Of a stretch of DNA of 61,800 bases, positions 1 to 61,800 are shown one piece after another. The translations under genes were made by a program, and so were the position numbers. The notes below the pieces were generated by a model. It saw only the letters and a list, made by a program, of their open reading frames with translations. It did no database searches and was not told the DNA's origin. The DNA is from Acidobacteriota bacterium. Its GTDB lineage: Bacteria; Actinomycetota; Acidimicrobiia; Spongiisociales; UBA5794. The stretch covers positions 1 to 61,800 of the forward strand of contig JADFQA010000018.1 in NCBI GenBank assembly GCA_022562055.1, read 5' to 3'. Within the stretch, counting starts at the first letter, position 1. Each line of letters starts with the position of its first letter.

Positions 1-1676
1 ATCGGGATCACATTCTTGGTGACCTGGCGACCGCTGCCCCTTCGTTCCTGTGACCTCCACCTAGCGGAGACAGGTGGACCCGCGGTGCTCTCCTCGACAC
101 GGGAGCGGTCTGTTTCGACCCACTCTCCACTCACGCAGTGCATGACGCGGATGCACTTGATCGTCAGAAGTTTCGTCGGGATCGTGACGGTGACCTTGTT
201 CGCTGCGCCCATGGCCTCGATTCCGAGAAATACATCCTCCAGCGCCGATGAATCAAGATTCGACAGATCGGCACCCGATATTCCGTTGCCGCCGAAGCGA
301 GAGTTGGGCCCAGCGCCCAGAATAGTGATGTTCCCGCCTGCGACCCTGAAGGTTTTTTCACTCTCGACAACGATCTTGCTCGAGCCATCGACGCAGTCGG
401 GTTTGGGTGCTGGATCGACCGGGGGCGGGGGAGGAGGGACGATAACTCCGGGCAACCCAGAGTCCGGATCGTCACCAGGCTCGCTCTCGTCACCAGGCTC
501 GCTCTCGTCACCGGGCTCGCTCTCGTCACCAGGCTCGCTCTCGTCACCGGGCTCGTCTGTTGGCTGCGCTTGTTCACCTCCGAGCTGGTCAGGCGTAGCG
601 GGTGCCTCCTCGGGGTGCGCCTCTAAACACTCGTCGTAGATGCGGCGATATGCCTCCATTGACGCACGAGCTTCGTCGAGCATGCGGCTGTGGATGTCCG
701 CAATCGGGTCATCTGTCCCGACGCGGTCGTCGGCCTCCTGTTCTAGGCGCGTGAGACGATCAACGCTCTCGCGCCAGAGCTCGTGAGACTTGTCACAGAG
801 GCGATGGTCTGGAGGTTCCTCGTCGGGAATGTCCTCACCTCGGGGCGGGAGGAACACCTCCTCAGCTTCTTCAAAGTCGCCGAAGGTGGGGAGGTCAAGC
901 CCATCGACAATTTCGATGTCGTCATCTATGAACTCACCTGCATCGCCTCGATCGAAGCGATACAGGCGCTTCGGTCTCTGGAAGAAGAACCAATAGAACC
1001 CCCAGCCGAACAGCAGCACCAAGATCGCAATGAGGATGAGCAGCAAGAAATCAATGCCCGAATCTCCCGTGGTATCAGCGCCAGCGTCGGTAGAACCCTC
1101 AGTTACCGGCGGTGCGGTTGCCTCGGTGGGGGGTACGATTGTCTCGGTTGGAGCGGTGGTCTCCTCAGTAGATGGTGGCGAAGTTTGTTCGGTTGGTGGG
1201 GCTGTCTCCTCGGTCGGAGGGGCTGTCTCCTCGGTCGGAGGAGCGGCCTGGCCATCTACGAGAAACTGGAAATATCCTGGCGGCAGGAACAACTCTGCCC
1301 GCCATTGCTGAACGCACCCGTTGCTGTCATAGGCGTACTCACCCGCCAGAACATCGCCATTGTAGGCGAGAACCGTCCAGTCCTCTTCCGTGATTTCGGG
1401 CTCAATGAACGGATCCCCGGTTTCATTGAGTCTCAAACGTCCGGCGTCGCCCGTTGACGTCTGTAGTAGGTCGATGTATCGACCCTGGTCGTCTTCACCG
1501 AGTTCTGCGGTGTAGACGTCGGTGTAGTTCTCAAAACCGCAGGCCCCGTCAGTCTCATCGAAACTTGCCTCAAAGGAGGCTGTGTCTCCGACAGCGGGCG
1601 CATTTTGTGCCGAGACAGGCAGCGCGCCGAGCACCACCCAAACCACCGTGATTGCTAGTGCCAGAGTTCGTCGCAT
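1..1676 (-). CDS. Secreted/membrane-anchored protein with low-complexity linkers, C-terminus cut by window edge
   Basis: I do not recognise the family. The reading frame is open from an ATG at 1676 to the left window edge, so about 558 residues are visible and the 3' end is missing. Residues 1-23 are a signal peptide ending VSA-Q. An extracytoplasmic domain of about 120 residues with three Cys follows. A linker built on repeats of PPTEET spans about residues 146-192. A single membrane segment lies at about 209-232 and is followed by RPKR, which puts the rest in the cytoplasm. The cytoplasmic part contains acidic tandem EPGDES repeats (DNA about 474-560) and a proline run. Near the end a segment rich in hydrophobic beta-strand patterns is visible. 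Because both linkers are repetitive, open frames on the other strand here are shadows. A link between an outer sensor domain and a cytoplasmic domain is inferred from topology only. Confidence 0.75.
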   Translation of the reverse strand, partial: MRRTLALAITVVWVVLGALPVSAQNAPAVGDTASFEASFDETDGACGFENYTDVYTAELGEDDQGRYIDLLQTSTGDAGRLRLNETGDPFIEPEITEEDWTVLAYNGDVLAGEYAYDSNGCVQQWRAELFLPPGYFQFLVDGQAAPPTEETAPPTEETAPPTEQTSPPSTEETTAPTETIVPPTEATAPPVTEGSTDAGADTTGDSGIDFLLLILIAILVLLFGWGFYWFFFQRPKRLYRFDRGDAGEFIDDDIEIVDGLDLPTFGDFEEAEEVFLPPRGEDIPDEEPPDHRLCDKSHELWRESVDRLTRLEQEADDRVGTDDPIADIHSRMLDEARASMEAYRRIYDECLEAHPEEAPATPDQLGGEQAQPTDEPGDESEPGDESEPGDESEPGDESEPGDDPDSGLPGVIVPPPPPPVDPAPKPDCVDGSSKIVVESEKTFRVAGGNITILGAGPNSRFGGNGISGADLSNLDSSALEDVFLGIEAMGAANKVTVTIPTKLLTIKCIRVMHCVSGEWVETDRSRVEESTAGPPVSARWRSQERRGSGRQVTKNVIP

Positions 1677-1821
1677 AGGTTCCGCCTCTCGATTGAGACT
1701 AACACTCACGTCTAGTGGTCGTTGCATCATGGTTCGGCGGGCAATACCGAACCAGAGCATGCAGGTCAGATGGGGCCGCCGCCACATGGCGACAGCCCCC
1801 TCTGAACCTGTGCATTGGTGC

Positions 1822-2055
1822 CTACGGCGTGTGCACTCCCAGACACAATGAGAAACCCTGGTGGACTCCAGGCTTGTGGCCGCCGTCGCCCAAGTTGCCG
1901 TCATGTGCCAACGCGGCGATATGGTGCGCCGCATAATCGGAATTGCCAGGTTCGCCGCTATCGTTGCATGGCGAGCCAGCGTGTGCAGAAGCCGCTGTCG
2001 CCAAGGACATAGTGGCCGCCACGGTGATCAATCCCACCGCTAGTCGTCTCCGCAT
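1822..2055 (-). CDS. Small secreted protein of unknown function (77 aa)
   Basis: The ATG at 2055 is preceded by AGAGGAG at good spacing. The protein opens with MRRR and a hydrophobic stretch ending SAHA, a clear Sec signal peptide of about 25 residues. The mature part is only about 50 residues, rich in Gly, His and Asp, with two Cys that could form one disulfide. I know no family for it. It lies between the partial membrane protein on its left (same strand, 145 bp away) and the tandem repeats on its right. Confidence 0.6.
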   Translation of the reverse strand: MRRRLAVGLITVAATMSLATAASAHAGSPCNDSGEPGNSDYAAHHIAALAHDGNLGDGGHKPGVHQGFSLCLGVHTP

Positions 2056-2077
2056 CTCATTCTCCTCTTGACCACAC

Positions 2078-2182
2078 TGTCAAGTTTCGGTATGTCAAGT
2101 TTCGGTACCCGTGCGATGTCAAGTTCCGGTACCCGTGCGATGTCAAGTTCCGGTACCCGTGCGATGTCAAGTTCCGGTACCC
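2078..2182 (+). repeat. Tandem repeats, TGTCAAGTTYCGGTA core, period 24
   Basis: Five copies of a 15-base core (TGTCAAGTTTCGGTA or TGTCAAGTTCCGGTA) begin at 2078, 2093, 2117, 2141 and 2165. The first spacing is 15 bases and the other three are exactly 24, with GTGCGA filling the gap after GGTACCC. No gene covers them. IS21-family elements carry several repeats starting TG at their ends, and an istB remnant lies 4 kb to the right, so this may be the remains of such an end. That assignment is inference. Confidence 0.7.
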
Positions 2183-2233
2183 GTGTTTGACACAGGTTTG
2201 ATATGGGCCGCTCCGGAGGATCCCAGACGCGGC

Positions 2234-2268
2234 GAAACCCTTGAGAATGTCAATGTCTCAAGGGTTTC
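2234..2268 (-). terminator. Stem-loop terminator 3' of the tRNA-Met-like gene
   Basis: A perfect 13-bp inverted repeat (GAAACCCTTGAGA at 2234-2246 and its complement at 2256-2268) encloses a 9-base loop. It sits directly 3' of the minus-strand tRNA-Met-like sequence, where a tRNA terminator is expected. There is no long U-tract. Confidence 0.55.
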
Positions 2269-2274
2269 TGTTTG

Positions 2275-2337
2275 TAGCGGGGGCGGGATTTGAACCCGCG
2301 ACCTTCGGGTTATGAGCCCGATTCTGGGGGTGCCGCT
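2275..2337 (-). pseudogene. tRNA-Met(CAT)-like gene, degenerate D arm
   Basis: On the minus strand the anticodon arm has loop CTCATAA with a GC stem. The variable loop, T arm (GCGGG-TTCAAAT-CCCGC) and 3' acceptor strand CCCCGCT are all intact. The 5' side matches only at its first five bases (AGCGG). The next two acceptor bases cannot pair and too few bases remain for a normal D arm, giving 63 nt in total. The 3' half plus its terminator is what integrases usually target and preserve, so this may be a scar of integration. A working atypical tRNA is unlikely but not excluded. Confidence 0.6.
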
Positions 2338-2582
2338 GACCTGGGGAAACCCGTGAAACGCCTGTCCTGACTGGGTTTTCGCCTCTCAACGTTTCTCACC
2401 ATTTCCCGCTCCATCCCACCCTCTCGCGCGATGGACGCGCGATGGACCAAAGCCCGAGACCGGCAAGACAGGCGCATGAGACGCTCGCAGCCATCGCAGC
2501 CAGCCCTGCGATCCGAAAAGCGTCGGAGTGACACAGGCCCGCCTCGGAGCGTGCCTCCAGAAACGCTCAAGAGCCATATCGG

Positions 2583-2652
2583 GTCCGGGGGTGGGACTTG
2601 AATCCGCGACAAACGGATTGACAGTCCACTCAGACACTTCGCAACAGTTCCC
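2583..2652 (-). pseudogene. tRNA-like relic, anticodon loop reads GTC (Asp-like)
   Basis: On the minus strand the sequence shows a plausible anticodon stem-loop (GTGGA-CTGTCAA-TCCGT) and a recognisable T loop TTCAAGT. The T stem no longer pairs well (GCGGA against CCCAC) and no good acceptor 5' strand is visible. It keeps the pattern of a decayed tRNA 3' half. The amino-acid assignment is tentative. Confidence 0.35.
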
Positions 2653-4025
2653 GACATCTCGCGAAAACGCCTGCGTAGCACAGACTTCAGGCAATCGCGC
2701 CACTCAACACCTTGCAGCGTCGCGGGCCAACTCTGGACGCATTCGCGACACGCTACGAAATCCCAAGCTATGCCTGAGGTTCCATCGCTCCCTTCTCATG
2801 CGGGGAGCTGAGGAAATTCAAGCCTTTGACACCTTGGCTGCCAGTCAAGATCAGAGGGCCTCGCTGACCTGGGAGGACCTAGAAAACGGGGCGCTGGCCA
2901 GGGAATTTGTTACGTGTTGACTCCCGTCGTTTCGCGGGGCTTTTCAATCTCTCGCGGACTCCTGGCACTTGACACCTGGCTGTATTCCCGACGAGCAAAC
3001 CGTAATTCGAGGTCGCGGCAGCGACCGATCACATCGCCTGGTCGTTCAGTGTCCAGGCGCCACTCTAGATTGATTGGCGCCCACACTATGAGTTGAGATA
3101 CGGGGTGTCTCCCTTGGCTCTCGTAGCCTCCTCCAGAAGCCTTGCTGGCCGGGCCTGTGGATTGTGGCCGCATCGACATCTGACCGACACTGTCTGTTTC
3201 AGATGCGGGATTGCCCAATTGCCTCCTCGCCGGAGTCTCTGCAGCTTCTCTATGAAAGGTCCGAATGAGATCCTCCCGGGAGGTTCTGGGAGGCCTCTCG
3301 ATTCAATGACCTTGCGTCGGATTATTCGCCGCTCTCTCTGTGGATACGGTTCCCAGCGAATGAACGTCCTGAGGTGGCCCGGAATCCCGTGTTGAGGGGT
3401 GAGCTGCCCTGTCTCTGCGCACTCGATGCAATAGGTGACATGTAGGACTCCAAGAGAGCAGGGGGCCGGGGTGCTGCAGAAAGCTCCGCCTAGGCCCAGC
3501 CTGCAGTCTCACATCGAACAAGGAGGAATTTGTCCATGATCCTCTCGCCGAACTCGACTAGCCAATGCTCGGCTTCGTTGTTGACCCCACCATTCGGATC
3601 GTCGTCTCGCATGGTTTGGGATGATAAATTGACATGACTACTTGAACGTCGGGAGCCACCGGTTCGTTGGGTCTCCTCCCCGGGAGAGCCGAGGTTATGT
3701 GATGGTTGCAAAGGCTCCCCGTGGAAAGCATCCAGATTGGACGTTCAGCGTCCAGCTTTCCAGCCGCCGTAGGCCGGATTCGTCCGAAACTGAGATCTCC
3801 TTGTTCCTAAGCGATGTCTCTCGAGACAACGAAGGAGCTTCCCGACGGTTACACACAATCGCGACCGTCGGTCTCCTGGTGATCGAACTTGTCAGGCTCG
3901 TTGTGTCGTAGCCGAAGCCCGATTTTCGATGGTCCTGGAGGAAGCAAAACTCAGAATCACCGCGCTTATTCGACCCGGCTGCGAGCTCGTCATGCAGGGT
4001 CCGGTCCCTCATTTCTTCGAAGTTC
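2653..4025. other. Gene-poor stretch, no supported gene
   Basis: Short open frames exist on both strands but none has a convincing start, family resemblance or coding bias. A minus-strand frame of about 40 codons (stop near 3490, ATG near 3612) has fair codon use but no ribosome binding site and no recognised match. Flanking tRNA relics suggest decayed mobile or variable DNA. Confidence 0.5.
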
Positions 4026-4095
4026 TCCGTGATCGAATCGGACATCCGGTGGACTGTTAATCCATTGGTTATAGGTTCGAGTCCTACCCGCGGAG
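4026..4095 (+). pseudogene. tRNA-Asn(GTT)-like gene with shortened D arm
   Basis: The plus strand carries a good anticodon arm (GTGGA-CTGTTAA-TCCAT), a normal variable loop, a T arm TAGG-TTCGAGT-CCTA and a 3' acceptor strand CCGCGGA followed by GCC. The 5' acceptor TCCGTGA pairs with six of these seven bases, counting one G-U pair. The D region is about four bases short and cannot form a standard D arm. It is therefore either an eroding tRNA-Asn or a very divergent one. A small hairpin follows it at 4126-4144. Confidence 0.5.
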
Positions 4096-4125
4096 CCCCA
4101 TTCTGGCCGGATCTAAGGTCAGAAA

Positions 4126-4144
4126 CCCCTTATGGGACAAGGGG
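4126..4144 (+). terminator. Small hairpin after tRNA-Asn-like sequence
   Basis: CCCCTT at 4126-4131 pairs with AAGGGG at 4139-4144 across a 7-base loop, about 30 bp after the tRNA-like sequence. It has no U-tract, so terminator function is weakly supported. Confidence 0.3.
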
Positions 4145-4331
4145 AAACAGACATCCGAGATGTCTCAGCCCTTCGCGAGAGTTCGCGCTCTTTTGGGTCG
4201 GTTCTCATGCTCTGGTGGCCCAGACGTGGCCCAAGGAAAGGGTCGGATGGGGTTTGGAAGTCCGCTCCAGAAGCGCACCAGCAGGCACATTAGGGCTCGC
4301 CGGCCTTGCGTCTCACGTCCTTCGTCAAGCG

Positions 4332-4907
4332 TTACCCGTGGTGATCGACGTGAAGGATCGGCTCACCGCCCAGAAACACAGGCTCAAGCTCTACGCCGAG
4401 GGCATCACCGAACTTGCTGATCGCGATGTATTGCGTGATCACATAGACCGCTTCGACGATCTGGGGTTGCGTGAACTCGGCATCCAACCGGTCCCAAAGG
4501 CTCTTCGGAATACGGTTGGCGTCAACGCCGATCTGGACCGTCAGATCCAGCAAAGCCCGTTCCTTCTCGGTGAAGAGGTCGCTCTTCTGGTAGGCGTCGC
4601 CGTCGAGTTCGGCGATCTTTGCCGCCGAGATACCGAGCCGCTGCGACACCGCCTCGTGCTGCACGACGCAGTACTGGCACTGATTGCGGAGGGTCGCCTT
4701 GAGGATCAACAGCTCTTTGGTCTTCCAGTCGAGCTCGCCGTCCTGAAGCATCTCCAGTACCGAGTCGGTAAAGATCCGGCCCAGCTTCGGGGTGTGCCCA
4801 AATACCTTGAAGATGTTCAGCAGCATCTCGAACCGGCCCTCGGAATCGTTGTAGAAGTCGTTGGTGAGGTCGTCTGCCTGCTCTCTCTCGACATATGAAA
4901 CGGACAT
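4332..4907 (-). CDS. Carboxymuconolactone decarboxylase/AhpD-like protein
   Basis: The protein belongs to the CMD/AhpD fold. The helix-rich central part holds CQYCVVQH, the CxxC-plus-His redox signature of AhpD-like peroxidase partners, in about the expected place for a protein of 190 residues. It is probably a cytosolic disulfide-redox or peroxidatic protein. The true lactone decarboxylases lack the CxxC, so aromatic catabolism is less likely. I chose the ATG at 4907 because AAAGGAG lies at ideal spacing. An in-frame ATG at 4946 gives 13 more residues that repeat the N-terminus. It follows the TetR gene on the same strand and probably shares its transcript. Confidence 0.85.
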   Translation of the reverse strand: MSVSYVEREQADDLTNDFYNDSEGRFEMLLNIFKVFGHTPKLGRIFTDSVLEMLQDGELDWKTKELLILKATLRNQCQYCVVQHEAVSQRLGISAAKIAELDGDAYQKSDLFTEKERALLDLTVQIGVDANRIPKSLWDRLDAEFTQPQIVEAVYVITQYIAISKFGDALGVELEPVFLGGEPILHVDHHG

Positions 4908-4946
4908 TTGTTCTCCTTTTTGTCTCTCGACATATGAAACGGACAT
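4884..4946 (-). repeat. 39-bp in-frame duplication of the CMD gene start
   Basis: The first 24 bases after ATG at 4946 reappear after ATG at 4907, exactly 39 bases (13 codons) later. The unit contains the start codon, the MSVSYVER coding sequence and the AAAGGAG ribosome binding site of the second copy. The first copy has only a weak purine stretch upstream. Confidence 0.85.
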
Positions 4947-4973
4947 TTCTTTCTTCCCGGCGAGGCCACGGCG

Positions 4974-5558
4974 TTACATAGCGCTCATCACCATCGCCAC
5001 AATGCTTCGAAGCACCTCGTGGTCTGTGCCAGCCTTGACCATCGTCCGCAGACCACTCATGCTCGTCATCAGGTAGTTGGCGAGAAGGGTCGCCTCCTTG
5101 TCGCTGCGGACACTGCCGTCCTCTTGTCCGCGCCGTGTCGCCGCTAGGAAGATCGCTCGGTACTTGTCGAAGCCTTGCGACACCTGTGCCGCCACCTGTT
5201 CGTCCCGCTGTGCGAACTCGTTGGCGGTGTTGACGACGAGGCAGCCCTTGGGATCGGTCCCCTCGACGACTTCCTCGATCGCCCAGAGCAGCGTGTCCTC
5301 GATGAACTCCCGCCCGGTCGCGGCGCCGTCGAGACTCGTGGCCAGATGGAGAGCGGTCGCTTCCTCGTACCGCTCGAGACAGCTGAGGAACAGCTGCCGT
5401 TTACTACCGAAGGCTTGGTAGAAGCTGCTGCGCGACAGACCCATCTCTCCCACGAGATCCTGCAGCGACGTCGCCCCATAGCCCTTGCGCCAGAACAGCT
5501 CCATGGCGGTGTCGAGCACCTGCTCCGAGCTGTATTCGAGCGGCCGGCCTATGGACAT
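4974..5558 (-). CDS. TetR/AcrR-family transcriptional repressor
   Basis: At 194 residues it has the usual TetR length. The N-terminal helix-turn-helix spans about residues 10-55, with the typical GYGATSLQDLV...GLSRSSFYQAFGSK pattern. The rest is an all-helical ligand-binding domain with one Cys in the GCLVV motif common in the TetR_C subfamily that senses electrophiles. It starts an operon with the CMD/AhpD-like gene 27 bp downstream. An ACCGATCGGT palindrome overlaps its promoter, so autoregulation is likely. The pairing of an electrophile-type repressor with a CxxC redox protein fits a thiol-stress response; that role is inferred. Confidence 0.88.
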   Translation of the reverse strand: MSIGRPLEYSSEQVLDTAMELFWRKGYGATSLQDLVGEMGLSRSSFYQAFGSKRQLFLSCLERYEEATALHLATSLDGAATGREFIEDTLLWAIEEVVEGTDPKGCLVVNTANEFAQRDEQVAAQVSQGFDKYRAIFLAATRRGQEDGSVRSDKEATLLANYLMTSMSGLRTMVKAGTDHEVLRSIVAMVMSAM

Positions 5559-5565
5559 GCATTGG

Positions 5566-5583
5566 ACTATAGCACCGATCGGT
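5566..5583 (-). promoter_or_regulatory. TetR operator palindrome and -10 element
   Basis: The perfect palindrome ACCGATCGGT (5574-5583) lies directly upstream of a minus-strand -10 TATAGT (5571-5566). The predicted transcript start falls at about 5559, right at the ATG at 5558, so the TetR mRNA may be leaderless. Related ACCGA-type sites are known for NemR/AcuR-like TetR proteins. Binding here is inferred from position. Confidence 0.5.
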
Positions 5584-6051
5584 ACAGAAGTGATAGGGCA
5601 ACGGTGTCGGCGAACCGAGCCTCACCCTAAGTACACGGCGACAACCCTGGAGAGCGGTGCTTCGAGCGGCGTGAAGCCGAGAAACCACGTTCGTCTGACA
5701 CAGGTGTGAGCGCGAGGCCGTCGCGCGAACTCAGACGTCACGAAACCGCGGAGAAATGCAGGATTCCGAAGGGTTCCATTCGCCGTGGAGCCAAGACTTG
5801 AAGCTGCGACCATCGGCCTATGGCCCAACTGCTATTCGGCTCTGTGACCTGTGGCCCGTGGACACCTCGTGGGTTCAGCGAATCGCAACCATCCGAGCTA
5901 ACCCAAGTTGGTGGTATTTTGCGTGTCGGCCCAAAATCGTCGGTGCAGCTATCGCGAACATCCAATCCGGCAATCCCCCATCGTTGCCTATCTGTCGAAG
6001 GTCTCCGTCCAACGATCGAATGCCTCGTTGGCTCCGACGGAATCAATCGGG
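5584..6051. other. Non-coding stretch with a faint tRNA-like relic
   Basis: No gene is supported. On the minus strand around 5787-5826 a CATAGG anticodon-like loop, a GGTCGCAG stretch and TTCAAGT recall the 3' half of a tRNA-Met, but the stems are largely lost. The stretch ends where the istB remnant begins. Confidence 0.35.
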
Positions 6052-6255
6052 TCGAAACGCTACGAACAATCATGCCTCATCGTGTCATCAAACAAGACGT
6101 GCTCAGCATGGGCCGAGATCTTCGGTGACGCCGTCGCGGTCGAAGCCATGGTCGACCGCGTTGTTCACCACTCCCACATCCTCACCCTCAAAGGCGATTC
6201 CTACCGCCTCAAGAACAAACACAAAGAAATGGGAGCCACCAATGAAACCCGCTAA
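6052..6255 (+). pseudogene. istB: IS21-family istB remnant (C-terminal 67 codons)
   Basis: From about 6052 the frame reads SKRYEQSCLIVSSNK, then WAEIFGD, MVDRVVHH and LKGDSYRLK, ending at TAA 6253-6255. This is the conserved C-terminus of IstB, the AAA+ helper ATPase of IS21 transposons. It includes sensor-1 (SSNK) and the basic DRLVHH/KGDSYRLK tail. The Walker motifs and the whole N-terminal part are gone, as is istA, so it cannot transpose. It shows that an IS21 element once sat here, probably together with the TGTCAAG repeats at 2.1 kb. Confidence 0.8.
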
Positions 6256-6359
6256 ACCGCGCAGTATTCAACCGTCTTAGACACAGGATTCGTGGCATCG
6301 GTAGTGCGGCCTTCCGGAGTCGGCTTTAGGAACGTCTTGGCGAATCTGTGCCGCCCGTT

Positions 6360-6388
6360 TTGACATGCGGTGCACGGTCACTTACGCT
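6360..6388 (+). promoter_or_regulatory. Sigma-70-type promoter for the leader peptide
   Basis: A consensus -35 TTGACA (6360-6365) is followed by a 17-base spacer and a -10 TACGCT (6383-6388). The start of transcription would be about 6394-6396, at the ATG of the leader ORF, so the leader is probably leaderless. Confidence 0.65.
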
Positions 6389-6395
6389 CGCCACG

Positions 6396-6485
6396 ATGTT
6401 GTTGCTGATGACGTGTATGTGTTTGTGTATGTGCTCTCGGGTGGACCACCCGAGCGCTGGCATCGCACGCCGTCAGCGCTCCTAA
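6396..6485 (+). CDS. Cys/Met-rich leader peptide (29 aa), cysteine attenuator
   Basis: The ORF starts at ATG 6396, at the predicted 5' end of the transcript, and ends at TAA 6483-6485. Codons 7-13 read Cys-Met-Cys-Leu-Cys-Met-Cys, that is four Cys and two Met in seven codons, followed by SRVDHPS and a basic tail. It precedes a sulfurtransferase operon by 87 bases. Mycobacteria use leaderless polycysteine ORFs in this position: ribosomes slow at Cys codons when cysteine is scarce and so expose the downstream gene. The same role is inferred here. The alternation with Met suggests it could sense methionine too. ATG 6408 is a possible internal start. Confidence 0.75.
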   Translation: MLLLMTCMCLCMCSRVDHPSAGIARRQRS

Positions 6486-6563
6486 CGACGCCACCGCCCT
6501 GAGAGATATTCCCTGGCTTTCGAGCCGCGTCGTACGTTCGTATCAACCACGCACCAACAGGAG
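6436..6563 (+). promoter_or_regulatory. Attenuator: two mutually exclusive hairpins and an anti-SD
   Basis: Hairpin 1 pairs CTCGGGT (6436-6442) with ACCCGAG (6448-6454). Hairpin 2 pairs GAGCGCTG (6452-6459) with CAGCGCTC (6474-6481). They share 6452-6454, so only one can form. CTCCT at 6479-6483, in the 3' arm of hairpin 2 and the leader's end, is complementary to the rhodanese Shine-Dalgarno AGGAG (6559-6563). A ribosome paused at the Cys codons (6414-6434) would cover or abut the 5' arm of hairpin 1, favour hairpin 2 and leave the ribosome binding site free. The logic is inferred; the pairings are seen. Confidence 0.6.
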
Positions 6564-6572
6564 TAACCCAAC

Positions 6573-7412
6573 ATGACCTATGCCAATCCTGACGCGCTGG
6601 TCTCCACAGACTGGCTCGTCGATCACCTCGACGACCCGGATGTGCGAATCATCGACGTCGACGAGGACATCACCCTTTATGAAGAGAATCACATTCCGGG
6701 AGCGATCGCGTGGAGCTGGTCCGAGGACCTCCATCACGCCGTGCGGCGAGACTACATAGACCAGGAGGGCTTCAGCTCACTGTTGTCCTCGGCCGCTGTC
6801 GGCTCGGCAACAACAGTGGTCCTGTACGGAGGAAACAACAACTGGTTCGCTGCCTACGCCTACTGGCTGCTCAAGTATCGAGGCTTTGACAATGTCAAGC
6901 TGCTCGATGGTGGCCGCACGAAGTGGGAGTTGCAGAGCCTGCCATCAACAAGCGAAGTACCGTCTCTTGAACCCACCGGATTCGAGATTTCCGGTGCCGA
7001 GCGTCCTGAGCTGCGGATCTTCCGCGACGAGGTTCTCGAGTCTGTCGGCTCGGCAACGCTCATCGACGTGCGCTCGCCCGAGGAGTTCAGCGGCGAGAAG
7101 CTGGCACCAGATCACCTGCCACAGGAACAGCCATATGTCGGCGGTCACATACCGGGGGCGAGGAACATTCCGTGGAGCAAGGCCGCGAACGAGGACGGGA
7201 CATTCAAGTCTGCCGAAGAGCTTCAGGAACTGTACGGAGACAGCGCCACAGCTCAGGGAGAGACGACTGTGTACTGCCGGATCGGTGAACGCTCATCACA
7301 CACCTGGTTCGTCCTCAACGAGCTTCTCGGCCACCCGAACGTCAAGAACTATGACGGATCATGGACCGAATACGGGTCACTGGTCGACGTGCCAGTGGAA
7401 GTCGGCCCCTGA
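6573..7412 (+). CDS. sseA: Thiosulfate sulfurtransferase, tandem rhodanese
   Basis: The protein transfers sulfane sulfur from thiosulfate or a similar donor to a thiol acceptor. Two rhodanese domains are visible. The N-terminal one (about residues 8-125) lacks a catalytic Cys and has YGGNNNWFA in its place. The C-terminal one (about 145-275) has the active loop VYCRIGERSS with Cys235. This CRIGERSS loop is typical of actinobacterial SseA/CysA-type enzymes. At 279 residues it is full length. The ATG is preceded by AGGAG at 9 bases. It is the first gene of an operon under the Cys leader peptide, with the beta-carbonic-anhydrase gene 30 bp downstream, so sulfur supply probably controls it. Confidence 0.92.
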   Translation: MTYANPDALVSTDWLVDHLDDPDVRIIDVDEDITLYEENHIPGAIAWSWSEDLHHAVRRDYIDQEGFSSLLSSAAVGSATTVVLYGGNNNWFAAYAYWLLKYRGFDNVKLLDGGRTKWELQSLPSTSEVPSLEPTGFEISGAERPELRIFRDEVLESVGSATLIDVRSPEEFSGEKLAPDHLPQEQPYVGGHIPGARNIPWSKAANEDGTFKSAEELQELYGDSATAQGETTVYCRIGERSSHTWFVLNELLGHPNVKNYDGSWTEYGSLVDVPVEVGP

Positions 7413-7442
7413 TCACCCCGCCACTACGAAAGGAGCATTCCA

Positions 7443-7937
7443 ATGAGCGCCACAGATGAACTAGTACGAAACAACGAAACCTATACATCGAGCTTCGACC
7501 AAGGAGACCTGCCCATGCCGCCAGGAAGGCACTTGGCAGTCGTCGCCTGCATGGATGCACGCCTCGACGTATACGCGATCCTGGGCCTCGATCTCGGCGA
7601 AGCCCACGTGATCCGAAACGCTGGCGGCATCATCAGCGAAGACGCCATCCGGTCGCTGGTGATCTCACAACGGTTGTTGGGCACCGAGGAGATCATCCTC
7701 ATCCACCACACCGACTGTGGGATGCTCACCTTCCGCGACGATGATGTGAAGGACGCGATTGCTGACGAGCTCGGCGTCAGGCCGTCGTTCGCTCTCGAAG
7801 CGTTCCCTGACCCACGACAGGATGTCCGCCAATCGATAGCCCGTCTCCAAGCGAACCCCTTCATCACACACAAGGACCAGATCCGAGGGTTCGTGTTCGA
7901 AGTTGAAACAGGGCGCCTGAACGAGGTGACCGAATAG
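7443..7937 (+). CDS. Beta-carbonic anhydrase family protein (class D type)
   Basis: At 164 residues it matches the small mycobacterial beta-CA Rv1284 in length and motif spacing. The zinc ligands are Cys36 (CMDAR, with the Asp38/Arg40 dyad), His89 and Cys92 (HHTDC). It should hydrate CO2 to bicarbonate. Close relatives of this class include the carbonyl sulfide hydrolase of Thiobacillus and CS2 hydrolases of archaea. It is co-transcribed with a sulfurtransferase under a Cys-responsive leader, so a sulfur-linked role (COS or CS2 hydrolysis, or bicarbonate for sulfur assimilation) deserves weight. A good AAAGGAG-like site precedes the ATG. Confidence 0.9.
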   Translation: MSATDELVRNNETYTSSFDQGDLPMPPGRHLAVVACMDARLDVYAILGLDLGEAHVIRNAGGIISEDAIRSLVISQRLLGTEEIILIHHTDCGMLTFRDDDVKDAIADELGVRPSFALEAFPDPRQDVRQSIARLQANPFITHKDQIRGFVFEVETGRLNEVTE

Positions 7938-7966
7938 GCGTTGACCTTGTATCTCGGTCTCTATCC

Positions 7967-8014
7967 GATCCCGCCGATGTCCCTCCTCCTAGGGTGAGAC
8001 GCATCGGCGGGATC
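7967..8014 (+). terminator. Long stem-loop after the sulfur operon
   Basis: GATCCCGCCGATG (7967-7979) pairs perfectly with CATCGGCGGGATC (8002-8014). The loop can itself fold (CCCT with AGGG). It lies 30 bp after the carbonic anhydrase stop and has no U-tract, which is common in high-GC genomes. Confidence 0.7.
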
Positions 8015-8141
8015 AGCTAGTCATGCGGCGGCGACCGGGGCTCCATCCATGTCGGAATCGTGCTACCGGTGACCGCGCATTGCGCGGTTGTTGGGTTCCG
8101 ACTCGCAGTTTGAAATGATCCTGCTCCGTACGGGAAAGGTC

Positions 8142-8881
8142 TCAGTAGTTGGTCCATCCTCCATCGACGGTGAGCACCTGTCCGGAGACGAAGTCGCTCG
8201 CTGGGCTGGACAAGTATTGGACGGCGGTGGCAATGTCATGAGGCTGACCTCGATACTTGAGCGCCTGGACCTGCTTCATCCAAGTGAGGGTCGCCTCCGG
8301 ATTCGAACCGTCTTCACTCTCTCGTTCCACCTGGATAGCGCCCGGAATCACACAATTCCCACGGATTCCATTCTCGCCCTCGCAGCGGGATAGCGAGCGA
8401 GTGAACGCGATGAGACCACCCTTTGTGGTGACATAGTGAAGCGCTCGCGAGTCCCCTGTCGTCGCCATCACGGAGCCGATCGTGACGATCTTGCCATAGC
8501 CGTTTTCCTCATTCCTTCGATCGCCGCGAGTGAAGCGACAAAGGCTCCCCGAAGGTTCACATCCATCATCCGATCCCAGTCATCGACGGTGATCTCGTCC
8601 CAAGGTAGGTGCCCAACCTGGGCTGCATTCAGGATCAACACATCGACCGTACCGAATGCAGCGCTCACTCGATTCGTTGCAGCCTCCATGTCAGGGCCAC
8701 TGGCAGCATCTGCTATCACCGCCATCACGCGGTCGGACGCGAGCTCCCCAATGAGGGCTGCGGACAGGTGCTCATTGCGCTCCGTGCCGAGATGGGTGAT
8801 TGCCACCTTGGCGCCAGCTTCGGTGAAACGGCGGACTATCGCTGCGCCGATGCCGCGCGCAGCGCCCGTGACCAGGGCCAC
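8142..8881 (-). pseudogene. Short-chain dehydrogenase/reductase, broken by one frameshift
   Basis: The two halves together make a full SDR of about 247 residues. The first frame (8881 to about 8505) holds VTGAARGIGAA (cofactor loop) and LNAAQ. The second (from about 8505 to 8142) holds the catalytic HYVTTKGG Tyr/Lys motif and the C-terminal VDGGWTNY. The frame changes at the TTTT run 8503-8506 (plus strand), where one more T would restore GMRKNGYGKIVTIGS. Start choice is uncertain: GTG 8881 cuts slightly into the N-terminus and the frame is open further upstream. It lies just after an Fe-S oxidoreductase remnant. It is either a recent pseudogene or a homopolymer sequencing error. Confidence 0.8.
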
Positions 8882-8962
8882 ACGTCCCGCGAGTGAAAAC
8901 GGGTCAAATGTCTCTGCATCAGATATCAGATTTACACCTTCGGTCGGGGACGATTCGGATCA

Positions 8963-9322
8963 TCATGCGGATGTCGCTTGGGTCATGAGTTCGGCAAGGT
9001 GTATGACTTCAATCCGGGAGCGCTCTCGCTTCAGTTGTGAAGCGAGGTACCTGTAGCAGTCCGGGTTGACCACGAGGATGCCGATGTCCCGCTGCGCTAG
9101 TTCTGCGAGTTTGGGTTCTAGGACCAGCCGGGCGTCCGTAGGGCGCAACAAGGCGTACGAGCCGGCCGCACCACAGCAATCCGCCGCAGTATGGAGAAGT
9201 CGACGCCAATCTTCCTCGGTGGGTTCACCCTTGCTTCGCCTTGGAGCCGAGATCATCGCAGCCAACACTCTTCGGGTCATCTCATCTTCGGGTTCGCCTT
9301 GACTTTGCGCCAGGCGTCTCAT
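8963..9322 (-). pseudogene. C-terminal remnant of a CCG-domain Fe-S oxidoreductase (GlcF/LutA-like)
   Basis: The segment contains DCCGAAGSY followed by a LVVNPDCYRYL motif and an HLAEL tail. This is the layout of the last CCG domain in GlcF, LutA and HdrB-like subunits that bind Fe-S or haem cofactors. Only about 120 residues remain of roughly 400. The N-terminal ferredoxin domain and the first CCG domain are absent, and no gene continues upstream. The sequence before DCCG is unlike the family. I read it as a decayed gene; its original partner, for example a glycolate or lactate dehydrogenase, is not present. Confidence 0.6.
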
Positions 9323-9708
9323 CGCCTCCGAAAAGCGAGAAGTTCGACTAAACCTGATGAGAGATCCAGGCGCGGATGCCAGAAGTGATGTTCCCCCGTT
9401 TCTCCGGACACGGTGGTGTTCCGGGAAACCGGAGGAAGATCAAAGACTGTTCAGAGACACATCGCCATCAGCCGCCACCGGCCGAGCACCACCATAAAAC
9501 CTGGCGTTGGAGCGCGGCCACGTGAAACCGAACGCAACGAAGAGCTCGGGACCGAGCGCATCAGCCCAACGTTTCGTCGTGCCACCGATGCCTTGCTGCT
9601 GACAACGGGGAACCTAGCCACGCAGCCGCAATCGAAAACACGATGGTGCGGGGTTGCTAGCGCACGATCGCACGACTCGAGACGACGCGTGGCGCCTACG
9701 ATTGGGTT
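9323..9708. other. Intergenic region with one imperfect hairpin
   Basis: No gene is supported. A 14-base arm at 9398-9411 pairs at 12 positions with 9416-9429 across 4 bases, making a strong stem rich in GC. Its role is unknown. The end of the region carries the promoter of the Fur-family gene. Confidence 0.4.
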
Positions 9709-10152
9709 ATGCATGTCAGCGCAGACACTCTTGTTGAAGCTCTCCGCACGCGCGGACTACGAATCACCGCGCCGCGCCGCGCAGTGTGCGAGGTAATAGC
9801 CAGCGGACATGACGACCACCTCGATGCTGCAGCCATCGCTGAAACTGCAACCACGCCGTCTGGCCCCATCGACACCGCCACCGTGTATCGGACATTGGAA
9901 ACCCTGACCGAGGCCGGCATCATCACGCACACGCATCTCCCCCACGGTGCAGCGGTGTACCACCTCGCTGACAGCGCACCACACGCCCATCTCGTGTGCG
10001 ACACATGCGGCTCGGTGACAAGCCTCGACACCGCAGCAACGCGCCCGATCGAGTCACGCATCGAAAAGACAACTGGGTTCGCCCCCGACCTCGCCCACTT
10101 CGCAATCAGCGGCCGATGCGAAAAGTGCCACGACCCGAACGAAACGCCCTAA
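9709..10152 (+). CDS. Fur-family metal-dependent regulator
   Basis: The protein is 147 residues long, as usual for Fur/Zur. The winged helix occupies about residues 1-85, with LRTRGLRITAPRRAV and the recognition region DTATVYRTLETL. The dimerisation domain has HAHLVCDTCG and a second CEKC pair, giving two CxxC motifs for structural zinc. The sensed metal (Fe, Zn or Mn) or peroxide cannot be decided from sequence. It converges on the haem genes, which suggests an iron link, but I see no clear Fur box upstream of either. Confidence 0.9.
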   Translation: MHVSADTLVEALRTRGLRITAPRRAVCEVIASGHDDHLDAAAIAETATTPSGPIDTATVYRTLETLTEAGIITHTHLPHGAAVYHLADSAPHAHLVCDTCGSVTSLDTAATRPIESRIEKTTGFAPDLAHFAISGRCEKCHDPNETP

Positions 10153-10206
10153 CCGGACTATGTCTGCGAACGTCGGGCACTTGAACGAACGCCAAAAGGC
10201 GTCGGC

Positions 10207-11493
10207 CTACGCGATCCGGTTTGCAATGAGGACCGCATCATCTGCCAGTGAGGTGAGACCGATTCCTCGGTAGCCCCATCCGGCGACGTGTAAGTTCGGG
10301 TGCTGGTCGAGGGCGGTGTCGAGTTTCGCCAACCAGGACATGTGACCGAGGTTGTACTGAGGGATTCCTTGATTGCGGATCGTCGCGGTCCAGGTCGGGT
10401 GAATCGCCTCGCCAAGCATGCGGCCGACCTCGGTGCACGCCAACTCCACGAGTCCGGCATCATTGAGCTCGAGGATCTCGGGATCGGCAGAGCCACCAAC
10501 GATGACCTTGATGAGAGCGTGCCCCTCGGGAGCGCGCGCAGGCGCGTAAGACGATTCGAACAAGGCACCGAGTATCCGCACGTCGGCGTTCGGACCCACC
10601 AACGCTCCAAAACCATCGGGTAGGGACAGATCTGGAACGCCGAGACCGATCACCGCCACCGGCGCCGCGACGGCTATGCGAAGGACGTCACTCACAGAAG
10701 GGGGAACGACCGCTGAAGCCGCCGAAGGCGCTAATGCGACGATTACCGTGTCGGCCCTTATTTCGCCCGGTCCCTCTACTCGCCAGCCCCCGTAAACGGG
10801 CGAAAGCCCCGACACCGTCCAGTTCGGTCGGTACGCAGCACCGAGGTAGCTTGCCAGACGATTCGCAAGGTCGGACATTCCGAACCGGGGAACGTGCACC
10901 GAGGCGCGGGGCACGCCATCTGGACGTTGTTTCCTGCGTGCCAACCCACCGCGGACCAGGCTACCTGCCTCGTCTTCCAGCGCGACAATCTTACCGAATG
11001 CTGCTCGAGCAGACAGTTGATCAGGGTCACCGGCGAAAACGCCATGTGCCATCAGCGTTGCGGCAAGCGCACCGGTCTCGGGCCCTAACCGTCGAACGAA
11101 GAACGCCATCAGCGATTCGTCACCCTCGGGCGGTGTCTTGACCCATGGCTCTCGCACCGCTCGGAACTTAGCGCGCCACGACACCAGCCGGGACAGGACG
11201 GCACCCGGCCCTGCCTCGTACAGGGTCGAGCGTTCGTAGACGAAACGTTTGTGGCTGATTGCCGGGACCATCTCGGCAGCAGCCGCGTCGAGGATCGGAC
11301 TCATGGCGGGATGCGGAAGCAGCAACGATCCGGCCGCCGGTTCAAGTAGGTATCCGCCCTCTTTGACGGTGCCGGCGACACCTCCGGGACGGTCATCCGC
11401 CTCGAGCACGACGACATCAGCACCTCGGCGTTTTAGCTCTGCACCGACGAGTAAGCCGCCGAATCCTCCACCAACAACAACGACCTGGGTCAT
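10207..11493 (-). CDS. hemY: Protoporphyrinogen/coproporphyrinogen oxidase (HemG/HemY type)
   Basis: This FAD amine-oxidase-like protein of 428 residues oxidises a porphyrinogen to the porphyrin late in haem synthesis. Residues 4-20 hold the dinucleotide-binding VVVGGGFGGL, followed by the acidic EADDRPGG strand end. The C-terminus has the conserved GYRGIGLTSLADDA segment that closes the FAD site. It overlaps hemN by 4 bases (ATGA) and follows it in the operon. Actinobacteria usually run the coproporphyrin branch with HemY/CgoX and HemQ, but the partner here is HemN, which makes protoporphyrinogen. Which substrate this oxidase takes is therefore open. Confidence 0.85.
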   Translation of the reverse strand: MTQVVVVGGGFGGLLVGAELKRRGADVVVLEADDRPGGVAGTVKEGGYLLEPAAGSLLLPHPAMSPILDAAAAEMVPAISHKRFVYERSTLYEAGPGAVLSRLVSWRAKFRAVREPWVKTPPEGDESLMAFFVRRLGPETGALAATLMAHGVFAGDPDQLSARAAFGKIVALEDEAGSLVRGGLARRKQRPDGVPRASVHVPRFGMSDLANRLASYLGAAYRPNWTVSGLSPVYGGWRVEGPGEIRADTVIVALAPSAASAVVPPSVSDVLRIAVAAPVAVIGLGVPDLSLPDGFGALVGPNADVRILGALFESSYAPARAPEGHALIKVIVGGSADPEILELNDAGLVELACTEVGRMLGEAIHPTWTATIRNQGIPQYNLGHMSWLAKLDTALDQHPNLHVAGWGYRGIGLTSLADDAVLIANRIA

Positions 11494-12902
11494 ACTGTTC
11501 TCGAAAACAGTGGTGTCGCCGGGTCTGCTGCCCGATGGGCATCAAACACCATTGCAACGTTGCGGATGAACATGTCCCCAAACCCGACGGCCTTGATCTG
11601 TCGGTCATCTACCTGGATCAGATCCGCCAATCGCTTGTCGGTTTTCAGGACGGTGAGCTCCCGGGCGAAATAGTCCGAGAACTCAATCTCAAAATCTTCC
11701 TCAACGCGGCGAAATGACACCCGCGAGTTGCACATCAGTTCGGTGATGACATACCGGCGGAGCAAATCGTCGGGCGTCAGTGCCACTCCCCTTTCGATGG
11801 GCAGCTCCCCGGCGGCAACTGCGGTGTAATACGAAGCCAGCCGTTTGTGGTTCTGAGCATAAGCGCCCGATATATCGGAAATGCCTGACGTGCCGAGTGC
11901 CACCGTTTCGGTGTCACGGGTGGCCGTGTAACCCATGAAGTTGCGGTGCAGCGTGCCGGTGTCGGCGGCGACAGCCAACTCGTCATCCGGCAGCGCAAAG
12001 TGGTCCATTCCGATGCGGCGATATCCAGCCGCACCGAACGTCTCGACCACCTGTGCCAGGAGGCCGAACTTGGTGTCCCGGTCGGGCAGCATCGACTTGT
12101 CGATTCGTTTCTGATTGGGACGTGCCCACGGGACATACGCAAACGAGTAGACGGCCAGCCGATCTGGTCGAAGGGTGATCATGTGCTCCAACGTCTTTGC
12201 AATCGTCGCTTCGGTTTGGCCGGGAAGCCCGTAGATGAGGTCAACGTTGATCGACTCGAAACCGAGCCGACGGGCATTGTCGTAGAGATCTCGGGTCTGC
12301 TCCCACGTCTGATTCCTGCCGATGAGCTCCTGCACTAGCGGGTCAGTGTCTTGCACCCCGAGCGAGAGACGGTTGAACCCGAGCTCCACCAGAGTCTCAA
12401 GTTGCTCGGTAGATGTGACTCGCGGATCGACCTCGATTGCAACCTCCGCACCCGGCGCCAGCTCAAAGCGGTCCAGCAGTGCACCATGCAGCCGGGAAAG
12501 GTCATCGGGTGTGTAGTAGGTGGGCGTGCCCCCTCCCCAGTGATACTGAACCAGGGTGCGACGTTCGCCGAGTCGCTCGGCAACGAGTTGTGACTCTGCA
12601 ATCAAACGGTCGAGATATACGTCGGCAACGGATTGTCTGCGGGCTATGACGACGTGGCAGCCACAGAACGAACACCGAGCCTCACAGAACGGCATGTGCA
12701 CATACAACGACAGAGGGGCATCCGGTCGATCGGCAGCCTCCGTGAGCCGAATTCCGTAGTCGTCAGGCCCAAACCCCTCATGAAACTCAACCGCTGTTGG
12801 GTATGACGTGTAGCGCGGTCCAGGACGGTCATATCGATCGAGCAGTTCGGCGCTGATCTCAATCGTGGGAAGCCTGTTGCTGTTGGCGTCATCATCTGGC
12901 AT
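11490..12902 (-). CDS. hemN: Oxygen-independent coproporphyrinogen III oxidase
   Basis: This is a radical SAM enzyme of 470 residues that decarboxylates two propionates of coproporphyrinogen III. The cluster motif CEARCSFCGC has Cys73, Cys77 and Cys80, with Cys82 in the extra position typical of true HemN. RPGPRYTSYPTA near the N-terminus and HWGGGTPTYY are further hallmarks that separate HemN from the HemW look-alikes. The C-terminal HemN domain is complete. It heads a two-gene operon with the HemY-type oxidase. Confidence 0.93.
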   Translation of the reverse strand: MPDDDANSNRLPTIEISAELLDRYDRPGPRYTSYPTAVEFHEGFGPDDYGIRLTEAADRPDAPLSLYVHMPFCEARCSFCGCHVVIARRQSVADVYLDRLIAESQLVAERLGERRTLVQYHWGGGTPTYYTPDDLSRLHGALLDRFELAPGAEVAIEVDPRVTSTEQLETLVELGFNRLSLGVQDTDPLVQELIGRNQTWEQTRDLYDNARRLGFESINVDLIYGLPGQTEATIAKTLEHMITLRPDRLAVYSFAYVPWARPNQKRIDKSMLPDRDTKFGLLAQVVETFGAAGYRRIGMDHFALPDDELAVAADTGTLHRNFMGYTATRDTETVALGTSGISDISGAYAQNHKRLASYYTAVAAGELPIERGVALTPDDLLRRYVITELMCNSRVSFRRVEEDFEIEFSDYFARELTVLKTDKRLADLIQVDDRQIKAVGFGDMFIRNVAMVFDAHRAADPATPLFSRTV

Positions 12903-13127
12903 CCCGCGAGTAGACCATAAAAAACAACCATCGACAAGGTGACGAAATCCCCTATTGGCACGTCCGAGGGCTGTCGACGACCCAACCCGATGCTCTCACG
13001 TCCGACCAAGACTTGATCGAGCCGAACCCTTCCCCCTCGCATCGAGGAGGGCCGGGTAATGCGGCTCCCGGACGCTGCCGCTGGTACAGCAAGGGCCACC
13101 CGGACCACGGGTGACACGATCGTGTGG

Positions 13128-13156
13128 TTGCGAACATACGTTCGCTGTTGTAAGGT
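13128..13156 (+). promoter_or_regulatory. LexA (SOS) box overlapping a promoter
   Basis: GCGAACATACGTTCGC (13130-13145) is a perfect palindrome arm-for-arm around GAAC-N4-GTTC, the actinobacterial SOS box. It overlaps a promoter with -35 TTGCGA (13128-13133), a 17-base spacer and -10 TAAGGT (13151-13156). LexA bound here would block the polymerase, so the next gene should be DNA-damage inducible. Confidence 0.75.
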
Positions 13157-13183
13157 CGTTGGTCCATCCTGTCAGGTGAGCAT

Positions 13184-14248
13184 ATGACGGAAAACGACGC
13201 CAGTTTGGGCGCGACCATTCAACGACTGAGCAAAGAATTACAGGACCTGCCAGCCGGGATCTTGCACGACATCGACATCAGCACCGAGACTTTGGAATCC
13301 ATCCGGCTTGAAGCGCGCCGCGCCCACAATCACATTGAATGGCAGCAGGGCCAGCGGGTCAAGATTCGGAGCATTCGGAAACGAGTCAAGTCCGAGATCC
13401 ATGGCTGCGAGAGAGGTCTGGCACTGGTCGAACAGTCGGTCGAACATGGTGGAAGCATGGTTGAGTCCCCGCCGACGACCAGAATCGAGCGCAGAATCGC
13501 CAACAACCTCGAGGTCATCGGCGGTCTCGACCGCGAAATATCCGACCTTGACGACAGTATCTCCCGCACCAAGCACCGGTTGGTCGAAGAACAGCAGAAG
13601 CAAGTCCGCGAGCTGCTGAACGTGCTCTTCGAACTCAGGAAGCAGCAGCCGGTCGGCCACGGTCGAACGCCGGCGAAGCCGGTACCGCCCGAGGACCAGA
13701 AGTTAGACACAGATCAGGTCATGTGGTCGCCGACGCCGATCATGGGATATCGGCTGTGGGATGTGCGACCCAACGGCCTTTTCGGTTCATGGCAGAAATG
13801 GGCCGAACCGACGATGGTGGCGACGTGTGTGAGCGGAGAGGGAGTACCCCACGTAGGTCGTCCTTGCTCAAAGGTTGCCTTCGGATGTGGCGTGTACACA
13901 GCAAAGTCGGTCCGTCGAGTACTACAGATGTTTGACATCACCTCGGATGCTCGGATCGCGGTTGGACTCGTCGCCATGGAAGGCCGGGTCGTGGAGCACG
14001 CTCACGGCTACCGGGCGGAGCGAGCGACTGTCCAGGCCGTGGTGATTGCCATGGCGGGATGCCTTTGGGGAATCGGAAACCCGACTGACGTCGCCCGCGT
14101 CTTCGCCAATACCACCCTGGTGACAACTATTGGTATCAGGCTGCCAGACGAATTTTCCCAAGACGGATCTGGAGAACGTCAAACCATGTGGGGAGCAATC
14201 GACAGGTATCTATCGCGAAAACAGAAGGAGGTGAATCCATGGACATAG
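13184..14248 (+). CDS. SOS-controlled coiled-coil protein with C-terminal domain of unknown function
   Basis: The product has 354 residues. Residues 1-155 are charged and predicted coiled coil (long Arg/Glu/Leu heptads) ending in a Pro-rich hinge. From about residue 183 comes a compact domain with YRLWDV, W..W.EPTMVATC, a Cys/His-rich CSKVAFGCGVYTA stretch and MEGRVVEHAHGYRAERA. I have seen this domain pattern (W, then C..CG.YA, then G.VVEH..GYRA) in actinobacterial proteins of unknown function; I cannot name its activity. A LexA box controls it. Its last codons overlap a 46-residue ORF. Function is unknown; DNA-damage response or a mobile-element defence role are guesses. Confidence 0.8.
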   Translation: MTENDASLGATIQRLSKELQDLPAGILHDIDISTETLESIRLEARRAHNHIEWQQGQRVKIRSIRKRVKSEIHGCERGLALVEQSVEHGGSMVESPPTTRIERRIANNLEVIGGLDREISDLDDSISRTKHRLVEEQQKQVRELLNVLFELRKQQPVGHGRTPAKPVPPEDQKLDTDQVMWSPTPIMGYRLWDVRPNGLFGSWQKWAEPTMVATCVSGEGVPHVGRPCSKVAFGCGVYTAKSVRRVLQMFDITSDARIAVGLVAMEGRVVEHAHGYRAERATVQAVVIAMAGCLWGIGNPTDVARVFANTTLVTTIGIRLPDEFSQDGSGERQTMWGAIDRYLSRKQKEVNPWT

Positions 14249-14379
14249 GAAAGCCGCAAAGAGTGATCGTTGTTGAACCAATGAAATTTGTTCAGCTACC
14301 CGAGGAGAAGGCGGTTGAGGAAATCGATTTCGATGCGCTCAGAGCCGACGATCAGAAAGCCGTGCCAAACGGGGGATAA
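14239..14379 (+). CDS. 46-residue ORF coupled to the SOS gene
   Basis: ATG 14239 lies inside the last codons of the preceding gene and is preceded by AAGGAGGTG, a near-perfect Shine-Dalgarno, at 5-base spacing. The product is acidic (PEEKAVEEIDFDALRADD) with a short hydrophobic N-terminal strand (VIVVEP). There is no signal peptide or known motif. The 10-base overlap and strong site imply translational coupling, so it is probably made in proportion to the coiled-coil protein and may bind it. Confidence 0.65.
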   Translation: MDIGKPQRVIVVEPMKFVQLPEEKAVEEIDFDALRADDQKAVPNGG

Positions 14380-14824
14380 TGATCGCAATCCGAGCAGCGA
14401 CTCGACGATGCAGGCCACCCGCGTAAGCAAAAACGGTTCACCGCAAATCGACTATCGGAGATATGGCTATGACTCTCGTAGTTGACGGTTCTTGGCGAGG
14501 CATCAAAAGTAGGCGCCACCCTGGTGGGATTCGAACCCGGATGGACGCGGACAACAAGTCGGCTCATCAAGGTGTGCCTTGGCGCACCTCACAGCGACGG
14601 CGTACAACCCACACCACGTTGCTCTTGCAGAGTCGCTCAAGACTACTTTGATCACCCCGACCGTCGACTAGCGAAAACCTCGGGTCCAATGTGCCGCTTT
14701 GGCCTCACGCCGCGTGACGGTTTGCAACGAACCGACCGTCCCAACACGGGTTGAGTAACCCGTCACCGTCTGGAGCTGTTGCACTGCGCCGAACTTTGTC
14801 GTAGCTGCCTCATATGTTCAAGCA
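14380..14824. other. Non-coding stretch with a tRNA-like relic
   Basis: On the minus strand around 14516-14570 the sequence shows a T loop (GGG-TTCGAAT-CCC) and a degenerate anticodon arm near GACTTGTTGTC (possibly Thr TGT). The stems and 5' half are not recognisable. A hairpin AGGTGTGCC/GGCGCACCT lies at 14568-14587. Nothing else is supported. Confidence 0.4.
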
Positions 14825-15025
14825 ATGATTGCAGTCACGCCGGGTATTGACAGCCGACTCTTGAGCGCCGTCGTGCGCGGGTATGGACTCACTGGGGACG
14901 CCGAGGGGATCGACATTGCGCTGCGGATACTTGTCGGTTACCCAAGAGAGTCTGAGTACCTGCCCGATATCCGAGGCACGACTCCGTCGACCGACCCGAC
15001 AGAACACATCCGGGCGAGGACCTGA
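14825..15025 (+). CDS. Orphan VapB-like antitoxin (66 aa)
   Basis: The protein aligns along its whole length with the VapB antitoxin 90 bp downstream. Both have a short N-terminal strand, then LLxxVxRxY, then AxxIALRxLxG, and an MRG/IRG-x3-P segment near the end. It is thus a ribbon-helix-helix-like DNA-binding antitoxin of about normal length. No intact toxin follows; the next 60 bases hold only a possible PIN start. It may still bind operators nearby or neutralise a related toxin. Confidence 0.6.
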   Translation: MIAVTPGIDSRLLSAVVRGYGLTGDAEGIDIALRILVGYPRESEYLPDIRGTTPSTDPTEHIRART

Positions 15026-15081
15026 TCGCGGTTGAGACCGACGTCGTTGTACACCTCGCACAGCCCAAGAAATCCCATCAC
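15019..15081 (+). pseudogene. Possible remnant of a PIN-toxin N-terminus
   Basis: Overlapping the end of the orphan antitoxin, a frame reads DLIAVETDVVVHLAQP, which resembles the first strand and helix of VapC (typically MIAVDTNVLV). The rest of a PIN domain is missing. It is suggestive, not proven. Confidence 0.3.
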
Positions 15082-15088
15082 ACGAGTT

Positions 15089-15108
15089 ATACACGTTAAG
15101 TGTATGAT
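15089..15108 (+). promoter_or_regulatory. Operator and -10 of vapBC
   Basis: ATACAC (15089-15094) and GTGTAT (15100-15105) form an inverted repeat with a 5-base spacer. The right arm overlaps a -10 TATGAT (15103-15108). The ATG at 15115 would be at the 5' end of the transcript. A third GTGTAT spans the start codon. Antitoxin autoregulation is expected here. Confidence 0.5.
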
Positions 15109-15114
15109 CCGTGT

Positions 15115-15312
15115 ATGGGTAGAACCAATCTTGTCATCGATGACAACTTGCTGGACATAGTCATGCGCCGATACAACATTCACACAAAGACCGAAGCAGT
15201 GGACGTAGCGCTTCGGCACCTCGCCGGTCAACCGATGACGACCGCCGAAGCACTCGCCATGCGTGGTTCAATTCCGGATTATCAGGTACCCGAGGACCGA
15301 GGCCCACGGTGA
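15115..15312 (+). CDS. vapB: VapB-type antitoxin
   Basis: The 65-residue protein starts MGRTNLVIDDNLL, the short strand and first helix of a VapB2-type antitoxin, followed by the EAVDVALRHLAG helix. The C-terminal tail binds the toxin. Its stop overlaps the GTG start of vapC by 4 bases, the standard antitoxin-first layout. The start at 15115 is preferred over an in-frame one 15 bases upstream because it fits a leaderless mRNA and the family N-terminus. Confidence 0.85.
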   Translation: MGRTNLVIDDNLLDIVMRRYNIHTKTEAVDVALRHLAGQPMTTAEALAMRGSIPDYQVPEDRGPR

Positions 15313-15716
15313 TCCTTGTCGACACGTCGGCATGGGTCGAATACGTTCGAGGTACAGGATCGGACGTCGACACCCGAGTGGCGGGATTGATAGCCGACGG
15401 CGCCGACATCGCCGTCACCGAGCCCGTTCTTATGGAGCTCCTTGCAGGCGCAACAGACGAGAACCACTGGTCGCAATTGAGAAGGCTTCTCACGTCTTTT
15501 ACGTGGATTCCCATTAACGCGACCGGCGATTTCGAAGGTGCAGCCACCCTGTATCGGTCGCTTCGGTCAGCTGGGATCACACCACGCGGGTTGATCGATT
15601 GCATGGTCGCGGTGATCGCGTTGCGCAGCGGAGCCGCCATCCTGGCCACAGACAAAGACTTCGCCAGAATCGCCAGTGTCGTCCCCCTACAACTCGATAT
15701 CGCCACGACGACCTGA
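15309..15716 (+). CDS. vapC: VapC-type PIN-domain ribonuclease toxin
   Basis: At 135 residues it has the usual VapC length. The acidic PIN residues are visible: Asp5 in ILVDTSAW, Glu in LMELLAG, Asp in GLIDCMVAVIA and Asp in LATDKDFARIA. VapC toxins cut specific tRNAs or rRNA at Mg2+-dependent sites; the target cannot be read. It starts with GTG overlapping vapB. Confidence 0.9.
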   Translation: MILVDTSAWVEYVRGTGSDVDTRVAGLIADGADIAVTEPVLMELLAGATDENHWSQLRRLLTSFTWIPINATGDFEGAATLYRSLRSAGITPRGLIDCMVAVIALRSGAAILATDKDFARIASVVPLQLDIATTT

Positions 15717-15771
15717 TCGACCGTCGTCGACGCCAGACGATGGGCAGATCGCCCGCCGGTAACATTGCTCT

Positions 15772-16191
15772 GTGGAAAAGAACACGGTCAAACGGCTCTC
15801 CGCATTACACGTGTTTCTGTTTCGGGCCACTGGGGGACGAATAGGAAAACGGCTTGTCAACAACGACATGCTGCTGCTCACCACGACCGGCACCAAAACT
15901 GCCACACCACACATAGTCCCGTTGCTGTATCTGCGCGATGGCGAACGGTACGTGATCATTGCCTCGTGGGGAGGCAGACCAACCAACCCACAGTGGTATC
16001 GCAACCTCTTGGCCCACCCCGAAGCCACGATCCAGATCCTCAGCAAGAAGATCAATATCACCGCCCGAACTGCGAACACGCAAGAGCGCGCTCGACTCTG
16101 GCCGCGAGTCATCGCCGCGTACCACGGCTACTCAGAATACGAATCAAGAACCACCCGGGAAATCCCCGTCGTCATCCTCGCCCCCCAATAG
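15772..16191 (+). CDS. F420-dependent nitroreductase/quinone reductase family (Ddn-like)
   Basis: The 139-residue protein shows the Ddn/DUF385 pattern: an N-terminal helix, LLLTTTGTKTATPHIVPL, YVIIASWGGRPTNPQWYRNLLAHP and a C-terminal REIPVVIL. These form a split-barrel that binds deazaflavin F420 and reduces quinones or nitro compounds. The start is GTG 15772. The N-terminal helix may touch the membrane. It is a single gene between vapC and the IclR gene. Confidence 0.88.
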   Translation: MEKNTVKRLSALHVFLFRATGGRIGKRLVNNDMLLLTTTGTKTATPHIVPLLYLRDGERYVIIASWGGRPTNPQWYRNLLAHPEATIQILSKKINITARTANTQERARLWPRVIAAYHGYSEYESRTTREIPVVILAPQ

Positions 16192-16298
16192 GCCTATCTG
16201 CCTTCGAATGCCACAAAACGAGCACACGGGGATGCCTCCGAACTCGGCAACTCGTGCCGACATGTCGTCGCCGTCACTGGCGCGCTAGGTTTTGGCGG

Positions 16299-17084
16299 TC
16301 ATACGGTCGAAACCGAGAGGGGCTTACCGGTGAAACCGACAAGGCCCGCCAGATCGTCGGCCGCCGACATCACCTGAACGCTGATCTCGGGTACGAGGCT
16401 CGGGACCAGCCGCGTCGCTGGGCCAGCAACACTGACCGCGGCGACCGCCATACCGTCGGGTCCACGCACCGGAGCCGCCACGCACCGTATCCCGTCCTCG
16501 TTCTCAACGTCGTCAATAGCATAACCACGCATTCGGATAGCCCTCATCTCGTCGCTGAGCTGATCGGGGTCCGTAATCGTGTTTGGGGTCCGACGGGTGA
16601 GTCCCGCGGCACAAACGCGAGCCAGCAAATCTTCGGGCGACGCGCTCAGAAGCGCCTTCCCGATTCCTGTCGAGTGAAGGGGCGATCGAGCACCCACTTT
16701 GCTATACATTCGAATCGATCGGGGCGAATCGACCTTATCGACATAAACACACTCGAGGTCGTCGATCACGCCAATATGCGCGGTCTCGCCTGTGAGGCTC
16801 GCTAGATGCTCGAGATGTGTGCGGGCGTCCCGATCAAGGTTGAATACCTCACGAAAGCTCTCTGCGAGCGCCAAACAATGTGGGCCTAACTCAAATCGAC
16901 CGTTCCTCCGGCGTATCAATCGAGCATCGGTCAAAGCGGCAAGCAAACGGGAGCAGGTCGGCATTGGCACACCAGAAGCGATCGCCAGCTCGCTAACACG
17001 CAGCCCCGGATTCAAACGCACGATCTCAAGCAATCCAAGTGCTTTAGCAACTGTCTTGGGGGCGGCCATGGCTGAACTATACAT
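16299..17084 (-). CDS. IclR-family transcriptional regulator
   Basis: The 261-residue protein has an N-terminal winged helix (about 10-70: VAKALGLLEIV, SELAIASGVPMPTCSRLLAAL) and the IclR effector domain (HSTGIGKALL, GYAIDDVENEDGIRCVAAPV). KdgR-like members respond to 2-keto-3-deoxy sugars. It is divergent from a KDG-type kinase and KDPG aldolase, with an inverted repeat between them, so it probably controls that unit. ATG 17084 is favoured because GAGG lies upstream; ATG 17069 is the alternative. Confidence 0.9.
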   Translation of the reverse strand: MYSSAMAAPKTVAKALGLLEIVRLNPGLRVSELAIASGVPMPTCSRLLAALTDARLIRRRNGRFELGPHCLALAESFREVFNLDRDARTHLEHLASLTGETAHIGVIDDLECVYVDKVDSPRSIRMYSKVGARSPLHSTGIGKALLSASPEDLLARVCAAGLTRRTPNTITDPDQLSDEMRAIRMRGYAIDDVENEDGIRCVAAPVRGPDGMAVAAVSVAGPATRLVPSLVPEISVQVMSAADDLAGLVGFTGKPLSVSTV

Positions 17085-17161
17085 ACATACGCCGCCTCAG
17101 TTCGCTCAGATGGTTGTTGAGACACAGGTGCTGGCTGTTTGACTAGACATCGGAAACTACT

Positions 17162-17189
17162 ACTATGTGGGCACTAGCTTTCACATAGT
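17162..17189 (+). promoter_or_regulatory. Inverted repeat between iclR-type and kinase genes
   Basis: ACTATGTG (17162-17169) and CACATAGT (17182-17189) form a perfect 8-bp inverted repeat with a 12-base spacer. It lies midway between the divergent regulator and kinase genes, the expected place for an IclR operator. Confidence 0.5.
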
Positions 17190-17353
17190 GACTCTTGGCG
17201 GACGTTCCTTGCACAAAAGAGATACACCTACGGGGTGGACAAGATACGCTGCTCACAAGGGTGCCAGATTGCCTGACCGCGGCCGGAATGGTCAGCTGCA
17301 GCGCCATTCGGTCTTGAAGCCGTTAGCAAAACATCAAGCACCGGAGGTGAGGA

Positions 17354-18313
17354 TTGACGGTTTCGTTCTATGACCACCTCGTTGGATACGGCGAGGCCAT
17401 GGTGCGGCTCTCCACTCCCGTCGGGGAGACGCTAGAGCTGGCCCCCACGCTGTCAGCGCACGTAGGCGGCGCCGAACTCAATGGGCTTATTACGGCAACG
17501 GTCTGCGGAATGCCAGGCACGTGGATTTCAGCAGTCGGCGATGACACGGCGGGACGTCGAATTACACGCCATGTGGAAGCCTTCGGTGTTGGGCACCGAC
17601 TCCAGATTATCAACGGTGCTCGAACAGGGCTCTACTTTGTGGAGATCGCGTCTTATCCAAGGCCGACAAGAGTCTTCTACGACCGCGTCGGCTCAGCGGC
17701 CTCCCAACTCGACCGGGGAATGATCGATTGGGGCGACTTGCTGGGGCCAACCTCCTGCTTTTACTCAACAGGCGTTACCGCAGCGATTTCAGAAAGCTCT
17801 CGGGCTTCGCTCGAGGAGGCTTTCGAATATGCGGCGGAGGTAGGGGCGACGGTCGCGTTCGACATCAATTACCGCAGCAAACTCTGGTCCAAAGACGACG
17901 CCTACGACTGGATGAATCATATCTTGCCGGTTATCGACATTCTGTCAGTGAGCAACTCTGATCTCGATGCTTTGGGCTTACGGTCCGACAACCTCACGGC
18001 AGCCCGAGAGGCGTTGGGAGTCGCAATACTCCTGGTCACCACGAAACGTCGGAGTGCCGCATCCATCACAGTGACCGTCCGCGCGATTCAAGCCGATAGC
18101 TCCTACGAAACGTCAGGAGAGGCTCTAGTGGTTGACCCGTTCGGCGCTGGCGACGCGATGATGGGTGCGTTTCTCGCTCGCCTTCCCGCAACGGGGCTGG
18201 AGGCGGCGGTCGACAGTGCGTTGGGTGCCGCCTTGAGCGCCTATGGGCTGTACGGCGACGCGATGAGCGTCGATCCAACTACACCCGCCTGCGCCAGGGA
18301 GATTCTGAGATGA
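17354..18313 (+). CDS. kdgK: PfkB-family sugar kinase, probably 2-keto-3-deoxygluconate kinase
   Basis: The protein has 319 residues. The N-terminal GYGEAMVRLS and VGGAELN bind the sugar, and the C-terminal VDPFGAGDAMMGAFL holds the catalytic Asp of PfkB kinases. YFVEIASYPRPTRVFYDRVGSAAS matches the substrate loop of KDG kinases. It should make KDPG, and the next gene is a (broken) KDPG aldolase. The start is TTG with GGAGGTGA upstream. The regulator upstream is IclR-type, as for many KDG pathways. Confidence 0.85.
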   Translation: MTVSFYDHLVGYGEAMVRLSTPVGETLELAPTLSAHVGGAELNGLITATVCGMPGTWISAVGDDTAGRRITRHVEAFGVGHRLQIINGARTGLYFVEIASYPRPTRVFYDRVGSAASQLDRGMIDWGDLLGPTSCFYSTGVTAAISESSRASLEEAFEYAAEVGATVAFDINYRSKLWSKDDAYDWMNHILPVIDILSVSNSDLDALGLRSDNLTAAREALGVAILLVTTKRRSAASITVTVRAIQADSSYETSGEALVVDPFGAGDAMMGAFLARLPATGLEAAVDSALGAALSAYGLYGDAMSVDPTTPACAREILR

Positions 18314-18916
18314 ACGTGGCTGAGCGGCTCCGATCAAGCCGCATCCTTGCTGTGTTCCGTCTTAGCAACGGTGCCCCGGACCCTGTCGAACAGGCGCTCC
18401 GACTTGTTGCCGCCGGAGTCGAAGCTGTGGAGTACACGATGGACTCTCCCGATGCACTTCATGTGATCACGCGGCTGCGCGACGAGTTAGACGCTTCGAT
18501 CCTCATCGGAGCCGGCACCGTCACCGGAGTCGAGCAGCTCGGACCATTGCGCGATATCGGAATCGAATTCATTGTGTCGCCCCACACGGATGAGAATCTC
18601 ATTACAGAGAGCCTAAACCTCGGGTTAGAGCCGATCCCGGGCGTGCTCAGCCCAACAGACAGTCCACAAGGCGCGCGACGCAGGCGCAACGATCCTCAAG
18701 CTGTTTCCGGCGGGGCCGATGGGAGTCAGCTACCTCAGAGCCATCCGGGCGCCGTTCCCCGAGATTGACTGGATTCCGATGGGTGGCATCTCACCACTGA
18801 AAGTGGAAGACTGGTTGGGCGCGGGTGCCCTATGCGTTGGCATCGGAGCGGCGCTGTCGTCCGCATCCAACCCAGAGAGCCTGATTCGCGACCTCGTGAG
18901 AACCGAGACAACATGA
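18310..18916 (+). pseudogene. eda: KDPG/KHG aldolase, broken by a one-base insertion
   Basis: The two frames together form a normal Eda of about 200 residues. The N-terminal part holds ILAVFRL, VEYTMDSP and LIGAGTVTG. The C-terminal part (second frame) holds KLFPAGPMGVSYLRAI with the region around the Schiff-base Lys, and WIPMGGIS. The frame shifts at about 18660: removing one base at GACAGTCCAC gives TDVHKARDAGATILKLFPAG. The ATG overlaps the kinase stop by 4 bases. If real, the break would disable cleavage of KDPG in this cluster; a sequence error is equally possible. Confidence 0.85.
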
Positions 18917-19055
18917 TCCCAAACATTGGCCACTATTCCCGAAGAGCGCGCCGAGTGTCGTGTGGCGATAACCGATTGCCACACTATCAACCAGGGGTGT
19001 CGGCGGCGTACATAGACATGAGCCAACGAGGACCCACCGGCGCGGAGCCGGGCTG

Positions 19056-20224
19056 ATGTCGGCGCTTCCGACACTCCCGACGGCCATGGAAGAGCTCCCC
19101 CGCTCGGGAATCCGCGCGGTCATGGATCGAGCTTGGGAACTCGGCGAACCAATCACACATCTTGAGGTCGGTGAGCCTGGTTTTGCGACCCGACCCACAT
19201 TGTTGACGCGTTTTGTCGCTCGGTTGTCGACGGAGCCACGCGCTACACACCCAACGCCGGCATCGAACCGCTCAGGATCGCGTGCGCCGAAAAGTTGCAG
19301 ACATACAACCAGATCGCCGCCGACGCAGATCAGGTGCTAATAACCGTGGGCGCTATCCAGGGGTTACTCAGCGCCGCGATCGTCTTGGTCGAGCAAGGTG
19401 ACGAAATACTCACACCAAACCCCGGGTGGCCTAACTACCACCAATTGATCGCCATGGCCGGCGCTCGACCCGTCGCATACGATCTAGAGGTTCGAAATAG
19501 ATTCCAACCCGACCCGGACCAGATAGCCTCCCTCGTAACGAGTCGAACGAAAATGATCATCCTCAACTCGCCGTCGAACCCACTAGGCACTGTGATCGAC
19601 CCTGGAATCATCGACGAGATTCTCGCAATCGCCGAGCACCGCGGCATCTGGGTTCTTTCGGACGAATGTTACGACCAGATCTCGTTCGACGGCGTGCCAG
19701 TAAGTCCGGCGTCAAGACCCGCAGGACCAGAACGAACCATCACCGTGCATAGCTTCTCAAAAACGTACGCGATGACGGGGTTTCGACTTGGATACCTGAA
19801 TGGTCCGCGCAAAGTGGTGTCACTCCTGACGAAACTTCAGGAGTCCATGGTGGCATGTGTGAACGCTCCGACGCAGCACGCCGGCATCGAGGCGCTCACC
19901 GGACCTCAGGCCTGCGTCGAACAGATGGTCGGCGAGTACAAGTCTCGACGAGACCTCGCGGTAGGGCATGCACAACAACTCGGGCTCGAGCCGTATACGC
20001 CGGCTGGAGCCTTCTACCTATGGCTTGAACTGCCCGGACTCATAGACAGCCAGGCATTCGCCAACGAGCTGCTTACCCGATACCGTGTGGCCGTCGCACC
20101 GGGTTCGACTTTCGGAGAACCCGATGGCGCCGCAATCCGAATCTCACTCGCAGCCGGCAACGACGATATCACTGTCGGCCTAGACGCAATTGGCAACCTG
20201 ATGAACAAGCTGCCAGCCACCTAG
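19056..20224 (+). pseudogene. Class I/II PLP aminotransferase, broken by one-base deletion
   Basis: Joined, the two frames give about 390 residues of an aspartate-aminotransferase-fold enzyme. The N-terminal frame ends after LEVGEPGFATRP. The continuing frame reads HIVDAFCRSVVDGATRYTPNAG, then NSPSNPLGT, SDECYDQI and the PLP lysine in HSFSKTYAMTGFRLGY. Adding one C to the CCC run at about 19194 restores the frame. The enzyme would transaminate an amino or 2-oxo acid; the specificity is unclear. It sits between the KDG pathway genes and the molybdenum hydroxylase operon. Whether it is a pseudogene or an assembly error is undecided. Confidence 0.85.
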
Positions 20225-20238
20225 CCAACATGGTCCGC

Positions 20239-20991
20239 CTAGAAGGTGTTCAACCGCCAGCCCCCGTCAATCGGAATCGTCACCCCTGTCACCGCATCGA
20301 ACCGTGGGCCGCACAATTCAGCAACGATGCCCGCAACCTCATCGCGCCTCACAAGACGACCAAGCGGGGTCGCGGTGATCGCACGATCCGCAAATGACGG
20401 ATCGAATTCCGCCATGTCAGCAGCTGACTCGACGATCTGGCCCGGGGCTACGCAGTTCACGGTCACATTCGGCGCGAGTTCAATGGCGAGCAGCTCGGTC
20501 AACGTGACAAGAGAGCTCTTAGCGAGCGAATAGACCGAGTGATTTCGGACGTACGCGGAGCCTGCCGAAACGTTCACGATTCGACCCCAGCTACCCATCC
20601 CGGGTGCGAGCAGCTTGGCTGTCAGGTAAGCAGCCTTGACGTTGGCGTTCCAGATGCGATCCCACTCGGACGGATCCAGTTCGACGAACGGTGTCATCGA
20701 GAAGGGTCCCGAGTTGTTCACGACGATATCTATCGTGCCATACGCAGCACCAATGGCTTCCGCCACCATCGATTCGATACCCCCGCCGTGGGACGTGTCA
20801 GCGAACACGGTTGCATGGTTCGCCGCCGGGAGCTCGCGGAGTAGGGCTTCCGCACTGTCTCTGGATTTGTTGTAAGTGACAATGACGTCGGCACCGACCC
20901 CCGCAAGAGCCTTCACGATGGCTGCGCCTAGATTGCGTGACGAGGCAGTGACCAGTGCGGTACGCCCTGCCAGGTACATCTCTTCATTCAT
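20239..20991 (-). CDS. Short-chain dehydrogenase/reductase
   Basis: The 250-residue protein is a classical SDR. VTASSRNLGAA is a variant of the TGxxxGxG cofactor loop with Asn replacing a Gly, NNSGP replaces NNAG, and YSLAK holds the catalytic Tyr and Lys with Ser in VSAGS. The end IDGGWRLNTF is typical of FabG-like members. It is the last gene of the operon with HyuA and the molybdenum hydroxylase. It probably oxidises or reduces a hydroxy intermediate. GGAGA precedes the start. Confidence 0.88.
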   Translation of the reverse strand: MNEEMYLAGRTALVTASSRNLGAAIVKALAGVGADVIVTYNKSRDSAEALLRELPAANHATVFADTSHGGGIESMVAEAIGAAYGTIDIVVNNSGPFSMTPFVELDPSEWDRIWNANVKAAYLTAKLLAPGMGSWGRIVNVSAGSAYVRNHSVYSLAKSSLVTLTELLAIELAPNVTVNCVAPGQIVESAADMAEFDPSFADRAITATPLGRLVRRDEVAGIVAELCGPRFDAVTGVTIPIDGGWRLNTF

Positions 20992-21006
20992 GGACGTCTC
21001 CTTTTC

Positions 21007-22551
21007 TCAAACGCGGAGGTCACCAACAGCCTTGACCCTGACGCGCACTGCGTTGCTTGGAAGATACGCCAGGGGGACCTCCTCTACCTCAACGATCCTG
21101 ACAGAAGATGGGTCGGCACCGGCATCAATAGCCCGTTCACGAGCTTGCGCCTTGGCTTGTTCAACCGCCTCCTCATGGCGAATGTCCGACAACGAAAAGA
21201 TGCGGTCTGTCTCACCCCCGACTTGGGCAATAGCCGCACCGATTGCGTTGGCCACCGAAAAGTGTTCGGGACGGACCACACCCGAAGTCCCGGCGATCTC
21301 GTCCGTGACTAGTACTCCACCGCCTCCGACAACGATCACAGGGACTGGTTCCGCAGACGTCTTCATCCGATCCACACCATCAGACACGGCGCGCTGGATG
21401 CTATCAACGGCAGCTCTTACATAGTCTCGATCGAGGCTCTTTACAAGGCTGGCGTCGCCAATGTCGACCATTCCGGCTGCGACGGCCACATCGGTGGCCG
21501 TCAAGGTGTCACCGCCGAACACCAAGGCTCGTGAAGAAAGCTCGTATCCGACGCTATCGGGACCGATGGTGAGATCGTCCGTACCGCCGCGCACAACGCT
21601 CCCACCACCGATTCCTAGGGAAAGTACGTCTGGCATCCGAAAATTGGTTCGTACCCCGCCAATATGTACGGTGACGGATGCCTCCCGGGGGAACCCGTTG
21701 ACCAACATTCCGATGTCGGCTGTGGTTCCGCCAACATCCACCACAGCTGCGTCAGTGAGTTCGCTGAGGAACGCAGCACCACGCATAGAGTTCGTCGGAC
21801 CCGACGCAAACGTGGCTACCGGGTAGTGCTTCGCGAATTCAGCGTCCATCAATGTGCCGTCGTTCTGGCTGATATAGAGCGGAGCGTCAATCGCGAGCTT
21901 GGAGATTGCGACCTGGAAAGCGTCCACGATGCGGCCAGCTAAAGGGCGCAAACAGGCGTTGATGATCGTGGCGTTCTCTCTCTCAAGAAGACCGATTCGG
22001 CCGATCTTTTGGGACAGACTCACGACCATGTCGGGAACCTCGGACCGAATCACCGCGGCAGCTTCGACCTCGACCTCACCGTTGACCGGTGAAAACACAG
22101 CGGTGATGGCCATCGAGCGAATCCCCTTGGATGCTGCGTCGGCAGCGACACGCTTCAGCTCCTCATAATTGAGCGGGCCGCTCGGGCGACCGTCAAACTC
22201 GTGTCCACCGTGGCACAAATAGACATGGTTTCCAATCGCACGTCGCAGCCGGTCCGGCCAGTCGACGAGCGGCAGTACGGCCGTCGTCGCTGGCAGGCCG
22301 ATGCGCACGGCCGCAGTTGCTGCCAAATGCTTGGCTTCAACAACTGCGTTCGTAAAGTGGGTCGTCCCGATCATGATGCCCGACACTTGGGATGGCACCA
22401 GGACCCCATCGTCGATCAGGGACCGCAGTGCTGACACGATTCCTGTCGTCACATCCGGTGTCGTCGGCGTCTTGACGGTTCCAAGAACTCTGCGGTCCTC
22501 CATTACAACCGCATCAGTGTTCGTGCCGCCTACGTCAACCCCTACTCGCAC
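21007..22551 (-). CDS. Hydantoinase/oxoprolinase (HyuA-type) protein
   Basis: The 514-residue protein opens VGVDVGGTNTDAVV, the phosphate-binding loop of the ASKHA fold in HyuA. TTHFTNAVVE and VVDVGGTTADIGML (second phosphate loop) follow. The family couples ATP to opening or modifying cyclic amides such as hydantoins or 5-oxoproline. At about 515 residues it is shorter than the HyuA of carboxylase complexes (near 680) and no HyuB lies nearby. This short type is often found with DUF917 proteins, and one is encoded divergently 3.8 kb away. The start is GTG with CGGAG upstream. Confidence 0.85.
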   Translation of the reverse strand: MRVGVDVGGTNTDAVVMEDRRVLGTVKTPTTPDVTTGIVSALRSLIDDGVLVPSQVSGIMIGTTHFTNAVVEAKHLAATAAVRIGLPATTAVLPLVDWPDRLRRAIGNHVYLCHGGHEFDGRPSGPLNYEELKRVAADAASKGIRSMAITAVFSPVNGEVEVEAAAVIRSEVPDMVVSLSQKIGRIGLLERENATIINACLRPLAGRIVDAFQVAISKLAIDAPLYISQNDGTLMDAEFAKHYPVATFASGPTNSMRGAAFLSELTDAAVVDVGGTTADIGMLVNGFPREASVTVHIGGVRTNFRMPDVLSLGIGGGSVVRGGTDDLTIGPDSVGYELSSRALVFGGDTLTATDVAVAAGMVDIGDASLVKSLDRDYVRAAVDSIQRAVSDGVDRMKTSAEPVPVIVVGGGGVLVTDEIAGTSGVVRPEHFSVANAIGAAIAQVGGETDRIFSLSDIRHEEAVEQAKAQARERAIDAGADPSSVRIVEVEEVPLAYLPSNAVRVRVKAVGDLRV

Positions 22552-22578
22552 TGCGACGACTCCGCGACGACGTTCATC

Positions 22579-24852
22579 CTATCCATCAAGGGCATCAAGT
22601 ACCGCTTCGGGAGTGATGGGGATCTCATCGATCGGTCTTCCTATTGCATCTGAAACCGCGTTGGCTATCGCTCCGGCAACCGGCACGATCGGCGGTTCTG
22701 CAACCCCCTTCGCCCCGTACGGCCCACCCGAGGTGGCGTGCTCGAGCAGTAAGATTTCAACGTCCGGCACGTCGACAGCCAAAGGTAGTCCGTAAGTTTC
22801 CAGGGACCGTTGCAGGTACTTGCCACCATGGATTTGGAGTCGTTCCCAGAGCGCATAGCCTAAACCCTGCGCTACACCACCCTGGACCTGACCCTCCACG
22901 CCCACTGGGTTGATAACCTTGCCGACCTCTTGAGCCACGATATACCTCAGGACAGAAACCTTCCCTGTCACCGGGTCGATCTCGACCTCGGCGACGTGAA
23001 CGTGATACGTCGGCATTGGCCAGACCGGCAGCATCATGCCGGTGGCGCAAGACGGATTGTACGCCGGCGTCGGTGCTCGGTACGAGCCGCTGGCAGCGAT
23101 CGGGCCACTTGTGAATGTCGCCTGGGTGGCCACGTCAGCAAGAGAAAGCTTTGATGACGGGACGCCCCTGACGTGGACAAAGCCGGCTTCGACCACGACA
23201 TCCTCTTCGGCCGCCTCAAGCATGTCTGCGGCTGTCTTCACAATCATCTTCTTGACCTGGGCCGTTGCGTTCAACACCGCCCGACCAACGACGTGCGTGG
23301 TGCGACTTCCCTGAGATCCGGCGTCGTACGCTGCAACATCCGTGTCAGGCATCGTGACGACAACCTGGTCCGCATCCAGGCCGAGGCCTTCGGCCGCTAT
23401 CTGGCGTATCGCCATAGTTACAGCGCCCGATCCGTTGTCCGTCGCCGCCGTGATAACCCCCAACGTGCCATCCTCGTTGAGCTTGACCACTGCCTGACCC
23501 GGCATGGGATTGGTAAGCCACACCGCGGCCGCGATCCCGACCCCGCGGTAAGGACCCTGTCCGAGTTCTTCCCACGGAACTCGCTCCTCGATCGCATCGA
23601 AGGCCTCCCGGAGAATCGATGCATCATCCAGGATCTGACCATTGACCATCCGATCACCATCGGCCGCCAAGACGCTGAGCCGGTATTCGCGACGGTCAAC
23701 ACCGAGCTCGTTGGCAATCTCGTCCATATGCCTCTCGAGTGCAAAAACCAGGTACGTACCACTCACGCCACGAAAAGCCCCAGTCGGAGCTGTGTTGGTG
23801 TACACGGATCGGGCCACGATCCGCACGGCTCCGGCCCTGTAGACCGAGCCGAACATGAACAGCGGGATGCTCGTCAGGTACGGAGCATCAATCGCGTACG
23901 CACCGCTGTCTATCAGGACATCAATGTCTTGGGCCAGGATCTTGCCATCTTTGTCCAGAGCTGACCGGATCTTGACCACCGCGTTCTCACGGCACGGTGC
24001 GGTCAGGAGGTCCTCCTGGCGGTTGTTAACCATCTTGATCGGCCGACCGGTACGCTGGGCAAGTACCGCAGCATATGGCTCCAGCCCGACATCGAGCTTG
24101 GCACCAAAGGCGCCTCCAATATGGTGACCAATGACGCGCACCGACGACTTCGCGACCCCAAGTATCTGCGCAACTCGATCGCGGATGTTGAACGGGAACT
24201 GGTGCGAGACGTGGATGGTATAACGGCCGGCTTCGAACGTGGCAAGCGCCATCTTCGGTTCGAGATAGGCCTGATACTGTCTCGGAGTACGGTAGGTTCC
24301 CTCCACAATGGTATCCGCAATCTCGAATGCGGCCTCCACTTCACCGGGATCAGCTACTACCTCACTCACCAAGTTCCCAGAACGCGGCCACTCGACCCCA
24401 TCCTTGCTAGCAAATGCCGCCCAACCAGGATGAACAAGTCGCGAATCCGGATCCAACGCCTGCTCCGGCGTCGCGACCGCGTCTTGCTGATCGATTTCGA
24501 ACTCGATCTTCCTAACCGCCGCCTCAGCGAGTACCGCTGTCTCGGCGACCACCGCTGCCAGCGGCTCCCCCTCATACGAAACATACTCATCAGCAAACAG
24601 GGGCATATCGAACAAGACTATGCCACTGCGGGCGTTTGGCACGTCAGCAGCAGTAACTATGTCGATGACACCCTCCATCGCCAACGCAGTCTTGGTGTCT
24701 ACCGAAACGAGCGCACCTGCGGGCACGGGCGAACGGAGGAGACGCGCATGTGCCATACCGGGGATGCTGAAATCGACGCCAAATACAGCGTTGCCGAGCA
24801 CTTTCGCCTCTCCGTCACTTCGCGGAGCACGGGAACCGACCGTCACAGTCAT
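22579..24852 (-). CDS. Molybdenum hydroxylase large subunit (xanthine dehydrogenase/CoxL family)
   Basis: The 757-residue protein binds the molybdopterin-cytosine-dinucleotide cofactor and hydroxylates a substrate with water-derived oxygen. It shows GEPLAAVVAET and HHIGGAFGAK (Mo-pterin loops), then GAFRGVSG, QGSRTTHV and the catalytic Glu in GAKGVAEPP near residue 725. It lacks the CSFR loop with the active-site Cys of true CO dehydrogenase, so CO is not the substrate. A purine, pyridine or other N-heterocycle is more likely. It overlaps the Fe-S subunit gene by 4 bases. Confidence 0.92.
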   Translation of the reverse strand: MTVTVGSRAPRSDGEAKVLGNAVFGVDFSIPGMAHARLLRSPVPAGALVSVDTKTALAMEGVIDIVTAADVPNARSGIVLFDMPLFADEYVSYEGEPLAAVVAETAVLAEAAVRKIEFEIDQQDAVATPEQALDPDSRLVHPGWAAFASKDGVEWPRSGNLVSEVVADPGEVEAAFEIADTIVEGTYRTPRQYQAYLEPKMALATFEAGRYTIHVSHQFPFNIRDRVAQILGVAKSSVRVIGHHIGGAFGAKLDVGLEPYAAVLAQRTGRPIKMVNNRQEDLLTAPCRENAVVKIRSALDKDGKILAQDIDVLIDSGAYAIDAPYLTSIPLFMFGSVYRAGAVRIVARSVYTNTAPTGAFRGVSGTYLVFALERHMDEIANELGVDRREYRLSVLAADGDRMVNGQILDDASILREAFDAIEERVPWEELGQGPYRGVGIAAAVWLTNPMPGQAVVKLNEDGTLGVITAATDNGSGAVTMAIRQIAAEGLGLDADQVVVTMPDTDVAAYDAGSQGSRTTHVVGRAVLNATAQVKKMIVKTAADMLEAAEEDVVVEAGFVHVRGVPSSKLSLADVATQATFTSGPIAASGSYRAPTPAYNPSCATGMMLPVWPMPTYHVHVAEVEIDPVTGKVSVLRYIVAQEVGKVINPVGVEGQVQGGVAQGLGYALWERLQIHGGKYLQRSLETYGLPLAVDVPDVEILLLEHATSGGPYGAKGVAEPPIVPVAGAIANAVSDAIGRPIDEIPITPEAVLDALDG

Positions 24853-25334
24853 GCGTTCTCGGGCGCCACGGCGGCTGCCAATACGGCGTCAACAATCTGA
24901 CGGTACCCGGTGCATCGACAGATGTTGCCCGAGAGAGCGTCCGTGACTTCCGACCGGTCCGGCATGGGGTTCTCTTCGAGCAACGCGGTGAGAACCATTA
25001 GGAAACCTGGTATGCAAAAGCCACACTGCACAGCACCGTGTGCCACGAACTCTTGCTGGAGAGTGCTGAGCGTACCGCCCTGCGAAAGACCCTCGATCGT
25101 AGTGACAGCACGACCCTCGAGTGTGGCGGTAGCGAGAAGACAGGAGTCCAGCGGTCTGCCGTCCACAACAACAGTACAAGCGCCGCACTCACCCTCTACA
25201 CATCCCTCCTTCGTCCCGGTCAGATTGAGTCGATCACGCAACGTAAACAGGAGAGTCTCGCCCGGAGCGACATCGAGCGCACAATCAACGCCGTTGAGGC
25301 GGAAGGCGACAAAGACGTTGCTGTCTGTGTTCAT
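24849..25334 (-). CDS. Molybdenum hydroxylase 2Fe-2S subunit (CoxS-like)
   Basis: The product has 161 residues and two 2Fe-2S clusters. The plant-type cluster uses GCVEGECGACTVVVDG. The second uses CGFCIPGFLM and ICRCTGYRQIV. It carries electrons from the molybdenum site to the FAD subunit. ATG 25334 is chosen because it overlaps the FAD subunit stop as ATGA. An in-frame codon at 25355 would add seven residues. Confidence 0.93.
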   Translation of the reverse strand: MNTDSNVFVAFRLNGVDCALDVAPGETLLFTLRDRLNLTGTKEGCVEGECGACTVVVDGRPLDSCLLATATLEGRAVTTIEGLSQGGTLSTLQQEFVAHGAVQCGFCIPGFLMVLTALLEENPMPDRSEVTDALSGNICRCTGYRQIVDAVLAAAVAPENA

Positions 25335-26185
25335 AGGAGTGCTGCCTGTCGGCACTGCACTGCAGCTCTTTCAAGGAGGCCTCGAAGCGTGCGTGTCCGG
25401 TACGAAGCGGATGCCCGAGCGTCATCGATGGGCGAAGACGCCGATCGGAGTGCCTCGCCAGCGGCATCGAGCGCCGCCGCATCCAGACGCGAGCCGATCA
25501 GCACAGCCTCGGCGTCCGGCACCCGCATCGGCGTCGGCCCGACGGAAGAAAGGGCAACCCGAGCCGATGCGACTGAACCGTCCGATGTGAAGCCGAGCCT
25601 GACCGCGATACCTACGAGGGCCACCTCCATGGCGCCTCGACGCCCGAGCTTGATGTATACCTCGCCCGCATCCGAGGGGAGCGGCTCAAGATCGATTTCG
25701 ATCAACAGCTCGTCCGGATCGAGTGCTGTCTTACGACGGTCAAGGAAGAAATCAACCATCGCTACCCGCCGCTTCCCCCGACGAGATGACAACGTGACGA
25801 ATGCGTCGGCCACCAACAGCGGAGGAGCCGCGTCCGCAGCCGGAGAGGCGTTGCAGATGTTGCCACCTATTGTCCCGGCGGCCTGAGTCTGCCATCCGCC
25901 GACCGAGCGTGCGGCACCAGCCAGCGCAGGGAGCGCTGTTTGGAGGAACGGGTCGGTGCCGAGAGTCCGGTGGGTCACCAGTGGACCAAGTTTCGTACGT
26001 TCATCGCACGAAAACGTCGCAAGTTGCTCGATTCCCTCGATATGGACAAAGGCCCCGGGGGTGAGCTCGCCGCCTAGAAACTGCGGCATAACATCGGTGC
26101 CGCCAGCCAGAACGCATGCGCTGTCGCCCCACTCAGCCAGATGGTTCAACGCTTGATCCAGGTCCTCGGACCGGAGAAAATCCAT
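25331..26185 (-). CDS. Molybdenum hydroxylase FAD subunit (CoxM-like)
   Basis: The product of about 284 residues has both FAD motifs of the family: VLAGGTDVMP near the N-terminus and GTIGGNICNASPAADAAPPLL in the middle. It passes electrons out of the enzyme, probably to NAD+ or a quinone. The order FAD, Fe-S, Mo is the typical coxMSL order. The start is uncertain: ATG 26185 gives the family N-terminus (MDFLRSEDLDQAL), while ATG 26242 is open upstream. It is the first gene of the minus-strand operon. Confidence 0.9.
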   Translation of the reverse strand: MDFLRSEDLDQALNHLAEWGDSACVLAGGTDVMPQFLGGELTPGAFVHIEGIEQLATFSCDERTKLGPLVTHRTLGTDPFLQTALPALAGAARSVGGWQTQAAGTIGGNICNASPAADAAPPLLVADAFVTLSSRRGKRRVAMVDFFLDRRKTALDPDELLIEIDLEPLPSDAGEVYIKLGRRGAMEVALVGIAVRLGFTSDGSVASARVALSSVGPTPMRVPDAEAVLIGSRLDAAALDAAGEALRSASSPIDDARASASYRTRTLRGLLERAAVQCRQAALL

Positions 26186-26267
26186 CCTTGTTAACGCTCT
26201 CGTCGTCTGGCGGCCGGTGTCTCTTTTCTGGGTGATGAGCATACACGATGTGGCAGTCGTCGACCAC

Positions 26268-26296
26268 GATATGGTTGCTAGTAACCACTATATGGT
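26268..26296. promoter_or_regulatory. Operator candidate between the CoxM-like and DUF917 genes
   Basis: TGGTT (26271-26275) and AACCA (26282-26286) form an inverted repeat with a 6-base spacer. The 8-mer ATATGGTT occurs at 26268 and again at 26289, exactly 21 bases (two helical turns) apart. The site lies in the divergent promoter region of two catabolic units and could coordinate both. Confidence 0.5.
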
Positions 26297-26397
26297 TCTC
26301 TTCTCCGTCGACGGTCTATGCTAGAACCGCATTGTCGGTGATCACGGAATAATTGCGCTCGGACCCCGTGCATACGGCCCCTTGGAGGAAACTGTTG

Positions 26398-27468
26398 GTG
26401 TGGGAAATCGTCGAAGCAGACCTACTCGCCATATCCATCGGCGCCGGAATCCTGGGCACGGGCGGAGGAGGCAATCCGTACCTTGGATACCTGAGAGCAA
26501 GAGAGGCGTTACGCAGCGGTGGCACCGTCCTGGTCATCGACCCGACCGAGATCAAGGACCAGGACCTCCTTGTTGTGGTCGGCGGTATGGGTTCCCCCGT
26601 CGTCAGCTACGAAAAGATTGCACAAGGTGGCGAGGAGACAGCCGCAGCCCGCGCACTCGAAACGTACCTCGGACAGAGATTTGACGCGATCGCCCCGTTC
26701 GAAATGGGTGGCGGCAACTCCATGGTCCCGATGGTCGTTGCGGCGAACATGCGTATCCCTCTCGTCGACGGGGACGGCATGGGGCGAGCATTTCCCGAGC
26801 TACAGATGCTCACATACTTTATATACGGCGGCAGCCCGCAACCGTCCGCGCTCGCCGACGAACGCGGCAACCGGCTCGTGTTTCCGGAGGTGGTCGACGC
26901 CCACTGGCTGGAACGGATCGCCCGCGCGGCGACAATCGAAATGGGCGGTCACGCGGGTCTTGCAACTTCAGTTATGCGCGGAGTGTTTTGCAAACGATCC
27001 ATAATCCCCAACACCCTCAGGCTTGCCCTGTCGATGGGTCGCGCCGTGCTGGACGCGAGACAGACCAAAGCCGACCCGTCGGCCGCAGTGATTGAAGTCG
27101 CTGGAGGGATCCGCTACCTGCGGGGAAAAGTATCCGACGTCAGACGCAAAACAACAAAGGGATTCGCCACAGGCCACATGGTTCTCGACGGTGTCGGCGA
27201 AGACGTCGGACGTTCCATCCGGATCGAGTTCCAGAATGAGAACCTAGTGATCTGGGAAGACAGCGAGCCTAAGGTCACCGTCCCAGACCTCATCAGTCTC
27301 GTAGCGACCGAAACCGGCGAACCGATCACAACCGAGCTGATCCGTTACGGCTTCCGAGCCGACGTTCTCGTCCTGCCGTGCGCCGAGCTCCTAAGAACCG
27401 AGAGGGCGCTGGCTGTCGTCGGCCCGCGGGCGTTTGGGTACGAGTTCGATTACGAACCCCTCAGCTAG
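26398..27468 (+). CDS. DUF917 family protein (S-methyl-thiohydantoin desulfurase-like)
   Basis: The protein of about 356 residues starts with IVEADLLAISIGAGILGTGGGGNPYLG, the hallmark of DUF917. EMGGGNSMVPM, the DGDGMGRAFPELQM metal/active-site region and a C-terminal FGYEFDYEPL follow. Some members are annotated as S-methyl-thiohydantoin desulfurases, and the family is regularly found beside short HyuA proteins. It probably acts on a cyclic imide or thiohydantoin-like intermediate. I place the start at GTG 26398 (or TTG 26395) because GGAGGAAA precedes it; the frame is open further upstream to a TTG at 26353. Confidence 0.88.
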   Translation: MWEIVEADLLAISIGAGILGTGGGGNPYLGYLRAREALRSGGTVLVIDPTEIKDQDLLVVVGGMGSPVVSYEKIAQGGEETAAARALETYLGQRFDAIAPFEMGGGNSMVPMVVAANMRIPLVDGDGMGRAFPELQMLTYFIYGGSPQPSALADERGNRLVFPEVVDAHWLERIARAATIEMGGHAGLATSVMRGVFCKRSIIPNTLRLALSMGRAVLDARQTKADPSAAVIEVAGGIRYLRGKVSDVRRKTTKGFATGHMVLDGVGEDVGRSIRIEFQNENLVIWEDSEPKVTVPDLISLVATETGEPITTELIRYGFRADVLVLPCAELLRTERALAVVGPRAFGYEFDYEPLS

Positions 27469-27726
27469 GGGGCTTCAAGGACCTCACGTCTCGTCGCCTC
27501 TCTCTGATTGGAACGTCTCGTACAGCCGTTCGATAACCCTACGCGTTTGTTCAGAGCCCATGCCCTCTCCTCCGAAGTTGTATGGGACGTGAGACGCGAC
27601 TCTTCAAGATCGTCACTCTTGTCCCGCGATTATCCACGAGTCCGCCCCGTCCGACCGATGTGCCTCGAAACCGCACACCTCTGCCCTCCGGATTCTCGCA
27701 GATCGTGATGCGGACACTGACGACTC

Positions 27727-28716
27727 CTAGAGCCTGGGCATAACGTCGGTGACAGTCATCGCCACGACTTCGTCAATTCGATCGGTTGCGGCGGGAAATA
27801 GAGCGACCGAGTCGGCCCCCGCCTCGTAGAAACTAGAAATCTTGTCGGCGCACTCCTGCGCAGTCCCCGCGACCGTAAGATCTTCTACCCATGCGTCCGG
27901 CATGCCTGCAAGCACGGCGTCGTAACCGCCGCGGGCAACAAGAGCGTTGAGTTCGTCCGAAATCCCGTACACGTCCGTGAGCGCGTTGGAGCCGTGCTGT
28001 TTGTAGAACGAAAGGCTCTGTTTAGCCAACGACCTAGCAGCGCCTCCATCCACATCAACGGCATAGATCGCAAAAACCGTAATTGGATGCTCCCCAGTGC
28101 GACCCGCCAGCACCCTGCCTTCGTCGATCCGTTCCTTTGCCCATCTCACATACTCTCGGCTCGCACCGACCGACAGCACTGAACCGTCGGCGATCTCACC
28201 TGAGAGTCTCAACATATTCGGCCCTGAAACGCCCATTTGAATTGGAGTAGAGCCACCTCGCTCGGGGTACGAAAGAGTCACGTTGTCAAAAGAAAACACT
28301 TCGCCTTGGTGATTCACCGTCTCGCCCCACAGCAGGCTCTTTACGCTAGTGACGCATTCACGCAGGGCCGCCAAAGTCGACCGTGGATACAGACCCATCT
28401 GCCGGACCCACGCAGGCACGCCAAGGCCGATCCCCGCGATCAACCGGTTTTCGTGCATTCGAGAGATCGTTGCAAGCTCCATAGCGAGCAGAGCCGGGTG
28501 ACGTGCAACGGCCGACACAACGCCCAAACCGACAGTCACATGGGAGGTCGCTTCCAGAGCAAGGGTCGCAGCCGAGATACCCCCGGCAAAAAAGAAGTCC
28601 TCCGCCAACCAGAATTCATCAAACCCCGATGACTCGGCGGCGGCGGCCGCGGAGGCTATGTTTTCCGGGGCGACGGCACCCCCCATTACCAATCCCAGAG
28701 AACGCTTGTGAGTCAT
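27727..28716 (-). CDS. Luciferase-like monooxygenase family, probably F420-dependent oxidoreductase
   Basis: The 329-residue protein has the TIM-barrel pattern of the LLM superfamily: SLGLVMGG at the start, SGFDEFWLAED, HVTVGLGVVSAVARHPALLAME, GIGLGVPAWVRQMG and IQMGVSGPNML. Relatives such as Mer and MSMEG-type enzymes transfer hydride from F420H2; FMN-dependent oxygenases share the fold. The substrate is unknown but the gene lies in the catabolic island. ATG 28716 is chosen because TAGGAG precedes it. The convergent gap to the DUF917 gene (27469-27726) holds nothing recognisable. Confidence 0.9.
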   Translation of the reverse strand: MTHKRSLGLVMGGAVAPENIASAAAAAESSGFDEFWLAEDFFFAGGISAATLALEATSHVTVGLGVVSAVARHPALLAMELATISRMHENRLIAGIGLGVPAWVRQMGLYPRSTLAALRECVTSVKSLLWGETVNHQGEVFSFDNVTLSYPERGGSTPIQMGVSGPNMLRLSGEIADGSVLSVGASREYVRWAKERIDEGRVLAGRTGEHPITVFAIYAVDVDGGAARSLAKQSLSFYKQHGSNALTDVYGISDELNALVARGGYDAVLAGMPDAWVEDLTVAGTAQECADKISSFYEAGADSVALFPAATDRIDEVVAMTVTDVMPRL

Positions 28717-28825
28717 CGCGACACTCCTAGGGGTAGGTTTCGAGTGTGTTAGAAGCGAAAATGATATTCTGTGGTCCCCCTTCAGAGACGGAGCAGAGAT
28801 AGGAGACAAACGAGATGCCCGGGCC

Positions 28826-29179
28826 ATGATCGACCAGATCAGCGCAGCCTACAACTCGGGCGATATCGACGCTCTGGTCGTCCTCTGCCGGCCCGATATC
28901 GTTTACTGGAGCGCCGCTGGAGGCTTCCGCGGTGGTGTTGACGCAGTTCGAGAACACCTCGACCTTCTCCATCAGGCGGCGCCCGGCCAGCGGATGAGGA
29001 CCAAGACCGTCGTTGCAGGTGAGGACCTGGTCGTCGCCGAATTCGAGGTCACCGGGACAAACCTTGCCGAGGAGGGCTATTCGATCAACTTCACCGCGGT
29101 GCTTGAGTTGCACAATGGTCGTGTCGCGACGGCGACGATCTACTTTGATCCTGAAGAAATCGAACGGGCTTTGACATAA
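28826..29179 (+). CDS. SnoaL-like (NTF2-fold) protein
   Basis: The 117-residue protein shows the cone-shaped NTF2 fold signature: an N-terminal helix (AAYNSGDIDALVVLCRPDIVYW), GGFRGGVDAVREHL and strands ending VLELHNGRVATATIYFDP. Such proteins isomerise, hydrolyse or simply bind small molecules. It is divergent from the LLM gene and close to the ABC importer, so a role in the same pathway is likely. The start is uncertain: no ribosome binding site precedes ATG 28826 and the frame is open about 25 codons upstream without a usual start codon. Confidence 0.8.
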   Translation: MIDQISAAYNSGDIDALVVLCRPDIVYWSAAGGFRGGVDAVREHLDLLHQAAPGQRMRTKTVVAGEDLVVAEFEVTGTNLAEEGYSINFTAVLELHNGRVATATIYFDPEEIERALT

Positions 29180-29190
29180 AGTGGCGATCG

Positions 29191-30144
29191 TCACACGCCT
29201 CCGTTGATGTGAGGCACCGCAAAACACTCAACATGATGCCCTTGCGAGGAAAGCTCGAGCGTCGGTTCCTCGATCTTGCAGCGGTCGTGGACCAGGACGC
29301 ATCTGTCTTGGAATGAGCATCCCACGGGCACGTCTGATGGATGTGGAGTCTCACCCTCAAGCACTATGCGCTCGGTGCGGTTGGCAGGGTCGATCGACGG
29401 AACAGCCGACAATAAGGCCTTGGTGTAAGGGTGCTGAGGAGACTCGAACACCTGCTCTGTGTCGGCGACCTCCACAATTCGGCCGAGATACATGACCGCA
29501 ACGCGATGAGCGATGCGCCTGACAGTGCTGAGGTCATGACTGATGAGCAGATACGCAACGTTGCGTTCCGATTGAATATGGCGCAGCAGCGAGATAATCT
29601 TGCCCCTAATTGATTGATCGAGTGATGATGTAGGCTCGTCGAGCACGATGAGTTCCGGGTCGCTCATTAGCGCCCTCGCTATGGCGACCCGCTGCTGCTG
29701 ACCACCGGACAGCTCTCGCGGAAGCCGACTCTTGTGCTCCGGACCAAGACCCACGAGGCGCAGGACCTCGTCCACCTTCCCCTCGATCTCGGAGCGACTG
29801 CCACCAATCATCAGTCGGCGAGGCTCTCGAATGGTGGATCCTGAACTAAACCGCGGGTTCAGTGATGTATCGGGATGTTGGAACACCATCTGTATCCGGC
29901 CTCGTGATCCGCCCGACGCCAGCTGTTCCTCTAACGGTCGGCCGTCGAAGATGACCTCGCCAGAGGTCGGAGACTGCAATCCGACGACGACACGACCCAA
30001 AGTTGTCTTGCCACACCCGGACTCTCCAACGAGCGCCACCGTCTCACCAACGTTGACATCAAGAGTGACTCCGCGCAGCGCCGGTACCGACCTGGAGCCC
30101 TGGGAAAAGACCTTGTGCAATCGGCGGATTTCAAGAAGAGACAA
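29191..30144 (-). CDS. Dpp/Opp-type ABC importer ATPase (DppF-like)
   Basis: The 317-residue protein has Walker A GESGCGKTTLG, signature LSGGQQQRVAIARAL and Walker B LIVLDEPTSSLD. The C-terminal oligopeptide-transporter extension carries the Cys motif CSFQDRCVLVHDRC that binds a 4Fe-4S cluster in this subfamily. It starts at TTG with AAGGAGG upstream, inside the end of the preceding ATPase gene. It is the last gene of the import operon. Confidence 0.93.
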   Translation of the reverse strand: MSLLEIRRLHKVFSQGSRSVPALRGVTLDVNVGETVALVGESGCGKTTLGRVVVGLQSPTSGEVIFDGRPLEEQLASGGSRGRIQMVFQHPDTSLNPRFSSGSTIREPRRLMIGGSRSEIEGKVDEVLRLVGLGPEHKSRLPRELSGGQQQRVAIARALMSDPELIVLDEPTSSLDQSIRGKIISLLRHIQSERNVAYLLISHDLSTVRRIAHRVAVMYLGRIVEVADTEQVFESPQHPYTKALLSAVPSIDPANRTERIVLEGETPHPSDVPVGCSFQDRCVLVHDRCKIEEPTLELSSQGHHVECFAVPHINGGV

Positions 30145-31075
30145 TCCGGCCCTCCTTGTTCAGAAAACAGGCCGAATAGTGGCCGTCACCCACGGCGTAC
30201 TGCGGAGGAAAGTCGTTGCATGCATCGTACGCGACGGGGCACCGAGCGGAGAATCTGCAGCCCGTCAGGGCGAAGTTGACCCCGAGGTCTGCAACTCGAT
30301 GATCGTTCTCTGTGTACACAGCTTCGAGTAAATAACGCGTGTAGGGATGCTCCGCGTCATCGAGAAGCTCGGTGACGCCAGCCGTCTCCATCACCTGCCC
30401 CCCGTACATTACCGACACGCGGTCGCACATTTCGGCTACCGCAGCCAAGTCGTGCGTGATGAACAACACTCCGCACCCGATTTCCTCGACGAGCGACCGG
30501 ATCAGATCGAAGATCTGCGCCTGAATGGTCACATCAAGTGCCGTCGTCGGCTCGTCGGCAATTAGCAGGCGGGGACGACAAGCGAGTGCCATTGCGATCA
30601 TGACCCTCTGGCACATTCCGCCCGACAGCTGATGGGGATATGCGCGTGCGACCCGTTGGGCGCCCGAGATCCCGACGCGAGTGAGCATCTCCAAGGCACC
30701 GGCCCTCGCATCCTTCTTGCTCGAACCCCGGTTAATTTCAAGAATTCGGGCAACTTGACGGCCAACGTTCATCGTGGGGTTGAGGGCGCTGCGGGCGTGC
30801 TGAAAGATCATCGCGATGTCCCCCGAGGACCGCTCGAAAGTCGCCCGAGCGCTCGTTAGATCGCGCCCGTCGAGCCGAATGGTACCGCCGCGACGTTCAA
30901 TACCTCTGGGCAACAGCCCCATAACGGCCAGCGCCGCCATCGTCTTTCCAGAACCTGACTCACCGACGATTCCGAGGATCTCGCCGGGTTCGATGCTGAA
31001 CGCTACGTCGCGTAGCAGCAGGTGAGGCGCGCCCGCAACACCGATGTCAAGGCCGGTGACTTCGAGGAGGCTCAG
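30131..31075 (-). CDS. Dpp/Opp-type ABC importer ATPase (DppD-like), CTG start
   Basis: The protein of about 314 residues has Walker [13 protein letters not shown], signature [15 protein letters not shown] and Walker [13 protein letters not shown], plus the C-terminal Cys cluster ([14 protein letters not shown]). No ATG, GTG or TTG exists at the family start. The reading begins [12 protein letters not shown], so the likely start is CTG at 31075, which overlaps the permease stop as CTGA. GGGGAG lies 5 bases upstream. ATT at 31078 is an alternative. A start codon mutated from ATGA-type overlap is the simplest reading. Confidence 0.88.
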
Positions 31076-31968
31076 AATGTCTCCCCGCCACCGAACTCGT
31101 CGCCGATAAAATGAAAGGCCATGATGGACAGGACGATCATGGCACCGGGGAAGAAAGACGTCCACCATTCCCCAGTGATGATGTCTTTGGCCCCTTCCCC
31201 CACCATGACTCCCCACTCGGCCGTCGGTGGTTGGATACCTACGCTTAAAAACGACAAGCCGGCGACCGTCAGGACTGCATAACCGGTCACCAAGGTAGCG
31301 CCGACTATCGACGGCGCCAGAGCGTTTGGGAGCACATGACGAAACGCGACTCGCATGGGTGTGTTGCCAGCGAGAAGGGCCCCGTCAACGTATTCGAGTT
31401 CGCGCTCTCTGAGCACTTGGCCCCTGGTCAACCGGATGAAATACGGCACGAAAGAAACTGAAACGGCAAAGACCACGTTGGGAATCGATTCGCTGAGTGC
31501 CGCGACAAGAACCAGCGCAAGCACAAACCCGGGAAACGCCAGCACCACGTCGGTTAGCCGCATGATGATCTCATCGGTAACTCCACCGAAGTAGCCGGAA
31601 ATCACTCCTATCGTTGAACCGATCGCCAAGGCAATCGACGCGATGATGAGCCCCATCGTGAGATCGAGCCGGGCGGCGTGCACCGCACGCGCAAACACGT
31701 CTCGCCCGAACTGATCAGTGCCAAACCAATGCTGGGCGGACGGCGCTCGGAACGTGTTGGCCGGATCCGTCGACAATGGATCTCCGACTAGTAACGGGCC
31801 AATGACTGCCAGCCCGACAAACAAGAACAACAGCGAAATGCCGATGACGAGCAAAGGTTTTCGCCGTGCCAATACACGAAGCCGCCGCACCGATGTCTGT
31901 ACTTCCTCGGCCGGGAATTCTCGTGGAACGAACACGGGCTGACGTTCCGGCACGGGCGACCCACTCAC
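31072..31968 (-). CDS. Dpp/Opp-type ABC importer permease (DppC-like)
   Basis: The 298-residue membrane protein has an N-terminal cytoplasmic tail, a first membrane segment (about 37-60), the HWFGTDQFGRDVFAR motif typical of DppC, and five further segments. The EAA coupling loop reads GALLAGNTPMRVAFRHVLPN. It starts with GTG overlapping the DppB-like stop (GTGA). Confidence 0.92.
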   Translation of the reverse strand: MSGSPVPERQPVFVPREFPAEEVQTSVRRLRVLARRKPLLVIGISLLFLFVGLAVIGPLLVGDPLSTDPANTFRAPSAQHWFGTDQFGRDVFARAVHAARLDLTMGLIIASIALAIGSTIGVISGYFGGVTDEIIMRLTDVVLAFPGFVLALVLVAALSESIPNVVFAVSVSFVPYFIRLTRGQVLRERELEYVDGALLAGNTPMRVAFRHVLPNALAPSIVGATLVTGYAVLTVAGLSFLSVGIQPPTAEWGVMVGEGAKDIITGEWWTSFFPGAMIVLSIMAFHFIGDEFGGGETF

Positions 31969-32987
31969 GCTTCGGTCCTATCGAAACGGATTCGAGGGTC
32001 AGCCAGTGCATATGCGATGTCCACAAAAATGTTGAGGATCACATAGAGGACACCCACCATGATCACAAACCCTTGGAGCGATTCGAGATCGCGCGTCGAA
32101 ATCGCCTCGAAGGCATACCTGCCCACACCCGGCCAGGCGAACAGAAACTCCACAATGATGTTCCCCCCAAGCATGAAACCGAACACGATTCCGATCATCG
32201 TGATCACCGGAATCAGCGCATTCCGCAGGCCATCCACGAATAACGTCTGTCTCCGAGAGACGCCGAGAGCCTTGGCCGTTCTCACGAAATCGCTGTCCAA
32301 AGCCTCAATCATCGACACCCGGACCATTTTCAGGATGGGCGCGGCGAGGACAAACGCCAACGTGAACACGGGAAGCGCCAGGTATCGCGCGGCCTCCCAC
32401 GCAACGTCGAACCTGCCAGAGAGTACGCCGTCGATGGTGTAGAGGCCGGTGAAAGTAGGCGGCGGTTCTGTGCCGACCGCGAGCCTACCGATGGGTCCAG
32501 GGAACCATCCAAGCCGGAACGCGAAGAAGTAGATCGCCATGAGACCAAGCCAAAACAGAGCCATAGCTGACCCGACAACAGAAAAAGCGCGCGCAACGTT
32601 GTCGATCCAAGAACCGTGTTTGGCGGCGGCCAGGACCCCCAGCGGAACACCGACAATCGTCGCCAATAGGACCGAGTAGAGCGCCAGCTCGAGGGACGCG
32701 GGCAACCGGGCGAACAGCTCCCCGCGCACCGGCTGGTCTGTCCGGACGGAAACCCCCAGATCACCACGCACAATGCCAGACATGTAGTCAACGAATTGAG
32801 CCGGCAGCGGGTCGTTCAGTCCGTATCGATCCGCTATTTGTTCGATACGCTCGGGCGTCGCATACGGCCCCGCTCGCAGCGAAGCGCCATCACCAGGAAC
32901 GATACGGACGATGAAAAATACGACAACCACAATCCCGAAAACCGTGAGAAGGCTGGCTCCCAGCCGATTCAGAATGTACCGTCGCAT
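31965..32987 (-). CDS. Dpp/Opp-type ABC importer permease (DppB-like)
   Basis: The 340-residue protein has the DppB features: an N-terminal membrane segment, IVPGDGASLRAG, the periplasmic loop RYGLNDPLPAQFVDYM, and an EAA loop TAKALGVSRRQTLFVDGLRNAL. It pairs with the DppC-like permease to form the channel for the substrate-binding lipoprotein encoded upstream. Confidence 0.92.
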   Translation of the reverse strand: MRRYILNRLGASLLTVFGIVVVVFFIVRIVPGDGASLRAGPYATPERIEQIADRYGLNDPLPAQFVDYMSGIVRGDLGVSVRTDQPVRGELFARLPASLELALYSVLLATIVGVPLGVLAAAKHGSWIDNVARAFSVVGSAMALFWLGLMAIYFFAFRLGWFPGPIGRLAVGTEPPPTFTGLYTIDGVLSGRFDVAWEAARYLALPVFTLAFVLAAPILKMVRVSMIEALDSDFVRTAKALGVSRRQTLFVDGLRNALIPVITMIGIVFGFMLGGNIIVEFLFAWPGVGRYAFEAISTRDLESLQGFVIMVGVLYVILNIFVDIAYALADPRIRFDRTEA

Positions 32988-33011
32988 TCTTGCATCCAGT
33001 CAATCGGTAGG

Positions 33012-33045
33012 CGGTGTGGCCGTGCACAGGCACGTCCACACCGCT
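33012..33045 (-). terminator. Hairpin between binding-protein and permease genes
   Basis: GCGGTGTGGCCGTGC (33012-33026) pairs with GCACGTCCACACCGC (33031-33045) with one mismatch and a 4-base loop. It lies just 3' of the DppA-like gene. Partial termination or mRNA protection here would raise the level of the binding protein over the permeases. Confidence 0.65.
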
Positions 33046-33060
33046 TCTATGCTCGAAATG

Positions 33061-34770
33061 CTAACTCTTTGACAAGAACTCGAAACGTGGAACTTGCGTA
33101 AAGTCCTTCGTGACGCCGGTTACATTCGCTCGTGTCGCCAAACTCCAGTCTGCAGCCCACAGGTAGATCCGGTTTGCGTCCTGAACCATTAGCTGTTGAG
33201 CTTCCAATCCGAGGGCACCGCGGCGTGCCGGATCTGTTTCGAACGTTCCTTCGGCGATGACCTCGTCGAGGCGCTCGTTGCAGGCGCCGACGAAGTTCGT
33301 GAACGCACCACACTTCGCGAGGAACGTGAGTTGGTAGAACGGGTCGTCACCCCAAGAGAACCACTCGTGGAAGAACATTGCGAGCTCTCTGGCATCCCGC
33401 TTGCCCGCGAATTCACCGTCTGGTAGCACATTGATCTTGATAGTGATTCCGATCTCGCGTAGTGCATCCTGGATGAATACCGCAGCCTGTTGATCCTGAG
33501 AACGCGAGTTCTGAACAGCGAGTTCGACTTCAAACGGTGCAACGCCCGATGCTGCCATCAACTCCTTGGCCTTCTCGATATCGTTGGTGTACACGCCGGC
33601 ACCCGCGCCGTCGAACGTCTCCATGTTCGAGGTAATCAGCGTTCCTGCCGGCGAAGCCAGCCCAAACATGACGTTGTCGATCAAAGCCTCGTACGGAATG
33701 GCGTACGAGATTGCCTGACGAACTTGTACGTTTGCCAAGTTTGGCTCAGCGTCTGGGTTCAACCCGATGTAGTTGATGCCCGTCGATGGCGCTGAATACA
33801 CGCGCACATTCGCGTCTGTGCGGAGTTGATCCAAGAGTCGCGGCGGAAGTCCAGCTGCAACATCAATATCACCGTTTTGGAGCAGCAATGCTCTTTGTGC
33901 GGCGTCCGGAACGTTGCGAATCACTATGCCACTGTTGGCGACCTCACCAGGCCAGCCGGGGTTAGGATCGAGGATTACCTCGCCCTTCGCCTGATCCCAA
34001 TTCTTCAACAAGTAGGGACCCGATGCGTTGGCATTCGTCGTGAAGTAGTCAAAAGCCCAGGGATCGTCCGTCGTGCCCTTTTCGGCGGCTAGAGATTCCT
34101 GAATGGGACCAAACACCTGGAACGTCATGAATCGATCAAACAACGCAGTCGGCTCATTTGGAGTAATCGTGAAGGTCAGATCGTCCACTACCTGGAACGA
34201 ATTCGATGAGTCGATCGCAATGAAAGGCAGGAGCAGCGGGATATAGCTTGCCGGGGCCTCGATACTCCGTGTGAGCATGTACACCGCATCGGCTGCCTTG
34301 ATCGGATCGCCATTAGCGAATTTCGCATCCGGTTTGAGCACGAAGGTCGCCGTTCCGTCGGCGGCGACATCGAATGACTCCAGAAGCGGTCCTGGCACGA
34401 CCTCAGTCGTCCCGATACGCGCGCCTCCCTCGTCAACATATACCTGGTCCAGCAATGGCTGATACAGAGCTCTCGTTACAGCGTACGCGCCCGTGCTCCG
34501 AAAGAGGTGCGGTTCGATGAGATTGATATCCGTCGACAACGAAATCACGATCGGCTCTAACGTTGGCGCCGGTGGCGAGGTGGTAGTTGTGGCGGGTGCG
34601 GTGGTACCAGTCTCAGGTGCCTCGGTGGACGACGTCGGTGTCTCGCTGCTGGCTGCTGTTGACGTCGTGGCGCCCTCAGAGCCATCACTTGAACATGCTG
34701 CAGCGACCAACACCAACACCATGAACATTCCGGCAAGCAGCTTCAATCGGTGGACTTTCTTCTTTGCCAT
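33061..34770 (-). CDS. Dpp/Opp-type substrate-binding lipoprotein (DppA-like)
   Basis: The protein of about 569 residues belongs to solute-binding family 5 (peptides, nickel, other small amides). A lipoprotein signal ends VAAAC, followed by a Ser/Thr/Pro/Ala linker typical of these bacteria. IVISLSTDINLIEPHLF and FVLKPDAKFANGDPIKAADAVYMLTRS are family motifs. Three ATG codons run in tandem at 34776, 34773 and 34770; the third has the best spacing to GGGAG. It is the first gene of the import operon. Confidence 0.92.
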   Translation of the reverse strand: MAKKKVHRLKLLAGMFMVLVLVAAACSSDGSEGATTSTAASSETPTSSTEAPETGTTAPATTTTSPPAPTLEPIVISLSTDINLIEPHLFRSTGAYAVTRALYQPLLDQVYVDEGGARIGTTEVVPGPLLESFDVAADGTATFVLKPDAKFANGDPIKAADAVYMLTRSIEAPASYIPLLLPFIAIDSSNSFQVVDDLTFTITPNEPTALFDRFMTFQVFGPIQESLAAEKGTTDDPWAFDYFTTNANASGPYLLKNWDQAKGEVILDPNPGWPGEVANSGIVIRNVPDAAQRALLLQNGDIDVAAGLPPRLLDQLRTDANVRVYSAPSTGINYIGLNPDAEPNLANVQVRQAISYAIPYEALIDNVMFGLASPAGTLITSNMETFDGAGAGVYTNDIEKAKELMAASGVAPFEVELAVQNSRSQDQQAAVFIQDALREIGITIKINVLPDGEFAGKRDARELAMFFHEWFSWGDDPFYQLTFLAKCGAFTNFVGACNERLDEVIAEGTFETDPARRGALGLEAQQLMVQDANRIYLWAADWSLATRANVTGVTKDFTQVPRFEFLSKS

Positions 34771-34801
34771 CATCATCTCCCAGTGTCGAATCGGCGCATT
34801 T

Positions 34802-34855
34802 CTTCACTACTCAGTGAGTGAAGATTTTCACATGATAGACGAACATTTCAAATGT
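34802..34855. promoter_or_regulatory. Two palindromes upstream of the binding-protein gene
   Basis: CTTCACT (34802-34808) and AGTGAAG (34817-34823) form an inverted repeat with an 8-base spacer. ACATTTCAAATGT (34843-34855) is a perfect 13-base palindrome. They lie in the 353-bp region between the divergent DppA-like and leucine-dehydrogenase genes. The A/T-rich second site is compatible with Lrp/AsnC binding; an Lrp-type gene is 1.4 kb away. The rest of the gap shows nothing recognisable. Confidence 0.5.
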
Positions 34856-35123
34856 TGGACGAAATTTCTTGCGACGTCCGCATACTCGCTGACGCTGCTC
34901 GACCTCGATGACCCCGAACAGCCGATGCCGCTTTGCGCTGTCCACACAAACCAGAGAGACCAGTCGAGCACTCACAATATAGTTGACTACTCATTCGCCG
35001 AGTCAAACGCCTGCATGATGGACGATGAGAAGTAGAGTCTCTAGAGTGACTTTCCGTCAGGCTCCACCGATCACACAACCGACCGGGTGGTGGCAATGAG
35101 ACCCGAAACGAGAGGGTTCCCGC

Positions 35124-36164
35124 ATGGTTCAGCTCATTGACGTAGACACATTCGGCTACGAGCGTGTGGTTCACATAGCCGACTCTGGCACAGGCCTCGA
35201 AGGATTCATTTCGATCCACTCAAGCAAGAGAGGCCCAGCCCTCGGGGGTCTTCGATTTCTCCCCTACGTCAACCACGAGGAGGCTCTGGCCGACGTTCTA
35301 CGCCTTTCCGAAACGATGACTTACAAAGCAGCCGCCGCCGGATTACCGTTCGGAGGCGGGAAGGCGGTGATAATCGGCGATCCTCAGTGGGACAAAACTC
35401 CCGAGTTGCTCGCCGAATTCGGCCGGGCAGTTGACATGCTCAACGGTCACTACATCACCGCCGAAGATGTCGGCACTTCGGTCGAAGACATTGCCGTTGT
35501 GGCGCAGGCTACTCGATGGGTAGCGGGCCTCCCATCCAATCAAGGAGGGTCGGATGATCCTTCCCCCGCGACGGCGGAAGGTGTGCTATTCGCGATGAGA
35601 GCCGTAGCGCGATTCTTTTGGGGCGAAGAGACCCTTCGGGGTTGCAGGGTGTTAGTCCAGGGCGTCGGCAAGGTCGGGGGGGCGCTCACCGAAATGCTCC
35701 TGAACGCCGGGGCGCATGTTGTCATCGCCGACGTAGACACCGTGCGGGTTGAGGCGGTCCGGCGGGACACGCCCAGCGTCGAGATAGCGGACGCTGAGTC
35801 CTGCCTGGTCATCGACTGTGACATCCTCGCACCGTGTGCCCTCGGCGGGATCCTCTCACAGTCGGTGGTACCCGACCTTCGCTGCAAGGCGATCGTTGGT
35901 TCGGCCAACAACCAACTGCGGACGCACGATGTCGGCGCCGCGATAGCCGAACGTGAAATCGCATACATACCCGACTTCATCGCCAACGCCGGCGGAATCA
36001 TCAACATCGCATCGGAGTTTGGATACACGAATTCGGACGTGTCCCTCGCCCTACAGCGGATCGGCGAGACGGCTGACCGGCTGCTGAGAGACTGCTTTAC
36101 GGCCAAAATATCCACCCACCAGTCGGCCATCGCACTCGCGCAACGTGCAATCGACGGCGGTTAG
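35124..36164 (+). CDS. Leucine/valine/phenylalanine-type dehydrogenase
   Basis: The 346-residue NAD-dependent enzyme deaminates a branched or aromatic amino acid to the 2-oxo acid. The substrate domain has GPALGGLRFLPY and the catalytic lysines in MTYKAAAAGLPFGGGKAVI. The cofactor domain has VQGVGKVGG. DILAPCALGGIL and IANAGGIIN complete the signature. It lies next to an Lrp/AsnC regulator and the branched-chain oxoacid dehydrogenase E1 genes, so amino group removal followed by oxidative decarboxylation is a coherent pathway. GAGAGGG precedes the start. Confidence 0.92.
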   Translation: MVQLIDVDTFGYERVVHIADSGTGLEGFISIHSSKRGPALGGLRFLPYVNHEEALADVLRLSETMTYKAAAAGLPFGGGKAVIIGDPQWDKTPELLAEFGRAVDMLNGHYITAEDVGTSVEDIAVVAQATRWVAGLPSNQGGSDDPSPATAEGVLFAMRAVARFFWGEETLRGCRVLVQGVGKVGGALTEMLLNAGAHVVIADVDTVRVEAVRRDTPSVEIADAESCLVIDCDILAPCALGGILSQSVVPDLRCKAIVGSANNQLRTHDVGAAIAEREIAYIPDFIANAGGIINIASEFGYTNSDVSLALQRIGETADRLLRDCFTAKISTHQSAIALAQRAIDGG

Positions 36165-36186
36165 CTCGGGCTTGAGGCCGCGTACG

Positions 36187-36732
36187 CTACCCGGAGCCGA
36201 CACTGGAAACATCGCCGTCATCCTCCGCGAGAATGGTGTTCCCAAGGGTAGGAGGCTGCTCGTAGTGTCCAAGGCTAAGCATCGTCTCGCCATGCCGGAA
36301 TCCGGGGATCTCCCATATCTTGCCTAACAACAACCGCTCGAGGTGTTTGTGATTGGTAGCTCGCATATGCAGCAGCAGGTCCCATCGCCCAGTTACGATG
36401 TGGACCGACGAGACCTCCCTGATCTCTAATAGCGAATCGATTGTGCCCAACAACGAGACACCCTGCTCTACCTGAAGCCCTATGAGCAGCTGAAGATCGT
36501 AGCCCAACGCTTGTTGAGAAATCTCCGCCCGATACCCGACAATTACGCCACTCAACTCAAGCTTCGCGATGCGCTCAGTGACAGCACCGGGTGACATCTC
36601 AATTTCTCTGGCGATCGAACGAGCTGAGCGTCGAGCGTCCCCTTGGAGGATCTCGAGGATCTTGAAGTCAACTGTGTCGAGAACGATCGATTCCGACGTG
36701 AATGCGCCAGGTTGAGCATGTTGGTCGGTCAT
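36187..36732 (-). CDS. Lrp/AsnC-family regulator
   Basis: The 181-residue protein has an N-terminal helix-turn-helix (about 18-70: VDFKILEILQGDARRSARSIAREIEMSPGAVTERIAKLE) and a RAM ligand-binding domain with GRWDLLLHMRA. ATG 36732 has GAGGA upstream; a longer frame to 36816 adds an unlikely N-terminus. It converges with the leucine dehydrogenase gene and is divergent from the E1 genes, so it probably senses an amino acid and controls both. Confidence 0.9.
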   Translation of the reverse strand: MTDQHAQPGAFTSESIVLDTVDFKILEILQGDARRSARSIAREIEMSPGAVTERIAKLELSGVIVGYRAEISQQALGYDLQLLIGLQVEQGVSLLGTIDSLLEIREVSSVHIVTGRWDLLLHMRATNHKHLERLLLGKIWEIPGFRHGETMLSLGHYEQPPTLGNTILAEDDGDVSSVGSG

Positions 36733-36940
36733 GGGGTCATCCTCGGGTGGCTGCGTTGCGTGATGGTAGCAGTGCGCCCAATTGCCCACGCAGGCTGAGA
36801 CAGGCCGTTGCCCCAACTCGCTGCCACGTTCTATGTCTCAGCAGCGGCGCAACCTCCCGCGGAAGGCAACAGCCCGGTCGTGACACAACAACCAGTAGAA
36901 CGTTCGTGCAGTGAATTGCTATGTCGCCTATCGATTGTCC

Positions 36941-36959
36941 CGTATAGTATGGTATCTAG
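36941..36959 (+). promoter_or_regulatory. -10 element at the E1-beta gene
   Basis: TATAGT (36943-36948) is a near-consensus -10. Transcription would start near 36955, five bases before the ATG, so the mRNA is nearly leaderless. No clear -35 is seen, which suggests an activator. Confidence 0.45.
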
Positions 36960-38030
36960 ATGTTGAACGTCACGTCATTCGGAGAATCGGAGGTCGATTC
37001 CCGCGGATGGTTCGACGATCCTCCAAAACACAGCGACACCATCGCTCACGAACCGAAACGCCCCACATACTTGCACGCTATCAATGTCGCCCTCGACGAC
37101 TCGCTGGCGTCAGACCGGGCGGTTGTACTGCTCGGTGAGGACATTGGGGAGATGGGCGGTGCTTTTAGGGTTACCGCCGGCCTTCTGGACAAATACGGAC
37201 CGGACCGGGTAATTGATACGCCGATGTCAGAGTCCGCAATCGTTGGCGCCGCAATCGGCATGGCGGTCGAGGGCCTGAAACCGATCGTCGAGTTACAATT
37301 CGCCGACTTCATCTCATGCGCGTACGACCAGTTGGTGACCCAAGCGGCGAAGCTCCACTACCGATTTGGAATAGCTGTACCCATGGTCGTCAGGGCACCT
37401 TCGGGAGGAGGTGTCGGCGCTGGTCCATTTCACTCACAAAGCCCGGAGGGGATATTCGCCCACATTCCTGGCTTGAAGGTTGTCTGCCCGGGATCAGTGC
37501 AGGACGCGTACGACCTCATGCGGGCGGCCGTCCACGATCCGAACCCAGTTATCTTTTTCGAGCACAAGGCCCTCTATCGGTCGCTGCGCGGTGAGTTGGT
37601 TAGACGTCTTCCGCCGGCTAATTGGACAGGGAACTCCAAACGAGTGAGGCTCGGCAGGGATGTCACGATCGTGACGTACGGGGCAATGGTCCGCGCGACC
37701 ATGCAAGCGGCGGTGTCGCTGTCACAGCAAGGAATCGATGCTGAGGTCTTAGACATTATGAGTATTTCGCCGCTCGACACGGAACCCATCCTGCGATCGG
37801 TGGAGAAAACTTCGCGCCTCGTTGTGGTACACGAGGACACGATCAGCGGTGGAATCGGTGCTGAAATCGCTGCCCGCGTAAGCGGCGCAGCCTTCTTTTT
37901 CCTAGACGCACCAATCGTCAGGATCGCCGCCCCGGACACTCCGGTCCCACTGGCGCGCACCCTTGAGGAGGCATACATCCCCTCAGTTGCGCGAATCACC
38001 GACGGAGTCATCGCATGCGTACGGGTCTGA
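36960..38030 (+). CDS. Branched-chain 2-oxoacid dehydrogenase E1 component, beta subunit
   Basis: The 356-residue protein matches the E1-beta/transketolase C-terminal layout. GEDIGEMGGAFRVT and DTPMSESAIVGAAIG bind TPP with the alpha subunit, and ADFISCAYDQL and GPFHSQSPEG are typical. An N-terminal extension of about 35 residues before TYLHAINVAL is unusual. If the nearly leaderless start is right it is translated; an internal start is possible. The gene order beta then alpha is the reverse of the usual one. Confidence 0.92.
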   Translation: MLNVTSFGESEVDSRGWFDDPPKHSDTIAHEPKRPTYLHAINVALDDSLASDRAVVLLGEDIGEMGGAFRVTAGLLDKYGPDRVIDTPMSESAIVGAAIGMAVEGLKPIVELQFADFISCAYDQLVTQAAKLHYRFGIAVPMVVRAPSGGGVGAGPFHSQSPEGIFAHIPGLKVVCPGSVQDAYDLMRAAVHDPNPVIFFEHKALYRSLRGELVRRLPPANWTGNSKRVRLGRDVTIVTYGAMVRATMQAAVSLSQQGIDAEVLDIMSISPLDTEPILRSVEKTSRLVVVHEDTISGGIGAEIAARVSGAAFFFLDAPIVRIAAPDTPVPLARTLEEAYIPSVARITDGVIACVRV

Positions 38031-39034
38031 GTCCAGCCGGTCAGGATCACGGAGATCTGTCCGTACCTATCGAGGTGGCGACCTATCTATATCGCACAAT
38101 GGTGCTGTCGCGAGCGATCGAGAACAGGATTCGAGTGCTCTATCAGCAGTCGATTCTGCGGGGAAGAGTGATATCGGGCCGTGGCCAGGAGGCGATACCG
38201 GTCGGTGCGACATTCGCCATGCAGGATCGCGACATCATTGCCCCTGTCCACAGAGATCTCGGAGCCCACCTCGTGCGGGGAACCACGGCGGCAACAGTCT
38301 TTCGCCACTACCTCGGAGCTGTGGACGGTCCGTCGCGCGGCAGAGACGGTGACATTCACTTCGGAGAATGGGATAAAGGTGTGTTCCCAATGGTCTCTCA
38401 CCTGCCGGATTCTTGGCCGGTTGCTGTCGGGATGGCTTTAGCGTTCAAGCTCAGGGGAGAACCGAGAGTTGCGCTCGCCTTCTGCGGCGACGGAGCAACC
38501 TCGAATGGCGTGTGGCACGAGGCCATGAATTTCGCCGCGGTGTTCGAAGTACCGATCGTATTCGTCATTGAAAACAACCAGTACGCCTATTCGACGCCCA
38601 CAGCCCGCCAATTCAAGGTGGAACGGCTTGCCGACCGAGCGGCCGCCTACGGAATGCCCGGAATTCGGATCGATGGGAACAACGTTCTCGAGGTTTACGC
38701 CGAGACTCGTGCGGCCGTAGAAAACGCAAGAGCCGGAGGCGGACCTAGTCTCATAGAAGCGATGACGATGCGAATGGATGGCCACGCAATACACGACAGT
38801 GCGTCCTACGTCCCAGCAAAACTTCTCGAGCGTTGGGAACAGCGCGACCCCATTCAGCAGATGCGACACAGGTTGGAGACCTCGGGGGTCGGCGGGTCTC
38901 AACTCGATGAGTGGGATAGGTGGGCAACACAACACGTCAAGGACGCGGTGAAGCTCGCCCAAACGTCGCCACCGCCAGACGCGACGACCGTAACGGAGGG
39001 GGTGTATGCGGAAGCTCTGCCAGCGTCCGATTGA
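38015..39034 (+). CDS. Branched-chain 2-oxoacid dehydrogenase E1 component, alpha subunit
   Basis: The 339-residue protein has the TPP motif GDGATSNGVWHEAMNFAAVF followed by IENNQYAYSTP and the phosphorylation-loop-like RMDGHAIHDSASYVP. With the beta subunit it decarboxylates a branched-chain 2-oxo acid and passes the acyl group to an E2 lipoyl domain. No E2 or E3 gene is in the window, so these must be shared from elsewhere. It overlaps the beta gene by 16 bases. Confidence 0.93.
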   Translation: MRTGLSPAGQDHGDLSVPIEVATYLYRTMVLSRAIENRIRVLYQQSILRGRVISGRGQEAIPVGATFAMQDRDIIAPVHRDLGAHLVRGTTAATVFRHYLGAVDGPSRGRDGDIHFGEWDKGVFPMVSHLPDSWPVAVGMALAFKLRGEPRVALAFCGDGATSNGVWHEAMNFAAVFEVPIVFVIENNQYAYSTPTARQFKVERLADRAAAYGMPGIRIDGNNVLEVYAETRAAVENARAGGGPSLIEAMTMRMDGHAIHDSASYVPAKLLERWEQRDPIQQMRHRLETSGVGGSQLDEWDRWATQHVKDAVKLAQTSPPPDATTVTEGVYAEALPASD

Positions 39035-39192
39035 GCGACGCCTACGCGCCGGGGATCCGCGGTCGCGGCCTTCCGGTGCTAGCGACAACGATGCTGGCTG
39101 CAGACCGGCACCCAGAGACAGAGTCGGCACCCAATTTTTTGATTCGAGGGAGGAGTAGCCGAGGAAAATGAGACTCCCGACTGAGAAAACCC

Positions 39193-39222
39193 TTGACCGG
39201 ATACATACGTCCCATGCATACT
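39193..39222 (+). promoter_or_regulatory. Promoter of the second vapBC pair
   Basis: A -35 TTGACC (39193-39198), an 18-base spacer and a -10 CATACT (39217-39222) put the transcript start at the ATG 39230, so the antitoxin mRNA may be leaderless. The 8-mer GATACATA occurs on both sides of the -10 and may be the autoregulation site. Confidence 0.45.
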
Positions 39223-39229
39223 GATACAT

Positions 39230-39421
39230 ATGAGAACGACACTCAACATTGATGAGAACATCCTGGCCGAGGCCTCCAGACTCACCGGCGTTACGGAAAA
39301 AACCGCGCTCGTCCGAATGGGGCTCGAAGCGTTGATCCGCCGAGAGAGCGCCCTCCGACTCGCGGCCCTCGGCGGATCCCAGCCGACACTGCGTCCGGTT
39401 TCGCGCCGCAGACCTTCGTGA
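39230..39421 (+). CDS. vapB: VapB-type antitoxin
   Basis: The 63-residue protein opens RTTLNIDENILAEA, the ribbon-helix-helix N-terminus of VapB family antitoxins, then TEKTALVRMGLEALI and an Arg-rich tail. It overlaps vapC by 4 bases. It is unlike the vapB at 15.1 kb in its helix region, so the two pairs are not recent duplicates. Confidence 0.85.
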   Translation: MRTTLNIDENILAEASRLTGVTEKTALVRMGLEALIRRESALRLAALGGSQPTLRPVSRRRPS

Positions 39422-39777
39422 ACGTCCTCGTCGACACGTCGATTTGGATCGACCACCTGCGCCGTTCCCACGCCGGGCTTCGCTCGCTGCTCGAAGATGA
39501 TGTCGTCGTCACGCACGCATTCGTCCTCGGGGAACTGGTTCTCGGTGGTCTCAGCGACTCAACAAGAACCGATCTGGAACGATTGCGCCGCGTCGAGGAC
39601 GTCTCGCATGACGAAGCCATGCACTTCGTCGAAACAAACAACATCGCGGGAAGTGGTGTGGGTTGGGTCGATATCCATCTGCTCGCAACGTCCCTCGTCA
39701 ACGGATGTCTCCTTTGGACCAAGGATCGTGCACTTGCAAACGCCGCTCAAAACATCCAAGTCGCCTACCAGGCGTAA
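39418..39777 (+). CDS. vapC: VapC-type PIN-domain ribonuclease toxin
   Basis: This toxin of 119 residues has Asp in VLVDTSIWIDHLR, Glu in LGELVLGGL, Asp in VGWVDIHLLAT and Asp in LWTKDRALA, the four PIN acidic positions. VGWVDxHLLA is the pattern of tRNA-cutting VapC toxins. It starts with GTG. Confidence 0.9.
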   Translation: MNVLVDTSIWIDHLRRSHAGLRSLLEDDVVVTHAFVLGELVLGGLSDSTRTDLERLRRVEDVSHDEAMHFVETNNIAGSGVGWVDIHLLATSLVNGCLLWTKDRALANAAQNIQVAYQA

Positions 39778-39877
39778 CCGCGTTCATCAGACGCTGGATC
39801 TCCCGCTCCTCACCGTGACAACCAATAGTGTCGCACCAACTTGATACGTTCGCATTGAGGACAGAGGGAAGTCAGTG

Positions 39878-40078
39878 ATGACCATCATCACATATGAAGA
39901 AACCGTTGGAGTCATGCAGCAGGCTGCCGACAGGCGAGGCATGACACTTGAGCAGTTCTTTGCAAGCGGTCAAGGAGACGTGCACGCGGCGCGCCTCATC
40001 CACAATCTCCGGGCCCACTTTGGGAACGCGCTGTTCGACGAAGAGCTCGACGACATCCTCGATTGGTCCGCCGAGTGA
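39878..40078 (+). CDS. Small acidic protein of unknown function (66 aa)
   Basis: ATG 39878 is preceded by GAGGGAAG. The product has a short strand (TIITYEETVGVM), a helix with RRGMTLEQFFASGQG and an acidic C-terminus (FDEELDDILDW). This layout recalls small antitoxin-like or helix-turn-helix proteins but I cannot place it. It lies alone after the VapBC pair and may be part of a decayed toxin-antitoxin locus. Confidence 0.5.
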   Translation: MTIITYEETVGVMQQAADRRGMTLEQFFASGQGDVHAARLIHNLRAHFGNALFDEELDDILDWSAE

Positions 40079-40133
40079 CTGTGAGTTGCGACCGCGCCTG
40101 TCCACCACTGCTGAGAAAATCTTGAGATTCCGA

Positions 40134-40160
40134 GAACCGTACCGCGATCCCGCTCGTATA
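40134..40160 (+). promoter_or_regulatory. ECF-type promoter candidate
   Basis: GAACC (40134-40138), a 16-base spacer and CGTATA (40155-40160) match the general ECF sigma factor pattern (GGAAC, N16, CGT). It lies about 50 bases upstream of the lipoprotein start. The ECF sigma factor encoded at 42.1 kb could read it and so control its own operon. Confidence 0.4.
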
Positions 40161-40213
40161 CCTGGAGACAGCAGTAGGAAGACCCTGCTTGCGCTGCAAT
40201 GAGGAGTAGGAAA

Positions 40214-41395
40214 GTGAAACGACAGATTTTGATTCTGACGATGGTGTTCGGCTTGGTGGCCGCCGCCTGCAGTTCAGACTCGACAGATACAACTACCACA
40301 GCCGCGCCAACGACCACCGAGGCTGCAGCGGAAGACACCGCTCCTGCAACCGCACCGGCGACTATCACAGCCGTCGATCAAGTGAGTTCCGGCGACTCGG
40401 TGATCATCGAATCCGTAGACCTTCCGGCTGCAGGGTTTGTTGCGGTCCACAGCGACAGTGACGGCGGCCCGGGACAGATCATCGGCGTGTCAGACTTGTT
40501 GCCGGCCGGTGTTTCGACCGATGTCACTGTTGTTTTCGACACCATGATCGACGCTACCGCGACGGTGTACCCAATGGCGCACATCGACGGCGATGAAAAT
40601 GGCGTGTACACGTCGGATGACGGTCCGGCGTTTGACGCCACCGGCGATGTTGCGGTCACTGCGATCATACTGGGTATCGCACCCGCGTCTCAGCCTTCCA
40701 GTCTCGATGCCAAAGACCAAGAGTCCGACGGTACGAGTGTCGTCATTGCTTCGGTCACCCTGCCTTCACCAGGATTCATTGCGGTCCATGCGGATGCCGA
40801 CGGTGGACCGGGACCGGTTATCGGACACTCCGATTTGCTGCCCGCAGGGACAAGCACCGATGTTGTGGTCGTGTTTGACTCAATGATGTCTACATCTGGA
40901 GATGTCTACCCAATGGTTCACATCGACCTTAATGGTGACGGCAACTACACGTTCGCGCCACCCGACAATGCAATCGACCTGCCAGGCCTCACCGAAGACG
41001 GCGATGTCGCCGTCACGAAGATCACGCTGACCGTTGCGCTTGCAATGTCACCGTCTGCGCTTACCGCCGACGCACAGACCAGCGACGGTACGACGATCGT
41101 CATCGCTTCGGTGGCTCTTCCAGCGCCCGGATTCGTGGCGGTCCATGCGGATGCCGACGGATCCCCCGGGCCAGTAATCGGGCACTCCGAACTGCTTCCA
41201 GCAGGGACAAGCACCGACGTGGTCGTGGTGCTCGACGAACCGCTCACAAGTTCCACAACGTTGTGGCCGATGATCCACATCGATCTCGATAGTGACGGTA
41301 TTTACACGTTCCAGCCACCGGACAACGCCATCGACCTACCTGGCCTTACGGCAGACGGCAAGGTCGCTGTCATACCGGTAGAGATATCGTTGTAA
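40214..41395 (+). CDS. Lipoprotein with three DUF7282 repeats
   Basis: The protein has about 393 residues. A lipoprotein signal ends VAAAC, then a Thr/Ala linker. Three tandem domains of about 100-110 residues follow, each with the pattern SDGxxVxIxSVxLPxxGFVAVHxDxDGxPG, IGxSDLLPAG and VYPMxHIDxDxDG. This matches DUF7282, a beta-sandwich domain found on archaeal and actinobacterial surfaces. The Asp/Gly-rich loops (DLNGDGNYTF, DLDSDGIYTF) may bind Ca2+. GTG 40214 has GGAGTAGG upstream; ATG 40199 is the other start. It leads the cluster with the cupredoxin and the ECF sigma factor. Confidence 0.82.
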   Translation: MKRQILILTMVFGLVAAACSSDSTDTTTTAAPTTTEAAAEDTAPATAPATITAVDQVSSGDSVIIESVDLPAAGFVAVHSDSDGGPGQIIGVSDLLPAGVSTDVTVVFDTMIDATATVYPMAHIDGDENGVYTSDDGPAFDATGDVAVTAIILGIAPASQPSSLDAKDQESDGTSVVIASVTLPSPGFIAVHADADGGPGPVIGHSDLLPAGTSTDVVVVFDSMMSTSGDVYPMVHIDLNGDGNYTFAPPDNAIDLPGLTEDGDVAVTKITLTVALAMSPSALTADAQTSDGTTIVIASVALPAPGFVAVHADADGSPGPVIGHSELLPAGTSTDVVVVLDEPLTSSTTLWPMIHIDLDSDGIYTFQPPDNAIDLPGLTADGKVAVIPVEISL

Positions 41396-41404
41396 TACCC
41401 TGTG

Positions 41405-41438
41405 CTCGGGGTGCCGCCAAATACGGCGACACCCCGAG
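41405..41438 (+). terminator. Hairpin between the DUF7282 and cupredoxin genes
   Basis: CTCGGGGTGCCGCC (41405-41418) pairs with GGCGACACCCCGAG (41425-41438) with one mismatch and a 6-base loop, 10 bp after the stop codon. It may be a terminator or a partial one within the cluster. Confidence 0.65.
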
Positions 41439-41474
41439 ACCAAACAGGGAAATCTGACCTAGCAAAGGACACCC

Positions 41475-42062
41475 ATGATGACAACCAAAACCCCGGCGAA
41501 CAGCAGACTCATCGCCCTCATCGCTGCAGCGCTTCTCGTTTTCGCTGCCTGCTCAAGTTCGACAGATGCAACAACCGCCGCTCCAGCAACAACCGCGGCC
41601 CCGGGGGCTGCCTCGGCTCCAGCAACGACTGCCGCTCCAGCAACGACTGCCGCTCCAGCAACGACTGCCGCTCCAGCAACGACTGCCGCTCCAGCAACGA
41701 CTGCCGCTCCAGCAACGACTGCCGCTCCAGCAACGACTGCCGCTCCAGCAACGACTGCGGCTCCAGCAACAACCACGGTCCCCACCACAGAGCAACCGAC
41801 ATCTGCGGGATCGGCTGCGGTGAGTATCGTGAACTTCAGTTTTAACGATCACACCACGACGGTATCTGTGGGGGACACAGTTACGTTCACCAACAATGAA
41901 GCTGGAATTGCGCACACGACTACAGCAATCGAAGGATTGTGGGACTCAGGCAATATGAACAGCGGCGACACATTCGACATTACCTTCACCGAAGCCGGGA
42001 CATTTAATTTCTTTTGCAGCATCCATCCGTCAATGACGGGCACGATCACGGTCACCGAATAG
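41475..42062 (+). CDS. Cupredoxin lipoprotein with PATTAA repeat linker
   Basis: The product has 195 residues. The lipoprotein signal ends VFAAC. A linker of about 75 residues is made of PATTAA hexapeptides. The C-terminal 95 residues form a plastocyanin-like domain: VSIVNFSFN, VSVGDTVTFTNNE, then the copper ligands His in GIAHTT and Cys, His, Met in FFCSIHPSM. It should bind type-1 copper and carry electrons at the outer face of the membrane. AAAGGA precedes the tandem ATGs. It lies 36 bp after the hairpin that ends the DUF7282 gene. Confidence 0.9.
   Translation: MMTTKTPANSRLIALIAAALLVFAACSSSTDATTAAPATTAAPGAASAPATTAAPATTAAPATTAAPATTAAPATTAAPATTAAPATTAAPATTAAPATTTVPTTEQPTSAGSAAVSIVNFSFNDHTTTVSVGDTVTFTNNEAGIAHTTTAIEGLWDSGNMNSGDTFDITFTEAGTFNFFCSIHPSMTGTITVTE
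41619..41762 (+). repeat. 18-bp tandem repeat in the cupredoxin linker
   Basis: Eight units of CCAGCAACGACTGCCGCT follow with exact 18-base period; seven are identical and the last has one change (GCGGCT). They encode PATTAA. Identity at wobble positions points to recent expansion by slippage. Confidence 0.9.
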
Positions 42063-42086
42063 ACAGCAACCACATGAGGCGACCCC

Positions 42087-42638
42087 TTGGCGAACCCGAA
42101 AACTCTCAGTGATCATCGCCTTTTCGAGGCGTTCTCCAAACGCGATGAAGCGGCGATACGGGAGGTGTACCGGCGATACGGTGGTGCGGTTTTCGGCATT
42201 GCGATGAGAATCCTCAAAGACCGGGGTCACGCCGAGGAAGCGACACAACGAGCGTTCGTCAACGCCTGGCAGGCAGCGGACCGCATCGACCCGTCGCGGG
42301 ACGTCGGACCGTGGCTGTACACAATTGTTCGCCGGGTCGCAATTGACGTCTATCGACGAGAAAGGAGGCACGCTGTGTCAAACCTTGACGACCGAGAAAT
42401 TGCCGGCGTGCCGCCGTCGGTTGACGGGGCGTACGAAGAATGGCAGGTGCGCCAGGCGGTCTACGAACTCCCACAAGAGGAGCGTGATGTCCTACGTCAC
42501 ACCTACTTCCTGGGTTATACCCAGGAGGAGACCGCCGAGAGACTCGACATCCCGCTAGGCACCGTGAAATCGCGATCGCATAGAGCACACAGAAAACTTG
42601 CCTACAGCCTGCATGATTTTCAGGAGGCGAGCGCATGA
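42087..42638 (+). CDS. ECF RNA polymerase sigma factor
   Basis: The 183-residue protein has region 2 (about 15-85, with FGIAMRILKDRGHAEEATQRAFVNAW and WLYTIVRRVAIDVYRRERR) and region 4 (about 125-175, ELPQEERDVLRHTYFLGYTQEETAERLDIPLGTVKSRSHRAHRKL). It resembles SigK/SigL-like members. The start is TTG with GAGGCGA upstream. The anti-sigma gene overlaps by 4 bases. Confidence 0.93.
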   Translation: MANPKTLSDHRLFEAFSKRDEAAIREVYRRYGGAVFGIAMRILKDRGHAEEATQRAFVNAWQAADRIDPSRDVGPWLYTIVRRVAIDVYRRERRHAVSNLDDREIAGVPPSVDGAYEEWQVRQAVYELPQEERDVLRHTYFLGYTQEETAERLDIPLGTVKSRSHRAHRKLAYSLHDFQEASA

Positions 42639-43306
42639 ACTGCCACGACGCAAGAACCGCCATGCTGGCCAGCGACTCCTCGTCCGCTGTCCGCACACAT
42701 ATTGAAGGTTGCGCCGACTGTCGACGCTGGGAATCCACGACGGTATCTGTCCATGCGACCCTAAACAGTCAGTCGCTGTGGTCCGAGCCGCCTGCGGGTC
42801 TTGAAGACTCCGTCGTGGCAGCGATCAAGGGTGTCGATACTCGCCCGACAATTGAATCAACGTCGGCGGTATCACGTGTGCCAAGCTGGAAGTCGCGACG
42901 CAGTACCGTCCTTGTTGGCTCGATCGCCGCCGTAGCGATCCTCCTCGTCGGCTTGTTCGCTGTCCGATCGGCCCCGGAACCCGACTGGTCTGTGGCTCTG
43001 GTAGGCACCGAGAGCGCACCGGCGGCGACGGCAACAGTGGTCGGTTTCAACTCCGCTGCGGGAGGCACGCGGGTCGTGTTCGAAGCGCCCGACCTCGGCG
43101 CAGCCCCAGAGGGGTTCATCTACCAGCTTTGGTTCTCGAAGGAATCAGGCGATGTATCAGCCGGAACCTTTGCCGATGCTTCCCATGTCGAGCTGTCGAT
43201 CGGCGTCCTGCGCTCCGAGTTCCCAGCGGTTTGGCTCGGACTCCAACCGGTCGGTATGGATCGCGCTGCCGACGCAGAAGTCCTACTCGTACCAGAAGCC
43301 GACTAA
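42635..43306 (+). CDS. Anti-sigma factor, RskA-like with zinc-binding ZAS motif
   Basis: The 223-residue protein has an N-terminal cytoplasmic domain with HIEGCADC (the H-x3-C-x2-C zinc anti-sigma motif), one membrane segment (about 88-108, VLVGSIAAVAILLVGLFAV) and an outer RskA-type domain with FIYQLWFSKESGDVSAGTF. It holds the sigma factor inactive until an envelope signal, probably redox or copper given the cupredoxin neighbour. That signal is inferred. Confidence 0.9.
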   Translation: MNCHDARTAMLASDSSSAVRTHIEGCADCRRWESTTVSVHATLNSQSLWSEPPAGLEDSVVAAIKGVDTRPTIESTSAVSRVPSWKSRRSTVLVGSIAAVAILLVGLFAVRSAPEPDWSVALVGTESAPAATATVVGFNSAAGGTRVVFEAPDLGAAPEGFIYQLWFSKESGDVSAGTFADASHVELSIGVLRSEFPAVWLGLQPVGMDRAADAEVLLVPEAD

Positions 43307-43368
43307 CTCCACGACCCGGTGCGCTGAGAATGTGCTAGCCGGATTACTCCAGAGAACTGCAAGACACG

Positions 43369-44520
43369 CTAGCCCAGGGCTCTGTCGAGATCGGTGATCA
43401 GATCGTCGATGTGTTCAATGCCGACCGAAAGCCGCACAAGGTCCGCCGGCACCTCGAGATCGGTTCCGCCGACACTCATGTGGGTCATCAAAGCAGGCAC
43501 CTCGATGAGGCTCTCAACACCCCCGAGGCTCTCTGCAAGGATGAACACCCCGGTTGCTGAGGCCATCGAAGCTGCCGCATCGACACCGCCCTTTGGTATT
43601 AGCGAGAGCATCCCGCCGAACCCAAACATCTGACGTTTTGCCAGTCCATGATTGGGGTGGTTCTCCAGACCGGGGTAAAAAACACGGTCGACACGTGAGT
43701 CCTGTTCCAAGAAACGAGCGATCGCCATTGCGTTTGACTGGTGCCGATCCATCCGCACCGCAAGAGTCTTGATTCCGCGAAGCACGAGATATGCGTCGAA
43801 GGGACCGGGTACCGGGCCGGAAGCGTTCTGCAAGAACCGGAACTCCTCCAACAACTCATCGCTCCCCGTGATCAGCGCCCCACCGACGGTGTCGGAATGC
43901 CCACCAAGGTACTTCGTCGTCGAATGGAGCACGATGTCGGCGCCAAAACTGAGCGGCTTCTGGAGATACGGCGACGCAAACGTATTGTCAATGCACACGA
44001 GGGCGCCATGCGAATGGGCGATTTCGGTCACGGCCGCGATGTCGATAATCCGAAGCATCGGATTTGTCGGAGTCTCGACCCAAACCAGCTTTGTCTCGGG
44101 GCGGATAGCTGCCTCAAGCGAGTCAAGGTCGGTCATGTCCGGCGAGGAAATCTCGATTCCGTGCCGAGAAAACACCTGGGCGAACAGCCGATACGTCCCA
44201 CCATACGCATCATTTGGCAACACAACATGGTCTCCAGGCTTCAGCATGTATCCAATGATGCCGGTCGCGGCAAGACCCGATGATGTCGCAATACAACCAC
44301 CGGGACTGCCTGGATCGATACCTTCGAGCGACGCCAACGCAGTTTGTAAGGCTGTCCGCGTGGGGTTGTCGGTCCGCGAGTACTCATAGCCGGTGTGTTG
44401 GCCCGGTGCGGTTTGTGCGTATGTTGACGTCGCGAAAATCGGTGTGACAACTGCTCCGGTAATCGGTTCTGGCTCTTGTCCGACGTGGATCGCCCGCGTC
44501 TCAAAGCGCTCTTCACTCAT
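43369..44520 (-). CDS. metB: Cystathionine gamma-synthase/lyase (PLP)
   Basis: The protein of about 383 residues is in the Cys/Met metabolism PLP family. It starts RFETRAIHVGQEPEPITGAVVTPIF, with YEYSRTDNPTRTALQ, the phosphate site and the PLP lysine in HSTTKYLGGHSDTVGG. With a cystathionine beta-synthase-like gene directly upstream, the likely role is cystathionine lysis to cysteine (reverse transsulfuration). Sequence alone does not separate synthase from lyase. ATG 44520 overlaps the upstream stop by 8 bases; GAGAAGGG precedes it. Confidence 0.9.
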   Translation of the reverse strand: MSEERFETRAIHVGQEPEPITGAVVTPIFATSTYAQTAPGQHTGYEYSRTDNPTRTALQTALASLEGIDPGSPGGCIATSSGLAATGIIGYMLKPGDHVVLPNDAYGGTYRLFAQVFSRHGIEISSPDMTDLDSLEAAIRPETKLVWVETPTNPMLRIIDIAAVTEIAHSHGALVCIDNTFASPYLQKPLSFGADIVLHSTTKYLGGHSDTVGGALITGSDELLEEFRFLQNASGPVPGPFDAYLVLRGIKTLAVRMDRHQSNAMAIARFLEQDSRVDRVFYPGLENHPNHGLAKRQMFGFGGMLSLIPKGGVDAAASMASATGVFILAESLGGVESLIEVPALMTHMSVGGTDLEVPADLVRLSVGIEHIDDLITDLDRALG

Positions 44521-45469
44521 CGAGCATGCCCTTCTCGCGCATCCAATCGTCATTGAAAATTCGCGAAACATAGTTGCGGCCAGAGTCGGGGATGATCACT
44601 ACAACGAGATCGTCCGGTCGTGCCTTGGCAACTCGAAGGGCGCCAACGACTGCCATCCCACCAGACCCGCCGACAAGGATCCCTTCCTGTGCAGCGACGC
44701 TCCTCGCCATCGTGAACGCCTCTTTATCACTCACCTTCTCGTATGAGTCGATCACCGTCGCGTCAAAGTTTTCGGGATAGAAATCCTCACCGACACCTTC
44801 GATCAGATACGTGTGGACGTCGGCTTCTGTGTCCGCTGTGTAAATAGACCCCACCGGATCGACACCGACCGTGTGGATCTCAGGGTTCATCGACTTGAGA
44901 TAGCGCGCAACACCGCACATCGTGCCCGCAGTTCCTACGCCAGCGACGTACACCCCGATTTGCCCATCGGTTTGGCGCCAAATCTCGGGACCTGTGCTTG
45001 TTACGTGTGCCTGCGGATTTGCTGGGTTCGAGTACTGGTCCGGGTGGTACGAGTTTGGCGTTTCGGCAGTGAGGCGGGCGGCCACCGAGTAGTACGAGGT
45101 CGGATCGTCCGGTTCAACATCGCTGGGACAAACAATCACCTCGGCGCCGTATGCTCGAAGCAGGTCTTGTTTCTCGACCGATTGTTTGTCAGCCATGACC
45201 GCAATGAGCTTGTAGCCCCGGAGCGCAGCGACCATCGCGAGACCAACACCGGTATTGCCGCTGGTTGGTTCAACGATTGTTCCACCCGGCTTGAGCCACC
45301 CGTTTTCTTCGGCACGCTCGATCATGCCGAGGGCAATTCGGTCCTTTATGGAACCACCCGGATTCATGAATTCAATCTTCGCAACCAGGTTTCCCGGTGG
45401 GTGCAGACGACTCAACCGAACAAGCGGGGTCTCGCCGATTGCCTCGACGATGTCGTCACGGATGTCCAT
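44513..45469 (-). CDS. Cystathionine beta-synthase-like enzyme without CBS domains
   Basis: The 318-residue PLP enzyme has the Schiff-base lysine in NPGGSIKDR, the phosphate loop EPTSGNTGVGLAMVA and a GVGTAGTMCG loop. YSNPANPQAH and the end of the catalytic domain (IIPDSGRNYVSRIFND) match actinobacterial CBS better than CysK. The paired C-terminal CBS domains that bind S-adenosylmethionine in the usual 460-residue form are absent. Feedback control would differ. It could also be an O-phosphoserine/O-acetylserine-type cysteine synthase. It is coupled to the metB-like gene. Confidence 0.85.
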   Translation of the reverse strand: MDIRDDIVEAIGETPLVRLSRLHPPGNLVAKIEFMNPGGSIKDRIALGMIERAEENGWLKPGGTIVEPTSGNTGVGLAMVAALRGYKLIAVMADKQSVEKQDLLRAYGAEVIVCPSDVEPDDPTSYYSVAARLTAETPNSYHPDQYSNPANPQAHVTSTGPEIWRQTDGQIGVYVAGVGTAGTMCGVARYLKSMNPEIHTVGVDPVGSIYTADTEADVHTYLIEGVGEDFYPENFDATVIDSYEKVSDKEAFTMARSVAAQEGILVGGSGGMAVVGALRVAKARPDDLVVVIIPDSGRNYVSRIFNDDWMREKGMLDE

Positions 45470-45552
45470 GAGAGCAAGGGTAGTCGCGCGAGGCTTTGTC
45501 GTTGGTGTGCCCGCGTGCGCTCGCGATGCCGAATGTCGAACCAGGGCTCGCG

Positions 45553-46554
45553 TCAGTCGAACAGGCGCGGCCTGAACAGATCGTCGTGCATCTTTAGCGC
45601 AAACCGATCGGACATGCCGGCCACATAGTCAAGAACCTGGGTCGTCGGGTCAGATCCTGGATGCCGGTACGACGATGGTATCTCCTCGTTGTGGAGCAGG
45701 TAGTAATCGACAAGGTCCTGCACGATTCCGAGAACCTTTCGTCGGGTCGGCTCGGTCTCGGCACGGAGGTACACCCGCTCGAACATGAAGGACCGCAGCG
45801 TGTGCATTGCCTCAAGCGCGGTCGACTCCATCACGAGTTCACCGGTCGCCAGCGATTCGTCGACCACCGCCTCCACCATCGAGGCGATCCACTCTCGGCC
45901 GGGGTCGCCGAACCGCTGTGTCGCGTGGCTCGGTATGTCGTCAAGCGTGATCACACCTGCTCGGATCGCGTCTTCGACATCGTGGGCCAGGTATGCAATG
46001 CGGTCAGCAAACCGACAGACGAATCCCTCTGCTGTTGCCGGAGCCTCTTCGATCCGCCACGAGTGCGCACGGACACCGTCGAGAACTTCCCAGCTCAGGT
46101 TGAGCGGCTCAAGCACCTCAAAGACGCGCACACCCTGCGCGGAATGCAACCACTCGCCAGTCACATATCGCGACAGAGCCTCTTCCCCCGTATGGCCGAA
46201 CGGAGAATGGCCAACATCGTGTGCGAGGCAAATCGCCTCGGTCAGCGATTCGTTCAGCGAGAGGTTTCTCGCAATCGATCGCCCGACCTGGGTCACTTGG
46301 AGAGTGTGGGTCAAACGGGTGACGTAGTGATCGCCCTCTGGATTGATGAATACCTGGGTTTTGTGTTTCAGTCGGCGAAACGCTTTGGAATGCAGAATAT
46401 GATCTCGGTCGCGCTCGAAAGCTGTTCGATACGGGTCGAGGGCCTCGTCCAACGCACGGCCCCGCGACTGACCTGAAAGGGTCGCCCCTGGCGCCAAGTA
46501 TTCGGCCTCGAACCGTTCCTCGTCCTCCCGTGTTCGCCGACGAAACTCCGCCAC
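45553..46554 (-). CDS. dgt: dGTPase-like deoxynucleotide triphosphohydrolase
   Basis: The 333-residue HD-domain protein has an N-terminal DPYRTAFERDRDHILHSKAFRRLKHKTQVF, His in RLTHTLQV and the metal-binding HDVGHSPFGHTGE. These are the signatures of the dGTPase type-2 subfamily, which cleaves dNTPs to nucleosides and triphosphate. It begins at the base next to the PhnE-like stop, so it is probably co-transcribed with the importer. Confidence 0.9.
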   Translation of the reverse strand: MAEFRRRTREDEERFEAEYLAPGATLSGQSRGRALDEALDPYRTAFERDRDHILHSKAFRRLKHKTQVFINPEGDHYVTRLTHTLQVTQVGRSIARNLSLNESLTEAICLAHDVGHSPFGHTGEEALSRYVTGEWLHSAQGVRVFEVLEPLNLSWEVLDGVRAHSWRIEEAPATAEGFVCRFADRIAYLAHDVEDAIRAGVITLDDIPSHATQRFGDPGREWIASMVEAVVDESLATGELVMESTALEAMHTLRSFMFERVYLRAETEPTRRKVLGIVQDLVDYYLLHNEEIPSSYRHPGSDPTTQVLDYVAGMSDRFALKMHDDLFRPRLFD

Positions 46555-47463
46555 CTAGGCCTCCCGGGTCTCGACATTCGGTGGCGCAACGTCACCGATG
46601 ATCGTTCCAAACGCCCGCGATACGGGGCCAGTGCCTGCGTGCCCGGCGATGATTCGGCGTCGAATGCCCGCCGAAATAGCGTCGATAATGAGAACCACGA
46701 CGATGGTCAGAATCAGCGCAGCGCCCGCCTTCGGCCAGTCGTCACGAAATCTCAAGCGACCAACAATCTCTGCGCCGATCCCACCGGCGCCGATCATGCC
46801 GAGCACGGCAGATGCACGAATGTTGATCTCAAATCGGTACAACCAATACGCGAGAATGTTTGGCATCGCCTGTGGCACGACACCAAACCGCATGGCCTGA
46901 AAACGCGTCCCGCCGGTCGCCTTGACCGCCTCGATCGGTCCGGGATCGACACCCTCAACCACCTCAGACGTGAGCTTGCCGAGCGTCCCGATCGAATGGA
47001 TGCCGATGGCGAGTACGCCCGTGAACGGACCCAAGCCGAAGGCGGGGATCAGCACAATTGCCAACACAAGCTCTGGGAACGCCCTAATCCCCGAGAGCAG
47101 GCCCCGGACGGGGCCGGTCAACCAACCCGGAGCCATATTCGTCGCGGCCATAAAACCGAGCGGAAATGAGAACACAGCCCCGATGATCGTCGCAATCCAG
47201 GCGACGTAAATTGATTCGAGAAGCTTGTTGAAGCTCCTAGAAATATCGGACCAGTCAGGCGGCAACAGACCGCCAAGCAGCCCCCATATCTGTCCCGGTG
47301 CCCGCCCGATCGCGCCCCACGATAGTTCGAGACCGAGCACTCCCCAGATGTAGGGAAGCCCGATGACAAGTATCAGTATCCATCGCAGCCGCTTCGGCCA
47401 ATCCGGTTCGTCAGGGCGTTCTGTCCCTCCGACTACGTCGGGAGCAAGATCCGGGACGGTCAT
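46555..47463 (-). CDS. phnE: Phosphonate/phosphate-type ABC importer permease (PhnE-like)
   Basis: The 302-residue protein has six membrane segments and the EAA loop EAVKATGGTRFQAMRFGVVPQAMPNILAYWLYRFE typical of PhnE, followed by GAGGIGAEIVGRLRFRDDW. It overlaps the upstream permease gene by 4 bases. It forms the channel with that second PhnE. Confidence 0.92.
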   Translation of the reverse strand: MTVPDLAPDVVGGTERPDEPDWPKRLRWILILVIGLPYIWGVLGLELSWGAIGRAPGQIWGLLGGLLPPDWSDISRSFNKLLESIYVAWIATIIGAVFSFPLGFMAATNMAPGWLTGPVRGLLSGIRAFPELVLAIVLIPAFGLGPFTGVLAIGIHSIGTLGKLTSEVVEGVDPGPIEAVKATGGTRFQAMRFGVVPQAMPNILAYWLYRFEINIRASAVLGMIGAGGIGAEIVGRLRFRDDWPKAGAALILTIVVVLIIDAISAGIRRRIIAGHAGTGPVSRAFGTIIGDVAPPNVETREA

Positions 47464-48839
47464 ATGATCCTCCTCCTCACCGCAATAGACACGATCTCAA
47501 TGAGAATCACGGTTACAAAGATCACCAGAACGATCGCCATCACCTGATCCCATTGGAAGAAGTTACGACGTTCATCAAGCAGACGCCCGATACCGCCGGC
47601 GCCGATGAAGCCGAGGATCACCGATGCTCGCACGTTAAGTTCCAGAACGTACAGCCCGTACGCAACGTAGTGAGGCACGACTTGGGGAAACGCCGCCGAC
47701 TTCACCATCTGCCAATGGCTTGCGCCGGTCGATCTTGCAGCCTCAAGCGGACCCGGATCGATCGCGTCCACCGTCTCGGACAACAACTTCGCCATGATCG
47801 CAATCGAAAACATGATCATCGCGAGGGCACCCGGGAACGGTGATCCGAATCCAACAGCCGCAGCAAACAGGATCCCCCAAAAAAGATCCGGAATCGTTCT
47901 GATGACGTTCATGATCGACTTGGCAATCCAATACACCGTCTGGTTGGGTGTCGTGAGTCGCGAGGCTGAGAACGCCAACGGGACGGCGACCAACACACCC
48001 GTCGTCGCCCCGACGACAGCGATACGCAACGTCTCGACATACGGCGCCCAGAGCACAAACGTCTCGGGCTGGCCGATGGACTTGGACCAAGTGAAGTCGG
48101 GTGGCCAGAGCTTCTCGGCTAGCGCCGTCACCTCCGAACTGCGAATGATCAACTCAAAAACGGAAAAGTCGATCTTGTTGAAAGCAAGCATTGTGAACAC
48201 CGCGGCGCCGGTGACAGCAATCACGACGGCGTTTCCGAGCACGAAACTCGTCGCCACCGCCAACCCGACACCGAGCGTAATCAGCCCCACCCAGACGTGG
48301 AATACCTGCTCGATGATCTGGAACTCACCCCGTTTGATCGCCCGGTCGGTGATCGGCTCGAGATATCCAACGTCCGTACCTGCCTGGAGCGCAAGGAACG
48401 CAGCCGCGGCAAAGGCGAGACCGATGAACACAATCGCTGAAGGGTTGGTGCCCTTGCGGTTGTGGAAAACAACCCATCCAACGACGATGCCGAACAGCAA
48501 CCATCCCAACGACGCGCGCATCGACAGCCGCCAGGTGATCACCGTCGTGCGGGCCGCGATCGGGGCGATGTACAGCTTGAGACCAACCGCTCCAGCGGTG
48601 ATCAACGAGAGCAAATCAACGAGACCGCTGCGCACGTTCGGCCTGGCGGTTGCGCCGAGGAGCGCGAGCAAGCCGTACGCAATGAGACCGTAGACAGCGC
48701 CGCGGGCTGCGGAATTGATGTCAAGCGCACCGAAAGGAATCGAGAGCACGACGGCGACGACAACGAGTCCGACGTACTTAACCGAGCGAGGGGGCTCAGT
48801 AGGTCGTTCCGTGACGATCGGATCGTCGGCGATCGTCAC
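47460..48839 (-). CDS. phnE: Phosphonate/phosphate-type ABC importer permease with long N-terminal extension
   Basis: The protein has 459 residues. The last 230 are a normal PhnE permease with the EAA loop EAARSTGASHWQMVKSAAFPQVVPHY and GFIGAGGIGRLLDERRN. The first 220 residues add about six more membrane segments of unknown purpose; usual PhnE proteins have 260-290 residues in all. The start is GTG, two bases after the PhnC-like stop. The extension might contact the second permease or bind an extra subunit. Confidence 0.9.
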   Translation of the reverse strand: MTIADDPIVTERPTEPPRSVKYVGLVVVAVVLSIPFGALDINSAARGAVYGLIAYGLLALLGATARPNVRSGLVDLLSLITAGAVGLKLYIAPIAARTTVITWRLSMRASLGWLLFGIVVGWVVFHNRKGTNPSAIVFIGLAFAAAAFLALQAGTDVGYLEPITDRAIKRGEFQIIEQVFHVWVGLITLGVGLAVATSFVLGNAVVIAVTGAAVFTMLAFNKIDFSVFELIIRSSEVTALAEKLWPPDFTWSKSIGQPETFVLWAPYVETLRIAVVGATTGVLVAVPLAFSASRLTTPNQTVYWIAKSIMNVIRTIPDLFWGILFAAAVGFGSPFPGALAMIMFSIAIMAKLLSETVDAIDPGPLEAARSTGASHWQMVKSAAFPQVVPHYVAYGLYVLELNVRASVILGFIGAGGIGRLLDERRNFFQWDQVMAIVLVIFVTVILIEIVSIAVRRRII

Positions 48840-48841
48840 GG

Positions 48842-49609
48842 TTATGCGTCCTGCAACATATCGTCGGGGGTAATTGCACGGCCGTAGATCTGGCGAAAGA
48901 TCGCGTCGTCTACGTCGTGGATGTTGCCGTCGTACACGAGCTTGCCGTCGCGGAGACCTATCAAACGCTGCCCATACTGGCGGGCAAGATCGAGGAAGTG
49001 CAGGTTTATCAGGGTCGTGATGTTGAGGTCCTGATTGATCTTCTTGAGATCGCGCATAACGATATGCGACGTCACCGGGTCAAGCGATGCCACTGGCTCG
49101 TCGGCGAGGATGACCTTCGGCTCCTGCGCAAGGGCACGGGCAATGCCAACCCTCTGCTGCTGACCACCCGAAAGGTTGGTGGCCCGCACATAGGCCTTTT
49201 CCACGATGCCGACACGCTCAAGAGCTTGCAGCGCAAGCTCCTTCTCTTCAGAAGGCCACATGCCAAGCATCGATCGCCACTTGGACACGTAGGCAAGCCG
49301 GCCCATCAGGACATTGTTCATCACCGTAGACCGCTTCACCAGGTTGAACGTTTGGAAGATCATCCCGATCTCGGACCGCAATATCCGTAACTCCGCCGCA
49401 CTTGCTCCAACGACTTCCTGACCGTTGACGCTGACCGATCCTTCAACAACCGGAACGAATCCGTTGATGGCGCGTAGCAGGGTCGATTTCCCAGCACCAG
49501 AAAGCCCGACGATAACAACGAACTCGCCGTCTGCAATGGTCAGCGAGATGTTTTCCAGCGCCTTGAAGCCGTTCGGATAGACCACTGATGCATTCTTGAA
49601 CTCGATCAT
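48842..49609 (-). CDS. phnC: Phosphonate/phosphate-type ABC importer ATPase
   Basis: The 255-residue protein has Walker A GLSGAGKSTLLRAI, the Q-loop FQTFNLVKRSTVMNNVLMGR typical of PhnC, signature LSGGQQQRVGIARAL and Walker B VILADEPVASLD. It energises the two PhnE-like permeases downstream. Confidence 0.93.
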   Translation of the reverse strand: MIEFKNASVVYPNGFKALENISLTIADGEFVVIVGLSGAGKSTLLRAINGFVPVVEGSVSVNGQEVVGASAAELRILRSEIGMIFQTFNLVKRSTVMNNVLMGRLAYVSKWRSMLGMWPSEEKELALQALERVGIVEKAYVRATNLSGGQQQRVGIARALAQEPKVILADEPVASLDPVTSHIVMRDLKKINQDLNITTLINLHFLDLARQYGQRLIGLRDGKLVYDGNIHDVDDAIFRQIYGRAITPDDMLQDA

Positions 49610-49742
49610 GTCCCTACAAACCCTTCATCCACGGTGCCCCGATTCTAGGGACACGATCTCCGTCGCGCCTCGTAGTGTGAGCAGCCCTACAGATCTGCTT
49701 TGCATCGATTGCAGAGTTCGCCCTGGGACGCCGTCAGACACT

Positions 49743-49777
49743 GAAATGGGTCGCCACGGTACGTGGCGACCCATTTC
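49743..49777 (-). terminator. Perfect hairpin between binding-protein and ATPase genes
   Basis: A perfect 15-bp stem (GAAATGGGTCGCCAC at 49743-49757 with its complement at 49763-49777) closes a 5-base loop. It lies 23 bp after the PhnD-like stop. It would end most transcripts there or protect the binding-protein mRNA. Confidence 0.8.
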
Positions 49778-49800
49778 GTCTCATGTTCGCCTCAGCGAAT

Positions 49801-50877
49801 CTACGACTCGGAAATGCCCAGCTTCCGGACGGCCTCGCGGACCACGTCGAAGTCGGACTCGATTGCCTCGCGGATGTCGGTCCACCCGTAGATCTCGTCG
49901 AGAACGGCTTCGCCCTCTTCGGTCGCTAGGTAGGCGGAAATCGCCTTAAACATATCTTCAAGCAGAAGCGGCGGTAGATCGCCGTTCGCAGCCACAACAT
50001 CGTTCGGTATGTCAGCGGTGATGTTGAAGACAATCACCTTCGAGCCGATATCGGGGTTCTCATTGCGGAGCGAACGACGAGCATCGTCGAATGAAAGGCC
50101 GATGTCGAAGCTGCCGTCATAGACAGCAGCAACGGCCGAATCATGCGAACCGAGGTATTCGTAGGTGATATCATTCTCAATATCGATGCCGAGGTTCAAC
50201 AACTGGAGCTGCGGGTACACAGTGCCTGACGTGGACGTGGCGCTCGTGAACGCAATCTTTTTCCCAATGACCTTGTCAAGGCTCGCGTTGCAGACAAGTC
50301 CCTGGTCGACAACGGTGCCGTCTTCAAGAGTCTCTGGGCCGAGAACGCCGTCGGTGTACTGCCAGCCCACTTGGAGCGCCTTCACCTCCGTGACATCCAA
50401 AATAGTGGCTACACCGTTGACATTCTCAAAACCACCAATGACGGGCTCCGAATCGCAGATGCTCGCATCTGCCGTGAACCACTGGCCGTGGTAGAGGTCA
50501 GACCCGAACCGTACCGATTGTGCAAGCACAATGATCGATGGGTACTGGTCCTTGGCCTGCACGTAGCCCAATGGTCCGAATGCACCAAAGTCGGCTCCAC
50601 CGGTTCCCATGGCAACAACGAGACCGTTGTAGTCAGCAGTCACAATACCCTCAACCTCGATACCGAGAGTCTCGGACAAATACTCCATGAACGGTGTGAT
50701 GGCGTCGTTGAGCGTTTCTGCCCGCTCAGATGGGATGAAGCCGAAGATGACCTTGTCAGGCCAGTCAGCCATCGGGTCCTCCATTGCGGCTTCGGTTGTG
50801 GTCGGGTTGGCATCGCCACCACAGGCGGCAACCGCTAACGCAAACACGGCAAGCAACGTAAATAGCTTTGCTTTCAT
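49801..50877 (-). CDS. phnD: Phosphonate/phosphite-type substrate-binding lipoprotein
   Basis: The protein of about 358 residues has a lipoprotein signal ending AVAACGG. PhnD-type motifs follow: VIFGFIPSERAETLNDAITPFMEYLSE, the ligand loop MGTGGADFGAFGPLGY and SATSTSGTVYPQL. The ligand may be phosphonate, phosphite or phosphate; this cannot be decided. No C-P lyase or phosphite dehydrogenase gene is present. ATG 50877 gives the signal peptide directly; the open frame extends to 50976. Confidence 0.9.
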   Translation of the reverse strand: MKAKLFTLLAVFALAVAACGGDANPTTTEAAMEDPMADWPDKVIFGFIPSERAETLNDAITPFMEYLSETLGIEVEGIVTADYNGLVVAMGTGGADFGAFGPLGYVQAKDQYPSIIVLAQSVRFGSDLYHGQWFTADASICDSEPVIGGFENVNGVATILDVTEVKALQVGWQYTDGVLGPETLEDGTVVDQGLVCNASLDKVIGKKIAFTSATSTSGTVYPQLQLLNLGIDIENDITYEYLGSHDSAVAAVYDGSFDIGLSFDDARRSLRNENPDIGSKVIVFNITADIPNDVVAANGDLPPLLLEDMFKAISAYLATEEGEAVLDEIYGWTDIREAIESDFDVVREAVRKLGISES

Positions 50878-51063
50878 TATTTTGACGATCCTCCGTCTAG
50901 TTTTGGAGCCATAGAGGGAACTCCAGAAGCCCACTCCGGTCCGCAAGGCTAGGCGATTCGGCGTGTTTTCACACATTAAAAGGGCACTTTCGTCGCCAGA
51001 ATCGAGGAATGTTTTCGCGATTGATGGGCGTGGATCACGGCGAATCCCGGGCTTCAGGAGACC

Positions 51064-51615
51064 TCAGCCCTGATTGAGTTGTTCGATAACCGCGACGAAG
51101 GCCGGCCAGTCGTCGATGTCTCGCGTACCGGCGACCGGCTTGTTCCATGGGCGAACGAACCTGCACATCACACGATCGGGACGCATACGATGAATCGTCT
51201 CAACCTGACCGGGTGAGTCATCTAGGTACACATCACAGTCCACGCGCCATTTCTCGATTGTGATGTGTATTTCTCGTGTTGGGATCTTGTTGTCCGATAA
51301 CCACGCAAGTGTGTCGTGGACTGCCCAGTCTGGCTTTGTAGTGATGATTACGATGTCGTGGTCGACGGCGAGTCCGGCCAGCGACTCGAGCGCACCGGGC
51401 AAGGTATCGAGATGGCGAAAGATGGACGGACGATCGCCTTGTTCGGCCCAATGCCAGAACTCGCCCATGTGCTCGAAATGGGAGATGTCAATAGGCCCGT
51501 CCCAAGTCCGCACCATGTCCTTGCTGAGATCAGTTCCGAATTGCTCGTTGTACAGACGGATCCAGCCGCCATTGAAGTCAGCAACGACGCCGTCAAGATC
51601 GATACCTAGTCGCAT
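51064..51615 (-). CDS. HAD-family 5'(3')-deoxyribonucleotidase-like protein
   Basis: The 183-residue protein opens MRLGIDLDGVVADF with the two catalytic Asp residues of the HAD fold. IVIITTKP and DVYLDDSPGQVETI are the later motifs. The pattern fits the NT5C nucleotidase group that removes 5'-phosphates from (deoxy)nucleotides. A nucleotide-pool role would match the nearby dGTPase. Confidence 0.85.
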   Translation of the reverse strand: MRLGIDLDGVVADFNGGWIRLYNEQFGTDLSKDMVRTWDGPIDISHFEHMGEFWHWAEQGDRPSIFRHLDTLPGALESLAGLAVDHDIVIITTKPDWAVHDTLAWLSDNKIPTREIHITIEKWRVDCDVYLDDSPGQVETIHRMRPDRVMCRFVRPWNKPVAGTRDIDDWPAFVAVIEQLNQG

Positions 51616-51673
51616 CGGGCGACTCTAGTGGTACGAAATCGAAACACACGGCCACCGGCGCCAAGGATCGCGG

Positions 51674-52633
51674 TTACCGCTCGTTCTCCAGCGGCCAGCC
51701 GTTTATCTCGCAGGCGCCGACGCCTTTTGTCTGCTGAGCCATGACAGGAGCCGGCCTTCCGGCAACCGAACACAGTCGGTGACCGTGGCCAAGCTGATGG
51801 CCTACCTCGTGGTTGAGTAGGTAGGCACGATACGTTGCCATGTCTGCCCCGAACGCCTCGGCGCCGCTCTCCCACCGCATGAAGTTGATCACGACACGGT
51901 TGCCGCTGCGGCACGAGTAGATGCCGCCGGTCCGCAGCGGGGAACACAGTCTGTCGGTCAGGCCCGGAGAAGCGAGCACCAGTCGGAAGTCGTAGTCCGA
52001 CCCTGAGGTCTGCTGAAGAGACACCTCGCCGCCGCCGACCCAACTGCGGGTGTCGCCAAGCACCAATCCGACGTATGTCGAGAAACAGTCCGCTTCGACG
52101 GGCAGCCCGTCTTCGATCTCAATTCGGTATTTGTAGGTCCGGCCTTCGGTCCCTAACTCTGGTCCGTCCTGATCGCTAACCGACGTCGTACGCTGTGGTG
52201 TCGACTCGCCATCGGTAAGACACCCGGCGGCGAGTAATGCGATGCCCTCGTCCTGCTCGATACCAAGTTCCCCGAGCAAGAACACGGTGAGCGATGTCTG
52301 CGCTACCGGTGCCACAGCGCAATACAGCGGCGGAAAACCTGCGCAGTCCGATCCGAGACTCTCCGCACGCAGCAAGACGAGGTTGGCGTCTGTAAAGAAC
52401 CAAGCCAGGTCCTGCTCGGTCGGTGTCAACGTGCGAGCAAAGTCAGTGGACGTTGGGACGCCGGCTGCAAGGGCACCGTTGCGTTGAGTGAACGGGTTAG
52501 AAATGTCGGCAATCAGAGGAACCCCGGGCAGCTCTCCCAAGGCGGTCGTATCGTCAGCCAGCACCGACCCGGCACCGGCGATGGTGAGCACGACGACCAG
52601 CGCGGTCGCGGCTCTGCCCAATCGGCGCAGCAT
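51674..52633 (-). CDS. Secreted DUF3152 putative zinc protease
   Basis: The 319-residue protein has a signal peptide (cleavage after about residue 26, VLA-D). The last third contains HEVGHQLGHGHRLC, an HExxHxxGHxH-like metal site, followed by PAPVMAQQTKGVGACEINGWP. This is the DUF3152 pattern of actinobacterial secreted proteins related to metzincin-type peptidases. Several Cys probably form disulfides. Its substrate is unknown. An IdeR-like box lies 13 bp upstream of the ATG. Confidence 0.85.
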   Translation of the reverse strand: MLRRLGRAATALVVVLTIAGAGSVLADDTTALGELPGVPLIADISNPFTQRNGALAAGVPTSTDFARTLTPTEQDLAWFFTDANLVLLRAESLGSDCAGFPPLYCAVAPVAQTSLTVFLLGELGIEQDEGIALLAAGCLTDGESTPQRTTSVSDQDGPELGTEGRTYKYRIEIEDGLPVEADCFSTYVGLVLGDTRSWVGGGEVSLQQTSGSDYDFRLVLASPGLTDRLCSPLRTGGIYSCRSGNRVVINFMRWESGAEAFGADMATYRAYLLNHEVGHQLGHGHRLCSVAGRPAPVMAQQTKGVGACEINGWPLENER

Positions 52634-52645
52634 GTATGTTGTTCT

Positions 52646-52664
52646 TTCGGAAAGCCTTACCTTA
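52646..52664 (-). promoter_or_regulatory. IdeR/DtxR-like iron box
   Basis: The minus-strand 19-mer TAAGGTAAGGCTTTCCGAA matches the IdeR consensus TTAGGTTAGGCTAACCTAA at 14 positions, best in the left half and centre. It sits just upstream of the DUF3152 gene, where it could repress it when iron is plentiful. No IdeR gene is in the window. Confidence 0.4.
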
Positions 52665-52792
52665 CTCCGCCGCGAACAGTATTAGTGAGGTCGCGAAAAT
52701 CCGGGTATTTCCAAGACACACGGGTATTTTCGTGGTGCAAAGAATTGCGGGGATGGGCGGCACGGTTTGGCACTGCACTACCATCGGGACAT

Positions 52793-54649
52793 ATGGAACA
52801 CCAAGCGCTGTACCGCAAACACAGACCACAGAGATTCGATGAAGTGATCGGCCAGGACCACGTCACCCAGACGCTGGCGCGTGAGATCGTCGATAACAAG
52901 GTCGCCCACGCGTACCTGTTTGCAGGACCACGGGGCACGGGCAAAACCACCACGGCTCGCCTGCTCGCAAAGGCCCTGAACTGCACTGACCGGCAAGCAA
53001 ATGGGGAGCCCTGCAACGATTGCGATTCGTGTGACGGTGTCACCCGGGCGACGTCGATTGATGTGATCGAACTCGACGCCGCGTCTCACAACAAGGTCGA
53101 AGACATTCGCGAGATCCGCGTCAACGTCGGGACTGTGGCTGCAGCGGGGGGGGCGCACCGGATCTACATTCTTGATGAAGCGCACATGTTGTCGCGGGCC
53201 GCTGGCAACGCCCTCCTCAAGACACTTGAAGAACCACCGGCCCATGTCGTATTCATCCTTGCGACGACCGCGCCGTACAAGGTTCTGGATACGATTCGCA
53301 GCAGATGTCAACGCTTCGACTTCCATCCCGTCGGGGTCGACACCCTGGTTGACTACCTCGCCGATATTTCGCGCCGAGAGTCCTTTACTGCTGACAACCA
53401 GGCGCTGTCGCTAGTCGCAAGCCATGCGCGCGGATCGGTGCGCGACGCCCTAAGTCTCCTTGAACAGATTGCCGCGCTCGGCGCCGGCACGGTTGATACG
53501 GCCGGAGTGACGAAAGCGTTAGGTCTGCCGGACTCTGATGTGTACGCGACTCTTGCTAGAGCGATCGTGGAACAGGATGCCCCAGCGGCGCTCGGCCTGG
53601 TTGCGCATCTCGCATCCCAAGGCACCGACCTCCGTAGGTTCATCGCGGAGGCTGTCTCGTTTTTCCGCGGGGTGTTTCTTGCCCAATACGCACCGCATCT
53701 CGAGGAGGTGGCTGACGAGTCGAGCGATACCCTTGCCGAGTGGCGGAAGGTAGCTGAGACGATGCCGGTCGCTGACGTCCTCCGGTCGGTCGACCAACTT
53801 GCTGAGACGCTACTCAACCTACGTCAAGGGCGCGAAGAACGGCTAGTTGTCGAGTTGGCGGTGCTGCGTCTAACGCGTCCGGAGATTGCACCAGATATGG
53901 AAGCACTCGACATCCGTATGTCACGCCTTGAAGGCCGGGTTCGCGAACTCATCGAAAAGGCGGCGACCGCGGCACCGAAACTTGCCGAAGAACCTCCCCA
54001 ACGTAGCTCGCCACCAACAATCTCCGCGGTGGGTTCGGTCACAACAACCACCCAGCCCCAATCGCCGGCAAGCGTCCCGACAGCGACGAGTGTCCCAACC
54101 CTAGAAACCGACGATGCCGACGCACCAAAAGCAAATGTCGTCCCTGTGGCTGACGAAACACGGGCTCCAGAATCGCCACCGGTCGCAGAACTTACCCTGA
54201 GCCAATACGAGGCGATGTGGCCATCCCTCGTGGCGAGGATTAGGGATATCGTCGGGCCGCGACGACACGCCCTCCTCAAGGAGGCTGTCCCGGCGAAGGT
54301 CAACGGCGGTGAACTAGTACTCGCTGTACCCGAGCACCTCGCGTTTCATCTTGAGCAACTTTCACACGACGATGAGTTGATACAAGCGCTTGGCCGGCTT
54401 GCGTCGGGGGATGCCGGGGGAACAGTCACGATACGATTCGAAGGTGGAACGCCAGGTACGACGGGTGCGGACGTTGCCGAGTCCCAACCTAGCGGATCGG
54501 GACGCCCCCACCTCCAGGCGGTTAAGGAGCCAGACCCCGTTCCGGAACGAGCACCCGACCGTGACGACTTGTTCGACGCAGGAGAGGCCGGCACCGACCC
54601 GACTGCGCTAGTTCAGGACATCCTCGGTGGCGAAATCGTGGATGAGTAG
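52793..54649 (+). CDS. dnaX: DNA polymerase III gamma/tau subunit
   Basis: The 618-residue clamp-loader ATPase starts MEHQALYRKHRPQRFDEVIGQ. Walker A is GPRGTGKTT (about 45-53). The zinc site uses Cys of NCTDRQANGEPCNDCDSC, followed by DEAHML (Walker B) and the SRC arginine-finger motif RSRCQRFDF. Domains II-III follow to about 370. A Pro/Thr/Ala-rich linker and a C-terminal tau-like segment end it. ATG 52793 matches the family; the frame is open further upstream without support. Confidence 0.95.
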   Translation: MEHQALYRKHRPQRFDEVIGQDHVTQTLAREIVDNKVAHAYLFAGPRGTGKTTTARLLAKALNCTDRQANGEPCNDCDSCDGVTRATSIDVIELDAASHNKVEDIREIRVNVGTVAAAGGAHRIYILDEAHMLSRAAGNALLKTLEEPPAHVVFILATTAPYKVLDTIRSRCQRFDFHPVGVDTLVDYLADISRRESFTADNQALSLVASHARGSVRDALSLLEQIAALGAGTVDTAGVTKALGLPDSDVYATLARAIVEQDAPAALGLVAHLASQGTDLRRFIAEAVSFFRGVFLAQYAPHLEEVADESSDTLAEWRKVAETMPVADVLRSVDQLAETLLNLRQGREERLVVELAVLRLTRPEIAPDMEALDIRMSRLEGRVRELIEKAATAAPKLAEEPPQRSSPPTISAVGSVTTTTQPQSPASVPTATSVPTLETDDADAPKANVVPVADETRAPESPPVAELTLSQYEAMWPSLVARIRDIVGPRRHALLKEAVPAKVNGGELVLAVPEHLAFHLEQLSHDDELIQALGRLASGDAGGTVTIRFEGGTPGTTGADVAESQPSGSGRPHLQAVKEPDPVPERAPDRDDLFDAGEAGTDPTALVQDILGGEIVDE

Positions 54650-54653
54650 CGTT

Positions 54654-55064
54654 CTAGGACAACACCGAACCGACGACCGCGAAGATCACCACGACGGTCG
54701 ATATCCACACCAAAAGCGCCGTTGCGAATCGAAGCCACCACACAGCCCACGTTGACGCTCTTGCTGCTAAGCGCCCCCCCAGCCACCACCACAGCGGCAA
54801 CGAAGTGACAAGACCGACCACGACGACGGTAAGCCTGCTCGCCTCGATGAAATCAATCGCAAAGACCCACGCGGTTGGCACGACCAGCAGAAAAACGAGT
54901 GCCCCCAGGTGGTTTATCGAGGTGTCGCCTACCGGTCCTGAACTATTAAAACCACGACCAAGGGCCAACGAAACGACAAGAAGCGGAACGATGAGGGCCT
55001 GGGCGCCTCCCCAAAATGCATCGACACCGACTCTTTGATCTCTGAAGCTGTTGGAATGCCGCAC
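54654..55064 (-). CDS. Small integral membrane protein of unknown function
   Basis: The product of up to 136 residues has four hydrophobic segments (about 22-38, 52-70, 78-96 and 112-132) and short charged loops. I know no family. The start is uncertain, since GTG 55064 lacks a clear ribosome binding site. It converges on dnaX, with only 4 bp between the stops. Confidence 0.6.
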   Translation of the reverse strand: MRHSNSFRDQRVGVDAFWGGAQALIVPLLVVSLALGRGFNSSGPVGDTSINHLGALVFLLVVPTAWVFAIDFIEASRLTVVVVGLVTSLPLWWWLGGRLAARASTWAVWWLRFATALLVWISTVVVIFAVVGSVLS

Positions 55065-55119
55065 AGGGCAAGAGTACCCTGCCGCGACGAACAGCGAGAG
55101 CTAAGAGAGGGATCGGACT

Positions 55120-55338
55120 ATGTCGGCGTTTATTGAGTCAGGGGCTATCAAGGTCATCGAAATTATTGGCGTTTCAGGAGTCAGTTTTGACGACGCGGTG
55201 ATTCAGGCCGTCGACAAAGCTTCAGAGTCAATTAGCGGTATCACCGGTATCGAGGTCCAGAAATTTAACGCCAAGGTCTCAGACGGCAAGATCGTCCAGT
55301 ACCGCGCAAGCCTAAAACTCGCTTTCACTGTTCACTAA
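55120..55338 (+). CDS. Dodecin flavin-binding protein
   Basis: The 72-residue protein has the dodecin pattern: VIEIIGVSGVSFDDAVIQAVDKASESI (beta strand and helix), GIEVQKFNAKVSDGKIVQYRASLKLAFTV. Dodecins form dodecameric spheres that store or buffer flavin; others bind CoA as well. The flavin-stacking Trp is replaced by Phe (KFNA). GAGAGGGA precedes the start. Confidence 0.9.
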   Translation: MSAFIESGAIKVIEIIGVSGVSFDDAVIQAVDKASESISGITGIEVQKFNAKVSDGKIVQYRASLKLAFTVH

Positions 55339-55407
55339 CCGGCACTGAATCCGGCCACGACAACCCGGCCACTTGGCTGCGGGGCGGTCCAAGGATGCCC
55401 CGCCGGA

Positions 55408-56418
55408 TCAGCCCTTGGCGGAAACGCTGTAGGAACCATCCTCTTCGTCGAATGACAGCTCCACTATGCCCTTGGCGGTTGCAGCCTTTACGAATTGGAG
55501 GAAACCGGTGTAGCCGAAGCGTTTCTCTGTGAACGATGGGTCATTTTTGCGCATCCTATCTTTGAGACCCGAGAGTGAAACAGCGCCGCTCTTTTGGTCA
55601 GAGGCGATTGATCGAAGCATCTCGAACGCCTTCGCCTCTCCCTTACCTTCGGCGGGAAACGACACGACTGGATCGCCCTGACGGTCAGAGGTGTTGAGCT
55701 GAACCACGCCTCTTTCGTCAAGATTGCGCATCAGCTCACCGAACGATCTAAACCCGTAATCGTTTTCGGCGAACGTCGAGTCCTTCCTGAGCAACGCCCT
55801 CTTGAGCTGAGACGACCGCACGTCGTGGTCGCCCGACCGTAAAAGTCCCGAAAGTGTTCGCGAGAGCAGCCCGTCGAGACCTGCGAGATCCTTGACCTGT
55901 GGCTTCGGCTCGTCACGGCCGCGTCTGATGACTCGAGCTTGGGGTATGTCGACACCCGGGAGGTTCTCGTAGAAGAGAAACTCGTCACACGCAGGTGGAA
56001 GAAGCGCTGACGTCGAAGCCTTCAAGCCGACACCAATCACTTGCTTGTTGAGCTCGCGAAGCTTGTGGACCAGCGGAGAGAAATCGGAATCGCCGGTGCA
56101 GATGACAAACGTCGTGACGTACTCGCGTTCGAACGCGAGTTCAACTGCATCGACAGCCATCTTGATATCTGCCGCGTTTTTTCGGACCGCACCGCGACGT
56201 TGCGGGATCTCAATGAGTTCGACGTGGTTGTCCGTGAGCATCTGCCGGTCGGCTTGAAAATGCGACCAGTCGGCGTAGGCCCGCCGAACAACAACCCTGC
56301 CACGTTCTGCGAGCGCGTCGGCGATCGGACCGAAGTCAAAGACAATGCCAAGATCCTCCCGAGCCCCAATCGCAAGGTTTTCGTAGTCAATAAACAGGCC
56401 AATGCGAACGTCATCCAT
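55408..56418 (-). CDS. NYN-domain nuclease-like protein with two LOTUS/OST-HTH domains
   Basis: The product has 336 residues. Residues 1-165 form a NYN (PIN-like) domain: IGLFIDYENLAIG, KNAADIKMAVDAVE, ICTGDSDFSPLVHKL with the acidic metal-binding residues. Two OST-HTH/LOTUS domains follow (about 180-250 and 262-335, each ending in a FGYxxFxxL/FRSF pattern). Such proteins are thought to cut or manage RNA, with LOTUS domains binding G-rich or structured RNA. The bacterial targets are not known. Confidence 0.9.
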   Translation of the reverse strand: MDDVRIGLFIDYENLAIGAREDLGIVFDFGPIADALAERGRVVVRRAYADWSHFQADRQMLTDNHVELIEIPQRRGAVRKNAADIKMAVDAVELAFEREYVTTFVICTGDSDFSPLVHKLRELNKQVIGVGLKASTSALLPPACDEFLFYENLPGVDIPQARVIRRGRDEPKPQVKDLAGLDGLLSRTLSGLLRSGDHDVRSSQLKRALLRKDSTFAENDYGFRSFGELMRNLDERGVVQLNTSDRQGDPVVSFPAEGKGEAKAFEMLRSIASDQKSGAVSLSGLKDRMRKNDPSFTEKRFGYTGFLQFVKAATAKGIVELSFDEEDGSYSVSAKG

Positions 56419-56517
56419 ACCCCAAGCGTATCAGGATGCAGCACCGGCCTCCTCTACCAACGCACGACCACGACCGACCGTACCGATTCACGATCGAGCT
56501 CGGGACGCCAACGGCCG

Positions 56518-56567
56518 GTTCTGGCGTCCCCGGTCCGCTGTTTTAGTGCTCGCGGGGACGCCAGAAC
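56518..56567. terminator. 15-bp perfect inverted repeat
   Basis: GTTCTGGCGTCCCCG (56518-56532) and its exact complement (56553-56567) enclose 20 bases. It spans the stop of the possible minus-strand ORF, and could act as its terminator. Confidence 0.55.
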
Positions 56568-56845
56568 GAAGAGTTGGCTAAACGGCCGAGTGTGAGTGTC
56601 TCGCCGTTGCCTTGTCCGCCTCCCGCCACAACCATCGGAAGTATCGAATCGCTCGCCTGTAGCGGCCCTGTTCCCAGTAGTACACACCCTGGTCGAGCCG
56701 TGGCACCAGAGACGACTCGTCTTCCCACAAGTATGGAGACAGCAACGAGTACCGACGAGATGAGCATGAAAGACACAGCAAGGCGTAGCTTTCGCCACGC
56801 TTTTGAATAAAGCACCACCGGGACCCCATTTCTTTTATCCCACAC
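56543..56845 (-). CDS. Possible small membrane protein
   Basis: A frame of about 100 codons starts at GTG 56845 with GGAG six bases upstream. It has one predicted membrane segment (about 25-47, AVSFMLISSVLVAVSILV) followed by a Gly-rich outer part. Codon bias is weak and no family is known, so it could be spurious. The strong hairpin at its end gives modest support. Confidence 0.35.
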   Translation of the reverse strand: MWDKRNGVPVVLYSKAWRKLRLAVSFMLISSVLVAVSILVGRRVVSGATARPGCVLLGTGPLQASDSILPMVVAGGGQGNGETLTLGRLANSSFWRPREH

Positions 56846-56980
56846 GCACACTCCGCTGTGCGTGGTCTGTACCTGTGGCTCACAGCTATCGGAGCGTCCT
56901 CAGAGGCCGGTGCCTAGATCTGTCCAAACACCGATCAGGAACCACAGAGATCCGCTGACGAGAGAACAACACTCACCGAA

Positions 56981-57280
56981 ATGCTCAACTACCAACGCAC
57001 GGTACTGCTGCGCAAGTTGTCCGGTATCACTAAGCAGTAGGCCCTCACACGACTCGAGCCATCTGACCTGACCCTCGCCGGTTTGATGCGGCACCTCGAT
57101 TTAGTCGATATCTACTGGTTCAGCGTTGTGTTGCAGGGCAAGCCGATGCCTCCAAAGTGGGCAGACGCCGACTGGGATGCCGACCCTGACTGGGAGATGG
57201 CGTCTGCAGTCGACTTCACTCTTGACGAGATCACCACCGACCTGATACGCGAGTCGATCGACGGATCCGCCGGTGACTGA
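56981..57280 (+). pseudogene. DUF664/DinB-superfamily pseudogene with internal stop
   Basis: Reading from ATG 56981 gives MLNYQRTVLLRKLSGI, then a TAG at 57038-57040, then LAGLMRHLDLVDIYWFSVVLQG and WADADWDADPDW. This is the DUF664 family (mycothiol-dependent DinB-like proteins; usual length about 170). The end after the acidic region is shortened as well. The N-terminus before 56981 is also lost. It is non-functional. Confidence 0.75.
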
Positions 57281-57312
57281 GGCAGGAAAATTCATCAATC
57301 CGAGGCGTCGAG

Positions 57313-58593
57313 CTACGCCTTGGTCAGTCCCAAGGATATGACGATTTTCGGCCCGCCCTGCGGAGTCGTCTCGATCTGCAACCTTCCACCTGAGGCTTCT
57401 GCGGTCCGACGGACGATGTCGAGTCCTAGACCTGTCGACCCCGCCTCACTCCGTCCGCGCGCCGCCAAAGCTGGGTCGAAACCTGAGCCCTCGTCAGTCA
57501 CCGTCAAGACCGCTATGCCTCCGTCGCCTGACACCACAACCGCGAAAGCCGTCCCCTCAGGCGTGTGTGCCATCACGTTGCCGAGCAGCGCATCGATCAT
57601 CGCTGTCACGTCGGACTCCCCGGCATCGACCACCCACACGCCTTCATCAATCCGAAGGCGGCCAACGCGATCTTGCTCTTCCGCCAACGCACTCCAAAAC
57701 TCGAACCGCGCGCTGGCGACCTCCGCAAGATCGCACGTCGGGTCGGCATCTGCGAGCGCGGGGCGACGAGCCGAACGGATGACAAAGTCGATCGTACGTG
57801 CGAGTTCGTCAAGATCGTTCATCAACCGCTTCCGAACTGCTCCATCAGCGACCGCCTCGACATCCAGCCGTACGGCGGTGAGCGGGGTCCGCAGTCGGTG
57901 AGACAGGTCAGCCGCCGCCTCGCGTTCGAGCCGCAGCAGTGTCGTAATTCGCCCAGCTAGGCGGTTTAGCTGCGCACCGACCTCGCGGACCTCCGGGGGA
58001 CCCGAAGGAACAACTCTGGCATCGAGCTGTCCGTCGCCGAGTTTTGCCGCGACCGCCGACAGATCGCGTACCGGCTCGACAAGGGACCGACCCAAACGAT
58101 CCGTGACCGCGAGCGCGATCAATACCAGCACAAGAGAAAGCATCCCTAGAATCACCCACGACCGAACCACACCTGCTGTCAGTTGGCTTGCCGTGACAAG
58201 TACACGGACGACAACGGCGTCCTCCTGTGTCGACACAACGACGGGTGCGTAAATCGCTTGACCCTCGGGGACGGGTGCCCGGAACGCCGCTCCACCCTGA
58301 GCGGTCGCCACATTCGAGTCGTTCGAGATCTCGTACCCGAACACCTCGTCGTTGACGATGACCGAAATGGCGAATTCTCTGCCATCGAGTTGCAGGTCGC
58401 CGACCGCGACAAGTAGATCGCCATCGCCTGCACCGATCGCGATAGCCCGAGTTACTCGCTCGATCTCACGTTCGGCAGCGGTGAGGGCACGATCGCTCGC
58501 CAAGTCGCGCACCAGAGTGGCCAACGGGACCAAGAAAGCAATGACAACCATTGCTGTAACAGCCCCAATGACGAGCATAAGCCGCTGTCTCAC
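57313..58593 (-). CDS. Sensor histidine kinase
   Basis: The 426-residue kinase has a first membrane segment (about 7-28), an outer sensor region of about 110 residues, a second segment (about 145-165), a HAMP domain, the H-box DLSHRLRTPLTAVR with the phosphorylated His, and ATP-binding boxes DEGSGFD and GSTGLGLDIV. The usual N-box Asn is in LLGNVMAHTPEG. It overlaps the response regulator gene by 4 bases. The stimulus is unknown. Confidence 0.93.
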   Translation of the reverse strand: MRQRLMLVIGAVTAMVVIAFLVPLATLVRDLASDRALTAAEREIERVTRAIAIGAGDGDLLVAVGDLQLDGREFAISVIVNDEVFGYEISNDSNVATAQGGAAFRAPVPEGQAIYAPVVVSTQEDAVVVRVLVTASQLTAGVVRSWVILGMLSLVLVLIALAVTDRLGRSLVEPVRDLSAVAAKLGDGQLDARVVPSGPPEVREVGAQLNRLAGRITTLLRLEREAAADLSHRLRTPLTAVRLDVEAVADGAVRKRLMNDLDELARTIDFVIRSARRPALADADPTCDLAEVASARFEFWSALAEEQDRVGRLRIDEGVWVVDAGESDVTAMIDALLGNVMAHTPEGTAFAVVVSGDGGIAVLTVTDEGSGFDPALAARGRSEAGSTGLGLDIVRRTAEASGGRLQIETTPQGGPKIVISLGLTKA

Positions 58594-59273
58594 GCGGGCG
58601 GTTCAACCAGTTTCACCCCGACGCCGCGGCGTGTGTGGATGTAGCGTGGCTCGGCGGCCGTCTCGCCGAGCTTCTTCCTCAACCACGAAAGGTGCACATC
58701 GACCGTCTTGTCGGCCCCTCCGTATGGTTGACGCCACACCGCCGCGAGAAGCTCCCGTTTTGAGATCATCTTGCCGGGTCGTTCAGCGAGATAGGCGAGC
58801 AGATCAAACTCTTTGCCGGACAATTCCAACGGCCGACCTGCAAGAGTGGCCTCGTGGGCATCAGTATCGACCACGAGTTCCCCGACAGTGACCAGTCCGT
58901 CGCCTTCGCTCCGGCCCGATCGACGAAGCAACGCACGGATCCGAGCCTCGAGATGATCAGATGAAAATGGCTTCACGACGTAGTCATCTGCACCGGCGTC
59001 AAAGATTCGTACAATTTCCTCCTCGTCGTCACGAGCAGTGGCGACTATCACCGGCACCTGGCTGACGGCACGAATCATCTGGAGAGCGTCTGCGCCGTCA
59101 ATATCGGGCAGTCCAAGGTCGAGAACGACCACGTCGATATCCCCACTCACCGCGCGCTGAACGCCGTCCATTGCGGTGGCAGTCGCCTCGACATCGTGTC
59201 CCCGCTCGGCTAGCCGAGTCGCGAGCGCTTCTCGAATTCGCTGATCGTCTTCTACGATGAGAATGCTGGCCAT
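58590..59273 (-). CDS. OmpR-family response regulator
   Basis: The 227-residue regulator has a receiver domain (phospho-Asp in VVLDLGLPDIDG, Lys in YVVKPFSSDHLEARI) and a winged-helix output domain (ELSGKEFDLLAYLAERPGKMISKRELLAAVW, RYIHTRRGVGVKL). It is partner of the histidine kinase. The divergent membrane-anchored protein and the downstream permease could be targets. Confidence 0.95.
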   Translation of the reverse strand: MASILIVEDDQRIREALATRLAERGHDVEATATAMDGVQRAVSGDIDVVVLDLGLPDIDGADALQMIRAVSQVPVIVATARDDEEEIVRIFDAGADDYVVKPFSSDHLEARIRALLRRSGRSEGDGLVTVGELVVDTDAHEATLAGRPLELSGKEFDLLAYLAERPGKMISKRELLAAVWRQPYGGADKTVDVHLSWLRKKLGETAAEPRYIHTRRGVGVKLVEPPA

Positions 59274-59385
59274 GGCTACAAAGATACACGCTGCGTGCGC
59301 CTGACCCGAGTCTATTTCGCATCCTTCACCGAGACTTATCCGCCGCTTATCCCACAGGCGAAGCTAGTAGGGCATCCTTACAGGC

Positions 59386-60060
59386 ATGGAGCAGAAAGGC
59401 ATCCCTGCAGGCATGAAGCACAAACTCACACTCATGAAGCACAAACTCACACTCATGAGGCGCAGCCTTACGGCCATGGAACAGAAGTCCATGATCGTGA
59501 TGGCGTGGCTTACAGCCACCGTAGTATCCGTTCTCATCGCTTCGGCGGCAGTCGCCGGCATCAGAGAACGGGTTGCAGATACCCCGGTCGCCGCTGGCAT
59601 ACCAACCACAGTGACCGCGACAACCTCACCACCCGAAACCGATACAACGACACCTTTGCCGACAACGACAACTCCCGAAACGTCCACAACAACGACCTCG
59701 ACCACGACAGTGGTCACCACGACTTCGATCCCCGAGACGGGAACCTCAGCGCCGTCCTCGCCGACAACGACGAGCACCACGACGCCAACGACGAGCACCA
59801 CGACGCCGCCAACCTCCGAACCCCCACCGTTCGAGTTGACGGGCGGGTTTGTGTTGATCCGCGTCGGCCAGAATACGGTTGAGTTTGTTAGCGCCAGCCC
59901 GAAAACTGGCTTTCTAACGAAAGTCGAAAAGACGGGACCTGAAGAGGTGAAGGTGACGTTCACGAGTAACACTCATAAGTCAAAGTTCCGAGCCGAGTTT
60001 GAAGACGGCGAACTCGATGTGAGGATCAGGGAAGAATCCAATGACGATGACGACGACTGA
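59386..60060 (+). CDS. Membrane-anchored Thr/Pro-rich protein with repeated N-terminus
   Basis: The product of up to 224 residues has one membrane segment (about 37-60, SMIVMAWLTATVVSVLIASAAV), a Thr/Pro/Ser linker of about 90 residues and a C-terminal beta-rich domain (FVLIRVGQNTVEFVSASPKTGF, VKVTFTSNTHKSKFRAEFEDGEL) ending in an acidic tail. The N-terminus repeats MKHKLTL, with ATG codons at 59386, 59416, 59437, 59458 and 59476. No ribosome binding site singles one out, so the real start is unclear. Function is unknown. Confidence 0.6.
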   Translation: MEQKGIPAGMKHKLTLMKHKLTLMRRSLTAMEQKSMIVMAWLTATVVSVLIASAAVAGIRERVADTPVAAGIPTTVTATTSPPETDTTTPLPTTTTPETSTTTTSTTTVVTTTSIPETGTSAPSSPTTTSTTTPTTSTTTPPTSEPPPFELTGGFVLIRVGQNTVEFVSASPKTGFLTKVEKTGPEEVKVTFTSNTHKSKFRAEFEDGELDVRIREESNDDDDD

Positions 60061-60139
60061 ACCTCGGTCTATTGAGTAGCCTGCCGATGCTGGCGCGAGT
60101 CTCAGCGACCGGTCCAACAATCGAGTGTGTGCAACCTGG

Positions 60140-61800
60140 TCACACGGCTGCTCGGCGTAGATGCGAGCTTGATGGTCGGCGCGTCGTGGCAAAGCCGACG
60201 GCACCGGCGAAGAGTGGAATCACAAACACGACAGCACCGATCGTCGACCACGGGACCACAATCGGCAATGCCGGGGTGGTCAATGCGTTGTAGATCGACA
60301 CAGGCAGGAACCCGATCAGAACTGCCGGTATCGCTGCGATCGCCGTTACTAATAGCGCGCTACTACCAACGATTTTGCGGCGTGTCCACGGGCCGGCACC
60401 CACCGCGTCCATCACCGCCTGATCGCGCCGCGACTCGGCGCCAACCAAACCAAGCGCGACTCCAACGATCGCCAACGCCAGCAGGCCACTAACAACTACC
60501 ACGGCAACCCGCAGGAGCGAGGTATCGAACCTGGTGTCCTCCAGAGCGAGAACCGAAGTCCCGGAGTAACGAGCAGCTATTGCACGGGCCGCCTCCAATT
60601 GCTCTCTTGAGATGGGTGGGTCCGCGGCAATCAACTGCTCCTGGTACGCGGCCGGAATCAGACCAAGTTCTGTAGCACGCTCGGCAGATACAACCATAGT
60701 GGGCAGTTCAACTCCCAACACGGGACCGGCGGCAACGACAGCCGGGATCGCCCGGTGACCCAACCAACACTGGCCCGGCTCTTCAAGACACGACTGTTCT
60801 GGGTTTCGCTGAAACAAGTAGGTCACATCACCGTCGACGAAATCCAGGTCGAACGCAATTGCGAACCCCATCTCAAGATCAGGTATCGACTCCTCGACGC
60901 CAAGAGCACGAAGCAAATCGGCGTCCCCGATGTACACCGCGCCTGACTGTACCGTTTCGCTCCCGGCGGCGCTTCGCTGGCCGGGCACAATGAAGTTGAC
61001 GCGGGGCTCAAAGTGCGCGGGGAAGTCGTCACTGGACAAAGGATTCCGATCCGAGTCGTACGTCGCGGGGACGATCGTGGCCACGGACGCATCCGGGAAC
61101 ACCTTGTCGAGAAGTTCATTGATAAGGGGGTGCTCCCGGCCCCCAGCTCCTTCGTCGTTCCCAAAGAGACCGACGATCATATGGCTCTCCGCCATTGCAG
61201 GGGTCGCATTGTTGACGGCATCGTCAGTCAACATCACGGCAGCGGCTACCACCGGCATCGCCAGCGCGATGGCTGCGGCAGCAACCGCGCCGCTGGTGCG
61301 GCGCCCGTATCGGGCGGTCTCCCTAGCTGCGATCCGAAAAGAGAGCGGAAATCCCACTGCTACCCGACCGACCCAGGCCACCAACATCGGGATCGACGCC
61401 AGCACTCCAAAGACGATGCCAATCAATCCAATTGTCGGAAGTGCCGCACCGCCGCGGAGAGTGCCGACACCCGTGAGGACCACGCCGATCGCGATAGCGC
61501 CGACGCCTAACCCGGCGAGTCGTGCCGCCGAACGGGGCCGAGGCGCGCGACCCGCGAGTGCGTCAACGGTAGTGATCCGGGCTGCAGTACGTGCCGGACG
61601 CAGCGCTGAGAGCGTCGCCGCCACTACTCCCAACAGTGCACCCCCGACAATGCCGAGTATCGGAAACTCCAACGGACCTGAAACTCTTCCGACAATTCGA
61701 TCCAGGTACGGTTGGGCGGCCAGCACACCCAATAGGCCTCCAAACACACCGAGTCCGGCGCCCACCGACCCAAGAACGACCCCTGAAGCAAGGGTCAAAG
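60140..61800 (-). CDS. FtsX-type ABC transporter permease, N-terminus cut by window edge
   Basis: At least 552 residues are visible, running off the right edge. Two FtsX-type units are seen. The first shows GVVLGSVGAGLGVFGGLLGV, LRPARTAARITTVDALAGR. A large outer domain (about residues 215-400) follows, with a Cys pair in EQSCLEEPGQCW. The second FtsX unit has AVVVVSGLLALAIVGVALGLV, RRDQAVMDAVGAGPWTRRKIVG. Such permeases move or sense lipids, peptides or antibiotics with a MacB-type ATPase, probably encoded beyond the window. Confidence 0.88.
   Translation of the reverse strand, partial: LTLASGVVLGSVGAGLGVFGGLLGVLAAQPYLDRIVGRVSGPLEFPILGIVGGALLGVVAATLSALRPARTAARITTVDALAGRAPRPRSAARLAGLGVGAIAIGVVLTGVGTLRGGAALPTIGLIGIVFGVLASIPMLVAWVGRVAVGFPLSFRIAARETARYGRRTSGAVAAAAIALAMPVVAAAVMLTDDAVNNATPAMAESHMIVGLFGNDEGAGGREHPLINELLDKVFPDASVATIVPATYDSDRNPLSSDDFPAHFEPRVNFIVPGQRSAAGSETVQSGAVYIGDADLLRALGVEESIPDLEMGFAIAFDLDFVDGDVTYLFQRNPEQSCLEEPGQCWLGHRAIPAVVAAGPVLGVELPTMVVSAERATELGLIPAAYQEQLIAADPPISREQLEAARAIAARYSGTSVLALEDTRFDTSLLRVAVVVVSGLLALAIVGVALGLVGAESRRDQAVMDAVGAGPWTRRKIVGSSALLVTAIAAIPAVLIGFLPVSIYNALTTPALPIVVPWSTIGAVVFVIPLFAGAVGFATTRRPSSSHLRRAAV

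Follow-up and report, generated by a model that had tools for sequence, protein, structure and literature searches.

A cysteine-codon leader upstream of a rhodanese gene belongs to a conserved, multi-copy family of probable RNA switches in one order of Acidimicrobiia

The leader upstream of the rhodanese gene in the stretch of DNA analysed here (61,800 nt, hereafter the window) belongs to a conserved family of probable RNA switches, which occurs in multiple copies and was found in a single order of Acidimicrobiia. We regard the window leader as probably (about 0.78) a ribosome-mediated attenuator, which would read the supply of cysteinyl-tRNA and control access to the Shine-Dalgarno (SD) sequence of the rhodanese gene. 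About 87 copies of the leader were found in about 59 of the 138 genomes of the order, and the genes downstream of them are mostly sulfur-amino-acid genes. Because the sensing codon of these copies always encodes Cys or Met, stalled ribosomes are probably used to tune sulfur genes.

The promoter, the 29-codon Cys/Met open reading frame (ORF), the two hairpins sharing three bases and the CTCCT able to pair with the rhodanese SD, which the initial annotation had described, were all present in the window (Table 1). Cys occupies codons 7, 9, 11 and 13 of the ORF (four of seven codons), Met occupies codons 8 and 12, and 16 further codons follow the Cys codons. The GAG at 6452-6454 is common to hairpins A and B, and hairpin B is exclusive of both hairpin A and the anti-SD:SD pairing. 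Hairpin C and the element 3 in its loop are additions to the initial annotation, which had overlooked them. The -10 element fits the actinobacterial TANNNT but matches TATAAT at only three of six positions, which explains why no promoter was reported at the leader by a strict sigma-70 scan. No intrinsic terminator was found in a scan of 5000-9000. An Rfam search gave no gathering-score match at the leader, and its only matches in the whole window were two low-scoring tRNAs barely above the gathering score (2275-2337, minus strand; 4026-4095, plus strand). An NCBIfam search with three leader peptides, which are hard to match at such short lengths, gave no match up to E 10.

Table 1. Positions of the leader elements and of the genes that follow them in the window
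Feature	Position	Strand	Remark
-35 element TTGACA	6360-6365	+	read in sequence
-10 element TACGCT (TANNNT)	6383-6388	+	17-nt spacer from -35; 7 nt before ATG
Putative leaderless 29-codon sensing ORF, MLLLMTCMCLCMCSRVDHPSAGIARRQRS*	6396-6485	+	homologous ORFs in relatives
Sensor codon UGU (Cys11), the -3 codon	6426-6428	+	only UGU or AUG across the leader family
Element 1, GCTCTCGGGTGG	6433-6444	+	near-invariant in A3/A4; immediately follows the Cys codons
Hairpin A (pairing of elements 1 and 2)	6436-6443/6447-6454	+	8 bp; 3-nt loop
Hairpin B (GAGCGCTG with CAGCGCTC)	6452-6459/6474-6481	+	8 bp
Anti-SD CTCCT at the leader stop codon	6479-6483	+	complementary to AGGAG 6559-6563
Hairpin C, post-stop (ACGACGC with GCGTCGT)	6485-6491/6527-6533	+	covariation among relatives
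Element 3, CCGCCCTGAGAG, in the loop of hairpin C	6494-6505	+	complementary to element 1, one bulged T in the window copy
SD AGGAG of the rhodanese gene	6559-6563	+	read in sequence
CysA2-type thiosulfate sulfurtransferase, two rhodanese domains	6573-7412	+	
Beta-carbonic-anhydrase-family protein, short (164 aa)	7443-7937	+	30-nt gap after the rhodanese gene

The best PDB matches of the rhodanese were the solved thiosulfate sulfurtransferases 3hwi and 3aax. The beta-carbonic-anhydrase-family gene is probably the second gene of the rhodanese operon; in several relatives a sulfite-reductase-like gene follows the rhodanese gene in its place. Further downstream, a short-chain dehydrogenase gene (8142-8881, minus strand) seems split into the overlapping frames 8468-8881 and 8142-8471, a pattern suggestive of either a frameshift or a sequencing error.

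Homologues of the window rhodanese with 68-76% identity were found within the same order. Eleven leaders located before these homologues could be aligned, and all of them have the Cys codons, elements 1, 2 and 3, and hairpin C, as well as CTCCT at the stop codon, although the leader peptides differ (e.g., MTMCMCLCGSSRVADPSADSMRRQRS; VRRNCNCMGSRVTDPSAASAKRS; SCCCGCCVRSRVGHPGAGIRPHS). Conservation of the Cys run and the pairings in relatives had been set beforehand as the test that could refute the leader, and both were found before the same rhodanese. No such leader was seen in the upstream regions examined of rhodanese paralogues that are further removed (about 50% identity, L004 and L121 among them) or of the rhodaneses L119, L129 and L130 (59-64% identity). 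In two relatives, L003 and L113, the leader no longer looks leaderless, and the promoter region upstream of it holds a palindrome resembling TTAACACTATCCCGATAGTGTTAA (about 1290-1325 in L003 and about 1304-1330 in L113), a possible repressor operator. Sister copies often look leadered as well, for example L115, L116 and the OsmC copy C45 of the window's genome.

A covariance model (R1) was built from the 11 rhodanese leaders, which carry only UGU at the -3 codon. R1 revealed four strong copies in the window's genome. Besides the window copy (C18), located before the rhodanese gene, these are C15 (MTRFMCMCCCTTSRV...) before a DUF4395 gene and a thioredoxin-like gene, the latter named by eye from its sequence and without a Pfam match; C12 (MKTLMCMCLMCSSRV...) before the genes of O-succinylhomoserine sulfhydrylase (MetZ; TIGR01325 above cut-off) and a sulfite-reductase-like NIR_SIR protein; and C45 (...MCICMLSSRV...) before the genes of OsmC and O-acetylhomoserine sulfhydrylase (MetY; TIGR01326 above cut-off). 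Over 395 genomes of the class R1 gave 84 matches, all within the same order except one match that was rejected, and among 326 genomes of the phylum no copy was found outside the order. A second model matched 63 of the 138 genomes of the order, or about 59 after removal of weak matches without element 1 or sulfur genes. The weak matches G150, G137, G066, G018, G010, G115:C97 and G041:C16 were dropped because each lacked either a proper element 1 or a sulfur gene.

The codon at the sensor position was counted by alignment on the UCU-CGG codons of element 1, from which it lies three codons upstream. Among 80 copies this -3 codon was UGU in 64 and AUG in 16, and nothing else; seven further copies found later all had UGU, giving 71 UGU and 16 AUG in 87 copies. 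The AUG codons do not result from model bias, because R1 was trained on UGU only. A codon-blind search, with a pattern asking only for elements 1 and 3, gave 48 sense sites, all with UGU (38) or AUG (10) at this position (48/48), and in the antisense control, 34 matches read from the other strand of these sites, none had a Cys or Met codon. The choice between the two Cys codons was equally strict: all 57 distinct Cys copies use UGU at the -3 codon and never UGC, while the other leader Cys positions have 50 UGU and 43 UGC, and the downstream genes 16 UGU and 90 UGC. One tRNA-Cys is expected to read both UGU and UGC, and the exclusive use of UGU is possibly due to slower wobble reading. Element 1 starts with GC at the -1 codon, and for this reason nearly all copies have NGC at that position; Met is common at the -5 and -6 codons.

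These codon rules bear on whether the peptide itself, rather than the RNA, could be the active product. Binding of metal by the recurring Cys and Met residues is conceivable, and a peptide acting in trans by metal or thiol binding would make the RNA pattern secondary. However, the length and most residues of the peptide vary, the -1 residue follows the RNA through its NGC codons, Met replaces Cys at the sensor position, and a peptide function would not require UGU without a single UGC in 57 of 57 distinct copies, all of which make a peptide acting in trans very improbable.

The initial annotation had suggested that the window leader could read both sulfur amino acids through its alternating Cys and Met codons. 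The Met residues at codons 8 and 12, the frequent Met at -5 and -6 in the family and the AUG sensor of sister copies are in line with such dual reading. We nevertheless consider it doubtful for the window copy, since the -3 codon of rhodanese copies is always Cys, several of these copies have no nearby Met (STRRHVCPC, SSCCPPCTG and FRCPDTCTR), and a stall at other codons would leave part or all of element 1 exposed. The evidence points to Cys sensing by the window copy, whose Met codons lie at unconserved positions; what holds of the suggestion applies to the family as a whole, in which the sensor codon is Met in 16 sister copies.

In the window's genome, the sensor codon is Cys before the rhodanese gene and the DUF4395/thioredoxin-like genes, and Met before the MetZ and OsmC-MetY genes. 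Across the family, a MetY or MetZ gene lies downstream of every Met copy for which enough sequence follows (13 of 13), versus 8 of 64 Cys copies, some of which have less than 3 kb of sequence downstream (Fisher 1e-9). The OsmC tree showed three changes of sensor state and yielded one to three independent pairs; because of these small numbers, a link of the Met sensor with MetY/MetZ independent of ancestry was not significant after ancestry correction. Ancestry thus explains part of the match between the Met sensor and methionine genes. Met sensing in the sister copies is likely, and the matching of the sensor codon to methionine genes is suggestive. Because the same module precedes several sulfur operons in the window's genome, shortage of Cys or Met should switch them together, in a way similar to the set of cysteine-responsive uORFs in mycobacteria. 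A wider reading, towards which we lean somewhat, is that one RNA attenuator module of one Acidimicrobiia order controls a set of sulfur operons as a single regulon run only by stalled ribosomes, with an exchangeable UGU/AUG sensor that corresponds to whether or not the operon makes methionine; within the literature searched, no methionine-codon attenuator of Actinomycetota would precede it.

The pairings were examined by covariation. Hairpins A and C together have 96% standard pairs over 83 matches (78 distinct rows), with both partners changed in eight pairs and 55 cells, a level reached by none of 500 shuffles and far above the slid controls; the alignment was fitted to the tested structure, which favours it, and related copies were counted more than once. 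Compensatory changes in hairpin C include GACGCC/GGCGTC, GACACC/GGTGTC and GTCCG/CGGAC. Element 1 covaries with both of its partners, as in G070:C1 (CTCCCGGG/CCGGG/CCCGGGAG) and in L112, where a change of T to C in element 1 is accompanied by A to G twice in its partners. Hairpin B and the pairing of element 1 with element 3 (1:3) are conserved but covary little in their own right. RNAalifold favoured the 1:3 pairing together with hairpin B.

The same data separate the leader from a product of chance. Compared with random sequence of the same dinucleotide make-up as the window, one ORF of 15-60 codons with at least 4 Cys in 7 codons was seen in the window where 0.4 was expected, so that the Cys run alone, within the window, is not beyond chance. 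This would suit a chance Cys-rich ORF beside chance hairpins, to which we give next to no weight, because conservation in about 59 genomes, the covariation and the -3 codon rule refute it; the latter two exclude chance for the leader family. The promoter-to-start arrangement was likewise found in 14 of 75 distinct copies versus none of about 1,500 shuffled upstream regions. The leader was thus judged real because it is conserved in relatives, and not by the Cys run in the window.

For the window copy, we propose the following mechanism. Judging from the sequence, the transcript would begin at or next to ATG 6396, and a ribosome would load on the leaderless ORF. With ample charged tRNA-Cys, this ribosome would reach the stop codon at 6483 and depart, hairpin A (1:2) would form behind it, and the free CTCCT would pair with the rhodanese SD, leading to low sulfurtransferase translation. 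When Cys-tRNA is scarce, the ribosome would pause when codon 11 (UGU 6426-6428) or codon 13 occupies its A site. Held with its A site at the -3 codon, a ribosome covers about 13 nt beyond this codon and so most of element 1, and from this footprint size the paused ribosome should mask that element. Hairpin A could then not form, and hairpin B (6452-6481) would form, take up CTCCT and release the SD. Element 3, in the loop of hairpin C, would serve as a second, competing partner of element 1. The pairings of the model are supported by comparison and computation; the leaderless start, the stalling, the direction of control and the translational output are inferred.

The predicted folds of the window leader agree with these two states. 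Without a ribosome, the probabilities were 1.00 for hairpin A, 1.00 for hairpin C and 0.86 for the anti-SD:SD pairing; with a ribosome at Cys11 or Cys13, they were 1.00 for hairpin B and 0.00 for anti-SD:SD. The SD was also partly free with a ribosome at the stop codon, which implies that repression would need the ribosome to leave. In equilibrium folds of other rhodanese copies, a stall lowered the anti-SD:SD pairing in some, changed it little in L111 and L117, and acted in the reverse direction in L115, L123 and L002; as the relatives disagree, equilibrium SD accessibility was counted as support for the window copy only.

A swap test gave further information on the output. In rhodanese copies, the end of the ORF pairs with its own SD at -12.3 kcal/mol versus -11.0 kcal/mol with the SDs of other copies (permutation p 0.003), and in OsmC copies no matched anti-SD:SD was found by the same test. 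SD sequestration is therefore not an output common to the family, and the anti-SD as its universal output was ruled out; the OsmC copies must use another one. In some copies before OsmC and flavoprotein genes, such as L178 and L180, the leader lies 150-180 nt before the SD and has CCGCCCGTAG at the stop codon in place of CTCCT, and the output of copies of this type must differ. The OsmC copies keep elements 1, 2 and 3 and hairpin C without a matched anti-SD, the region has no intrinsic terminator, and Rho has been proposed to act at cys leaders of mycobacteria (Seliverstov et al. 2005, PMC1262725). These points would suit a rival reading with the same sensor, in which a ribosome that is paused or missing decides Rho-dependent (transcriptional) termination in the leader instead of SD access. 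Such termination appears unlikely for the rhodanese copies, whose anti-SD:SD match is specific to each copy, and we favour SD access for the window leader.

Cysteine control by leader ORFs is known from mycobacteria. A leaderless Cys uORF lies upstream of cysA2/Msmeg_5788 (Shell et al. 2015, PMC4633059), and Canestrari et al. 2020 (doi 10.1111/mmi.14498) are reported in later papers to have described cysteine-responsive attenuation by such mycobacterial leaderless polycysteine uORFs. The initial annotation had placed the window leader before a different operon from these, which was mistaken, since the mycobacterial polycysteine uORFs precede the homologous cysA2 (PMC4633059). In the named actinobacterial homologues that we examined, ...KRRAVDLCRVA..C leaders precede the same rhodanese, and in the mycobacterium read in detail a DUF4395 gene lies between the leader and the rhodanese gene. 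Our literature search found nothing on leaders of Acidimicrobiia. An unrelated, structured form of ribosome-read cysteine control of sulfur genes probably exists in a distantly related actinobacterial class. Comparison of its approximately 87 natural copies, whose sensor codon has only two states, can test how attenuator specificity depends on one codon position and why the Cys sensor is UGU and never UGC.

The window leader resembles the mycobacterial polycysteine uORFs in being a putative leaderless Cys-coding uORF with a run of Cys codons and a homologous cysA2-type target, and in standing before more than one sulfur locus of a genome (the window's genome has four copies); in mycobacteria, too, a stalled ribosome was proposed to unmask a downstream ribosome-binding site. 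However, the mycobacterial peptide (...LTKRRAVDLCRVAGCCCCCC..) has its Cys at the C-terminus, whereas in the window family the Cys codons come first and are followed by 7-18 codons encoding the switching hairpins, which are conserved and covary, and the decision falls at one codon position, where Met can take the place of Cys. Since the window-family peptide is unrelated and has no resemblance to KRRAVDLCRVA...CCC, the leader would work like the mycobacterial ones without implying descent from them. The leaders of Mycobacterium, Propionibacterium and Bifidobacterium reported by Seliverstov et al. 2005 (PMC1262725) also have Cys codons in an ORF upstream of sulfur genes, but their Cys run lies near the stop codon, no conserved hairpins were found in the mycobacterial cys leaders, and no RNA regulation of methionine operons was found in Actinobacteria. 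As in the trp, his, leu and ilv attenuators, the starvation-sensing codons lie just upstream of mutually exclusive hairpins. Unlike in those systems, there is no intrinsic terminator, the output of the rhodanese copies is most likely SD access, and one RNA module is reused before unlike operons, its novel property being an exchangeable sulfur-amino-acid sensor codon.
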